NCBI GenBank assembly: GCA_037833965.1
Contig: AP031354.1
Coordinates: 10,518,001 to 10,582,000 of the forward strand
Length of the DNA: 64,000 nucleotides
Direction: 5' to 3'
Source of the DNA: Marchantia polymorpha subsp. ruderalis
Taxonomy: Eukaryota > Streptophyta > Marchantiopsida > Marchantiales > Marchantiaceae
Below are positions 1 to 64,000 of the stretch, one piece after another (positions within the stretch are counted from its first letter, which is position 1; each line of letters starts with the position of its first letter). Position numbers and translations under genes: made by a program. A model generated the notes under the pieces. The model saw only the letters and a program-made list of their open reading frames with translations, was not told the DNA's origin and searched no databases.

Positions 1-1205
1 ACCAACTCTGCCTAGGAATACCTTCTAGTAAACTCCGGTAACTCCTTGACCAGATTGGGATGAAAATTCGTTGATTAGGGTAGCTATTCTCTTAGCACTA
101 TTGAGTCTTAGTGGTCTTTGCAAAAGCGGGGGTCAAGTAATGTTCTTGAGATTGCGCGTCCGGAGAAAAGAGAACCATATGATTTAAAGAATTGATATTC
201 TTTGGTTTTACAAAACATCGTAGTACCAAGTATTAAAACGAAGTCTTGTTTTAAATGCTCGATGACTTGGCGTTGAGTTGGCATCTACTTGAGTGTAATA
301 AATGCAATCTAGGTGCCATATTCCAAGAGCAACTCTCAAGATATTCTAGCAATTTAGTATGGAGTACCATGTGACTCTCATTAAATTGTCGTTGTTTTTT
401 TCTTCGACGTGGAAGAGAGTATCATAACATGGTATGCTATTTTGCTCGAACATGTGGGCGGGAGTATTCTTGGCGTAATTAGAAGGAGTGAAATTTCTAA
501 TTGAGAGAATTGATGCACGTGGAAAAAATTTGTCGTAAATATTCAACAGTTTTGAGAAATGTACAATTACTTCCGTGTGCATGGAAATGACATGCGTTTT
601 CTTTACAAGAAATGTTGTGGTACTTGTCCCAACCCGTACACTCGGAGTACTATCCTTGTCTAAATATGGCCCCAACTTGGCACGCAGATTATCTGGACGG
701 TATTTGACCCCCGGTTTTGTAAAGATACCATTAGACCCCGAAGGAAATCGGATAGTGTCACAGAAGCAAAGATACAAGTCTTCAAAACCGTAAAAGCTGG
801 AAGCAATTTGAAGCGGAACATGTCAGACGGGAAATATACACTAGGGCCATTCGCCGTTTCCACCCGCAGCTGGTGGGTATACCTGTCTATGACTTTACCC
901 ACTGCAAGAGAAAATCTCTTCAATTTTGAGGTGTACTCTTTCTCTTTCTTCTATCGTCCTCTCCCGTCGGTCAATTTTTTCATACTAGCACCCCTTGACT
1001 AAGAATGGTGATATATGATTTTTAGACTATAAGAGGCACATACCAATAAGTAAAGTTTCGAGCAGCTTTGTAATTTGGCTAGAATGAATTGTAGCACCGA
1101 GCTCCTGTGTAGTCAGGGAAAAAACGTAGAGATTAGCGAGTATCTACATCAAGAACGATGGAATGGAGGATCTAAAGGATGATTATAAAGTTTATAATCA
1201 AACTT

Positions 1206-1418
1206 TCATCGATAGCATCGGTTGCTTTCGTTTTTCGCCATTTCTTTCGATACGCATGAAATTTTAGACCAGGATTCGTTTCGCAGTATCTTACCCTTGG
1301 CGATGAAGTGTATGAGTGTGGAAGTGTTGACTGTTCTTGCTATACAAAGTAGTTTCGAATCTGGCCTGATGTCACAGAAAAGGTTGGGCGCCATGATCAG
1401 ACTTCTATGAGTAGTCAT
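1206..1418 (-). other. Conserved ORF segment downstream of HNL1
   Basis: A 70-codon minus-strand reading frame begins near an M-A-P-N-L-F-C-D-I-R-P-D motif and has a close plus-strand counterpart at 31,740-31,955 downstream of HNL2. The two share motifs such as KILRNESWSKISCVS, with one small in-frame length difference. Retention of the frame in both copies suggests a further exon of the HNL transcript or a small separate gene. No domain was recognised. The LRR frame ends in an apparent stop before this segment, so joining the two would need splicing at the CAG|GT-like site there. That link is unproven. Confidence 0.3.
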
Positions 1419-1690
1419 TTTCTTAAGAAATATACATCCTCGTCTTTGAACCTTTTACTTTAACCGTAAGTACTAACATATCCTCAGAGTGGTCATCTGC
1501 CTCTCTGCTCGAATCTTCCATGTGAATGGAAATTTTACACTCTTGGCTCGCCATACTCGTAGTACTCATTGAGTACAGGGTTACCCCAATGGACCTCGAA
1601 TGTTTCAATTGATCTGAAAATTCCAGGGTATTTTATTACTTTCACCTAGTCTATTTTACTTTCAATTGTGGCACTCAACCCATAACAGAT

Positions 1691-4600
1691 TCACCTGACC
1701 TCTCGTGTGTGAAGGGCCTGCATAGCAACAAAAGAATCTGGTACACCTTCGAGACTGTCACATTGAAGACAGACGTACTGAAGCGCTTCCGGTTCCGGAA
1801 GGAAGGATCGAGGCAACCGTCGAAGGTTCTGGCACACAAGGATCAACTCTCGCAACTGCGACATTCTGGCAAAAAACTCTGGTAGACTCTGGAGTTTGTC
1901 GCATTGCAACTCTAGCTTTTGAAGACCTACCAACGCACCAAATCGATCAGGCAATATCTCAAGTGCGTTGCATCGTAGGCTGAGGTCTTGAAGGGCGAGC
2001 AGTTCACCAATAGACGGTGGCAAGCTGACTAGAGTTTGGCATTTGAGGTTCAGTTCTTGCAACTGTGTCAAGTGGCCAATACTTTCGGGCAGGCATTTCA
2101 ACAGGTCGCACTCCAAATGTATTTTTTGAAGATCCTGCAACCGACTGAAAGAGTCTGGAAGCCTCTTCAGTTTCTGGGCTACAAGCTTCAGCAACCGCAG
2201 TTTCTGTAGGCTGCCAAAGTTATCAGGCAAAGACCGGAGGTTTCCAGCTTCCAGGTGTAGGAATTGAAGGTTGCTCAGCCCACACACAGACTCTGGCAAG
2301 CAGTCTATTTTCAAAGCCGTCATTGACAAGTACACAAGCAGGCTGGACTTTGCGAATGATATATTCTTCCCACTGTTCTGGCTGCTGAACACGACAACGG
2401 ATCTAGGCAATGTAGCTTTGCCTTTTTCTACCTCGCAGTCCACCAATTGTAGACACCGCAGTCTCCCCATACTGCAAATTTCGTGTAAAGGAAGACGCTG
2501 GGAGAGATGTTCACAATTTGAATACCCTCCAGATTCAGGAATGCGGCATTTCAAGCAAATTTTCGTGGAATATTGACCAGAGATTTCTTCACATACCACC
2601 TGCAAAGTGTGCACGTTCTGCATTGAATGGCAACGCATATGCTCGTAAGAAAGCTTCGACCTTCAAGTAAATTAATAGAAAGACGAAAACGTCTAGATAA
2701 GCAGAACCTGGAAGTGACTCTAAACGATCTGTGATAAGTTGTAGATCAACGTAATGTTGTATGCATAGACGATTATATGTTGCTGTAAGGTACTAAATGA
2801 CCGCTCAGATATTCACAGATACGTTTGTCAGTGACATAAGAACTTTGATCTAGGACCATTGGCAAATGCTTGCATGGATAAAATTACCACTCCTCACATT
2901 CTGTCTCCAATCGGAAAAATATGTGAAACATAACGGGGAAACTGGTATTCAACGAAGTAGCGAATCACCTTAATCTTACGATCGACATCTTGTAAAATTT
3001 TTAAAAGGTTCTCGACACTGTCGACCCGAATCTTGAAGTCGTCGTTATCAGTCAACGAGTGGCCGAAGCGCTTTAACAGTTCATGGATCCTGATCACTGA
3101 ATCGTCTGGTACTTGAGAAACTAGTGACCGGTCAACCAGTGTTTTCCAGTGTAGAGCTTCATATTGATATATCATACTCCAAATAACCTTCGCTTCGGAT
3201 AACGTCCACTGTCTCTGGCCATGTCTCCACCCGTGATTCTCCACGAATCTTTCTTGGAAAAATGTTGCAGCTTCTAAAAACATTTGCTTTTCCTCGGGCC
3301 CGAGTTTGTCGTAGCTCATAGTCAGAGACTTCCACACTTTATCGCTCATAGTCAGAGGCTTCCACACTTTATCGCTCATAGTCAGAGGCTTCCACACTTT
3401 ATCGCGTCCAACAAAATCTCCGCGGTATCCATTCATCAAATGAGGGGTTATCTGTTGCCACACCTCTTTGTCATCAACCTTTTTCAGATAATCAGCTACA
3501 TCATACAAGGACGATGGCAGACCTCCACACGCTTGCACTATTTCCTCCATGCACTTTGTCTGCCACTCTTGCAAAGGTTGGTTGTCTGGGAACGCACGCG
3601 TCTTGAACAGCAGTTTAGAATCCTCCCCATCTAAAGGTGCAACTCTAACTATGTGTATGCCATCGATCTTGTTTAACATCTGTCGATTCTGTGATGCTAC
3701 GATGAAGCGGCTACTGCTCAACAAGGTGCGGCTGAGCTTTCTCAGCAGTTCGATTTCCCTGTCCTTTTCTACATCATCGAACGCCACCAGTAACTTCTTC
3801 CCTCTCAACTGGACCAAGTTAGGTGCTGGGGTAATCTTCTTGCCTTTGTGATGCACGAGACTCAACACCGTCTCCTCGAATTCTCTCTCGTCACCAGGAA
3901 TCTGCTTGACGCCCTCAGCGAAAAGCGTGTAAGGAAAGGCGTTCCATAGAGCATTAAAAAAATATTTGCAGAGAGTGGTTTTCCCAACTCCTACCATCCC
4001 CCAAAATCCCAAAGCTTTATGTTTCTCCAATTCTTGGTGGATTTCTTCAACTTTCCGAGAGATTTCTGGAATTTCCTTGAGTAGACCGACTTTTATCTGC
4101 GGCAGGTCTTGCATATTTTCTGCAGTCATCGTGACCTGCGGCATTTTCTAGCAAGATCAGTACATTCCTGTCTATTATGTTCAAATTTGTAACCAGGAAA
4201 CAGCAGAAATCCATGCCCAACATCTTTTGCCAAACTGGAAAGACCGTATAAAGAGAAGTATAAAAGGTCCTGTAGCACTCTAGACATTTGTAAGATCTCG
4301 ACATTAAGAAAAGTCCGTGGAATTTACCTGGGCTAGAATCGTTTCAATAAAAGTTTCTAAGAACTGATACGAGCTGCTATCTCTACTATTTGGCTGGCAG
4401 ATTGAATAGTGGTCTGCATCGGGGACTATCATGAAGTTGAAGTATCTTGCAGATGCCTCTTCAACTAGGACTTCACGGCGTCCGTTTTCCTGGAGAGGGA
4501 TAATCAGTGAGTATTGTACATTGGAACAGAATCAGATATTGGTTGATTGCAGCAAGTGGAGGTAAATTTATATACATAAAAAATTACATACTTTAGAGGC

Positions 4601-5350
4601 TTTCAGCCTATTGCAGTGTGAATGCACGCAGTCCAGCTTATCGCATACTACTGACAAAAAGGGACCGAATGATAAATATGTCCAAAGGAGCTACTATGCA
4701 GATTGATTCCTGGAAGTTACCAGTTCCGTAGGTAAAGATTCACCCAAGCCTGTGACCTTCCAATCGTACTCATTACGAAGAAGGTCATGAAGTTCATTGA
4801 GTCTCGACAATTTATTGCTGGACACCTTCACGTACTCAAACCACTCTCCTTCCGCTATGTTAGTTTTTCCTACAATATCTGTCAATGAGCGATATCCACG
4901 ATGAGGCACTCCGAAGTAGCAGAAGCCTTTCAGGTTTTGAAGAAAAGTGGTATACAGTTCCTTCCTCTCGTTAGCTCTTCGACAAACTGCTTTTGCAACT
5001 ATTCCTCCAAAACAGTGACAAACGAATATGAATGGTCTGTTTTTACCAACATCTGCCCGTGTCAGCTCCCCCAACAGATTCTCTGCCACCAGATATAAAT
5101 CCATATTGCTATCTTTCTTGATGCTATCTTCGTAGGAGACTGCTAGTATACGTATGCTAGGGTTAATTTCGTAAAGCCAATTCAGCCATACTTCTGATGG
5201 CTTAGTTCGAGATATCCAAGTTACTTTATGTGCCTCACGCGTAGGTTTGAAAGGAAGACCATGGAGGAACACACAGTCGAAAGCAGATTCTCCTGACAAC
5301 TCCGCAGAGTTTAGCAAGTAAACTGAATCACTCCTCTGAACATATCGCAT
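1691..5350 (-). CDS. HNL1: hydrolase-NB-ARC-LRR immune receptor
   Basis: Predicted intracellular NLR-type immune receptor. Exon 1 (5,350-4,721, 210 codons from ATG of MRYVQ) and exon 2 (4,489-4,328, 54 codons) form an alpha/beta-hydrolase-like domain. Both junctions are phase 0 with GT/AG ends. The nucleophile elbow reads VCHCFGG, with cysteine in place of serine. Exon 3 (from 4,135) is NB-ARC: P-loop GMVGVGKTT near residue 310, Walker B LLVAFDDV, an RNBS-B-like IVASQNR and GLPL-type CGGLPS. The MHD position reads IHELL. This frame stops at 2,894. The LRR part (about 2,671-1,691) holds roughly ten 23-residue leucine-rich repeats and ends in QALHTREVR. The intron between NB-ARC and LRR could not be placed. 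Relative to HNL2 there is a 1-nt indel near 2,950 that changes the end of exon 3, so either the true donor lies upstream or one copy is frameshifted. MTNIGT upstream at 5,368 is an alternative start, but MRxVQ is shared with HNL2. Family knowledge: this domain order is the liverwort HNL class. Confidence 0.82.
3314..3403 (-). repeat. Triple 30-bp in-frame repeat in HNL1 NB-ARC
   Basis: Three head-to-tail 30-bp units (starts 3,314, 3,344 and 3,374) encode three nearly identical decapeptides of the form DKVWKPLTMS. They lie between the GLPL region and the YDKLGPEEKQ segment of the NB-ARC/ARC2 region. HNL2 has only one related segment here (GKLWMQLKTS), so the expansion is specific to HNL1. It adds 20 residues without breaking the frame. 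Confidence 0.9.
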
Positions 5351-5368
5351 TGTCCCAATATTAGTCAA

Positions 5369-5728
5369 GGAAGAACAACTTTACTACTATACTGAACAAT
5401 AACTTTGAACTCAAATTCTGTAGTCCGGATACGTCTAGACTATTAGAAGGACAACATTCCAAACATTCTCTACAAAAGAGTTTGAATCTGGAATTTTTGA
5501 ATGAAAGGAGATATGAAGATGATTGGAATATCGTTAATGGCGTTTGTCAGGGAAGAACAACTTTACTATTTTACTTTGAACTCAAATTCTGTAGTCCGGA
5601 TACGTCTAGACTATTAGAAGGACAACATTCCAAACATTCTCTACAGGAGAGTTGAAATCTGAAAATTTTGAATGAAAGGAATTCTGAAGATGATTGGAAT
5701 ATCGTTAATGGCGTTTGCAGGAAGCTTG
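5369..5728 (-). promoter_or_regulatory. Tandemly duplicated HNL1 5' flank
   Basis: Immediately upstream of the HNL1 start, a block of about 180 bp occurs twice head to tail (copies begin near 5,369 and 5,551). Only small gaps and substitutions separate them. Blocks of it also occur upstream of HNL2 (27,215-27,430) and upstream of the 263-bp array (19,660-19,859), notably the ATTGGAATGTC/ATTCCAATCAT-type segments. It is therefore the ancestral HNL 5' flank, probably promoter plus 5' UTR. No convincing TATA box was seen. Confidence 0.6.
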
Positions 5729-5740
5729 AACTTGAAATGA

Positions 5741-7460
5741 ATCACACCCTAAATCCATACTTTCATATCATCACGTGACTCTCAAATCCTGCTCAAACTC
5801 ACAGGTTTCATTTTGCAGGCAGAATTAAGACAAAAAAAATTAGCAGAATCTAATACGAGAACGAAATAAAGCATTCTTGTGACAAAACCGAGTGAGATTT
5901 CCGCACCCGTTTCCAATCAGACTCTCCGGACCTTCCAGCAGGATGTGCACTCGAGATTTCCTGTTCCTTTAGATCTTCCCTGTGGAATATTGTGCTCCAG
6001 GTTAGGAATCATACCCCAAAGAATGATAGAGAGTAGCTTCTAATGAGGTTCAAGGATTGCAGCTCAAGAATACCGATGTTCATACAAGATGGTGAATCAC
6101 TTTGAAGGAATCTGGACCACATGTCGGACTACAACACATGAAGCTGAAAGACCACAGTACGCAATCCAATATCAAGAAATGAGTTCGAGATGTAAGGCTG
6201 AAGAGCGTTCTTCGCCATGGCTAATGGAAGAAAGACTTCCAAAATCCACTGCTTATTCCTGTACACTGAAGTGCAAGGGCAAGTGCTGAATATTACTATG
6301 TACTTGAGTATTGGCGTGTTTCATAGTGTCTGGGAAAAGGCCAGCACAATTCGTCGAGGTACGTGAGCTGTAATTTTTGGGGCAAGTCTCTGTCTTCACC
6401 AAGAAATCAGACAAATGAACATCCTACTCTTTTATGAATAAATCACATCTTGTACACATCTTCTCGAAAACTTCAAATTTTGGTACTCACATTTCATTCG
6501 AGTCCATTGATCAGAATTCATCCCAGTCAATTGTTGTCAATAAGCGAGAAGAACCGGATTTGCTTTTCCAATTTGTGGGGCATGGAAATAGATTTCAGAG
6601 TCAAAGACAAAAAAAGTAAATCTGCAGGGAAGAAATCTCTGAAGAGGCAACTGCAGCTATACACAAGTTCTTCGCGAGTCAGACTGAGCGATGCACACTT
6701 TCACTCTCCACTCCTTAGAGGACTGCAAGACATTAAAACGCAAGACTGGCGTCAGCTTCTCTCCACTACTGAGTTCTCTACGCCACTAGTTGCTGCCATG
6801 CTCGCACAGCCAGTTCAGAGGCCTATGTGAGATCAGAGACCTTTCATCCATTTAGACAAGTCAAAGCTTCTTGAACATGTTTTAATCACAAGATGATCGA
6901 GACGGGATTGATATATATAAATCCATAAAAAAATGTGTGTTTGTAATGGACAGGTAACTGACAACGAGTTCCCGATCGTGACTAGCTCACTTTCTGAAGC
7001 AGAAGCATCTATCTACAGCCAGTGGACTGGAGCATGCAATTCGGCTATTGATATCATTTCACTTGCCTTACCATTGGTGAAAGGAAATGGGTGTTCGATT
7101 GCTGAACTCATAAAGAACCAAGAGAAGGGTCCTAAACTGCATATCGACGCTGTAACAATCAAGTGATTGACAGGATAATCTAAAACAAGGAGTGAAGCTT
7201 CTCTTAATCAGCAATCAGATACTGGTTCGGTTCAATTCAGTATTATTTCAATCAAAACTAGTGTTAGCCGAGATGGCAGCAAACTTGAACCCTTGTTTAG
7301 AAATCAATATTGTATAATGAAAGGGGATATAGAAGCAGAGGAGAACAGTCGATGATCGGAGCTGACCTGGCCTTTTGGAAGCAAGCAGCGTAGAGCCGGC
7401 ACGTTCCCCAGAAAAGTCGAATGTTTCCCCTGACTACAATTGCTCGAGAGCCAAGGCGTT
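5741..7460. other. Unassigned region with short open frames
   Basis: No recognisable gene. Plus-strand frames at 6,089-6,289, 6,450-6,830 and 6,933-7,166 are open for 66, 126 and 77 codons. The last starts near a possible AG|GT junction at about 6,953 and looks mildly protein-like, being acidic to polar and ending in HIDAVTIK. They could be exons of one unrecognised plus-strand gene, but no domain, start context or consistent splice chain could be established. Codon content does not clearly exceed chance. Confidence 0.2.
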
Positions 7461-7468
7461 GAAGACTT

Positions 7469-7497
7469 TATGTTAGCATGCTGGACATGCTAACATA
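7469..7497. repeat. Perfect 12-bp hairpin, 5-nt loop
   Basis: Arms TATGTTAGCATG (7,469-7,480) and its exact reverse complement (7,486-7,497) flank a CTGGA loop. No U-tract or gene end adjoins it, so a terminator role is not supported. Confidence 0.85.
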
Positions 7498-7675
7498 GCC
7501 TTAGCAGAATCCTGTGTTCAAAGCTTTGTCCTGATTCGCAGCACAGCCTGTCCGCCCGTCTCCGAATTGTCTCAGTGGGACCTGATCAAACGCAACAGCG
7601 ATTCATCTGATATAGCCCAGACTTGGCATTCTCCACAGTACTTATCTCTTGCTCCGCTCCCTTCCCATATATCCC

Positions 7676-7718
7676 CAAAGCAAGTACACTTCCCATTCGA
7701 GGAGGTGTACTTGCTTTG
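7676..7718. repeat. Perfect 14-bp hairpin, 15-nt loop
   Basis: Arms at 7,676-7,689 and 7,705-7,718 are exact reverse complements (core AAAGCAAGTACAC). The arms are shorter than a typical plant miRNA foldback, so a miRNA call is not made. Confidence 0.85.
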
Positions 7719-8119
7719 CTGCTCTCACTCCTCCTTGTTCTCCCGCTGCTGGAACAAGGTAGCCTTCGTACAACATGTCGAGGCACGAACCCATCGTGCT
7801 TTGTTGGAATCGGGCTCCAACAGCGGCGCTGCGTCGTGATCCTGCCACTGTTACTGTACCTTCCATTATTAATACTCTCACCGAGATTTGTCCGAAATGA
7901 GGACCAAGAGGGAACTGCCCTCCTGTTGCGCCACCACCGGTTTCCTACTTCCCAGCCAGACCGAAGCAAATTCGCAATTTACGCCACTGTCTTTCAAGCT
8001 CCTACTTCCTTATCCCTCCAAGGCTTTAAATTCGTATCGAAGCCATTCTGTGGGCATGAATCTTCGCCACTGCATTTGACGGATGATGACTGTGGAGCTG
8101 GATTGCCTGTGTGCACGGG

Positions 8120-8160
8120 ATCGAATTCAAACCTGTGTTTGACACAGGTTTGAATTCGAT
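8120..8160. repeat. Perfect 19-bp hairpin, 3-nt loop
   Basis: The 19-nt arm at 8,120-8,138 is repeated exactly as its reverse complement at 8,142-8,160, separated only by TTG. The loop is too small for a typical transposon end pair. It fits a fold-back copying (template-switch) event. Confidence 0.92.
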
Positions 8161-9555
8161 GCGAGTGGTGGATGCTCATAATATTTGTGTGATTCAAACT
8201 TGTCGACATTGTTGGTAAGCTCTTCAGCATGAGAGGTCTGCAGACAGACACAGGATCCAAGGGGCAGAGGACTGCTGAGACAACAAGGCACTTTCACTCT
8301 CCAGTCTAGGAGAGAATAGAATCGCACAAGCATCCAGTGGATATGCCTCATTCCCCGTCTTTCTCTCCCCAGTTCTCCAAGGTCAGGCGTTAATGGTTCC
8401 TCTTGGAACATTGCCGGAAAGGATTTTTTATTCACTTATTATTTATTTTTCTTTCTATGATGTGTCAATTGCACAATCATTGAGCACAATTCTAAGCTGC
8501 TTCTTCCACGTCCTCTTCTAAGACTACTATTACCAGCCTTCGCCTTCTTGAGACTCGGAACCTTTTATTCGAGCTTTACGCTGTGCTTGAACGGAAACAT
8601 CATCATCATCCTACACAAGCATAGGACCTGGCCATCTGATCATATTTGCCACGGATGATATAATTTTAGTCGCGATCGGCGAAAACCACTTCAATCGGGA
8701 GTGGTTTTTAGATTTTTGTATCAATCTATGAATTACGATTGCATGTTCTACCAGTATCTGTCATGAAGGCATGGATTAGACAGGAGCTGTTGAGGTGTTT
8801 TTTTTTTCCCTACATGATCTGAACTTTGATTGGCTCGTGTTGTGATGACAGATTAAGAGCTGACGACAGATAGTGGTGGGGTGCTCTCATAAGATCAGGA
8901 TTAGACCTGATTCTATTGTATGATTGTTTCCTCGTGAAAACGACAAGTTTTTGAAAGCTGGAGAAGAAGCTGGAGCTGGGATAGTGCAAATTGACAACCT
9001 GGATGTGTGTTCTGAGAGAGGTGACGGTATTGTGTGGAAGTATCATGTTCTAAATTGTGCTCCATGACATTTTCCTAATGTGGATGACAGAGTTTGGACA
9101 CCGAGCCTCGGTTTGAAGTTTTGGAGAAAGAGAGAAAAATAGTCCTCGAACCATGATGGAGGTTTCAGTCCCCAGCGGATTGCTCAGCAGCACAATGGCC
9201 TTGCAGTTGCATTGACTACGTTTTGACGTCCTCTTTGTCTTGCATGTAGCACATGTACAAAATGTGTTACAGCCCACTCTCTGCCACTCAGAAATCCACG
9301 TAAGAGTAAAATCTCCGCGCCACTAAGATGAGATCAGATCATGAGGCTTTGGAGAGCGAACTAATTTCACCTCATTTGTAACGAGGCATTGTGCTCGAGC
9401 TTAATACTACATAATAGTCAATCTAAATGATTTTTCTCGGTCTCATAGACACCACAGGGCGATGCATGAATTAGCAGAATGGGCAAGAGGAAGCCATCAT
9501 GACTGAATAGTATGGAATGTGAGGTTATTTAAATATAATATGACTCATTATTTTT
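8161..9555. other. No recognised gene
   Basis: AT-moderate DNA with scattered frames of fewer than 105 codons on both strands and no recognisable domain, splice chain or RNA gene. Confidence 0.4.
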
Positions 9556-9829
9556 TGTTGAAAACAACGAATAAACTCGATGGTTTATTGGTAAGAGGTG
9601 GGTATTTTAAGTAGCCAAGAAATTTGGTTTATACGGTACATCTGCCTTAAATATAACTACCTAGAATGTAAGGGAAGAATACAAAGGAAATTCCGACATG
9701 TTATCCTAATCTTCTTAGTACACTGTACTCGCTAACTATTATACTAATAACACTCACTCTCTATCTCTAGTGTTTTTCGTTAGAGTTCTTCGGGATATTG
9801 TAACAATGGCACCGCATTGGATCCTAACA
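9556..9829 (-). mobile_element. Copia-type LTR (3' LTR of a minus-strand relic)
   Basis: The segment begins TGTTGAAAAC and ends GATCCTAACA on the plus strand, giving TGTT...AACA inverted ends on both strands. It lies just downstream, in minus-strand orientation, of a copia RNase H end. In that orientation it starts TGTTAGGATCC, a common copia LTR opening, and carries a TATATTTAAGG TATA-like box. No second LTR or clear target duplication was found. Confidence 0.6.
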
Positions 9830-10040
9830 ACATGTACTACATCACATAATCGAATATCAAATTCAGATTGGAACGAAAGTCGATGTATTGCAGTATAGTG
9901 AAGAGGACGTGGTACTAACCCGGTAGAATTATGTGGCTCCTAGTAACGACATTGTAGCTCAGCAACGCTGACTCCAGTCTTATAAAGAGACTACCTGAAT
10001 GAATGTCGTATAACGAGCAAACTCCAATCAATTTCCTATG

Positions 10041-10160
10041 CTATTCAAATCTGTGTTTAGGTAGTGGCTTCGTGAGCAAATCTGCTGGATTCTCCTTGTG
10101 CTTGGTCTTGACTTGGAACAGAGGATTTTTTATTAGATTAATAGCACTATGATAGATGAA
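10041..10160 (-). pseudogene. Copia RNase H C-terminal fragment
   Basis: About 39 minus-strand codons read HSAINLIKNPLF, then ENPADLLTKPLPKHRFE and a stop. These are the YDN-x-SAI-like and NPADLLTKPL motifs that close copia pol polyproteins. The residues normally lying between them (the HIEVRYHFIRE region) are missing, so an internal deletion is present. The rest of pol is gone. Confidence 0.75.
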
Positions 10161-10169
10161 AATATGCCA

Positions 10170-11200
10170 TGTTCGGTGTCCTTGCTTACCTAACATCATG
10201 AATGATAGTAGAATGAGGGCAGCAAAGCGAGAGAAGAGAAGGAAGTATTTACATTTTAAATTTTTTATAGCTTGAGATACAATCTCTTTGCCCCTTTCTC
10301 ACAAGACGTTGTGAACAAAAATATAAGCTCCAATCTATCGGTGAGTATTAGTATAACTAAGGTAATTCGCTTAAGTGTAGCCTTGGACATGCGGTTCTTA
10401 CTAAGTAAATGGAGTTTACACAGTATGAAAGAAGGGAGAAGGGAGGAAAGAGTTTTAGAGAGATCACTAGTAAACCTCCTTCAAAGACTCACTAATTGCA
10501 CAAAATAAAGTGAAAGCGGGGTTAGAAAAAAAAATGGTAGAAAGCTCACCAAAGGAAAATGAAAACAAGCCAAGTTTATTGTCACATATAGAATGATGGA
10601 AATTCACAAGGTTAGAGTTATGATTGATACAAGAACAACAAACACAATTTTTTTCATTTTATGTTGCTATCATAAAACAAAATTATTTAATCTTCACTTC
10701 TTTTACCTAGAAGCCTTGAACGCTTAAGTCTACATGAAATTAAAGTCCATTTGGACTCGGTCAAACTATAGTGCTCTTTCATATGCTAGTAACAACAACA
10801 AATAGAAATGAAGAATGATATACAACATGCATGTATGTAGAAAAGCAAAAATGAAGTGAAAGAAGGTGTTGAATTGTCAAAAGTACAATAAAAAATTACA
10901 AGTATATTGCCATGGAGTGCAGATTTATATATAGTTAGACACACAAAAAGCATTAAAAGAAGAGTATGTTGTTTAGCTTGGTATGTCATGGATGAAGGAA
11001 TATAATTTGAAGTTAGATTGAAGAAGTGATAACAAGTAGTGGTTGGACAATTTATGGAGATAAAACTACATTTCATAGCATGAACTTATGTCACTTTGTG
11101 ATGGATAAAGCATTTATTTCTAAAGATGATGTATGTTTCGTTGGTCTCATAATAGATATTGTGTCTAGGAAAAAACTTTAGATCATAGAGTCATTAAAAA
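10170..11200. other. AT-rich DNA without a recognised gene
   Basis: Strongly AT-rich. Short open frames (for example 10,272-10,508 plus and 10,786-11,076 minus) are explained by composition, and none shows a domain. Given what surrounds it, it is probably decayed retroelement sequence. Confidence 0.4.
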
Positions 11201-11204
11201 ATAT

Positions 11205-12310
11205 TTGTATGAAGTATAAAGATCTTTTTGAAAATGAACTAAGTATTAAATTATCACCAAAGAAATGTCTAAATTACAAGATTGAGTTGATATTTACGGG
11301 TACACAAACTTGCAAAGTTATATATTGTTTGGCTCCAAACAAATTAAAAGAATGCAAAGCTCAAATGAAATAGATGTTGAGCAATATATTTATTCAATTA
11401 AATATTTTTCCTGTGTTTAGCATTCCATTAGCATATTCCTCACATGTGTTTAACATATTCCCCAAATGTTTAGCATTCTATTGCTATTAGTGAAAAAAAA
11501 AATGAATCGATGAGATTATGCATATAATAACGTGGATTAAAGGTAAAGAAATAAAATATGCATTATCTCATATAGATGATTTTTTTTTACCAACTTCAAG
11601 AAACCAAGTAATTCACCAAATTTGATTTGTGGAGAAGTTACGATCAAACTTGAATTGCAAATAAAGATATTCACAATGTTACTTTCTATACTAAATATGA
11701 CATCTTTAAATATCTAGTGAAGTTAATAGTTCTCATTTATGCATCAATTACGTTTATGAAATTAAGGAATAAAATCTTTTGTAACTATCTTAAAAAATCA
11801 ATTACTGTTATTCTAAATGATATTTTGTTATATAGCATAACTTTGAATGATCATATACTTTATTTACAATAAGTATTTCAATTTTCAAGAACCAATCAAT
11901 TGTATGTCAAAACTTTAAAATGTAAATTTGACAAGTGTGAAGTAAACTACTTGAGTCATAGAGTTATAAACAAAGGAATGCAAATGATGAATGAGAAGAT
12001 AGAAATCATTAAAAAATGAACAACATTTAAATATATAACTCAAGGAACAAATTTTCTAGAACTCATTGGATTTTATACTAGATTTGTGAAAGTTTTTACT
12101 TGCCTAGTTCAAAACTTGATATATATGCTAGAAAAATATCAAAATAAGATATGAGTAAGAGCTCAAGAGTTGTACTTTTAAGCATTGAAATATGCTTTAT
12201 TACAAGCATACATATTCAAATAATATGTTACTAATTGTTTATCAAGTTGATTATGAATGCATCAGATATAAAAATGAGTGACATACTTCAACAATAGTGT
12301 TCGAGTAACT
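11205..12310 (+). pseudogene. Decayed Ty3/gypsy pol (RT and start of RNase H)
   Basis: Translation across stops and shifts gives the ordered landmarks of a gypsy pol. YKDLFENEL and LAPNKLKECKAQM lie near 11,215-11,375. The RT core runs from FHTKYDIFKYLV through ILNDILLYS (the usual F-x-DD-I-LVYS, with the first D changed to N) and CKFDKCEVNYLSH at about 11,665-11,975. TFKYITQGTNFLELIGFYTRFVK connects to an RNase H start (NASDIKMSDILQQ) near 12,255. At least four nonsense codons and a catalytic Asp-to-Asn change make it inactive. Composition is extremely AT-rich, consistent with long C-to-T decay of methylated DNA. Confidence 0.8.
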
Positions 12311-12337
12311 TTACTTTGAAATTAAACACTATGAGTA

Positions 12338-12910
12338 TTGTAACATCAAGTTAATTTTCACTTAGGTTTATCTCCGATGGCTTTGCTATAGCTTATCATG
12401 TAACTAGAAGGCTACGATACCTCCTCATGACCATGTTCCAAACACTCCACTCATCACTCAATTCCAAAAACACATTGATACTCAAAGATATTGAAAATCA
12501 CACTTCATTGATGAAACAAGTTTCCACACATGAGAGTTCTAAAACTTTCTTGAGAGTTTGTACTCTAATTTTCTATTTATATTAATTGAAAAATTAATAT
12601 AGTGACATGTGGTAATTATGTACTTATTTTCACTAAGATAAACCTTTGTAGCATTGACCAACATTTCATAAGTGGCAACATGTCATTGGCTTACTAAAAA
12701 CTTTTAGAACCTCCTAAACCCAAGATATAAATGGCAACATAACATTGGAGACTTTCAAAAATCTAAAATTTTAATTTTTCTCTAAATCAACATTGATTTT
12801 AGTTTAACCAATGATCTTTCAAACATTAAGTCAAAACAATCAAATCTAATATTGTAAGCAAAAGTATTTTGTCTTGGAATTTAGACTTTTGTAAACAAAA
12901 AAATAGAAGT
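12338..12910 (-). mobile_element. LTR-like relic, inverted relative of 38.6-39.3 kb
   Basis: The reverse complement aligns with 38,660-39,272. Shared blocks include the AAACTCTCAAG/ACTCTCAAGCAAG region, AAACTTGTTTCAT, AGCCATC-GAG-TAAACCTAA and TAGGAGG---GCCAATG. The plus-strand edge TGTAACATCAAG gives a ...TTACA end in the element's orientation. It abuts the gypsy pol relic but points the other way, so the two are not simply parts of one intact element. Confidence 0.6.
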
Positions 12911-14900
12911 GATCACTCCAATATTTTACAACTCATTTACTTATTTTGCTAGCATTTGACATTACAGATAAATTTAGTCATGACTAGATAAACTTAATTG
13001 AAATTAATTAGATTTAATCACAACTAGCTAGATTAATCTATGTCGAATCTAATCACAATCAAATCTTTGGTTACTTCTAATACCAATACACACATACAAC
13101 ATCCTATTTTACAGTACAATGTTTTTTTATTTTTCCTCAAGATGCAGAATCAACTTATAAACTATGTGGAAATTATATTTAAATTTGACTAGCATCATCT
13201 TGCGAGATTTCTTCATGAAAATCAAACAAACCTTAAAAAACCTACGTAATAAAGGTAGTTTGTCCCCCCTAGTTTTGTTATTATAGAGCAATTTTAGAAG
13301 AAATGTGATCATGCAACACATTTTAGTTTATGCATGTGTTTCATTAAAGTTGAAGCAAATTTGAGGAATGAAATGACATCATTACTTGAACATGAAAATT
13401 GTGTATGTGAAAGACAATAGAAAACTAACATATGCTTTTATACACATGTTTTTTTGGAATCATGTTGGAAAAGTCAAAATTCAAATCGATTGGTGGAAAA
13501 AGATAACGTAGTCCAGAAAGTATGATCATTAAAACACTACAAGTTGGTAAGATAAAGAAATTTGAAGGTTTGGCATTTCACAAGCAACATATATGAATTT
13601 CACAAGATGAGAAGTAACTCATAATGGTTTTGATCAAAAGTCATGATTTAACTATTGCAGTTCATTTGAGAATCAAGAAAACCTTTGAGATGATATAATG
13701 AGTATACAATTGTGTTCTTGCGTTGCTTGTTAACAAAACAAAGCATATAACAAAAAATCATCAAACTTATTATAATCTCTTCCTATTCTTGAACAAAAAT
13801 GGTAGCATATCTTATGGATGTTATATGTAAATTATTTTGTTATGACATGTTTCAATAATGGTTTTTGTAGATAAATTTAGCAAGATGATTCACATCAGAC
13901 TAACCAAAAACTTAGTTTTTAATTTTTTCAAAACAAAACTAAAATTGTCAAACTTGTTTCATGGCTTTCAACTGAGCCGCAGAACCGACGCAACTCACAG
14001 ATAATCCCACGTTAAAAGCTGGTCGACTTTCACGATAAAAGAGTTCTGTTTCCAAAAAGATTTGAGAGAGTAGCCCGGAGGCTCTCAAAGATCCGAACAC
14101 AGGAGCCAATCCAACCGGTTACTGAAGAGGAGACTATCATAGTCAAATTGATGGACAAACGAAAAAACAAATAGATTCATAGAGTATATGCTACAAGCAT
14201 TCCACTCAAAAAGCAAAAAAAAAAAGTAAAACACTCTTTTGACTATTGTGAAATTTGTATATAAAATTTTTGTTATTGCATTCATATAAGTGTTTTCATT
14301 TTATATCATGTATGATGTTCATCATGTAATTACTTCAAGTTTGATGCGATTTCCAAAAATACAAGAGTTTTGATATAACACACTCACACAAGAATGTATC
14401 ATGTCAAAAAGTTGTTGATAGTTCAAAATAAATGAAAACAACATGCAATGAGTTGAAGTATTGTGAAGTGTTAAGTTTGGAACTACAAATCATGTTTTGT
14501 TATCTACAAAACATTTATCTCTTGTAAAAACATCAAAATTTAATTTTAGCATTTTTAGTTATGAAACATGTTAAAGAATTGTCAAGCAAATTAAAATTTT
14601 TGTCACATATGAAAATACCTCTAATAATTCATGGTTACGTTTGCAAAAACATGTTTCATAACTATCACAAATCACAAACCAATCAATTTTATATCCTATT
14701 TAAATTTTGATGATTGATCATGAGCAATTTAAAATAGAAAAGATATTCTAGCAATGTCTCTAAAGTCATAGATATTCCAAAACAAAGTATTAGATTTCAT
14801 ACAAAATTTGTCTATAATATGAATTTACTTGAAAATCAATTTAAAGTTTAGTTCAAGAATTTTAAAGTATGTGCAACAAAAACATTAAAAGTATAAAGAT
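12911..14900. other. AT-rich desert with a small GC-normal island
   Basis: No gene recognised. AT-rich throughout except about 13,965-14,120, where base composition jumps to near 50% GC and a GAGAG...CTCTC stem appears around 14,066. That island has no coding or tRNA-like signature. Confidence 0.4.
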
Positions 14901-17547
14901 TTATTGCGAAGAAGAAGCGAGCAGAAGGCAACCACATCAACTCCGAGGGTACTAAGTCAAAATCCACATCGGGCTGCAAGGAGAAAGTAGAATTCACAGA
15001 CACCATGTAGAGGAAAGTTCTGATTAGGCGTCCCGAGCACCTTGCGGCGTCATGGCCTGTGACTCGTCTTCTCGTTTTGCAAGTTTTGCATGGAGTTCGC
15101 GGTTGGCTTCGACGCAGATGTGGCTGGTACCAAGTTGCTGCCCATGCTCTTTACACTACTCTTCTGACGAATGCTTCTCCCGTTCCGACCGCACAGGGCA
15201 AGTCGCACGACAGAATGCTGCGAGGAGGTCCTTCAGATGGTGCAGGCGTCAACTTTGTATCTTGTCTGATGCAAGTTGGCAAGTTGCCCACTTGAGATTC
15301 TGTGACGGCCTGCTCCATAAGGGAGGGCTCTCCTACAGGGTCCTCTGTGAGCGACACCCCAGAAAGTGGGAGGAGGAAGTCCCTCGAATTCCATTGGGAT
15401 CATTCGGGTTGCGTGTTCTGTCTACCGGTCAGAACACATTCCATACACTGCTCGGTCGTTCCTGGCCCCCACAGCTCTGCCGCCACGGCAGTCGCCACAT
15501 GGGCCTTCATTGGAATCATCAATCTTACAGGACACATTATTTTCCAGGTCTTTCAAACTTCAGATTCGAAATTTAAGGTAACAGACTGATATCAAGTGAT
15601 TGAAACAAAACTATGGCTTTAAATTTTTTTTGAAGCTTGATCTAGCTTAGGAAACGGATTCTAATACAACTCAGGGAATTTATCTGATTTTGTTTAAATG
15701 GCAGCCTTGAACATCTCATCAGGACTGAACAGATGAATGGCCTTCAGATTGAGAAATGCTCGTGCAACTTTCGAATAATCGTAACTAACACATTGAGGCC
15801 GTTCATCGGGACATGAGCAGTTTTTTCTCTTGATTTACAGTGAAACCTGAGAATGAGCATATTCAACATTTACGTGATGTTTTCATGCGAACGAAGCACT
15901 CACCTTCAAGCTTCGATGTTGAGTACATGGACAGTTGACACCCGAAATGTATTACAGCATTGCACGAGGGCGAGCCGAAACTGGGGCGCTGCAGCCTGGC
16001 ACTCAATTTTCAACAGTGTAGAGGATCTCAGCAAGTCCAGCCTCCCCAACTCTTCCAAACTTTGCACACAGCATTCGATTCGTTGACTCTCTGATTCACT
16101 GTGGAGAGTTTCATAGTGGGTCAAGAGTCAGCGAATCGAATGTGAAGGTCAGTAGTGGAAGTTGAGGCTGGATTTCTCCCACAGCTTTGCACATTCCTCA
16201 AAGTTGTATCATCCGATGATTTCCACCTCAGAAGCAGGTCGCACCTCTAAAGGGGCGATCGTAGAAGGCAAGCTTGGGAAGCATGTGAATGTGTGATGGC
16301 ATGATGGAGTTGTGTGTCCAGTCGAAGAGTTCACTCGACGTGTGACTACGGTATGCTGGATATAATATTCAGCTCAGAGACATGATCCCATGAACAGCTC
16401 GTCCCGTGGCCGCGGCTTCGTACTTTGTCCTCGAAGTGAAAGCGGACGGGAAGCTTGTCCGAGCATCTCTCCAGGCCTCTTCTATCCCGCTCGAGTCGAG
16501 TTCGGCCCCACTCGCTGCCTTCCAGAACCATCAAAATAGTTTCGAAGGTACAGGCAGGAAGCAATAGAAACATATTGACGAATTTATTAAGTATTGTGAT
16601 TATGAAGTGGGAGCTCGCTTGGAAGTGAAATGAATAAATTCCACTTAGACTCAACGAATTTTTTTTCCCTCGAATGTCTGCTGCGAGGCATTGTTTTTGG
16701 TTCTCAATTTCTACATTGTCAGTGAAAATATCTTCAATTCGCTCTTTTCTCCAAAGTGGTGTCAATCATGGGATTCTCTTAAATTTACATTTTTTTAAAT
16801 GAAATGTAATGAAATATAATGAGTAGAGAAGACAGAGAGTTAGAATCATCGTACTGTGTGTCAAAAACAAAAATGAACATCTTAGGCGGCAACTGGGGAA
16901 TCCCAACACTGTGATACATGGGAAGGTTTCCAAAGAGTAAGTGATGCATAATAAATCCATGTGAAAAAATTTCCAAACAAATCATATTTTCATTTCCCCA
17001 CCAATGCACCAATGGTCTCCACCGATTCCTTCAATGCAGCAAAACCATCATCCCATATCACTGATATGGGATGCGCATGGAAACGAGGAGGCTCAGGTAC
17101 TCGCGCAGATGGCTGTGGGCTCGATCGAGCATTCGCAAAAATGGCATGGAAATGAAGCCGATGTGCCACGAGCACGTCCAGAAATTCAGCATGGAGCTAC
17201 ACGAAGAAAATTTGCCATCCATCGATCTGAGCAGTGACAGAGTAGCAGCCGAGCGAGAGTCAACGCCATGGAAGAAGGAACTTTGGTTCTGTGGAGCATC
17301 CCGAGAAAGCACTCTGATGTAAAAAGCATAAGACGATAGAGCGCAAGTCATCGGCATTGTGAATGCAGCCCGGGCGATGTGGTATTTCTGTTCGTAGGCC
17401 GGATCGATCGCTGCTCGAAAAATATAGGCACTGTGCCTCGACGTCGGTAGATCGACCGCCCACGAGATCGACGAGCACTCGAGGATTTGTGCTGGAATCG
17501 GCGGTTGCTGCTGCTGCTGCTGGGAGGTAGCCGAGCTTCTATCCACG
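14901..17547. other. Unassigned GC-normal region upstream of the hydrolase gene
   Basis: Composition returns to genic levels at about 14,900. Possible coding-like stretches are a lysine-rich plus-strand frame at 14,906-15,009 ending in a stop, and overlapping frames at 15,052-15,589, one containing a short hydrophobic stretch. No family was recognised and no splice chain is convincing. A perfect 12-bp palindrome with a 1-nt centre lies at 17,049-17,073. A 191-codon minus-strand frame at 17,058-17,633 with a short polyglutamine is antisense to the hydrolase start and is not supported as a gene. Confidence 0.3.
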
Positions 17548-19132
17548 ATGGAATCTCCACCCGAGGCCGACCCGATGGCAGAACAAACAAAGAAATTTAA
17601 GGTGATGGCGATCTGCAACCGATTATCAGCCACCGTGAGCTCAATTCTTTGGTTTCACAAGAATTGCTGCTGCTGCTGCTCGACGTTGAAATGTGGTCTG
17701 TTGTCCATGTCTACAGAGATTGGGCGAGTACGTGTACGAGCTCCAGCACGAGGAGGACCCGGAGGCCGTGATCGTGTTCTTCCACGGCCTTTTGATTCAG
17801 GAGACGGACACGGGCCACGCTTTCTGGAGCACGTGGACGAAGCGAAATACTCTCGAATGCTGGCCCGTGACGATGCTTCCGGAATTTTTGCAATGGGGGG
17901 CGGATTCCTCTCGCCCTTTCAGAATTCGTGTGCTCGCGGTCTCGTATGAGGGACGGATGAGCGTGCATCCAGACATCGGGACGGCCGGGACCGACAAGTA
18001 CCTTCTCGCCGAGAGTTTAATCAGTGAGCTCATTCTGAGCCCTCAGGACTTGATTCGAGGATCGAGGGCGGTGGAGGACAATAAAGTCCCCGTCTTTCTG
18101 GTCGGCCACGACCTCGGAGGGATCATAATTAAGAATTTCGTCATGGAAGTGGAGAGGACAATTTACGACAAGAAGGAAGACGCCGATAGAAAAAAAATGC
18201 AGAATTTTCTCAGCAATCTGAAAGCTGTGTTCTTCTACGCCACACCTCACAATGGATCGCAAGCCATCGAGGACTTGGCCCAGCAAATCCCCGAAGACTC
18301 ACGCAATCAGATGCTCACTCTGATGAGCGTTCTCGGTACTGATATGGCGAGAATCAACTCATATTTCAGAACTTATCGGTCCGAGATTTTCCACCATCGG
18401 GTCCTTCTACGATTCAAAACTTACGGCATCGTTCCAACGAGTTTAACCAACCAGGTATGGCGCTGTCACACCTTCCAGTTCCAGAAATCGACGGATCCGT
18501 GGATGACAGCTCCAGCGAGAGCGTCGAGATTGGAAGCTTGTGTTAGAGACTGCCCCAACCCTGCACGTAGAAATATGGACAATGCTTAGATTTATTCTAA
18601 TCAGAGTTGCTCTTCATCGCCGCAGTCATCGATTCGAGTAGAGAAACGAAGTATCATGTGCGTGAAGTTTTGACTTTTGCGTTGTCCCGTGCAGAGAGGT
18701 TTCGACAGGACGATGGTCGTCCCGGAAGCATCTGCTAGATATGATATGGACACATTTTTCTTCGTTGAAGCTGATCACTTTCAGGTTTGCCAGCCTGAAA
18801 GGCTGGCAAGGTTCGATCCCATAACGAAACTCGGTGAGAAAGTTTACAAGGAGGTGTCGAAAATCAGACAATTAGAAGACTTGAGGATATTCAATGCACA
18901 AAGACCAGTATTAGAACCCTACGGCCGGAGTGGATGGTCTGGCTCTCAAAATTTGCAAGCTTGGTTTATGATGGCTGTGGAGCACAGGAGGCTCAGAGAA
19001 TTAGAAGACTTGAGGATATTCAATGCACAAAGACAAGTATTAGAACCCTCCAGCTGGAGTGAAAGGTTTCTCTCTCAACCACCTGGAATCAAAGCTTTAC
19101 GTAAAGGGAAGTTCCGCCAGGTATTTCTCTAG
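17548..19132 (+). CDS. HNL-related alpha/beta-hydrolase-like protein without NBS-LRR
   Basis: Three exons are proposed. Exon 1 (17,548-17,601) encodes MESPPEADPMAEQTKKFK. Exon 2 (17,717-18,454) begins RLGEYVYEL. Exon 3 (18,695-19,132) ends at a TAG. All junctions are GT/AG and phase 0, about 410 codons in all. Exon 2 carries VIVFFHGL, an IRVLAVSYEGR strand, the elbow VGHDLGG and FFYATPHNGS, in the order found in both HNL hydrolase domains. Exon 3 starts like HNL exon 2 (ASARYDMDTFFFVEADH, then CQPE). The usual nucleophile serine is aspartate. No NB-ARC or LRR follows before the array at 19.9 kb. Codons are GC-richer than in HNL1 and HNL2, suggesting an older separate lineage. A donor-like CAG|GT sits just before the stop, so further exons are possible. 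Role unknown; perhaps a partner or decoy of HNL receptors (inference). Confidence 0.65.
18787..18809. repeat. Perfect 10-bp hairpin, 3-nt loop, inside coding exon
   Basis: TTGCCAGCCT and its exact reverse complement flank GAA within exon 3 of the hydrolase gene, at the point where its protein stops resembling HNL exon 2 (just after CQPE). Confidence 0.85.
18865..19055 (+). repeat. 129-bp in-frame tandem duplication in exon 3
   Basis: A block encoding ELEDLRIFNAQR-VLEP occurs at about 18,872 and again 129 bp (43 codons) later at 19,001. The nucleotides are nearly identical, and the frame is kept. Confidence 0.88.
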
Positions 19133-19210
19133 CGCCGCAGGCGCAAAATTTTTTCTCGACCGCGTGTTCACGATCTGTAGCTCACAATCTGTAGACCCTT
19201 CCTGTGCTTG

Positions 19211-19275
19211 GGGGGGGGGGGGGGGGGGGGGGGTGAGCTTAAGGGCACGCCCCCCCCCCCCCCCCCCCCCCCCCC
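19211..19275. repeat. Poly-G (23) / poly-C (26) inverted homopolymer pair
   Basis: Twenty-three G, a 16-nt spacer, then 26 C. The arms can pair as a very strong hairpin, and each strand can also form G-quadruplex or i-motif structures. The exact run lengths may be limited by sequencing accuracy. Confidence 0.9.
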
Positions 19276-19599
19276 ACATAGCATGGCAGCAACTATGGGC
19301 ATAGAGAATTCAGAAGTAAAGAGTAGCTGACGCGGGTCCTGTGGTTTAATTTCTTGCGTTCCTTTAAGGCGTGGAGAGTGAAAGCCTGCATCGCCCAGTC
19401 TCGATGCTGCAGGCGAACGTTGAGTGGTAGTACAGTAGGCACTAGAATATGTGATTAATCCAATCCTATGTATTGCATGTCAAGGAATCCTTTAGATGCC
19501 AAATCCGCCTTTAGAGATTTCTGCAATAGACAATTCTGAGACACCAAGGACAATTGGTGTCTCAATTGTTGTCTTCCTTATCTTTATCTCTATAGTTAT

Positions 19600-19859
19600 C
19601 TCTATAGGTAGCGAAATTATGCTTTGATCGTTCATGGTTTACTTTCTTTCAATTCCGAGCATCCTGCAAAGTCCATTACCGATTTTATAATTATCTTTTA
19701 TCTATAGCTTTTATATTACAACTCTATTGCGGAAAACGATTGGAATGTCCTCGAGTTTTGTACTTCTCGTACGTTAGAGGAAGTGTTAGGAGAAAATTTT
19801 GAAGTTTTTTGTTTTTGCAAAGTAAAATTGTAAAGTTGTTATCCCTTGACATATCTCCC
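19600..19859 (+). promoter_or_regulatory. Copy of the HNL 5' flank ahead of the array
   Basis: This block aligns with 27,168-27,430 upstream of HNL2. Shared pieces are GGTAGCGAAATTATG, AGCATCCTGCAAA, CCATTACCGATTTT, ATTGGAATGTCCTCG, AGTAAAA-TGT-AAGTTGTT and CTC-CATGCGATGTGTTCAG. It ends at the same MRCVQ start codon context. This indicates that a third HNL copy once stood here. Confidence 0.75.
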
Positions 19860-22800
19860 ATGCGATGTGTTCAGTGGAAAGAAAATCTCAAGATAAGAGA
19901 GTACGAGGACCGAGTCGAGAAATCTCGCAAATATGAAAAACGCCCGAACTCTATTGATATGACTGAAGCCGAGGTCACTTCCACCGACTTCTCTTAATAT
20001 CGAGATTTTACAAATGGATGGAGTGCTGCAGAACCTTTTATGCTTCTCTATATACGGTGTCTCCATTTTGGCCAGAGCTGTTGGGCATGAGTTTCTACTG
20101 ATCTTGCTAGAAAATGCTGCAGGTCGCGAAAACTGCCACGGATGAGCAAGTCCTGCCGCAGATACAAGTCGGTCTAGTCGAGAAATCTCGCAAAGATAAA
20201 AAACGCCCGAACTCTATTGATATGAGTGAAGCCGAGGTCACTTCCACCGACTTCTCTTAATATCGAGATTTTACAAATAGATAGAGTGCTGCAGAACCTT
20301 TTTTATGCTTCTCTACATACGGTGTCTCCAGTTTGGCAAGAGCTGTTGGGCATGAGTTTCTACTGATCTTGCTAGAAGATGCTGCAGGTCGCGAAAACTG
20401 CAACGGATGAGCAAGTCCTGCCGCAGATACAAGTCGGTCTTGTCGAGAAATCTCGCAAAGATGAAAAACGCCCGAACTCTATTGATATGAGTGAAGCCGA
20501 GGTCACTTCCACCGACTTCTCTTAGTATCGAGGTTTTACAAATGGATAGAGTGCTGCAGAACCTTTTATGCTTCTCTATATACGGTGTCTCCATTTTGGC
20601 AAGATATGTTGGGCATGAGTTTCTACTGATCTTGCTAGAAAATGCTGCAGGTCGCGAAAACTGCAACGGATGAGCAAGTCCTGCCGCAGATACAAGTCGG
20701 TCTAGTGGAGAAATCTCGCAAAGATGAAAAACGCCCGAACTCTATTGATATGACTGAAGCCGAGGTCACTTCCACCGACTTCTCTTAGTGTCGAGGTTTT
20801 ACAAATGGATAGAGTGCTGCAGAACCTTTTATGCTTCTCTATATACGGTGTCTCCATTTTGGCAAGATATGTTGGGCATGAGTTTCTACTGATCTTGCTA
20901 GAAAATGCTGCAGGTCGCGAAAACTGCAACGGATGAGCAAGTCCTGCCGCAGATACAAGTCGGTCTAGTCGAGAAATCTCGCAAAGATGAAAAACGCCCG
21001 AACTCTATTGATATGACTGAAGCCGAGGTGACTTCCACCGACTTCTCTTAGTATCGAGGTTTTACAAATGGAGAGAGTGCTGCAGAACCTTTTATGCTTC
21101 TCTATATACGGTGTCTCCATTTTGGCCAGAGCTGTTGGGCATTAGTTTCTACTGATCTTGCTAGAAAATGCTGCAGGTCGCGAAAACTGCAACGGATGAG
21201 CAAGTCCTGCCGCAGATACAAGTCGGTCTAGTCGAGAAATCTCGCAAAGATGAAAAACGCCCGAACTCTATTGATATGAGTGAAGCCGAGGTCACTTCCA
21301 CCGACTTCTCTTAGTATCGAGGTTTTACAAATGGATAGAGTGCTGCAGAACCTTTTATGCTTCTCTATATACGGTGTCCCCATTTTGGCAAGATATGTTG
21401 GGCATGAGTTTCTACTGATCTTGCTAAAAAATGCTGCAGGTCGCGAAAACTGCAACGGATGAGCAAGTCCTGCCGCAGATACAAGTCGGTCTAGTGGAGA
21501 AATCTCGCAAAGATGAAAAACGCCCGAACTCTATTGATATGAGTGAAGCCGAGGTCACTTCCACCGACTTCTCTTAGTATCGAAGTTTTACAAATGGATA
21601 CAGTGCTGCAGAACCTTTTATGCTTCTCTATATACGGTGTCTCCATTTTGGCAAGATATGTTGGGCATGAGTTTCTACTGATCTTGCTAGAAAATGCTGC
21701 AGGTCGCGAAAACTGCAACGGATGAGCAAGTCCTGCCGCAGGTACAAGTCGGTCTAGTCGAGAAAACTCGCATAGATGAAAAACGCCCGAACTCTATTGA
21801 TATGAGTGAAGCCGAGGTCACTTCCACCGACTTCTCTTAGTATCGAGGTTTTACAAATGGATAGAGTGCTGCAGAACCTTTTATGCTTCTCTATATACGG
21901 TGTCTCCATTTTGGCAAGATATGTTGGGCATGAGTTTCTACTGATCTTACTAGAAAATGCTGCAGGTCGCGAAAACTGCAACGGATGAGCAAGTCCTGCC
22001 GCAGATACAAGTCGGTGTAGTCGAGAAATCTCGCAAAGATGAAAAACGCCCGAACTCTATTGATATGAGTGAAGCCGAGGTCACTTCCACCGACTTCTCT
22101 TGGTATCGAGGTTTTACAAATGGATAGAGTGCTGCAGAACCTTTTATGCTTCTCTATATACGGTGTCTCCATTTTGGCAAGATATGTTGGGTATGAGTTT
22201 CTACTGATCTTGCTAGAAAATGCTGCAGGTCACGAAAACTGGACTGGATGAGCAAGTCCTGCCACAGATACAAGTCGATCTAGTCGAGAAATCTCGCAAA
22301 GATGAAAAACGCCCGAACTCTATTGATATGACTGAAGCCGAGGTCACTTCCACCGACTTCTCTTAGTATCGAGGTTTTACAAATGGATGGAGTGCTGCAG
22401 AACCTTTTATGCTTCTCTATATACAGTGTCTCCATTTTGGCAAGAGCTGTTGGGCATGAGTTTCTACTGATCTTGCTAGAAGATGCTGCAGGTCGCGAAA
22501 ACTGCACTGGATAAGCAAGTCCTGCCGCAGATACAAGTCGGTCTAGTGGAGAAATCTCGCAAAGATGAAAAACGCCCGAACTCTATTGATATGACTGAAG
22601 CCGAGGTCACTTCCACCGACTTCTCTTAGTATCGAGGTTTTACAAATGGAGAGAGTGCTGCAGAACCTTTTATGCTTCTCTATATACGGTGTCTCCATTT
22701 TGGAAAGATATGTTGGGCATGAGTTTCTACTGATCTTGCTAGAAAATGCTGCAGGTCGCGAAAACTGCACTGGATGAGCAAGTCCTGCCGCAGATACAAG

Positions 22801-25800
22801 TCGATCTAGTAGAGAAATCTCGCAAAGATGAAAAAAGCCCGAACTCTATTGATATGAGTGAAGCCGAGGTCACTTCCACCGACTTCTCTTAGTATCGAGG
22901 TTTTACAAATGGATAGAGTGCTGCAGAACCTTTTATGCTTCTCTATATACGGTGTCTCCATTTTGGCAAGATATGTTGGGTATGAGTTTCTACTGATCTT
23001 GCTAGAAAATGCTGCAGGTCACGAAAACTGCACTGGATGAGCAAGTCCTGCCACAGATACAAGTCGGTCTAGTCGAGAAATCTCGCAAAGATGAAAAACG
23101 CCCGAACTCCATTGATATGAGTGAAGCCGAGGTCACTTCCACCGACTTCTCTTAGTATCGAGGTTTTACAAATGGATAGAGTGCTGCAGAACCTTTTATG
23201 CTTCTCTATATACGGTGTCTCCATTTTGGCAAGATATGTTGGGCATGAGTTTCTACTGATCTTGCTAGAAAATGCTGCAGGTCGCGAAAACTGGAACTGA
23301 TGAGCAAGTCCTGCCGCAGATACAAGTCGATCTAGTCGAGAAATCTCGCAAAGATGAAAAACGCCCGAACTCTATTGATATGACTGAAGCCGAGGTCACT
23401 TCCACCGACTTCTCTTAGTATCGAGGTTTTACAAATGGATGGAGTGCTGCAGAACCTTTTATGCTTCTCTATATACAGTGTCTCCATTTTGGCAAGATAT
23501 GTTGGGCATGAGTTTCTACTGATCTTGCTAGAAGATGCTGCAGGTCGCGAAAACTGCACTGGATGAGCATGTCCTGCCGCAGATACAAGTCGATCTAGTT
23601 GAGAAATCTCGCAAAGATGAAAAAAGCCCGAACTCTATTGATATGAGTGAAGCCGAGGTTACTTCCACCGACTTCTCTTAGTATCGAGGTTTTACAAATG
23701 GATAGAGTGCTGCAGAACCTTTTATGCTTCTCTATATACGGTGTCCCCATTTTGGCAAGATATGTTGGGCATGAGTTTCTACTGATCTTGCTAGAAAATG
23801 CTGCAGGTCGCGAAAACTGCAACGAATGAGCAAGTCCTGCCGCAGATACAAGTCGGTCTAGTCGAGAAATCTCGCATAGATGAAAAACGCCCGAACTCTA
23901 TTGATATGAGTGAAGCCGAGGTCACTTCCGCCGACTTCTCTTAGTATCGAGTTTTACAAATGGATAGAGTGCTGCAGAACCGTTTATGCTTCTCTATATA
24001 CGGTTTCTCCATTTTGGCAAAATATGTTGGGCATGAGTTTCTACTGATCTTGCTAGAAAATTCTGCAGGTCGCGAAAACTGCAACGGATGAGCAAGTCCT
24101 GCCGCAGATACAGGTCGGTCTAGTCGAGAAATCTCGCAAAGATGAAAAACGCCCGAACTCTATTGATATGACTGAAGCCGAGGTCACTTCCACCGACTTC
24201 TCTTGGTATCGAGGTTTTACAAATGGATAGAGTGCTGCAGAACCTTTTATGCTTCTCTATATACGGTGTGTCCATTTTGGCAAGATATGTTGGGTATGAG
24301 TTTCTACTGATCTTGCTAGAAAATGCTGCAGGTCGCGAAAACTGCACTGGATGGGCAAGTCCTGCCGCAGATACAAGTCGGTCTTGTCGAGAAATCTCGC
24401 AAAGATGAAAAACGCCCGAACTCTATTGATATGACTGAAGCCGAGGTCACTTCCACCGACTTCTCTTAGTATCGAGGTTTTACAAATGGATAGAGTGCTG
24501 CAGAACCTTTTATGCTTCTCTATATACAGTGTCTCCATTTTGGCAAGAGCTGTTGGGCATGAGTTTCTACTGATCTTGCTAGAAGATGCTGCAGGTCGCG
24601 AAAACTGCACTGGATAAGCAAGTCCTGCCGCAGATACAAGTCGGTCTTGTCGAGAAATCTCGCAAAGATGAAAAACGCCCGAACTCTATTGATATGAGTG
24701 AAGCCGAGGTCACTTCCACCGACTTCTCTTAGTATCGAGGTTTTACAAATGGAGAGAGTTCTGCAGAATCTTTTATGCTTCTCTATATACAGTGTCTCCA
24801 TTTTGGCAAGATATGTTGGGCATAAGTTTCTACTGATCTTGCTAGAAAATGCTGCAGGTCGCGAAAACTGCACTGGATGAGCAAGTCCTGCCGCAGATAC
24901 AAGTCGATCTAGTTGAGAAATCTCGCAAAGATGAAAAAAGCCCGAACTCTATTGATATGAGTGAAGCCGAGGTTACTTCCACCGACTTCTCTTAGTATCG
25001 AGGTTTTACAAATGGATAGAGTGCTGCAGACCCTTTTATGCTTCTCTATATACGGTGTCCCCATTTTGGCAAGATATGTTGGGCATGAGTTTCTACTGAT
25101 CTTGCTAGAAAATGCTGCAGGTCGCGAAAACTGCAACGGATGAGCAAGTCCTGCCGCAGATACAAGTCGGTCTAGTCGAGAAATCTCGCATAGATGAAAA
25201 ACGCCCGAACTCTATTGATATGAGTGAAGCCGAGGTCACTTCCACCGACTTCTCTTAGTATCGAGTTTTACAAATGGATAGAGTGCTGCAGAACCGTTTA
25301 TGCTTCTCTATATACGGTGTCTCCAGTTTGGCAAAATATGTTGGGCATGAGTTTCTACTGATCTTGCTAGAAAATGCTGCAGGTCGCGAAAACTGCAACG
25401 GATGAGCAAGTCCTGCCGCAGATACAGGTCGGTCTAGTCGAGAAATCTCGCAAAGATGAAAAACGCCCGAACTCTATTGATATGACTGAAGCCGAGGTCA
25501 CTTCCACCGACTTCTCTTGGTATCGAGGTTTTACAAATGGATAGAGTGCTGCAGAACCTTTTATGCTTCTCTATATACGGTGTGTCCATTTTGGCAAGAT
25601 ATGTTGGGTATGAGTTTCTACTGATCTTGCTAGAAAATGCTGCAGGTCGCGAAAACTGCACTGGATGGGCAAGTCCTGCCGCAGATACAAGTCGGTCTTG
25701 TCGAGAAATCTCGCAAAGATGAAAAACGCCCGAACTCTATTGATATGAGTGAAGCCGAGGTCACTTCCACCGACTTCTCTTAGTATCGAGGTTTTACAAA

Positions 25801-27066
25801 TGGATAGAGTGCTGCAGAACCTTTTATGCTTCTCTATATATGGTGTGTCCATTTTGGCAAGATATGTTGGGCATGAGTTTCTACTGATCTTGCTAGAAAA
25901 TGCTGCAGGTCGCGAAAACTGCAACGGATGAGCAAGTCCTGCCGCAGATACAAGTCGATCTAGTCGAGAAATCTCGCAAAGATGAAAAACGCCCGAACTC
26001 TATTGATATGAGTGAAGCCGAGGTCACTTCCACCGACTTCTCTTAGTATCGAGGTTTTACAAATGGATACAGTGCTGCAGAACCTTTTATGCTTCTCTAT
26101 ATACAGTGTCTCCATTTTGGCAAGATATGTTGGGCATGAGTTTCTACTGATCTTGCTAGAAATGCTGCAGGTCGCGAAAACTGCACTGGATGAGCAAGTC
26201 CTGCCGCAGATACATGTCGGTCTAGTGGAGAAATCTCGCAAAGATGAAAAACGCCCGAACTCTATTGATATGAGTGAAGCCGAGGTCACTTCCACCGACT
26301 TCTCTTAGTATCGAGGTTTTACAAATGGATAGAGTGCTGCAGAACCTTTTATGCTTCTCTATATACGGTGTGTCCATTTTGGCAAGATATGTTGGGCATG
26401 AGTTTCTACTGATCTTGCTAGAAAATGCTGCAGGTCGCGAAAACTGCAACGGATGAGCAAGTCCTGCCGCAGATACAAGTCGATCTAGTCGAGAAATCTC
26501 GCAAAGATGAAAAACGCCCGAACTCTATTGTTATGAGTGAAGCCGAGGTTACTTCCACCGACTTCTCTTAGTATCGAGGTTTTACAAATGGATAGAGTGC
26601 TGCAGAACCTTTTATGCTTCTCTATATACGGTGTCTCCATTTTGGCAAGATATGTTGGGCATGAGTTTTTACTGATCTTGCTAGAAAATGCTGCAGGTCG
26701 CGAAAACTGCAACGGATGAGCAAGTCCTGCCGCAGATACAAGTCGATCTAGTCGAGAAATCTCGCAAAGATGAAAAACGCCCGAACTCTATTGATATGAG
26801 TGAAGCCGAGGTCACTTCCACCGACTTCTCTTAGTATCGAGGTTTTACAAGGACCTTCTATGCTTCCAGTTTCGCAAAAGATCATGGGCATGGAATTCTG
26901 CTGTTTCCTAGTTACAATTTTTCTAAATTCCTGGTCTCCGGATCCCGGATTGCAGGAAGTCTGGAGTGCACATCGTGCTGGAAGCTTCAGAGAATCTGCT
27001 TGGGAAGAGGTGCGGGAATCTCGCTCAGTTTCGTCACAGCAAGGCTTGACTTCATTCTCGTTTTAG
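19860..27066 (+). CDS. Candidate spliced repeat-protein gene built from HNL exon ends (hypothetical)
   Basis: Hypothetical model. It starts at ATG 19,860 in the HNL MRCVQ context. The first exon is 19,860-19,973 (38 codons). Twenty-six further exons of 114 nt follow, for example 20,123-20,236, 20,388-20,501 and 26,697-26,810. Each begins VAKTATDEQVLPQ or close, ends NSIDMSEAE, and is separated from the next by an intron of about 149 nt derived from HNL intron 2. A terminal exon at 26,956-27,066 follows a TTGCAG acceptor and ends in TAG in the same phase. Predicted product is about 1,060 residues, charged and helical-looking, with no recognised domain. Acceptors (CTGCAG) and donor GT are kept in every unit read. 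I saw no stop or indel in the 114-nt parts. Against it: donors read GTCACT rather than HNL's GTAAAT, and retaining the first intron gives a 45-residue product. It may simply be a satellite. Confidence 0.3.
19880..26860 (+). repeat. 27-copy, ~263-bp tandem array derived from HNL intron 2
   Basis: Marker points (TGA-x-TGAAGCCGAG) recur at about 19,960, 20,222, 20,487, 20,750 and so on to 26,796, with spacings of 262-265 bp. The unit reads: exon end, GT, intron, AG, exon start. It matches 28,470-28,690 of HNL2 for most of its length, plus an extra stretch of about 40 bp (AAACGCCCGAACTCTATTG onward) not found in HNL2. Units differ by scattered substitutions. Spacing changes come from indels in the intron part, such as an extra TT near 20,300, a lost G near 23,950 and 25,265, and a lost A near 26,160. 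The right edge (26,850-26,940) runs into HNL1-like intron sequence. Confidence 0.95.
23595..26224 (+). repeat. Higher-order repeat of five units (~1,314 bp)
   Basis: Units share private variants with units 1,314 bp away. Those at 23,595 and 24,909 share GTTACTTCC, CCCCATTTTGG and AAAAAGCCCG. Those at about 23,880 and 25,190 share CGCATAGATG and the lost G. Those at 24,120 and 25,434 share GATACAGGTCGG, TCTTGGTATC and TGTGTCCATT. The five-unit block thus occurs at least twice in tandem, a sign of unequal exchange or block amplification. Confidence 0.8.
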
Positions 27067-27167
27067 CCTCTGACAATTGTTATTTTATTCATTCTTTCTG
27101 CATAATAAAACATGTGAGTTCGAGTAGTAGCATAAGAAAGTGTTTAATTCATTATTCCTTACGTTTA

Positions 27168-27430
27168 AAGGTAGCGAAATTATGATTTGATCATGTGCAA
27201 GTTTACCTACAAGCATCCTGCAAACGCCATTACCGATTTTCCAATCATATTCATCATGAGATCTTTTCATGGCTATTATATTTCAACTCTCTCTTGCAGG
27301 TAATGATTGGAATGTCCTCGTGGTTTCTCCTCCTCATAACCCTAGAGATAATGTTATGACAAAAAATGTTGACTTTTTTCTTGTTGTTAAGTAAAACTGT
27401 GAAGTTGTTCTCCATTGACTATAATCTCTC
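27168..27430 (+). promoter_or_regulatory. HNL2 5' flank
   Basis: Upstream region of HNL2, paralogous to 19,600-19,859 and to the doubled HNL1 flank at 5,369-5,728. Conservation of these blocks in three copies suggests promoter or 5' UTR function. No clear TATA box was identified. Confidence 0.5.
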
Positions 27431-30400
27431 ATGCGATGTGTTCAGGAGAATGATTCAGTTCACGTGCTGAAGTCTGCGGAGCTCTCAAGAAAATCTACTC
27501 TCGACTCTGTGTTCTTCCATGGTCTTCAGTTAAGACCTATGCCTGAACCACATAAGTTTACGTGGATATCTCAATCTGAGCCATCAGAAGTATGGTTGAA
27601 ATGGCTTCACGAAATTCACCCGACCATGCGTATAATAGCAGTCTCCTACGATGCCAGCATGAAGGAGGATAGCAAGAATGGGAGTATGGATTTATATCAG
27701 GTGGCAGAAAACTTGTTGTCTAAGCTGATACTGGCAGGTGTTGGTCAAAGCGGACCAATCATATTCGTTGGTCATAATTTCGGAGGAATAATTGCAAAAG
27801 CAATTTCTCGACAAGCTCACTTTCGACACAGCCTATATGAGAATGACACAGATATAACCAATTTTCTTGAAAACCTGAGAGGCCTCTTCTACTTCGGAGT
27901 GCCTCATCGTGGAAGCTCATTCACAGATATTGTAGAACAACTCAGCATCGTGAAAGGACAGTTGGTTGACTACGTGAAGGTTTCCAGCAAAGAATTGTCG
28001 AGACTCAATGAAGATCATGACGCTCTTTGTAAACGCTACGATTGGAAGGTCGCAGGCGTGGGTGAATCGTTACCTACGAATCTGGTACCTCCAGTAATCA
28101 TTCTGCATAGTAGCTCGTTTGGACATATTTATTATGTGATTGCTTCTTTTCAGTAGTGAGAGAGAAGCTGGAATGCGTGCATTCGCATTGCAATAGACTG
28201 AAAGGCTCTTCGGTAAAAATTTCTAATGTACCTAAATTTACCTACACTTGCTTCAATCAACCAATATCTGCTTCAGTTCTAATGTACAGTACTCACTTAT
28301 TCCTCTCCAGGGAAACGGATTCTGTGGAGTCATAGTTGACAAGGCATCTGCAAGATGTAGAAACTTCATGATAGTCGACCAAGACCACTCTTCACTCTGC
28401 CAACCAGAGAGTAGAAATAGCAGCTCGTATCTGCACTTAAAAGAATTTATTGATAGGATTCAAGCCCAGGTAAATTCCACCGACTTCTCTTAATATCGAG
28501 ATTTTACAAATGGATAGAGTGCTGCAGAACCTTTTATGCTTCTCTATATACGGTGTCTCCATTTTGGCAAAATATGTTGGGCATGAGTTTCTACTGATCT
28601 TGCTAGAAAATGCTGCAGGTCACGAAAACTGCAACAGATGAGCAAGTCCTGCCGCAGATACAAGTCGGTCTACTCGAGAAATCTCGGAAAGATGAAGAAT
28701 TCCAGCAACAACTGGTCAAACATACAGCTTTGGGATTTTGGGGGATGGTAGGAGTTGGGAAAACCACACTCTGCAAAGCTATTTTCAATGATCTATGGAA
28801 CGCCTTTCCTTACACGCTTTTCGCTGAGGGCGTCAAGCAGATTCCTGGTGACGAGAGAGAATTCGAGGAGACGGTGTTGTGTCTCGTGCATCACAAAGGC
28901 AAGAAGATTACCCCAGCACCTAACTTGGTCCAGCTGAGAGGGAAGAAGTTACTGGTGGCGTTCGATGACGTAGAAAAGGACAGGGAAATCGATCTGCTCA
29001 GAAAGCTCAGCCGCACCTTGTTGGATAGTAGCCGCTACATCGTAACATCACAGAATCGACAGATGTTAAATAAGATCGATGGCATACACATATTTGAAGT
29101 TGCACCTTTAGATGGGGAGGAATCTAAACTGCTGTTCAAGACGCTTGCGTTCCCAGACAACCAACCTTTGCTCGGGTGGTAGGAAGAGTGGATGGAGGCT
29201 ATAGTGCAAACGTGTGGAGGTCTGCCATTGACTTTGGAAATTGTAGCTAATTATCTGAAAGGGTGTATTTCTATAGACGTGTGGCAACAGATGCCCGAAT
29301 ATGTGGGGAATGCAGATCACGGAGAGACTGTTGGATTGGGTAAATTGTGGATGCAGCTGAAAACCAGCTACGACAATCTCGGGCCCGAGGAAAAGCAAAT
29401 GTTTTTAGAAGCTGCAACATTTTTCCAAGAAAGGTTCGTGGAGAATCACGGGTGGAGACATGGCCAGAGACAGTGCACGTTATCCGAAGCTAAGGTTATT
29501 TGGAGTATGATGCATGGGAATGAAGCTCTACACTGGAGAACCCTCGTTGACCGGTCAATGGTTTCTGACGTTGCAGACGATTCAGTAATCAGGATCCATG
29601 AACTGTTTAAGGGCTTGGGCCACTCGTTAGCTGATACGGACGACTTCAAGATTCGGGTCGACAGTGTCGAAAACCTCTTAATGATTTTACAAGATGGCAA
29701 GCGGAAGATTAAGGTGACTCGCTACTTCCTTGAATACCAGCTCCCCGTTATGTTTCACATACTCTTCCAATTGGAGACAGAATGTGAGGAGAGGTACTTT
29801 CGCCCATGCAAGCATTTTCCAAAGGTCCTAGACCAAAGTTCTTACGTCACTGATAATCGTGTTTGTGAATATTTGAGCTGTCGTACATGTCATTTATTAC
29901 CTTACAGCAACATATAATCTACTATGCATACAACAACACTACGTTGATCTACAACTTATCACCCATCGTTTAGAGTCAGTTCCAGGCTCTGCTTATCTAT
30001 ACGTTTTCGTCTTTTTATTAATTTACTTGAAGGTCGAAGCTTTCTTACGAGCATGTGCGTTGCCATTCAATGCAGAATGTGCACACGCTGCAGGTGGTAT
30101 GTAAAGATATCTCTGGTGAGTTTTCTTCCACAAAACTTTGCTTTAAGTGCTTCAAACTACAACGTGGATGGTCTTCACACTGTGAACATCTCTCCCAGCG
30201 TCTTCCTTTACACAAACTTTGCAATATGAAAAGCCTGCGATGTCTACAATTGGTGGACTGTGAGATAGAAAAAGGCAAAGTGAAATTGCCTAGATCCGTT
30301 GTCGTGTTCCGCAGCCAGAACAGTGGGAAGTATATATCCTTCGGAGAGTCTAGCCCACTGGTGTACCTGTCAATGAAGGCTTTCAAAATAAAGCGCTTGC

Positions 30401-31459
30401 CAGAGTCTGTGTGTGGGCTGAGCAACCTTCACTTCCTAAACCTGGAAGCTGGAAACCTCCTTTCTTTGCCTGATAACTTTGGCAGCCTAAAGAAACTGCG
30501 GCAGCTGAAGCTTGTAACCCAGAAACTGAAGAGGCTTCCAGACTTTTTCAGCTCGTTGCAGGATCTTCTAAAAGTACATCTGGAGTGCGACCGGTTGAAG
30601 TTCCTGCCCGAAAGTATTGGCCACTTGAGACAGTTGCAAGAACTGAACCTTCAATGTCAAACTCTAGTCAGCTTGCCATCCTCTATCGGTGAACTGCATG
30701 CCCTTCAGGAGCTCAGCCTACGATGCAACTCACTTGAGATCTTGCCTGATCGTTTTCGTGAGCTGGTTGGTCTTCAAAAGCTAGAGTTGCGATGCGACAA
30801 ACTCCAGAGTCTACCAGAGTCTTCTGCTAGACTGACGCAGTTGACGCAGTTGATCCTTGTGTGCCGGAAGCTTCGATGGTTGCCTCAATCCTTCCATGAA
30901 TTGGAAGCGCTTCAGGACCTCTATCTTCAATGTGACAGTCTCGAAAGTTTACCAGAATCTCTTCGTTGTAGGCTGGAGAGAACTGAAGAGGCTTCCAGAC
31001 TTTTTCAGCTCGTTGCAGGATCTTCAAAAAGTACATCTGGAGAGCGACCGGTTGAAGTTCCTGCCCGAAAGTATTGGCTACTTGAGACAGTTGTCAAACT
31101 GTCAGCTTCAATGTCAAACTCTAGTCAGCTTGCCATTCTCTATCGGTGAACTGCATGCCCTTCAGGAGCTCAGCCTACGATGCAACTCACTTGAGATCTT
31201 GCCTGATCGTTTTTGTGAGCTGGTTGGTCTTCAAAAGCTAGAGTTGCGATGCGACAAACTCCAGAGTCTACCAGAGTCTTCTGCTAGACTGACGCAGTTG
31301 CCGCAGTTGATCCTTGTGTGCCGGAAGCTTCGATGGTTGCCTCAATCCTTCCATGAATTGGAAGCGCTTCAGGACCTCTGTCTTCAATGTGACAGTCTCG
31401 AAAGTTTACCAGAATCTCTTCGTTGTAGGCAGGCCCTTCACACGCCAGAGTTCAGGTGA
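27431..31459 (+). pseudogene. HNL2: hydrolase-NB-ARC-LRR gene with nonsense and frameshift
   Basis: Exon 1 is 27,431-28,084 (218 codons, MRCVQENDSVH), exon 2 is 28,311-28,469 (53 codons), and NB-ARC exon 3 starts at 28,619. All junctions are phase 0 and GT/AG. The hydrolase elbow is VGHNFGG, with asparagine replacing the serine. NB-ARC motifs are GMVGVGKTT, LLVAFDDV, IVTSQNR and CGGLPL. A TAG at 29,180-29,182 interrupts it at the position of a glutamine codon (CAG) in HNL1, a single C-to-T change. The frame is otherwise open to 29,917. The LRR part begins about 30,033. A 457-bp internal duplication (30,524 onward repeated at 30,981 onward) shifts the frame, so the second LRR block (to the stop at 31,459) is out of frame with the first. 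Two independent lesions point to a pseudogene. Readthrough, an N-terminal truncated receptor, or sequence error are alternatives. Confidence 0.82.
30524..31437 (+). repeat. 457-bp tandem duplication in HNL2 LRR exon
   Basis: The block starting AACTGAAGAGGCTTCCAGAC at 30,524 recurs at 30,981 with few substitutions. 457 is not a multiple of three, so the copies are in different frames. The second copy still keeps a fully open LRR frame and the native C-terminus (QALHTPEFR), so the duplication looks recent. Confidence 0.92.
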
Positions 31460-31739
31460 CTCTGTTCTGGGTTGAGTGACACAAATGAAAGTAAAGTTGA
31501 CTAGGTGAAAGTAATTGCAAACCCTGGAATTTTTAGATCAATTGAAACACTCGAGGTCCATTGGAGTACTCAATGAGTACTATCAGTAAAGCGAGCTTCG
31601 AGAGTAAAATTTCCATTTACATGGAACAATCGAGCTGAGAGGCAAATGACCACTCTGAGGTTATGTAAGTACTTCCGGTCAAAGTAAAATGTTCAAAGAC
31701 GAGGATATTCTTTGCTTAAGAAAGTGAGTAAGTCTCGTC

Positions 31740-31955
31740 ATGGCGCCAAACCTTTTCTGTGACATCAGGCCAGATTGGAAACTACTTTGTCTAGCAAGAA
31801 TAGTCAACACTTCCACAATCATACACTTCATGGCCGAGGGTATTCCGGTGAGTAAGATACTGCGAAACGAGTCCTGGTCTAAAATCTCATGCGTATCGAA
31901 CGAGCTAGCAAAAATTGAATGCAACCCATTGCTATCGATCAGAGTTCGATTATAA
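31740..31955 (+). other. Conserved ORF segment downstream of HNL2
   Basis: 71-codon frame matching the 1,206-1,418 minus-strand frame (MAPNLFCDIRPD, then KILRNESWSKISCVS). It differs by an in-frame insertion (GIPVS) and several substitutions. It may be a downstream exon of the HNL transcript or a small gene that moved with the duplication. No known domain. Confidence 0.3.
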
Positions 31956-32259
31956 AGGATGACCCTAAATTCCATGGTTCATACGGTAGATACTTGTTAA
32001 TTTCTTACGTTTGTTCCCTGACTACAAAGGAACTCGTTGCTACAACTCATTTTAGCTCAATTTCAAAGCTGCACGAAACTGTACTAATTGGTATGTGATG
32101 CTTATTGTCTAAAACTCATATATCACCAGTCTTAGTCAAGGGGTGCTACTACGAAGAAATTGAGTAACTGGAGAGGGCGATAGAAGAAATAGAAAGAGGA
32201 CTCTTTGACATTGAAGAGGTTTTCTACTGTAGTGGACAGTTTGCTCATGAATGATAGCA

Positions 32260-32898
32260 ATCCGATGTCCAGAGGTATCTACTAAGAAACAGTTTATTAA
32301 CTCATCCAGATGACCCTGCCCATTACCGAAGTCCCATTAACTATAGCTCAAAGGCTGCTTCGGGAATGAACGCAAGTGAATTTACAGCTTGAAAAGGTAA
32401 CCAAATAAGACTTCGATTTCGTTTTCTAAGAAAGGGATCAGAAATTCATAGTGATAAGAATGCAAATTTTATTTCGAGATGTGTATGTTCTGCGACTCTC
32501 CACCAACAAACTAACCTTCTTCTACGATGTCTGAATTAAAAGTTGATTACTCTAAGCTATGCTTGAAACACAGAGGAAACGATGGAAAACGCAGAAGAGA
32601 CTTCTCCTTTTATCACCAAATACACATAGAACCATATCGCCCGTTAACCCTTCAAAAGTGAACTCCTTACAAGCTGTACCGTGCATAACATTCTGTGGCC
32701 TCTCCCTTCAATCATAATTTCAATTTATCAATACGATTGGCCCCCCGGAACCATCAGAAGAAGCCCAGCCACCCAATTTGCATTCTATCCGCAGAGCGAT
32801 GGGACGGTAAATACCAGATATCTCACTATTTGGTGAAGATGCAACAATCGGTGCACCTTCGTCTGAAGTTTCTCTTATGGCCATGTTCAGTGGCACCA
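32260..32898. other. No recognised gene
   Basis: Sequence beyond the duplication arm. Short open frames only (for example 32,695-32,919 plus, 74 codons), without a recognised domain. Confidence 0.4.
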
Positions 32899-33065
32899 GC
32901 AAGCGTCAATGAAGATTAATTAGCCCGAAGTGTATTTGACAACTATCGTCATTAAAGTGGAGCGACTACTTAGGTAGATAATCCAGATCGTTGATTATAC
33001 CTCTCCAAGAAACTCATACCCATTTCTTGTGAAGTCACGTGAGCTCCACCATGACCAAAATCATC
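32899..33065 (+). repeat. Direct repeat copy 1 (~167 bp)
   Basis: Nearly identical to 33,252-33,418, 353 bp downstream. The pair brackets an NB-ARC scrap and a short ATTAGATTAGATTA run. Confidence 0.9.
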
Positions 33066-33076
33066 CATATGAAAAC

Positions 33077-33203
33077 TATCCATACCCCAAAATCCCAGAG
33101 CTTTCTATAGCATCCATCGTTGCTCGATATCTTCACCTTTCAGAGATTTGAGTAGACCGACTTCTATCTGCAGCAGGACTTGCTCATCTGTTGCAGTCTA
33201 AAA
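33077..33203 (-). pseudogene. HNL NB-ARC exon start, relic
   Basis: The minus strand reads through the start of HNL exon 3: ACTGCAACAGATGAGCAAG, then a QVGLL-like segment and ALGFWGM at the P-loop approach. It breaks off before GVGKTT. A stop interrupts it (GCTATAG just before the ALGFWGM codons). It is a fragment of a further HNL copy, held between two direct repeats. Confidence 0.75.
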
Positions 33204-33251
33204 TCTACCAAGATGTTAGATTAGATTAGATTATTAGAATCGTTGGTACCT

Positions 33252-33418
33252 GCAAGCGGCAATGAAGATTAATTAGCCCGAAGTGTATTTGACAACTATC
33301 GTCATTAAAGTGGAGCGACTACTTAGGTAGATAATCCAGATCGTTGATTATACCTCTCCAAGAAACTCATACCCATTTCTTGTGATTTCACGTGAGCTCC
33401 ACCATGACCAAAATCATC
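33252..33418 (+). repeat. Direct repeat copy 2 (~167 bp)
   Basis: Second copy of the 32,899-33,065 block, with only a few differences such as GTCAATG versus GGCAATG near the start. Confidence 0.9.
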
Positions 33419-34290
33419 TGATCTCTCCCCACATTCAGAACACTTGAAGAAATTCATGTTATCAATGAGACCTAGAAACTGCAATGCACAATAAGTTTAG
33501 TAGCGGCTCACATTGCATAAGATTTGACCACATATACTTAATAGCAAGTTAATAACAAGACATATGATTGGATGGTTTGCCCCCAGCACAGGACAAATTC
33601 GAATTTGGAGCTTTCGTAACTTCTGTCACAAAAGCTTGTAGATAAAGCAACGAGTAACAACTTTTAAATGACATGAATCTTACAGTTTTCAACATTCTCA
33701 AACATGGTCACACCCCTGCGTGCATCCACAAGGTCGAGATCTTGAAGTGTTGAACGATAACGGCTCCTGTACACACATTGTCGCTGTGAGCAGTTTAAAA
33801 AGAACCCACACAAAAACTGAGAACTCAAATTACACCAAACTACGTGCATATCCCCTCAGAAATGGAACGATGTAACTGGGAGTGAAAAAATACAACTTGA
33901 TGAACAAAGTAAACTCCATCATTTCAAGCTACGAGAGCGATGCTGATAACTATCGATGAAGGAGAGAAAGCAGCTAATGGTGAGAAGAACATACCTGCTT
34001 AATGGTAGCCAACTGTAGGTTGCACTATCGCAACAGCCAAATTGACTATATATTAGTAAATGCAATGGGGAGGGGCTAGTTATTTCTCACTTTGGGTTAA
34101 TTAGCCCTCGCCCTAGTATACTGTAGGGCAAGATTGGTCCAAAGTTATAGGTGTAAGTGGGTTAAATTTATGGCTCTTCTAACATGGCTGGCCTCCTCGC
34201 AACCCACTATAGCCCACTTTTGTGTACCGTCCCCAACTCTGATAGTCTGATCTCATGGAATGTTTATGGAGACTGTTTCTTTCCATGACC
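33419..34290. other. No recognised gene
   Basis: No domain or RNA gene seen. Frames are short. The right part leads into a decayed copia element whose 5' LTR could not be found. Confidence 0.4.
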
Positions 34291-34294
34291 TCTA

Positions 34295-37200
34295 TTGCAA
34301 TCGAGAATATGCAGGCGTGGAACGACGATCCTCGTCATCGCTAAAGCTGGGATAATAGGCCTATACGAGATTCTGATCTCGGGAGTTAACTCCACCCATA
34401 CAGGTGCAAGGAAGAGGCAACTTGCCTATGCGCGGCCCATTTTGGGCGCTAGCCCTACCCAACCGAGTAAGGAAGAGGCCACCGCTCGCATTACGCGACC
34501 GAACCTACCCTATAAAGGTGCCTCCACATCCCTCATGACAACAAGCGCCAGAGTGGATTTGTGGCATAGCCGACTAGGACACCCGAAACTACTATGTTGA
34601 GGAGGATGATACCGCTTCTGACCGACCACAACATGTGCACTAGCGATGCGGAGCATGTTCGAGAATGCCCAACATGCATCCAAGGGAAATTGATCAAACG
34701 ACAATCGACTTGGAAAGTACCGGAGGAGATGCTTGCATCATTGCACCGTCTTCAAGGTGATTGGTGTGGCCCAATCAGTCCAACATCAGGTCAGTTCAAA
34801 TAATTTTTTGTCCTCGTTGATGCATTCAGACGTCATGCTAAGGTTTCTTTTCTTACCACTAGAAACATGATGTTTCTCAAGACCTTAGCGATGCTATTAA
34901 AATTTAGAAACCACTACCGTGATCACCTAGTTCGATTCCTTAGAATGAACAACGCCCTTGAATTTAAATCTTAGGCATTTAAGGACTATTGCGCAGCGAC
35001 AGGGATAGAACTTACTTATTCCGCTCCTTACGAGCATAGTCAGAATTGTCTAGCTGAAGCTTTTATTAAGAAAATTCAGCTCATGATCCAACCCCTCCTT
35101 TTTCATTCTAAACTTTCACCTTCTTATTGGGGTCATGTTGTCCTTCACGCTGCCATTCTTTTCCGTTTTAGACTAACCTTACTCCATATTCAGACTCCGC
35201 TAGAATTAACATTGAGCCGAGTCGCGCATATATCATATCTCCAAACCTTTGATTGTGAGGTTTGGGTACGTGTTGCAGATCCGAAGATAAAATCCATGGA
35301 ACCCCATAGAATCGAAGGTATATTTATTGGATTTGACTCCCCAAATATTATTCAATACAAGTTACCCGATAGAGATGATGTTTACAAAGCTAGAATTCAG
35401 AAATGCAAATTCATAGAAACTCGTTTTCCCGGCGCTAGACACTCCACCATATAGAACTTAACTTTAAAGCCCAAGAGACTCTCACCTTAAATCCAGATCC
35501 ACGAACAACACTTACAGATTCTGACATGAAGAAACTTCTAGACTTGCAGAATCTAGCCAAAAAGCTCCTTGACGGATTTAAATCCGGACCTAGAATACTT
35601 CAAAATCCACTACCTGGGTGAGGAAACCACATGCCTGCTTCAATACCCAAGAAACATAAGACTCATACACGAGCATCACTCCTAGTAGAACAACCCGAGG
35701 AACCATCAAATCCCTGGTCAAATCCTGAGTGATTTGTAACCAATCCTACTAGTTCTGATTTTGACTCTACTACTTTAGATCAAGTTAGGAAGCGACCTGA
35801 TTGGCCACATTGGAAAAAAGCATTACATGCCGAGTATCAATCCCTTCACAAGCGTTCAGTATTTGAATCACTTGTAACAGATTTTCCAGTCAAAACCATA
35901 GCTTACAAACATATATTCACTAGAAAATGTGACGAACACAGAAACGTAATTTGTTACAAGGTAAGTCTAGTTGCATACGGATATACTAAGAAACCAGGAA
36001 GATTTTGATCAAACATATTTCCCAGTCATGGATAGTACTTCATTTCGCTATCTTTTAAGCTTAGCAGTACAACTTTCACTTGAAACACGCCTCCTAGATG
36101 TAGTCATTGCCTATCTCTATGGCGACTTGGACACAAATTCGCATATCAAACCTCCAGCAGAGTTTCTGCCACGTCTGCCACCAATCTAATCATGACGTTT
36201 TCACGGGCTACGAATCCGGAAGACACTCTATGGGCTGAAACAAGCCGGAAGAGCATGGTCCCATCACTTGAAGTCCTATTTGATTTTCAATGGCTTCCAA
36301 AATCATCTTGCTCTACCTTGCATCTTTGTTTTGAAGAAAGATAAACAATTTGTGATCCTCGCTGTTTATGTCGATGATTTGAACTGTATTAAAACACAAG
36401 CATTAAGCAAGCGTGTTGAACTCATACTAACTAAATAGTTTGAAATAAAACTGTTAGACAAAACATCATATTGCCTTGGATTTTAGATTACTCATCTTGC
36501 ATATGAAAGTATGCTTCTTCATCAACAAACTTATGCTCGCAAGCTTCTCAAGATGTTCAAAATGAAAAACGCGAATGCCTTATCAGCACATATGATAGGG
36601 AGGAGCAAGGCTGACAATGATCCCTATCGTCCTCCTGAATCCGAGGAGAAGGAGTTGGACAAACCAAAATATATAACAGCAATTGGCGCATTACTCTAGT
36701 TGGCGACAAATACTCGATCCGACATCAGTTTTGCCGTCAGCGTCCTCGCCTGTCACATCCAACGCCCCACAACACAACATTGGCAAGGCATTAAGCACCT
36801 CCTCAGGTACATTCGAGGAACACAAGATCTCGGTCTTCATTTTTGTCGCGGCCAGATTGATATTATAGGCTATGCCGACTCTGTGTTCAAATCAAATCCA
36901 ACAACTGGCAAGTACCAAACAGGCTACATCTTTATAAAAAATGGAGCACCCATTTGTTGGAGATCCACGAAACAAACAGTCATGGAAACTTCAACGAGTC
37001 ATGTTGAGCTCCTTGCGTTTCACGAGGCAGCCCGGAAAGCAGTGTGGCTTTGCATCATGCACATTGCTATATCCAAAATGGCTGAATTTTCAATCCAAGA
37101 GAAGACAACAACAATTTATGAAGATAACGCATCTTGTATTGAGCAAGTATCTTCTGGTTTCATCAAGTTAGACCGTGTCAAGCATATTAGTCCTCATTTG

Positions 37201-37330
37201 TTCAGCTACACATAAGACCTCACGAAAACGAGCCTGATTGTAGTGCGAAAGATAGCTTCAGTGGAGAACAACGTGGATATACTTACCAAGGCATTACCAG
37301 CTCCACAGCAGGCATGCGGACTTTATCAAA
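34295..37330 (+). pseudogene. Decayed Ty1/copia pol
   Basis: Ordered copia landmarks lie on the plus strand, broken by stops and shifts. The pre-integrase motif DLWHSRLGHPKLL is near 34,555, followed by CPTCIQGK. The integrase core (34,800-35,100) includes FLRMNNALEF, where the usual D of the RSDNG-EF motif is N. RT (35,770-36,490) includes LAVYVDD near 36,360. The RT-RNase H connection is TNTRSDISFAVSVLA near 36,705. RNase H motifs are GYADSVF and CWRSTKQTVMETSTSHVELL. The closing motif VDILTKALP is near 37,260. There are at least six nonsense codons. Gag and protease were not found. Confidence 0.88.
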
Positions 37331-37433
37331 ACTTATGTACAATAGTTGAATTAGAAAGTGAACGATCACTTCACTCTTTTTCTTCAATCTACTTGAAGTT
37401 TTTCAATGAAGGAGTTTATCGTTTGGGGATGAG

Positions 37434-37660
37434 TGTTGAGATAACCAATCTCTAATAATAGAGAGGGTTTACCCTAATCTTATCGATCGATTATCTCTAA
37501 TAATGGGGAGGATTTACCCTAACTCTAAGAATTGTCGAGAGACCTAACCAACAATATGTATTGATATAGGTTTACACTAACCCTAATACTCTCATATAAA
37601 TATGGGATTGTAACATCCTCCGAAGTCATTAATATACTTTACTTTGAGAGTATTTACAAG
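37434..37660 (+). mobile_element. Probable copia 3' LTR
   Basis: Directly after pol, a purine-rich GGGGATGAG tract is followed by TGTTGAGATAACC, a typical LTR opening. Inside are two related CTCTAATAAT-G-G-GG-TTTACCCTAA blocks and a TATATAAATATGGG promoter-like site at about 37,594. The right edge is uncertain. No matching 5' LTR was seen. Confidence 0.55.
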
Positions 37661-38559
37661 GGGCGCTGTTCACAAAGCGATCCGAGAGCATTGTTTCATT
37701 TGTCTCAATATTTTGTTCTTTTAGTTTCCTTCTCGCAACAATCAAAATATTTAGAGCGTTTTCGGTCTGGTTCATGCTTGACCTCTTTCTATTGCTATGT
37801 GAGTGATATCAACCAAGGTCTATGCTATGACTCTGAAGGAGAAGAACCAAAGTCATATCGTGAAGAAGCATTCTTAGACCTCAAATCTCATCCAAGACGT
37901 ACACTTATGATCGTGATAACACTGTCGAGTGTCATCTATGTATCGATCTTTTTGTATACATCGTGACTGAGATCCACATACAGTGAGAGTTTCATATATG
38001 TACATACTTCAAACATAAACGTGCAGCCTAGATCATCCCTAAAATCTATCAAATGTCCCTAGACACAACCCGCAACTTGCGCTCTGTCATCATAAAAGAT
38101 TGCAGGATGCTAGCTTGATCAATAATGTGTAACAGTCACGTCTTGAATAGCGCTATATACACAAGGCTAACATCTCCTCCCCTGACAAAGGACAATTGCA
38201 GGAGATCAAATTCTGAGCCACCAAATCCGGGAAGTATATGAACAAGTTCAGTATCTCTCGAGTCCCAAAGTAACCCAAGGCACTAATGAACTCTTGCATA
38301 CGAGAATAAAGAGATAGAATTGAAGGCCGTCAGAAGGATTCTTTATATATACCAAGGGCAATGCAATATTGGTGGTTAGTTAGTTGAGCAAAATGGCTGA
38401 TTAGAGCGAGTCGAATTAATTGCAAACACTGAATCCCACCGACCAATTTGTGACCCTTCGAGTTGACATAGGTAGGAAGAGTTTGGGTTTAGCATGGCAG
38501 GACCATAAGACAGGATATTGCATGTGTGAAATAAAACTAGAATTAGCCAAGGAGTTAAT
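37661..38559. other. No confident gene; possible pol scrap
   Basis: A 91-codon plus frame at 37,691-37,966 contains SEGEEPKSYREEAF, reminiscent of the linker before copia RT (EP-xx-Y-x-EA). It could be another retroelement remnant. The rest shows nothing recognisable. Confidence 0.25.
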
Positions 38560-39272
38560 CATGATTATGATAGTTATGACTAAATTTAGCTAGTTATGAC
38601 TAAGTTTAGCTAGTTTAGCTGGAATGTCAATACTTGGCGGAATAACTAGAGAATTTCTAGAAGATTTGAGTGAGCACTTCTATTTTGTCTTGTACAAAAA
38701 TCTAGATTCCAAGAGAAAAGACTTTTTGACTTCATGTTTAATTTTGATTGGTTTAACTAAGTATGAGTACTCCATTGGTTAGACTAAGTCTTATGTTAAC
38801 TTAGTGAAAAGTGTAAGTTCTAGAAGTTGAAAAGTCACAAATAGCATGTCGCCACCTCAATCTATGGATTAGTAAAATCTAAAAAGTTTAGGAGGCCAAT
38901 GGCATGCTGCCACATATTGATAAACTAGTCAACCTTACTATGATTTATCTTTGTAAAAGTAAGTTAGATAGAAATTACCATTTGTTAATATGGTAAATTC
39001 TCAAGTAGTATATATAGAGAGGTATGGAATAGACTCTCAAGCAAGTTTAGAAAGTTCATATATAAAAACTTGTTTCATATATGAAAGAGTGACGAATTTT
39101 CAGTACCTTGGAATGTAGATGTGTGTGTGAGTTGGAGTGATACCTTGAGAGATTGTATGAGATGGTGTTTGGGCTATGAGTATGAGTAGGAATCCTAGTC
39201 TTCTAGAACCATGATGAACTACCGAAAAGCCATCTGAGGTAAACCTAAATGAGAGTTAGCCTGGAGGTTGCA
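38560..39272 (+). mobile_element. LTR-like relic, relative of 12.3-12.9 kb
   Basis: Aligns with the reverse complement of 12,338-12,910 over several hundred bases. A TATATATAGAGAGG box at about 39,010 and a GGTTGCA right end give a plus orientation. No coding body or primer-binding site adjoins it, so it may be a solo LTR or a truncated element. Confidence 0.6.
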
Positions 39273-41024
39273 GGACAGGATAGCACCATAGCAAATGATA
39301 AAACAGATGAAGGTTAGGATAAGTTGCCGGGGTAGCACGACGATGGGGTGTGTGATTCCACTTGGTCTGATGATAGGATCGATGAGGCCGAGTGAATAGC
39401 AACTATGGTCTACAGCTCCACTCCGCAAAGATCTGACAACAATGAGCATGTCTCACTCTATCCGCAAGGTAAAGGTAAATGTCCATGCCTTACTTGGTAG
39501 CCTTTTACTTTACCTTCGCGAGGCTTACTCACAACACAATAACATGTGGTTGGATAGCCGAATTTACAACTCATGATAGCAGGAACAACTTTCTGAAATT
39601 CGAATAAGATCTACTTTACTTAAGAATGGTTTGGTTGACATTGATGTGTCAAGTTAGTCTTCGTCAGGATGCCGGGCCAATTTAGTTTGTGGCTCAGCAA
39701 ATTTCTATCCAATGCAAGAAACCAAGACTAATTCATATTCATGTTTCACTTAATGAGGAAAAAAATGAGTAGCAACTAAGTTTCAAGATATGCACATTCT
39801 TCTCATTCCCTTACTCTTGGTGCAAAAATCATGAAGTTTGCTTTATTGTATCATAACAATATTTAACCTGAGACACTAGCATTTCTACAATCTCTTGGAA
39901 CTATTCCAACATTTTTAATACTAAACTTTTACAATTATATAACTATGCACAATGGGTGCAATTTCATCTCAAAGATCTCTACGTTTGACGTATGCAACTT
40001 GAGTACATGCACGAAACTTCATGTGTGAAAACACCTCACACAATCATGAATTAAACATTTTGAGTTCATCACTTTGAGTTCAACATTTTTTATTTTCTTA
40101 CATCATCAAATATATGATGTAAGGATCCCATTATATATCTGATGGGATCCTCTAGAGGAGTATTCCAAAAATTTATAAGATTTTTGGAAAAAGATCTTCG
40201 TTCATAAAATATTATTGTAATGTTTTGCAACACATTGAAATCTCACTCCATCAAACATTAGTTACGTAATTATGAAGTAGTTAAAGATGGTTTATATCAC
40301 CAATTAACTATGGTTTATTATAATATCCATGCTAGAGACATTCAAATAGGAATTCGAACTATAAAATTTATGATGAAACTGGTTACGACCTCTCATTTCC
40401 TTGGCCATGGAAGTCGGCTTGGCGTTTACTTCTCGGGCTTCATTTTGTTATATGTGTGATGCTTTCCGACCACCTTTCGAGCTACTTTCATTGCCAATAA
40501 TAATAATAATCTATTCAGAAAGGAATTGATTTGATTTCACGACAGTTCTGTTCTCTGCAAATATTTCTAAACTATCAGCTTTAATCTCACATTAAATCTT
40601 ACTCTTGACATGTGATGTTAAACTGTTATTATTTTCCTTGGCTATATAATCTACTTGTCCACAGGTTGTCTGTGGGCATATGCATATCATAAAATTCAGC
40701 CATAGCTTTGGTGACATCGAAAGATTAATTTGCTTGACTTTAGGGTTGAGAGGACGAGCATGCTCAAACGAATGCAATGCTGTGCAAGATGCACTCGTCG
40801 GTCGAAGTCCCGGTCAGAAGAGCAGATCGCACGCGTGTGCTTGTCAGCATCGAATGTTGCCTCGCCTATCCATGCGCACGGATCATGGTGGAAGCTCGGC
40901 AGACAAAACCTTACGAGCTAATGCTCGCCGATCAAATGAGGAAAGTGCAATGTGACTGATCGTTCGACCTCGTGGAGTTGCGCTGTGTGTAATCTGACCT
41001 TGTCGCCGTCTAAGGGCTTGAAAA
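39273..41024. other. Intergenic; upstream region of the cyclophilin gene
   Basis: No recognised gene. Contains a perfect 10-bp inverted repeat (AGGATCCCAT, about 40,123-40,152). GC content rises after 40,740, where overlapping short frames are probably the 5' UTR or promoter of the gene starting at 41,025. Confidence 0.4.
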
Positions 41025-44000
41025 ATGTCGTCGATTTACGTTCTAGAGCCGCCTACGAAGGGAAAAGTTTTGCTGAACACGAGTTTGGGACCGCTGGACT
41101 TCGAATTGTGGCCCAAAGAAGCACCGAAAGCGGTAGGGATTATTCGTGTGTGTTCTTCTCGGAGCTGTTATGCTTTTTCGTGCTTTCCTTTGCTGAGTTT
41201 GCTTTCGACCTCCGTTGTTGTGTAATCCGACTGGCTTAATGGTATGTTTAGTAGTCTGCCAATGCCTTAGATTCAATCTTCAAGCTTACACAGAAAATGT
41301 GCAGTCCTCAATTTGAATGCAGATTATGCATGAGCTCTGTGACTTAAGCTGCTTTACAGCTATGATGTTTCTTTACAAGAGAGAAATTTTTTCAAACACG
41401 TTATCGTACCAATGTTGCGTGAAAACATGGGGGTAGATCTAGGCATTGCAATTTTATCAAAATTTGTTGAGCAGAATTGAGTGTAGAGCCTGGAACTTGA
41501 AAACAAGGAGGGAAAAATGGCAATGAGACTCCACACTCCTCTAACAAGCACATTTTAATTCCACTATTCTAGTTGCAACTTCGATTACTGACCAGACAAC
41601 TAATCTGTAGGATCTTACAGACTGTGCTAGGAGACTTTCAGATATTGGTAGCGTATACTGTGAATGCATTTTATTTCAATGAATTTTTATTTTATTTGAG
41701 TCATGGAGTCAAATGGTTATTGATTAAAATGTAAGTTGCTTTCGCAAGACCTGTCATCAAGAGGAATCAAACTCGAATTTTACAGTTTGTTGAACACTTA
41801 CAGTTTGCTACTTGAGTGTCCCAGAATTCATCTTTTCATGTGATTGAGGTGTGATACTAATGACAACCCTCAAATGGTCATCAGGTCCGCAACTTTGTGC
41901 AGCTGTGTTTGGAAGGATACTATGACAACACAGTCTTCCATCGGATAATTAAAACTTTCATGATTCAAGGTGGTGATCCAACCGGAAGTGGAACAGGTAG
42001 GCCGAAAGCCTTCGTTAGACTTAGTTATTCTCTATCATCCTGACGGAGACATAGAACATTATGGACACCAAGTGTAGGGATATAACAAATCATGTGATTT
42101 TAGCGGAACGAGCTGGAGTCCTTGTGATTCAGGATAGCACTTTAGCTAGAGAGTATTCAAGCGCCAACTCGTTTGCATTAACTATAACATACGCTTTTGG
42201 TTGTTCTCAGGTGGTGATACGATATATGGGGAGCCTTTTGCTGACGAGTTTCACTCCAGATTAAGGTTCAACCATAGGGGTCTTGTTGCATGTGCAAATG
42301 CAGGATCAGCAAACTCGAATAACAGTCAGTTTTTTATGACATTGGAACGATGTGACTGGCTGGACAAGAAGCATACTATCTTTGGCAAGGTGCAGCATAG
42401 CTCTAACTAAGGCTTTGTCTCCCTCAACTGTCATATGTGGAATTGTGATTTCTAAATTTCAATATTAGACGTAAACGCCAAGTCAGGATGTTATAAATCC
42501 TTGTTTCCTCTTGAAGTATGTTCCACTCATGTTACATCCACGATCATAGCTCCTGCTCCAGCCAGCTAGTTACTAGATTTTATATTTCGCGAGGTTGGAT
42601 GTTTCATATCCGACCTTCACACATGGCCGGATGTTATTAAAACGTTTTAGTTGGGTTTTTCGTAGGTAACAGGAGAAACCATTTACAATTTGATAAAAAT
42701 TGGCGAAGTAGAAACCGACAAAGAGGATCGACCGTTGGATCCGCCAAAGATTCTTTCTGTTGAGGTAATGGTTTATTATCAGCTCTCAGCCACCGGATAT
42801 GAACGAATCACTTTTTATGTTTTTGTTAGTACGCAGCAATCAGCCAGGTACTACATACTCTGAAATTCGTGCTTTGCGGCAGGCTGCAATGTCAGACTTT
42901 GACTCGATGATTTTCCTTGACAATGTAGCCATCTGGTTCAGGTCCTTTGGAATCCCTTCGATGACATCGTAATAAGGAATTTGCGCCAAAGTGCTGACGT
43001 TCAAGAAGCAACGGAAGCGGCTTCTAAGGAGAAAAAGGGAAGGAAGGTTAAGAAGTAAGTTCAATTAAAATCAGATAATGAGAAAATAAACTATCTGATT
43101 TACTTCATAGTGAACGTGTAGAAAACATGCCACATCGTATTTTATGGAGGTCCTCCAGTCATTAGCTCCTGTTGAAGTGTTGGAAGATTTACTGTGCTCT
43201 GAACTCAAAGTTCTATTGTAAATTCTATATCCAATAGGCCTTTTTTTTAGGTTATGAATTTTTATTTTTTTTTGGAGTTATAAGGATCATGTCACACCCA
43301 CTTACTAGATAAGACCAATGCTGTCTCAAATATGTTCCCTCAGCTTGAAAGTAATACCTCATGAGATTAGCGCCGTCTATTAGATACGTGAAGTACATCT
43401 GCATGCTGTGATTGATCGACGAGTCGAGATGTGTAGAGTTTTGAGATTTCAGGTTTTTATATTTTATGATGGCAGAGAGTTAAATCTTCTGTCGTTTGGG
43501 GAAGAAGCTGAGGAGGAAGAACAACAGCTAGCGGCTGTAAAGGAAAAGAAAATCAGGAGTAGTCATGATGTTTTGCAAGACCCTAGGCTTTTGAAAGCTG
43601 CAAGTGATGCGCTCGAAGTGGTAAGTCTCTTCAAATATGAGTAGATCAGAAATGCAAACTCTTAGAAGTGATACCTTTCTTGCCACTTTTGCTCAGTTTC
43701 TTGTGAGACCCTCGTTGTGTCCGTTGGTCTCCAGGTTTGTCATAGTCGACCCCAGTTAATCTGAGCAATGAAGAGGTTGAGTTAGTGATGTTTTGCTCAG
43801 TAACGGCTGTCAGGCATTGTTGGTAAGTTTGACATATGTTCGTTTGGTTTGATGATTTTACCTTACATTTCTCTCTGTTTGGAAGCTGAGGGATGAGGTT
43901 TTATGCATGAGGTGTCTATGTGATAATTGTAGCTCATATCACGTCTTAGGTTCCATATATATGTCTCTTCATCTGCAGTTCAAAGAAAGCAGTTGGATAC

Positions 44001-46608
44001 CTTTTAAGTTGCTACGTATTGAACTGCCAACCAAAAGAATCTTGAAGTTGGCGTATCACGTGACATTTCTCTTGTACTTACGGAAGTAATTGTCTTCATT
44101 ATTATGCTAAACATGCCCCATTTATCAGGATTACCTAGAGAGCTCTTATGGAAACAACAATTGGAAAATTTTTGTACAAATAATTATCTGATTACATTAC
44201 ACCGAACTAAAGGTCGGTTTAATGTAGTCAATCTGAGGCACAGAACCAACAGTGGACCGAATTGTCTAAGTAAAAGTTTTGGATTCTTCATTTAATAACC
44301 TTGGATAAGGAATTTCGGAAGACTGTTGGAACTCCATGGATTGACAGTTGCTGAGAAAGGTCGTTGGTAATACCGACTGAATTCTAGAACGCTGGGGTAT
44401 TACAACTGAAATGGATTTGCCAGTTGGACCATTAATCTGAAATATTAGTATCTTTGTCATAGTTCAATGCAGTTTGTTATTTATGTGGATTGTGAAGAAT
44501 GTGGATTGTAAACATTCAGTTCCAAATTTGCCTGAAATCTTTTCTTCTACGATGATGTTTCTATGCGGCAGGACCCAACGGAGGCCAAAAGAAGAAAGGG
44601 TGTACAGGAAAGTGTAAGACAGGCTCTAGGTGGGTCTGGGAAAGACAATGCTGTTTCAGAGCACAGAGAAAGGGAGGCACCTTCTCATGGAAGTGACGAG
44701 GATGAAGTTGACTTTGACAAGAGGATGAGGGAGCAAATCATGAAGAAGAGAATGAATCTAGCAGACTCGAAGACTATGGGATCGGATAGAAAGCAAGGTA
44801 GGTTAGGCAGTGGGAAAGAATGCATTCTACCTGTGCTCGATGTAAAAAGCATGATTTGTGGTAAGCATACTGACGAGAAATGAGATGGTGCGTTCTTACA
44901 AGTTCTCACCTTCACTTCTCATTTTTGGCTTACATGAATCTATATGAATCTACATCAATCAATCACAATTGAAACAGTTTCTACTTTGGAGCATTCATCT
45001 GGAAGACAACGAGAAAAGTGTAGAAATCTCGTTTCGTCCTTTGCTCTGAAACTATGGATAAGTGATCGTTTATTAAAATCCTGTGGTGAAAAGACCATAC
45101 TTCCTTCGCGTCTTCTTCCTCGGTTACTGGCATCGGCCGGCCGGACCGTGGGGTTTTTAGTCTTAAGGCCATGAGACTTACTACAGATATGCAATTGTTG
45201 TTTATTTTGACCTGAATTGATGTGAAAAGTTGAAATTGGCCAGTCCATTATCTTGACGTACTATAGACGGAAGTGTAAACTGCTAATTAGCACATTGAGT
45301 TTAGAAAATAGCAATTTCCTCCAACTGACAACACTTTATCACTTCGCTGTAGGGAAAAGCTCCACAACAAAGAAGTCCTCAGTACCACCTGCAACACCCT
45401 CAAGTAGACCAGACGTACCATCCAGGTAATACTTTCGAGCTCCCGGATACCGAAGGCGCTCAACCAAGTTGTTCTTTGATGTCTTGCTTAAATCTGACAC
45501 TGCTATTGACAAGGCCGTTAAAAGTGGTGAATTACGTTCACTGCGTGTTTTATCGAAGGTAGACTGGGATTTGAAAGCCATTTTAGCAGGATGTAGAGGT
45601 TGATGCCTAGTTCATGATGAGGCACTGTTGGAATCCGGTTGATGGTCTCGTTGATTAAGGTCCAGAATCTCTCGTGCCTGTGCTTCATTCTTATGACTGG
45701 ATTTAAGTATTTTACAGACACGAAGAGAAGTCTAGGGAAGACGACGATTCTGATAGCGAAGGAGGTACGAAGAAAGAGAAGCTTTCTATAAAAAAGAGGG
45801 GCCTTGGCTCTGAAGCTAGAGCAGAAGCTGCCGCAACAGCTGATTTGGACATGCAACTCCTCAGTCCTCTTGAGCAACAGCGTGCCAGATTTAAACAAAG
45901 AAAACGTACTCTTCAGGGTCGTGAGGAGAATGTAAGTATTAGAAGCAGCATTATGATGTTTTACAGATGGTCGATTTTCCTCAAAACGAATGGAGCAAGC
46001 TTTGAGCACCTTGCGCTATATTTGTTGTAATACAAGAAGTAATGATTCACAAAACTAGCTTTTGAGTTATGTTTTTGACACGTGGAGCTGCAACGTTCAT
46101 TCCTTGTAGACCTTGGCGAAGTTAGAGAAGTTCAAGAAGAAGTTGCTGGATACCAAAGATAAGTCCGTCAAGTCCGCGGAGGCAACAAAAGCTGAAGATG
46201 ACGAAGGCTGGTTAGCACACAGCTTGAAGTTTATTGCCGATCCAAAGAAGGTACGGCTCTGAGAATTGTGCTTTGTGTATGTTTTGAGGCGCCCTTATTA
46301 GCACCTTCGTCACACCGCTTTTCCTTCCCCTTTGGTTTTTTCTTTGACTAGTTTCATTGTTCATCCTAATCGGGAACGAGCCAAATAATTGCTAAGCTAC
46401 AGTTTTGATGGACATCTCAGAAATGCAAATGACGTTGTTCTGTTTCTTGATTGCCATTTTGGCTCAGGATGATATGTCCAGGAATGAAGATCCAAATCAG
46501 TATATTGTTCAAGATCCTTTGCTTGAGAAAGGGAAAGAAAAGTTCAACAAAATGCAGGCGAAAATGAAGAAGCGGGGAAAGGAGTGGGCTGGAAACTCTC
46601 TGACGTAG
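41025..46608 (+). CDS. CWC27: CWC27-type spliceosomal cyclophilin (peptidyl-prolyl isomerase)
   Basis: Complete 11-exon gene: 41,025-41,132; 41,885-41,996; 42,211-42,389; 42,666-42,764; 42,942-43,054; 43,476-43,620; 44,572-44,797; 45,353-45,425; 45,718-45,931; 46,110-46,250; 46,468-46,608. All junctions are GT/AG and phases agree, giving 516 residues. It starts [17 protein letters not shown]. The cyclophilin domain (about residues 12-165) keeps the isomerase residues in [24 protein letters not shown] and [11 protein letters not shown]. Next comes [13 protein letters not shown], the CWC27 signature, then a charged coiled-coil-like tail ([33 protein letters not shown]) ending [13 protein letters not shown]. 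In this family the protein joins the spliceosome at the activated (Bact) stage with CWC22-containing partners in the nucleus. Unlike human CWC27, which lacks the tryptophan, this copy retains it, so it may be an active isomerase (inference). Human CWC27 is slightly shorter. Confidence 0.95.
44191..44237. repeat. Imperfect hairpin in CWC27 intron 6
   Basis: GATTACATTACACCGAAC and a near reverse complement (GTCGGTTTAATGTAGTCAATC) surround TAAAG, with a few mismatches or bulges. Too irregular to call as a miRNA. Confidence 0.5.
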
Positions 46609-47600
46609 ATGTTCAATCATACATACCGCTCCCGTTCAATCACGTGTTCTCTGCGTTGATGAGTTTAGTCAATCAAGGTCAAAGTAAGCAATCTGCTCAA
46701 TTTCCATGTTTCTTGAAGTAGTTGTACAGATTGGAGGTTGAACAGATTGTCGGAAAGGCGACTAGTCTCTCTTGCTTTAAGACGAGAGCTGTGTATATTT
46801 TGCCTTCCGATTTCCTTGGAAGTAGCTCAGATTGTAAATTCTTATAATCTCTACCCCATCAAGGATCAGTGGCAGTTTTGTTGAGTTTTGCGTGGGCCAC
46901 TGTACAAGCGCTTACCTTCCATCAGAGGTTATGTTTCGTGCATGACGTTTTTGAAAATCTGGGCATGAGAGCTTTGGACCTCTTATGTTCCATTCTCTCT
47001 TTTAAAACTTCTCGAACACATGAGAGCAATGTAGACTATGTCTCCTCCTATTCCAATCTAAAATGGCGATGGGGGTATGTCTGAATCTTCAAACTGAATC
47101 TGAATAAACTGGTCCATACGCATAACTGAAGCAACTGAGATTTAGTGTGACGTGCGTTGATCACTAGCTCCCGAGGAACCGTTCTGAGGTAGAGAATCTC
47201 CTTACTGCACATTTTCACTGCGGAAGTATATTTCTTCTGCTTGAAGAAATATCCGGAGGATTGTCCTTCACTTTGCGTGAGTTCTGTGGTTTCGTAACAA
47301 CTGGAGGTGCAGCTATCGTAGCAGTTGAAAGTGTGGTGCTATACTCGTGAAGGCAACCTGGCTGGATGTATGTCACTATCTAATATCTCACGATATGGAA
47401 GGATCAAACATTTGAAAGACTAGCCCATTACGCCATACTATTAGAAACAAAAGGAGCACTTATGAGAGGATTATTTGATGTTGTACAGAGTTTTGGATAT
47501 ACACTTATATGAAACATATTTTGTACTGTACGTAAAATAGGTATTTCTTGTACTACAATAAACATTTAACTTCTATTGAATTAATTGTACTATTGATTAA
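46609..47600 (+). other. CWC27 3' flank
   Basis: Probably contains the 3' UTR. No further gene recognised. An AATAAA signal lies near 47,560, but nearer weak signals may serve the gene. Confidence 0.35.
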
Positions 47601-50080
47601 CAACAAATTATATAGTCATTTCCATGTGTTTATAATTTCACGCACGAAGACGTCAAATGATAAACCAAAACTAAAGTAAAGTATCAGAGTAGAAGAAGAA
47701 GTACCTAGCGGGAACAAAGCATGTCGTGCCGAGACGCCATTTTCGGAAATCAAGGCAAGATGTACCAATGAAACTGCAGTCAACACTAGCAGGCTAGCAC
47801 ACTTTCTTCACTTCCCCGGCAAATGGATTATCCTACATCGTTTTGGGATCGTGGGATCGGGTTTGTCTTCTCGAAGAACTGTCTGGTGTGCAAATGATCT
47901 GTGAAAGCTTGCTCAGAAGTGTCCTCGAGGTAAATAAATGAACGAAGGAGAGAACTTCGATCTTTTGGGTTTACACAAGCGAGGGCTGTCAGAAGTTAAA
48001 CGAATGAGAAAAGCTGGTTTCGCTTTGCAAATATCTGAGCAATGGGTGAATGTCTAGTTGCACCCAAATTGCTGTCAGTTCCCAGAATGCTTGCACTACG
48101 AGCCCCATGTTACGAACCATGTGCGACTTGGTACATGGTGAAATATCGTCGATGGCAGGACGCAGGAATCTTCACACGAGCAGAGACGAGGCCAGCATAT
48201 ATTCGCTCGAGACCCTTGGGGTAGATATTTGCAGCAGAAAATCTGCCCAGCCTTTCGCGGGGCTTCATGGATGGATCTGATTTCTTACTGCTTTTGATAA
48301 AGCTATACACTGTGACACTCCAGAAACCCAAAAAGGCCCCAGATCTTTCGATTTACCCCAAGGTGCATCGTTCAGGTGAAAGAAAGGTCGCAACTTTGAG
48401 CTTGCTGCGTCCTTATCCAGAGGCCTGAACGAGCATTTGAATACGCTCGCGACTTCTTCCCGATGATAGTCCACGCGACCCCCTTCAACCAACCACGAGA
48501 TTCGCTTTGAAGCACTCGCGCAGTCGTGCGTAAAATTCTCTCCATCTCTCTCTCTCTCTCGAGGGATGAGGGTTTTACCAGTTCCTGCGTCTCGACTCTT
48601 CATGCCACTAGCAATTCGGTTCGGTTGCAGGCAGGCAGACAGTCAGGCTTGACTTCACAGTTTAATATGAATGGGTTGACGTGAACTTCTCTGCAGGAGA
48701 GAGTCTAAACTCGGAATGGGTCCGCAGGCAGTCCAAGATAATAATCAAACCTTGTGGAGTTTGACATCATGCCCAGCGTGCCAAAGGCTGCTGGGCATGA
48801 GAGAGAGAGAGAGTGTAGTAAGTTTATGAGTGAGTGAGTGAGCAAGCGGGCGATGGAGTTGGTGAGGCATGGAAGAGAAAGCTCGAGTGAAAGATGAAAA
48901 TGGGAGGGCTATGGTGACAGCAGGTGAGAGTCAAGCCGTGGCCAGCAAAACAAACCATCCCGCCCTTGAGCAGCAGGAGCCCCGCCCGGCCAACTTTACA
49001 GCCAAGCCAGGCCACTTTCCACTCCATGGCCTTCGCTTCAAGCTCACAACAACTACGATGGCCATATTTGCTCCTCCACCCCTCCCTTCTCCCCCGCCCC
49101 CACAACCAACCTCGAACTCAGCAGCAGAAGCAGCAGCATCAGCAGCAGTAGCAGTTGCAGTCGCAGTAAGAATTTTTTTTGGCCACCATCACCAGCCCTG
49201 GAGTTTAGTGTGGGAGGGGGGAGGGGGGCGGCGCAATGTGTTTGACAGAGAGCAAACAAACCTTGAAAAGTATGCGAGGCGAGATTTAGTTGCAATACAT
49301 GTGATGCATCTGCTCGCCGGTCGGTCGACACTGACCGAACGACTTTTAGAGCCTGACCGAGTGAGCGAGAGAGTGAGTGCGGCAGCGAGCCGCCTCAGAG
49401 GTGCCATTGCTGGCCATGAGCTCTATCCAGATGCCAGGCATTCTAATCCCAGTTGCCATGAGGCGAGGTGACTCACTCGAATCCCCCGAATCTATCCGCG
49501 CTAAGATTGGAGTATTATTGGGCCGGCCCAGTCTCCTTGAGCCACAAGCCGAGAGAAAAAGGAGGGAATGTGTCTGGACTGCCTGACCTGCTGACGGCCT
49601 CGCTCGCTGCTCGCCTGACCTCCTGACTGATTGCCTGACTCTGAGATAATTGGGGCCGATCTTCGGATGAGGACGAGGCCAGATAACAAGATATGTCCTC
49701 CGCTCGTCCTCTTTCCGCCCTCTGCCGAGGCCAATGAGAAATCCCAGAGCTCCAACTTCCAGCGACGAGACGAGAGTCACGGGACGTCAGCCTCGCTCGC
49801 TCGGTCGAGCCATAAAAAAAAAAAAAGCTCCCTCCGTCTTTGGAGGGGGCAGCGCTGTAAATTTAGTGCGCTAATGCGCGTCTCGCAATGATCAGGTGAT
49901 GGTTTGGGGCGTCCCGGTGGGTGAATGCACATTGGAGTGGGATCTGCCAATGCCATGGCTGTGGTCTGTGGTGTCTGCACTTCCCCCGCTCCCACAGAAA
50001 AAAGAGGAAAGTTCGATGAATTCCATGCCTCTCGCTCGGACTGGATGAGGTGAGACTAAAATTGGGGTTCGGTGAAAGTG
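47601..50080. other. GC-rich, low-complexity region; no recognised gene
   Basis: Contains CT/GA runs (about 48,545-48,562 and 48,800-48,814), a GAGT run at 48,829-48,842 and a CAG-rich tract at about 49,121-49,166. A 200-codon plus-strand frame at 48,869-49,471 is low in complexity and has equally long frames on the other strand, so it is not supported. The composition resembles a long 5' leader or promoter of a regulatory gene, but none follows on either strand. Confidence 0.35.
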
Positions 50081-50099
50081 TTGGCGAAGTGGATGTTGT

Positions 50100-51100
50100 G
50101 GTTCTGATCCCTCATGTCAGCTCAAGACACTCCCGTCAGAAAATCAGGCCGAGTTATGACGTCTCCGCGGGGTAAGATGCTTAATTCTCCTGATTTTTCT
50201 GCAGCCGGTTCAGATCAGAGGAGCTCGATTGATTGATTGACTGGACGAGCGAATGATTACCCGAATGACTTAAATGACTTCCCATCCGCGCAAGGCAAGG
50301 ATGTTGCTGCGAAGTGGCTACCCGAGCGCGCACTAGATTATAGCTCAGGTCAGCTCTAGACACTCACCGGTGAAAATCAGATGAACGAATGACGTCCCCC
50401 GAGGTGCTGATGAGAGAGATGATGAATCTCCTCCCATTTCTCTCGGCGCATCATATGACGACGAGCTCGAATGGACTGACTAATTTCGGTGCTCTGTGCG
50501 AGGGTTGAGACCCCAGAGGGCTCGCTCGAGCAAGCGCATTACTCTAAGTCAGCCAGTAGTGACACTCACCTGTCCACCCACCAAGTAAATTAATGACTGC
50601 CACCCCCCGAGAGCCAGGAGAAGAACAAGATTAGATGGATAAACTCTCCCCCCACCTTCTCGCGCCGAAATGATGATGTGAGCTTGAATGCTGCATTACT
50701 AATATTGGCCTCATGGCAAGTTCCAGGAAATGAGAAACCCCCAGCCAAAAAGCGATTTCGCAGCTTGTTTGCTTGTAGCTCTGTAGCCCCCTTGCTGCCA
50801 GTGGTCGTCTCACACCGACCGAAACTACATCATGCAGATTAATGACGACCCCCAAGGTCAAGGTATCGAGAGAAAGTCTGAGTTCTGGGATTCTGAAAGA
50901 GAGAGCAAGCGGCCGATCGAGACCTTTGCTCGCCCACTTCTGCCGCCGATGTGCTGCTCTGCAGCTTCGGCGGAGCTCAAGATCACGTTAGAATAGATGG
51001 AGAAGACAGGGTGCTAAATTTGACTCGAGCAGAAAGTCAGCTCAAGCACCTCACCGGCACACGCCAAAAGGGCAACTGAAGTGCAGGGGGGGAGTAAACC
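50100..51100 (+). repeat. Diverged tandem repeats (~200-260 bp units)
   Basis: A recurring pattern appears near 50,118, 50,350, 50,562, 50,806 and 51,030: CAGCTC-x-AGACACTCACCGG, then ATGAATGACG(T/A)CCCCCGAGG. In some copies this is followed by CTCTC(C/G)-CC and a (A/C)ATGATGA(T/C)G-GAGCTCGAATG block. Copies are strongly diverged with changing spacing. No coding frame is shared between copies. Confidence 0.55.
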
Positions 51101-51405
51101 GGAGGCATGAGGTCCCCACGTTTCTCTGTGCTCTGCTCTCGAGAGCCCGAAGAAACCTGCAGCCGAACACGAGCCTCGATTTATGACTGACCTTGCGGCA
51201 TCGGTGCTGAATCTCGAGTCCGTACTGCCCTCGGATATGTCCGGCTTTCTGTCCTGGGGCTTAACCTGCTAGCCCCCCAGGGCTTGGCCGCGGGTTGACT
51301 GCGGTGCATCCATTGGCCGCAAGTGTACTCTGAGCCTGCGAAGAGCAAACGACTCCACGTCCATCAGCAGCAGGTGCTAAGTTTACTCGACGACTTGACT
51401 TTACT

Positions 51406-51434
51406 CCCCTCCCCTCCCCTCCCCTCCCCTCCCC
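51406..51434 (-). repeat. (CCCCT)n run, G-quadruplex candidate on minus strand
   Basis: Six C4 blocks separated by single T. The minus strand therefore has six G4 blocks with one-base loops, more than the four needed for a very stable quadruplex. Confidence 0.9.
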
Positions 51435-51439
51435 GGGGC

Positions 51440-52700
51440 TGGGCTTGGGCTTGGGCTTGAGTCGCTCGCTCGGTGGTTGGTTCCGTGCCCGCCTCGAGTT
51501 TACCTCGAGGGCGAACGGAATTAATCGCAGGACACAACCACATTCTACCCCCTCGTCACTCACTCGCACTCGCATTCGGACTTTTCTTTTCGTGGTTGGT
51601 TCTTGGCGAACCATGTCATCCAACATTCGCTCCAATTATCGTCGAGTTCGTCCCCGGAGCTCGGCACGGGGTTGCGCTGGCGAGCTCTGGGGCTATGACA
51701 TGCTTCCACTTTCCACTGACTGACGACCTCTGAGGTCAATGGCTGGCAGCGACACGGACGGAAGGAATGAAGTGGGCGAGTTAGGAAGCGAGGGACCGAC
51801 TGATTGCTTGCTTGCTCACTTGCTTGCTTGGGCCTGTGACCCACCCCGTGGTGCTTGGCATGCCTACCACATCGGAAGAGCACCCTTGTAAGCCATGCCC
51901 GGGGGCTATCGGGGGGCTGATCTATTTCCGCTCGGGGGTTGGACGATCAGGGGCTCTCAACCCCTGCGCCGCTGCCTTGTGTCCCACGAGCCGCTTATTA
52001 GCCCTCGGCTCTTCTTCCACGGAAGGGGAATGCAGTCCGGTGGACGGAGCAACGCAACGCAACGTGCTTCTCCTTTCTCGCCATAGGGACAAAAGGGACC
52101 GTGAGTCAGCCCCCCACCTCATTTCACCTCCTCTGCCCCTGCTACTCTGGGTTACCCCCCCCGGGGGTTAACACGAAGGGGTTAATTCGATGGGGTTAAC
52201 TGCTGGCCGTATATCTACGTGTTCGTGTAGGTTCACACGAGACGAGTCTCAATCTGCGTACAACTGCATGCAAGGATTCGAGGGCACTCCACAGCCTCAG
52301 CTTGCTGCGACGTGATTGGCGGGGAGGTCCTCATGCCGACCACACCGTCAAAGCTAGACAACGAAAAGGGCCCCTGCAATCGTTGTAACAGGAACTGTCT
52401 GGCGCGGATGTAGAGCCCCGCAAAGTACGGGGAGCGAAGGGTGGGGGGTGAGTGAAGAGTTAGGCCCGGCCAGTTCTGGGGTACGGACCCCTGCCATCCT
52501 TAGGGGTTAGAGCTGCAGATGTGGCTGCTTTGCTGCTGAAGCCGGTGCTACGCGAGCCCCTACGCTTTAAAGAGCACCTCCGCTCGTAGCCACGATACTA
52601 TCCAACTGACTTCCGAGGCCCCTGTGGCAGTTGGGGTGGAATCACTTCTCACCGAGCTCAAATCTCAAACGGTTAAAGTGTTCGCAAGTGTTATGGCAAT
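51440..52700. other. GC-rich unassigned region
   Basis: Open frames of 63-124 codons overlap on both strands, as expected at this GC content, and none has a recognised domain. Includes a CCCCCCCGGGGG self-complementary site at about 52,156. Composition falls sharply to AT-rich near 52,680. Confidence 0.35.
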
Positions 52701-53313
52701 CATGTAATAATGTCCTAAAGGGTGAACTCGCATACTATTCGATTCAAAAGGTAATTCACCCATGTTCCTGTATTTCCAACAAGCTATGAGAAAGCAATGA
52801 CAACTATTAGTTCACTTCTTCGAGAAAAGCATGCCACATTCATTCTTAGGTTCAGTCATAGAATGGGTACCTTTTGTACGTGAATTTTAAATGTATATGA
52901 ACATAATTACAGAGAGTTTATTGGTTATATAGAAATTCGAATACATACGAGTAAACAGTGCAAACATATAGTTCTTCTTCAAATAATGTCATTGTGTTAC
53001 ATAGTATCTAGAATCATGTGGGCAAAGAATTTAAACATAAACATTGCATTCTTACCACATATCAACATATATATAATTTTATGTATAATCATGATACGAG
53101 CATGTAAAATGTCAAAATGTATAGAGTATTTTTTAGGCTTCTAGTTTTTTTGAAATCTGAAGAAAAAAACTTTAGTTATTATGTAAAACATGTCATATCA
53201 CAATACACTACAAATATTGCAGTAATTATTTCTTCTCAGATAAAAAATAATAACTTTAGATTTTTTCAATTCTTAATGAGTATTCCAAATATATTTAATT
53301 TTATTTTTTTTTT
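52701..53313. other. AT-rich spacer
   Basis: No gene seen. Ends in a T-rich tract (about 53,300-53,313) that forms an A-tail on the minus strand at the end of the copia element. Confidence 0.4.
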
Positions 53314-53556
53314 AACGTAAAACCAAGAATCATTAAAGTCAAGTACGAAGACACAAGACATTCATATAACGTGGTTCAACCTCGAGGGCTACGTCCATGG
53401 CTGGAACACTAAGCTACTGACAAGTTAATACACAATACTTCAGCTTTTCCAAGAAGCCTTGGCTTTGGGGGTATATTTATAACCAAAGCCAACGACACAC
53501 ATAGCTATAAATAGATAGAGCCTGAGGTTACTTCTTAACCGGAGTTAACCTCAACA
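53314..53556 (-). mobile_element. 3' LTR of the minus-strand copia element (possibly truncated)
   Basis: On the minus strand this starts TGTTGAGGTTAACTCC right after a polypurine tract. It carries a TTATAAATATA box and the AACCACGTTAT/GGACGTAGCC motif common in plant copia LTRs. It ends ...GGTTTTACGTT followed by an A-rich run rather than a CA terminus. No matching 5' LTR or primer-binding site was found beyond 62,106. Confidence 0.6.
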
Positions 53557-53569
53557 ATCTCCCCCTTAA
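53557..53569 (-). other. Polypurine tract
   Basis: The minus strand reads TTAAGGGGGAGAT directly before the LTR start, the usual plus-strand priming site of LTR retrotransposons. Confidence 0.65.
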
Positions 53570-53736
53570 CTCGTGTTAAGGAAACAATAACCTCTGAAAC
53601 CTATATTATTACTTAGCGATAAGTTCTAGACAGAAGCCTACCACAAGGCCCCTCTTTATACGAGAGTTAACTAGAACTAGACCGTAGCCATAACAGGATA
53701 GAGTAATAACATAAAGAGGTAAATAGAGTTACTATG

Positions 53737-56587
53737 CTAGCAAAGTTTACATGTGCTACCATGCACAACTTGCATGGTAGCACAGTGTCGCCTGAAACTC
53801 TCCCATGGAATAACTTTGGTCAAAGCATCAACTGAATTGAGTTTACCGTCGATCTTGACTAGCTCAATCGTTTTATCAAACACTGCTTGTCTTATAAAAT
53901 GATACCTGATGTCAATGTGCTTCACTCTGCTATCCATGACGTGATTCGCAGCCAAATGTAAAGTGCCTTGGCTATCACAATGAAGATTAACCACGCCCTG
54001 CTTCAATCCCATTTCCATGATAAGCCTATCCAACCAAATAGCTTCCTTTGCCACTTCTGTTGCTACCACATATTCAGCTTCCGTTGTTGACTGAGCTACG
54101 CATTTCTGCAAGGTAGACCTCCAACTAATGCTTCCACCGCCAAGTGTAAATACATACCCAGTTGTAGATGTCCTTTTATCTAGATCTTGTCCGTAGTCAG
54201 CATCAACGTACCCAAAGAAGGATTTGGCATTGTCTAATAGACCATCTAGCAATAAGCCATAATCTAGAGTACTCTTCAAATATCTCAAAATCCATTTCAC
54301 TGCTTCCCAGTGAACTTTCCCTGGATTTGACATGTACCTGCTCACCTTGCCCATCGCAAAAGCAATGTCCGGCCTAGTGCACACCATCAAATACATGAAG
54401 CTGCCTACAGCTTGTTCATATGGAACATATGACATATTTCCTTTTTCCACCGCATCCGTAGGACATTGAGCTGCACAGAGTTTGAAATGTGCTGCCAAAG
54501 GAGTCCATACTTCTTTGGAATACATCATGTTGAACCTGTCAAGTATACGACGAACATACTTGCCTTGACTCAATCATAGTTTCTTCTTCTCATGATCTCT
54601 ATGTATCTCCATGCCTAATACTCTCTTTGACTCCCCCATATTCTTCATCTTAAATGCAGACTTCAACTTACTCTTGCATTCATCAACATCGGATTGATTT
54701 TTCGCCAATATGAGCATATCGTCAACGTAGAGTACTAAAATGATGAGATTGAACGTCTCATCATTTACGTTCTTCATGTAAACACAAGGATCATACACGC
54801 TCCGAAAAAATCCTTGTGCCTTCATGAACTGATCAAATCGCGTGTTTGACTGCCTATGAGCTTGTTTCAATCTACAAACCAACCTCTCTTTGCCTTTGAC
54901 CTCGAAACCAACAGGTTGTCTCATGTAGATCTCCTCCTCTAAATATCCATAGAGAAAATCTGTAACCACATCCATCTGATCCATAACAAGATCAAATATC
55001 GCAGCCAGTGCACATACCAGACGAATTGTAGCATACTTAGCTACCGGTGAGATAACTTCGTTGTAGTTCACGCCCTTCTCTTGGGTGAAACCTCTAGCCA
55101 CCAACCTAGCTTTGAAGATTTTCGCCTCGTCTCCTCTTGGATTGTCTTTCAGCTTGTACATCCACTTGGAGTCAATCAGCATTTGTTTGGTAGAAGGCTC
55201 AACCAGCTCCCAAGTCTTATTGTCAATCAAGGATTCCATCTCCCGCTCCATAGCATCATTCCACTCAAGCTTATTGACCGAAGCTTGAGCTTTCCTGTAT
55301 GAAGAAGTTTCACCTTCTTCCAAAATCAACGCTATACCATCCCTATCTTCGATATCAAAGTCACAATCTTCTAGATTGGATGAATTTGCCCACACACCAA
55401 ACCTTTCAAGAACCCTACTAGCAAGATGCGATCTCCTAGTAGACGTTTCAGGTTGATCTCTGTTGTCTGACACTATTGCAATAGGCTCATCAATGATAAT
55501 TTGCTCAAGTTCCTCATGTTCTTGATGAACCGGTGCTTCTTTTTGTGACATATCATTAGTGATATAATGATCAAACTCTCCCACAGCGATATCCGTGACT
55601 GGAAATTTTCCCTTGTCAGTACGAGGAGTCTTAGAATTCTCCCCCTCTTTCAATAAGCCAAGCTCATTGAAAGAAACATCTTGACTTACAATCAACTTAC
55701 GTGCTAGTGGATCCCATAGCCTGTAACCTTTCACTCCACTAGCATATCCAAGAAAACGACATTTCTTGGACGTAAGATCTAACTTAGTTTTGTGCTCCTT
55801 TGGCGTAAGAGGATAAGCAGTACAACCAAAAACCTTCAAGCGGCTGTAATCCGCCATCCGTTTATACTTGAGTTCAAACGGTGTGGAAAATTGGATTGCA
55901 CTAGAAGGAGAGAGGTTTACGAGATAAACTGCGGTGTTGGCGGCTTTGGCCCAAAACTCTCCTGGTAAACCAGATTCACTTAGCATACTCCGCACCTTTT
56001 CCAACACTGTTCTGTTGAGTCTTTTAGAAATAGCATTTTATTGGGGAGTGTTAATTGTAGTGAAGTGTACAATACCTCTGAAACTACTCAGAAGTATATT
56101 CGCCGCCATTATCTGATCGTAAATATTTTACCCTATTGCCAGTCTAATTCTCAACTTGAATGCCCCAAGTTTTGAAGGTTGAAAAGACCTCAGACTTGTG
56201 GATAAGAAAATATACCCACACATACCTAGAGTAATCATCTATAAAAGAAGCATAGTAGAGCTTTCCTGAGAGTGAGACGGTAGGAGATGGACTCCATATG
56301 TCACTATGTACATACTCCAGTATCTCCTTGGAATTATGAGTTCCAACACTAAAAGCTCGCATATGTTGTTTTCCCATGATGCACTGTTCACAAAATGCAA
56401 AGTCAAGTGTACCCAAACCCCGTAACACTTTCTTGTCATCAAGAAGAGACAAGTACCTATCACTCATATGGCCTAGTCTGGAATGCCATAAATGAGACAT
56501 CTCTCTGCAAGATGTGGTAAAGTTGACTTCTCCACAAGTTGTGGTGCCCTCTAATAAGTACAGATTATTGTGCTTATGACCAGGCAT
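53737..56587 (-). pseudogene. Copia pol: integrase, RT, RNase H (near-intact, interrupted)
   Basis: Ordered from the right: pre-integrase HLWHSRLGHMSDR with CEQCIMGK (near 56,450), integrase with SDIWSP, FIDDYSRYVW and RSDNGGEY, then GYRLWDP. RT includes ARGFTQEKGVNYNEV and the catalytic LVLYVDDML near 54,740. RNase H includes GYVDADY and SWRSTLQKCVAQSTTEAEY, closing with VDALTKVIP. Lesions seen: a stop after GIQVEN near 56,144, a frameshift around 56,060-56,110, and one in-frame TGA at 54,574-54,576 before the RNase H-proximal part. Otherwise two frames of 477 and 278 codons are open. The 5' side of pol is separated from gag by the hAT insertion at 56,581. Inactive as it stands, but only mildly decayed. 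Confidence 0.9.
56573..56580. repeat. hAT target-site duplication, left copy
   Basis: CTTATGAC immediately outside the left terminal inverted repeat, identical to 61,207-61,214. Confidence 0.95.
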
Positions 56588-56640
56588 GGTTCAAATAGGC
56601 GACCGTATATGTCGGCGCCTAAATGACCTAAACGCCCACC

Positions 56641-56658
56641 AGTTTAGGCGCCTAAACT
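56641..56658. repeat. Perfect 18-bp palindrome in hAT left subterminal region
   Basis: AGTTTAGGCGCCTAAACT is fully self-complementary. Related GGCGCCTAAA and CCTAAACGCC pieces lie at 56,612-56,637. Such subterminal repeats commonly bind hAT transposases. Confidence 0.85.
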
Positions 56659-57450
56659 AAAATGGGCAGGATTCGGAGCCTAACCTAATCAAGAAATCAT
56701 CATCCAATAATAAACTGACACGGAGTTCTCCCTGTAGTAGAGTTTTAGCTCGAAGAGAATATTTATACAACAGTTTTCGTCTATTAGAGGGTCTCACTCT
56801 CCCGTTCGAGTTACTCCTCTTGTTCGTCAGCCCCGGAGTTCCTGTTTGAGTTCCTCTTCGTCCACGTTGGATCCGGTCCAGTCCGGTCGAATTTGCATCA
56901 AGCGAGAGTGAGCAACTGAGCGTCGGTACAGGGTCAGGTGTTTAACGTCTCACAAATTCTTGACAGCTTTTCTTGAGGTTCCGGGTTTTTCCAGGTTTGT
57001 TGCTAGCTTCTGAGACTTGGACTTCCTCTGCTTGTGTCGATCAAGTTTTCGTGTAGAGCGTCTTAAGCGCTTTGTCTTACGCCTCAAGCGCTTCTGTAGT
57101 CACCCGGATTCGCAGTATATAGATGCCCTGGCTCATATGCGTATGGCACTGCCGAGGAGAGGTATCTTGTGTCAACGAGAAATTTGTCCTGTGAGAAACT
57201 TTTGCCATGTGAGTCCTCTCTGTGAACCTATCTTTCACCGAGTGGAAGACGTTTGATTGTTTGTTACTCTGACATTGGTGTTGATGTTAGAACGTTTACA
57301 TAATTTTGCATGTGTCTCTAGCGTCGAATGGTGTAACGGAGAAACTGGTGTAGCGTTCGAAGAAACTGTGTCTGGGCAGATCCCGAATGCCCGCTGATTC
57401 TGGTTCATTACTGATCAGTATACTGATCCGACGTTCGTTGCCATTTGCAG

Positions 57451-58081
57451 CTTGTAATTGGTGAAAGGCTTGGGGGTGGTTCATCTGGTCGTCTGTACAG
57501 AGGACAGTATTTGAGCCAAGATATAGCTATTAAAATTATCGAACTTAACGTGAAGAATGAGTCAGGGATACTTCGCTTTGTTCCTGCTGTGGAACTACTG
57601 CAAATGTTCAAGCAAGAGGTTTCAATAATGAGGTCAGCAGTTTTCAATGTCCCTGGACGGTTACATGGCCAGTCTCTTCTCACCACAATGTCTGAAGTTT
57701 AGTAGCTGTGTACCAAGGTTCTGTCTATCGGTGTCTTGAATTTATCACATCTTACACCTGCTTAATGTTGAGGTCAGCATGTTTTCCAAATTTACTGGTC
57801 GTCTACTGGCCAGGCTTACCTCACCTCAATGCCTGAAGTCTAGGAATTTTAGCAAATTGTCCTGAATACCACAAAGCTCTGTTTATCTCCGTTCTAAGTT
57901 TAGAACGTCTTATATTTTCTGAAAGCTCTACTTCATCGTGTTCCATCTTGTTTCATCCATCCACTAAACACACCGTTTCTTTTTGCAGACTTGTACGTCA
58001 CAAAAATCTAGTGCAATTCATCGGAGCGTGTTCATGTTGGCCTAAACTTTGTATTGTCACTGAGCTCATGGCTGGCAGGAG
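57451..58081 (+). pseudogene. Captured protein kinase gene fragment (Raf-like, subdomains I-V)
   Basis: Two exons are recognisable. Exon a (57,451-57,632) begins LVIGERLGGGSSGRLYRG (glycine loop), then IAIKII (the VAIK lysine) and MFKQEVSIMR (alpha-C glutamate). Exon b (57,989-58,081) continues in phase with [15 protein letters not shown] and [11 protein letters not shown] (hinge). GT/AG sites are intact on both, and the intervening 356-bp intron is kept. The RHKN-VQFIGAC and CIVTE-M motifs are typical of plant ACT/Raf-like MAPKKK kinases. Exon b ends at a donor (AG|GTAACA). The catalytic loop and C-lobe are absent. Because introns are retained, the segment was captured as genomic DNA. It lies 440 bp upstream of the transposase in the same orientation and could be transcribed or fused with it (inference). 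Confidence 0.85.
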
Positions 58082-58523
58082 GTAACATCATGCACCTTCA
58101 CCTCGAACATTATATACAACTGTCTGTAAACCACTGCGCTTGATGAATGACAGGTTGAACGTGGTGGGAGGGTTTGCATCTCGGAAGTCATACGCTTCTG
58201 CATCACGTTGACTTTAAATTTACCTCAAATATTTTGTTTAGTGCGAATTGTTCTTACGTGCTTGTGTGTTTCTGAGTAAGTTCTATCCTTGTAATAAGCA
58301 TATGTACCAGGATCGCTGCGAGTATGAACGTTTTTCCTCTAATAGACAGTGCGTTGTTTTATTGATTATGTTTGACGAATGAAATTATTATGTACATGGT
58401 TCAAATAAACTTTTGCACTGTGAGAAAACCTTGATATAATAATTTTGATACATCTACATTCTCAATTAATATGTTCATAGATTCTTTTATTTAAGTATTC
58501 TAATTATCTTGTTTTCTGAAATT

Positions 58524-60842
58524 ATGCAGGGTAAAGTGAAGAAAATAACTATCACAGGGAAAGAACAGAAATTTTTTGTCACATTTACAATGACAAAAAA
58601 ACGTCCATCTGCTTACGTGAAAGGTAATGATGAAAAATTCGGGTTGAAAGTTGTAACTCATGACACCAAATCGGCAAAAGTGATAGGAGTGCAATGTCGC
58701 TTTTGCATCACATTTGGTCGGGAAGAGAAGGCAGATGCGAAACGAAAAGTTGCTTCTTCTGTGCAAGCATGGCAATCACCCTTTCATTATGACAATATTG
58801 AACACCATCTTTGTACCCAACATACTAAACAATGGAATGTGTATCAAACTTTAGAAACTTCTTTAGATCGCAAATCATTTTTTGATGAGGAGCCCATTGC
58901 ATTTAAGAATTCTCTTAAAGCCCATTTCCCATCTTCTTTGGAAGATGAAGGAGATCTTGTATATGAAATCAAAAAAGATATTGTCGATACCATTGTTGGC
59001 GATATGATGTTTAATCTTGAAGATGCAGAAGAAAGTGATGGAGAAGATGATGAAGAAGATGTACACCTGTTTGGTAGTATGGGCGAAAATAATGCTCAAC
59101 TAAGCCAACGACGAGAGGCAGCAGCCAAATCCAAAGCACGAGCATTATCATTGTTTCATCGCGTCGAATTGAAGGACGCTGATGGGGATTACTTTTACCT
59201 AGTGACGATCCCCAAGACGAAAATAATGTTGTTTCGCCTTGCTATGCGATACGTATCTTGTGGGACATCATTTCGTATGGCATCCGAACTTGTCGGTTGT
59301 ACATATGATGTTCTGGGCAATCTTGCTTTACGTGCATGTTCTCGTCACGAGATCAGTAACTTTGTTCGGGTGATTTGCGCTGCCAATCTGCAAAAGATTG
59401 CGAAACTTCTTCAGCATTCGTGGGCATTTTCATTAGCACTTGACTCAGCGACACATCAAAGCACTTCATTTCTTGACATACGCTTCCGGATTTTCATTCG
59501 CGACTATCATTCGATTGTTAACTTGCATAGTTGTGCACTTCCAATGTTTGATCGCCACACAGGTGAAGTTATGTTCACAATGGTGAGCAAGTTTTTGACA
59601 GTGCTTTGTCCTGATTGGACAAATCGTCTCCTTGGTTTGACGACGGATGGGGCTCGCAATATGACCGGACGGATTACTGGAGTTGTTACTCGTCTTGCCG
59701 ACGTGATGCACAAGGATTGTCCTTTAATTCGGATTTGGTGCGAAGCGGATCAACTAGATCTGGTTATGGAAGAGGTAATGAACAATGTCATCAAAGAACA
59801 ATTTTTTGCAGTGATGACTGGATTCATTACTCACTTGACACAACAGCAGAATTTGATCGCGGAAATGCAAACTACATGCCCTCGTGTCGTCAATCGTTGG
59901 CTTTCAACGGAAAAAGTCATCACTTGGTTCAAAATCCATCGAACTCAGTTACTTGTTCATATCAACTCAAAGCAACCAACTTCTGCTCCATCTCGACTTT
60001 GGTGGGTTGCACTTCTTTCTATGCATCATTTCACCACACAAGCAGCTATCACTTTTCGGACTATTCAAGGGTTAGCGACTCTTGTACTTCAGCAGCAAAA
60101 TGCTTTGGACAACCTTGTGGCAACTTTTATTGCCGACGTTGGAGTAGTTGGACCGCTCAACACAGAATCAGTTGCGAATGTTGATCTATCGACTCATGTC
60201 ATAGTCGGTCATTATGTGGTTGCTTTATCCAGTGTTAAAGAATTTCTCGTTGGTCTGGCTTCTTGGGTTGAACCCTTACTTAATGAAGCCACTGAAAGCG
60301 ATCCAATCGATCTTCAACGAGACATTGCTCTTGTTTATGTCACTGCCTGCCATTGGATCCGTGAAATTTGTGCTTATCGAGATCGAAACAACAACGCAAT
60401 GACTGATTTTGGTTCTATTTCTCCAGTGCTACCACATGAGCTCATCAAACTATTTGCAGCAGATTTTATCCGAAAGATTCGACAACATGCTTTTCGATTG
60501 ACGCATTCTTATTCATATGATCAGATTGATATCATAGCTGATGAGCACAAAACTCTAATCCATGCTTATAGATGTGAGCCAGTGATTAAGAGCATCATAG
60601 ATTCGCTTTCCAGTAGTTCAAGTTTCAAGGACGGCTGGTCTTCATTTGGTATTCGATTTCCAAATTTGATGGAATATTGTGGTATAATTGCAACGCTTTT
60701 TCCTGGAACTAGTACAGTAGAGTCTGATTTCTCAATTTTGCGTTGGGAAAAAGATTTGTTTCGGAAAAGATTATCAAACTTTGGATTAGAAGGGGTTATG
60801 CAGACAAAACAATTTTTGTTCATAGAACAATTTGATCACTGA
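58524..60842 (+). CDS. hAT transposase
   Basis: Uninterrupted 772-codon frame from ATG 58,524 (MQGKVKKI). A TTATGCAG|G acceptor-like site overlaps this start, so an upstream exon is possible, and ATG 58,590 is another candidate. The N-terminal zinc finger is BED-like: C58-x2-C61 (CRFC) with H95-x4-H100 (HLCTQH). An acidic linker lies near 160-185. The RNase H-like catalytic core has D307 (SLALDSATHQ), D375 (GLTTDGARNM) and E733 (TVESDFS), the hAT D-D-E pattern, with RWLSTEK in between. The end, FPGTSTVESDFSILRWEKDLFRKRLSNFG split around E733, is the hATC dimerisation region. It acts in the nucleus to cut and reinsert the element. From memory, the finger region resembles hAT-like proteins of oomycetes; this needs a search. 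No degenerative change was seen. Confidence 0.93.
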   Translation: MQGKVKKITITGKEQKFFVTFTMTKKRPSAYVKGNDEKFGLKVVTHDTKSAKVIGVQCRFCITFGREEKADAKRKVASSVQAWQSPFHYDNIEHHLCTQHTKQWNVYQTLETSLDRKSFFDEEPIAFKNSLKAHFPSSLEDEGDLVYEIKKDIVDTIVGDMMFNLEDAEESDGEDDEEDVHLFGSMGENNAQLSQRREAAAKSKARALSLFHRVELKDADGDYFYLVTIPKTKIMLFRLAMRYVSCGTSFRMASELVGCTYDVLGNLALRACSRHEISNFVRVICAANLQKIAKLLQHSWAFSLALDSATHQSTSFLDIRFRIFIRDYHSIVNLHSCALPMFDRHTGEVMFTMVSKFLTVLCPDWTNRLLGLTTDGARNMTGRITGVVTRLADVMHKDCPLIRIWCEADQLDLVMEEVMNNVIKEQFFAVMTGFITHLTQQQNLIAEMQTTCPRVVNRWLSTEKVITWFKIHRTQLLVHINSKQPTSAPSRLWWVALLSMHHFTTQAAITFRTIQGLATLVLQQQNALDNLVATFIADVGVVGPLNTESVANVDLSTHVIVGHYVVALSSVKEFLVGLASWVEPLLNEATESDPIDLQRDIALVYVTACHWIREICAYRDRNNNAMTDFGSISPVLPHELIKLFAADFIRKIRQHAFRLTHSYSYDQIDIIADEHKTLIHAYRCEPVIKSIIDSLSSSSSFKDGWSSFGIRFPNLMEYCGIIATLFPGTSTVESDFSILRWEKDLFRKRLSNFGLEGVMQTKQFLFIEQFDH

Positions 60843-61195
60843 CAGATGTTTAATAAAATTTTGAATTAAAGTTAGTCATGAAATCAAAATAATGTTTGTT
60901 TTGATTATGTTTTGTTCTATGAACAAATTTTGTTTATAGATATTTAATAGAAATTTTGTATTGAAAAAAATCAAATTTTATTTTTTATAGGATTAAGTTA
61001 GTTTGAATTAAATATTCGAGAAATGAAAATAGCCTAAATTAATTTTTTCAAGAGACTAAATTAGTCTAAATTAAAATTTTTAGAGCCCTAAATTAGTCTA
61101 AATTAACATTTTGAAAAGACTAAATTAGTCTATATTACTTTTTTTAAGGAGACTAAATTAAGCGTATTTAGGTAATTTAGACGGGTGACTATTAT
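60843..61195 (+). repeat. hAT right subterminal repeats
   Basis: After the transposase stop, AT-rich DNA holds at least four related blocks of the form GACTAAATTAGTCTAAATTA, near 61,052, 61,089, 61,118 and 61,151. Spacing is about 30-37 bp, with AAATTTTT-like spacers. This matches the usual layout of hAT transposase-binding sites. Confidence 0.8.
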
Positions 61196-61206
61196 AACCA
61201 TGCCTG

Positions 61207-61214
61207 CTTATGAC
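61207..61214. repeat. hAT target-site duplication, right copy
   Basis: CTTATGAC immediately outside the right terminal inverted repeat. Confidence 0.95.
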
Positions 61215-62106
61215 CCTTAAGTATAACCTTCTTATCACTAGATTTGACATCTAACACTCCATGCCTAGAGCTCCACTCCAAGCCGCGTGAGTCTAACACT
61301 CCAAGAGAGATCAAGTTCTTTATCATATCATCATATGATAAAGAACTTATGATATCATATGATATTCCTCTTGTTAGGGGATGGAACCTGAAACTGAACT
61401 CTTCTACGCTCTGGGGATCTCGATCTCTGCCGCTTGAACCCTGTACGTTGCAGATTGTCCTGACCCGATAGTTGCAACTGACCCCGGATCACAGTAAGTG
61501 CAGTACTTGAAGTGAATGGGCGAGAGAATGACAACATCTCATGTTCCACCGCGTCTGCTAGAAGAGCACTTACAACCTCGTTATAAGTTACAGCCTTGTT
61601 ATCACGATGAAGTAGAATCTTTGATAGTGTCTAATAGGAGGGAGGAAATGAGTGAAGTAGATGCATAACTTTCTTAATGTCAGAAAGCTCCTCTCCCATA
61701 CTTGAAGATCTACCAACAAATCTCCGTAGGCGTGAATGTGATCCTGAATTCTCGAGCCCGGCCTTATCCTGAAATTCAATAGCCTCATGTAGGTATTCAT
61801 CACATGAGACATTTCCTTCTGATGAAACCGTCTCTGTAGGGCATCAAAAAGTTGTGTAACCTCAAGATACTCCTCAACTTGCTTCATAACCGAAGGATCT
61901 AGATAACCCATCACAATGTAGACTGCTTGCTCTTGTGAATCCTTCCAATCAATGTCGGTAATGTGCATTGGTTTGTCTTTAAGCACAATAGCGAGACCCA
62001 TAGATCTCAATTTGCCTTTCACCTGCTTTTCCCAAAGCAAGTAATCGGATCGGCTATCAAGAGGAAGAATGTTGTACCCTTTTCCTGCAACTTGTTTCGA
62101 TGCCAT
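61215..62106 (-). pseudogene. Copia gag and residual protease/pre-integrase (5' part of the element)
   Basis: Minus-strand gag starts at ATG 62,106 (MASKQVAGKGYNILPL) and contains YLLWEKQVKGKLRSMGLA, the Gag pre-domain of copia elements. UBN2-like features follow (LFDALQRRFHQKEMSHVMNTYMRLLNFR split over two helices). The frame ends at 61,588 after a shift. Between about 61,350 and 61,560 a basic RS-rich frame (KRQRSRSPERRR) remains. The zinc knuckle and protease are not recognisable, so an internal deletion probably removed them. At 61,215-61,290 the frame GVLDVKSSDKKV leads into the hAT insertion point and continues at 56,572. Confidence 0.82.
61313..61348. repeat. Near-perfect 36-bp palindrome
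   Basis: AAGTTCTTTATCATATCA is followed by its reverse complement with one mismatched position and no spacer. It lies where the copia protease should be, at or near the internal deletion junction. Confidence 0.9.
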
Positions 62107-62685
62107 CTAAGTTCGACGAAAACTAGAGATACCGTCTGTTGTCACGGCAATTTTGTCCTTCGGGTGCATTTTCAGCTGTTGAAAATGGTCAAGATGCACT
62201 TTACGTCTGTCATGCGCGACTATATCCGTCACCCGCGACTCTTGTCGCCCGTGACCACCGTCGCCCGCGATTGTATCCGTCACCTGTGACCACCGTCGCT
62301 GTTAGGACTGCCAACGTCAGTACCACCCTTGACAATGTTGTTGCTGACAACGAGTGCTGGCGCTTTAACCTCGTATGTGCCGACCACGTGAGCGCGTACC
62401 CTAAACTCCAAACTAAACCCTAACCCCCTATTTTTTTTTTTTTGCGCTATCTACGTCCACAACTGACCATGTTCACAATGAACTCTTTCGATTTCAACCA
62501 CGTCCAACCTCAAACTAACCCTGACCACGTCCAATTACAAAGGTGCAGAACCCTAACCGTGTGGCCGTCTACTACGTTCAACAAATGCTGACCACGTCCA
62601 ACTACAACTACGTAGGGAACTCGGCACAGTCTATTTCTTCTGCCTCGCGACTCTTATAGGAATGGAAGTGCTTTTAACCACGTCC
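62107..62685. other. Repeat-rich DNA without a recognised gene
   Basis: At 62,218-62,300, 'CCGTCACCCGCGACT' and 'GTGACCACCGTCGC' motifs repeat in a degenerate tandem. From 62,380 to 62,625 a 'GACCACGTCCAA' motif recurs five or more times. A plant telobox-like AAACCCTAA lies at 62,415-62,423. No coding sequence recognised. Confidence 0.45.
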
Positions 62686-62758
62686 ACAACAATAGCTCAG
62701 TGGATAGTGCTTCGCGCTCGCAAGCAACAGGTCGTGGGTTCGAGTTCCTCCCGGAACG
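62686..62758 (+). repeat. tRNA-like SINE head (pol III A and B boxes)
   Basis: TAGCTCAGTGGA (62,693-62,704) matches an A box and GGTTCGAGTTC (62,737-62,747) a B box, at tRNA-like spacing. The anticodon-arm region pairs (TGCTT/AAGCA), but the acceptor stem does not, so this is not a working tRNA gene. The minus strand encodes the RTHDLLLA...YPLSY peptide that is widely mis-annotated from such SINE heads, which supports the call. Confidence 0.6.
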
Positions 62759-62836
62759 TGTTCTTGCGCAGATGATGACCCGCGCTGCCCGCCTCCCGCT
62801 CGCGATGCCCCCGCCGCTCGGCTCCCACCCGCAAAG

Positions 62837-63560
62837 CGGCACCGCACGCCGCTCGCGAAGTTCTTGTTCGCGCAGGAATTGCCCGCGCAGCTCGGCCTTG
62901 CTATGACCTCGTAGGAAGGTGCCCGTGCCCCTCGGCACCGCACGCCGCTCGCGAAGTTCTTGTTCGCGCAGGGATTGCCCGCGCAGCTCGGCCTTGCTAT
63001 GACCTCGTAGGAAGGTGCCCGTGCCCCTCGCTAAGTGTATGTTGCTCGCAAAGTATATGAAGGAGGTGGGGGCGGCGCAGTTCGGCCTTGCTATGACATC
63101 GTAGGAAGGTGTCCGTGCCGCTCGCTAAGTGTATGTTGCTCGCAAAGTATATGTAAGAGGTGGGTGCGGCCTGACGGAACCCTAGTCACAGAGGTGGCAG
63201 CCGCTTGCTCCCGCTCGCGATGCCCCCGCCGCTCGGCCTTGCTATGACCGCGTAGGACGGTGTCCGTGCCGCTCACTAAGTGTATGTCGCTCGCGAAGTG
63301 TATGTAGGAGGTGGATGCGGCCTGACGGAACCCTAGTCACAGAGGTGGCGGCCGCTTGCTCCCGCTCGCGATGCCCCCGCCGCTCGGTTTCCACCCGCGA
63401 AGTTCTTGTTCGCGCAGGGGTTGCCCGCGTAGCTCGGCCTTGCTATGACCGCGTAGGACGGTGCCCGTGCCGCTCGCTAAGTGTATGTCGCTCGCGAAGT
63501 GTATGTAGGAGGTGGGGGCGGCCTGACTGAAGCTTAGTCACTGAGGTGGTGGCCACTTGT
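62837..63560 (+). repeat. Degenerate GC-rich tandem repeats (~95-200 bp)
   Basis: The blocks CTCGGCCTTGCTATGAC-(C/G)CGTAGGA-GGTG-CCGTGCC and CGCTAAGTGTATGT-GCTCGC-AAGT-TATGTA-GAGGTGG recur. Copies start near 62,889, 62,985, 63,079, 63,232 and 63,436. CACCGCACGCCGCTCGCG at 62,840 recurs at 62,936. Open frames here follow the repeat, not a gene. Confidence 0.8.
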
Positions 63561-63565
63561 TGCCC

Positions 63566-63830
63566 CTTAAGGGAACTCTAATATGAAAACTGATAACAAA
63601 ACGATTCTGAATATGACGAGAAAACTATATGAAAACTCTTGAATCTGACGAGAAAACTTTGAACAGAAAACTTCGAGGAGAAAACTGTCAGAAAACTTCT
63701 GAATCTGACGAGAAAACTTTGAACTACTCTCGAACTTCGAAGAGAAAGAAAAACGCTTCCGACGAGAAAACTGTCAGAAAACCTCGTGGGATCAGAAAAC
63801 CTAAAACCGACGTAGCAAAATGAGGCTCGC
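63566..63830 (+). repeat. Short interspersed GACGAGAAAACT repeats
   Basis: The 12-mer or a one-base variant occurs at about 63,608, 63,648, 63,675, 63,707 and 63,760, often followed by TTTGAAC or GTCAGAAAAC. Spacing is irregular. The sequence after it to the window end shows no gene. Confidence 0.7.
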
Positions 63831-64000
63831 AACTTCAATATCCAGGGCTCATTGTCTATCCCAAAAACATCGTGAAAATTATAAAAAGAAATTGCCACTT
63901 GTTAGAAATTCTTCTGAAACGTTAAGAAAACCATCTACAAACTGTCACAGAAAACAATCAGGGTAGTCTCCCAAACATATGAGCCATACGACAGTAATTT

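Follow-up and report, generated by a model that had tools for sequence, protein, structure and literature searches.

Positions 19860 to 27066 of a 64,000-nucleotide stretch of Marchantia polymorpha DNA, hereafter called the window, carry a long run of short open segments alternating with intron-like DNA. The question raised by this locus is whether these segments are the exons of a newly formed gene, or whether they are copies of a piece of an older gene that still show the frame of their source. An earlier note on this DNA favored the first possibility, proposing 27 tandem 38-codon exons copied from an immune receptor. Our analysis indicates that the region is very probably a young, private minisatellite-like tandem array within an HNL immune-receptor gene that survives as a truncated relic. 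HNL genes are the alpha/beta-hydrolase-NBS-LRR genes of this liverwort (PMC3352924).

The repeat unit and its source

Tandem Repeats Finder places a tandem array with a period of 263, 26.4 copies and 96% matches at 19913..26850 on the plus strand, and its head-to-tail, high-identity copies identify it as a tandem repeat (minisatellite-like) array. A script located the acceptor motif [C/T]TGCAG before GTC at 26 sites, and from each of these sites a phase-0 open stretch of exactly 114 nt runs to a GT. These 26 stretches (20123..26810, plus strand) are separated by intron parts of 149 nt (148 to 151). The first stretch of the array, starting with an ATG at position 19860, has the same length and is likewise open, giving 27 open stretches that span 19860-26810. 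The earlier description of all units as 114 nt long, open in phase 0 and bounded by CTGCAG and GT thus holds for length and frame in 27 of 27, including the absence of any stop, whereas the boundaries hold in 26, the first stretch starting at the ATG.

The units are spaced about 263 bp apart (262 to 265), with 265 occurring once, 262 three times and 263 in all other cases. Indels among the units fall at unit columns 145, 176-177 and 252. All of these columns lie in the intron part and none in the 114-nt parts, as had been claimed. The acceptor reads CTGCAG in 26 of 26 cases and the donor reads GTCACT in 23 of 27, GTTACT in three and GTGACT in one, such that GT and AG are kept in every unit. 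The spliced frame, as computed, amounts to 27 x 38 + 36 = 1,062 codons followed by a stop that ends at 27,066.

Two HNL copies flank the array on C5, where the window occupies 10518001-10582000, and both are recognized from their ORFs and from Pfam NB-ARC and LRR matches. The downstream copy (27431..31459, plus strand) comprises a hydrolase exon (27431-28153), exon 2 (28311-28469), an intron (28470-28618), an NB exon from 28619 and an LRR part. An in-frame TAG at 29180-29182 lies inside its NB exon, with the same frame open on either side. The second copy, used for comparison, is located on the minus strand at 1691..5350. The hydrolase exons of both copies have no Pfam match at E <= 0.001, and a looser limit gives only sub-threshold thioesterase or alpha/beta-hydrolase matches.

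We aligned the unit with nine HNL (hydrolase-NBS-LRR) copies, two on C5 and seven on C9 (L063 duplicates one L062 copy). The unit comprises the terminal part of HNL exon 2, a phase-0 intron and ~26 codons from the beginning of the NB exon. The HNL intron between the hydrolase part and the NBS is in phase 0 in the aligned copies, and the same phase is stated for M. polymorpha HNL genes in their published description (PMC3352924). This correspondence supports a derivation of the units from an HNL immune-receptor gene and bears out the source proposed in the earlier note. An intron deletion of ~43 nt is common to the array units and the downstream HNL, whereas the other eight copies are without it. 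Set against the unit consensus, the downstream HNL shows 5 differences over 149 intron positions and 4 over the 78 NB-derived exon positions that were compared, and the unit parts share ~95% DNA identity with its junction, reaching up to 97.7% in the intron. The peptide predicted from the units would be of the type VAKTATDEQVLPQ, and its counterpart in the downstream HNL, VTKTATDEQVLPQ, is close but different.

The array is not itself an HNL gene, as each unit carries only the exon 2 end, the intron and the ~26 NB-exon codons, with no hydrolase body, NBS or LRR. A protein search with the NB exon returned 248 candidates, none of them at E <= 0.001. No second array was found among the genome matches listed (at least 26), and the matches outside the array are single HNL-like places on C5 and C9. 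Among the titles and abstract openings listed from the open-licence literature, none concerns this array.

Other duplications occur nearby. In the LRR part of the downstream HNL, a 457-bp tandem duplication (30524-31430, two copies, 97% matches) is accompanied by a second LRR ORF in another frame. The NB exon of the minus-strand HNL contains three in-frame copies of a 30-bp repeat of the DKVWKPLTMS type (3314-3405), and a 171-bp tandem duplication (5402-5721) lies directly upstream of the start of the same gene. These duplications, in or beside both HNL copies, suggest that the locus is prone to tandem events. A detached fragment of an HNL NB exon is also present on the minus strand at 33080-33197, where it is 82% identical and carries internal stops.

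The flanks of the array

The left flank includes HNL-derived segments. The segment at 19280..19401 (plus strand) corresponds to distal upstream sequence of the minus-strand HNL, with 82.8% identity over 122 nt to window positions 6681-6802 (minus strand). The segment at 19603..19860 (plus strand) is a copy of the proximal HNL 5' flank and is 71.6% identical to 27166-27431, which confirms the claimed HNL start codon and the HNL flank copy preceding it. The first open stretch (19860..19973, plus strand) is a chimera of the HNL start ATGCGATGTGTTCAG, a further 38 nt, and unit sequence. No source for this 38-nt junction was found in the 64-kb window and the compared HNL loci. An inverted pair lies beside the 5' flank at 19209-19275, where a long run of G and a stretch of 26 C are separated by ~16 bases. 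An ORF with a sub-threshold alpha/beta-hydrolase match is located at 17690-18586, directly upstream of the array.

At the right edge, 26864..26921 (plus strand) is a piece of HNL intron of the older, undeleted type, unlike the introns of the array units. The corresponding intron segment of the minus-strand HNL (4183-4240) shares 89.7% identity with it across 58 nt, and the C9 copies match it as well. The putative last exon and stop follow at 26956..27066 (plus strand). In the earlier note, the last unit led to an acceptor and an in-frame stop at 27,066. The frame and the stop are indeed present, but the "exon" is HNL upstream sequence. Homologues of 26937-27066 are located upstream of the HNL coding start in seven of the eight other copies, namely the minus-strand copy, two in L062, and those in L064, L065, L067 and L068. 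The eighth copy, L066, has no homologue in the 1.4 kb upstream, and its hydrolase match begins only at exon base 270. The segment is part of a conserved HNL upstream region that has many small indels and lacks a long frame common to the copies.

Some features of this segment first resembled a real gene end. Gaps among the copies in the putative last exon are 3, 6 or 9 nt long, the frame is otherwise open, and AATAAA follows in the array and in five of the seven homologues. These resemblances are overruled by three observations. Variable positions in the 111-nt segment are distributed almost evenly over codon positions 1, 2 and 3 (20, 21 and 22 of 37), revealing no codon periodicity. Moreover, an earlier TGA is present in three of the seven homologues (L065, L067 and L068), and the acceptor AG is missing in three (L064, L065 and L068). 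We therefore reject the segment as a conserved coding exon.

Coding potential of the array

If the array were a new gene, the copied HNL flank would drive its transcription, and splicing of each unit to the next would yield a protein of ~1,062 residues built from 38-residue repeats, close to the earlier figure of about 1,060. All exons would be symmetric in phase 0, and so the frame would be preserved whichever of them were included. Several of the features described above favor this possibility, including the 27 open frames, the constant exon length, the conserved GT and AG, the ATG behind the HNL 5' flank, the in-frame stop, the confinement of indels to introns, and the gap lengths and AATAAA at the putative last exon. 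In addition, HNL genes are reported to be transcribed in M. polymorpha (PMC3352924).

Variation among the units nonetheless gives this reading no support. Counts were made over 25 full units, leaving out the first unit, which is chimeric, and the last, which is partial. Variable columns number 24 of 114 in exons and 34 of 149 in introns (Fisher p 0.77), and pi is 0.043 in exons versus 0.034 in introns. The substitution-rate comparison that the earlier note had proposed as a check therefore lends nothing to the gene reading. The 27 base changes in the exons comprise 18 non-synonymous, nine synonymous and no stop changes, whereas random placement would give ~19, ~7 and ~0.9, respectively, and the probability of nine or more synonymous changes is 0.24. 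Two adjacent non-synonymous changes travel jointly in 10 units. With piN at 0.040 and piS at 0.048 (26 exons, the first left out), the proposed dN/dS comparison likewise yields what is expected without selection. Thus, neither the variable columns nor the ratio of non-synonymous to synonymous changes in the 25 full units reveals extra constraint on exon parts over intron parts. As for indels, all three sites are in introns and none are in exons, an outcome that chance would produce with a probability of 0.18 if the sites are independent.

The absence of stops had been offered as modest evidence, on the estimate that one or two would be expected by chance. With ~0.9 expected and a probability of 0.38-0.43 of finding none, the open frames may well be due to chance. 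Furthermore, one antisense frame of the 114-nt part is open in 26 of 27 units; of the four remaining frames apart from the coding one, a second antisense frame is free of stops in 6 of 27 units and the other three in no unit. We therefore do not take stop-free units as evidence of coding. That the coding frame is the most open frame is as predicted by descent from coding DNA. In the intron part, two of the six frames are open in 22 and 21 of 26 units, and the rest are open in 0 or 1. The retention of GT and AG in all units is also likely by chance, given that 205 of 263 columns are invariant across the array.

The splice donors also argue against the gene reading. The consensus used for scoring was CAG/GTAAGT. 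Native HNL donors read CAG/GTAAAT in both C5 copies and GTAACT in seven of seven C9 copies, where AAG precedes in four. The array donor GAG/GTCACT matches the consensus at 6 of 9 positions, compared with 8 of 9 for the downstream HNL and 7 of 9 for the C9 type, and so the donors are weak, as the earlier note had recognized. Donor position +3 also differs among units. No sign of selection on a protein emerges, but a gene of very recent birth would give the same picture. Considering the lack of extra constraint, the weak donors and the origin of the last exon in HNL upstream sequence, we regard a new gene as very unlikely.

A possible origin and related systems

A young tandem array in an HNL relic could have arisen in a few steps. 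First, most of the body of an HNL copy would have disappeared, and the intron of this copy would have been fused to the region upstream of the next HNL. One duplication, with breakpoints at the NB-exon start and near the exon 2 end, and hence flanking the phase-0 intron, might then have yielded the 263-bp unit with its chimeric 114-nt stretch and its frame kept. With a phase-0 intron and one breakpoint in each exon, the frame should be kept in one case of three. Unequal exchange may subsequently have multiplied and shuffled the unit to ~26 copies. On the left, the relic would retain the start codon and 5' flank of HNL; on the right, it would retain the older-type intron part, fused to sequence from upstream of the next HNL. 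The open frames would represent inherited HNL coding sequence that has not yet worn away, and the array would probably make no protein product.

Exchange of blocks appears to be visible at a lag of five units, where u14-u17 differ from u19-u22 by only 2, 5, 0 and 7 positions, compared with a mean of 10.2 between neighbors. Units u16 and u21 are identical. Two further explanations were weighed against a young relic array. The array might be transcribed without being translated, for example as a small-RNA source or a silencing target that acts on HNL relatives. The high identity of the unit parts to the downstream HNL junction would be compatible with such a role, but no inverted arrangement of units was seen in the array, and we give this possibility very little credence. 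An assembly artefact affecting part of the copy number or order, as the identical units and the block repeat might suggest, is the least credible explanation, because the majority of unit pairs show several to many differences over their 263 positions and should be resolvable by accurate long reads, and because real unequal exchange also gives a block repeat.

As a relic, the locus provides a clear natural case of the exon-intron-exon junction of a receptor gene becoming a tandem array. It also warns against taking open frames as evidence of a gene when a young array derives from coding DNA. Should the array prove to be spliced and translated, it would represent a multi-exon repeat gene born by amplification of one phase-0 intron with its exon edges, with the events still countable, and the length of its repeat protein could change by any number of units with the frame kept.

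The array shares with HNL genes (PMC3352924) the exon 2-intron-NB exon junction, the phase-0 intron, and a start codon preceded by HNL 5' flank sequence, but it is without the hydrolase body, NBS and LRR domain. As in known in-gene tandem duplications across an exon-intron boundary, splice signals have been carried along. However, those cases involve one duplication in a gene, whereas ~26 copies are present here in a relic. The units of LPA kringle IV-2 contain both exons and introns. This protein-coding VNTR resembles the array in its head-to-tail units, but LPA is expressed and its units are 5.6 kb long, whereas the array has 263-bp units and exhibits no constraint. Ordinary minisatellite-like arrays share the high identity, the restriction to one place, the block repeats and the spread of variation over the unit. 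What distinguishes this array from them is its founder unit, which is a phase-0 intron with in-frame exon edges.
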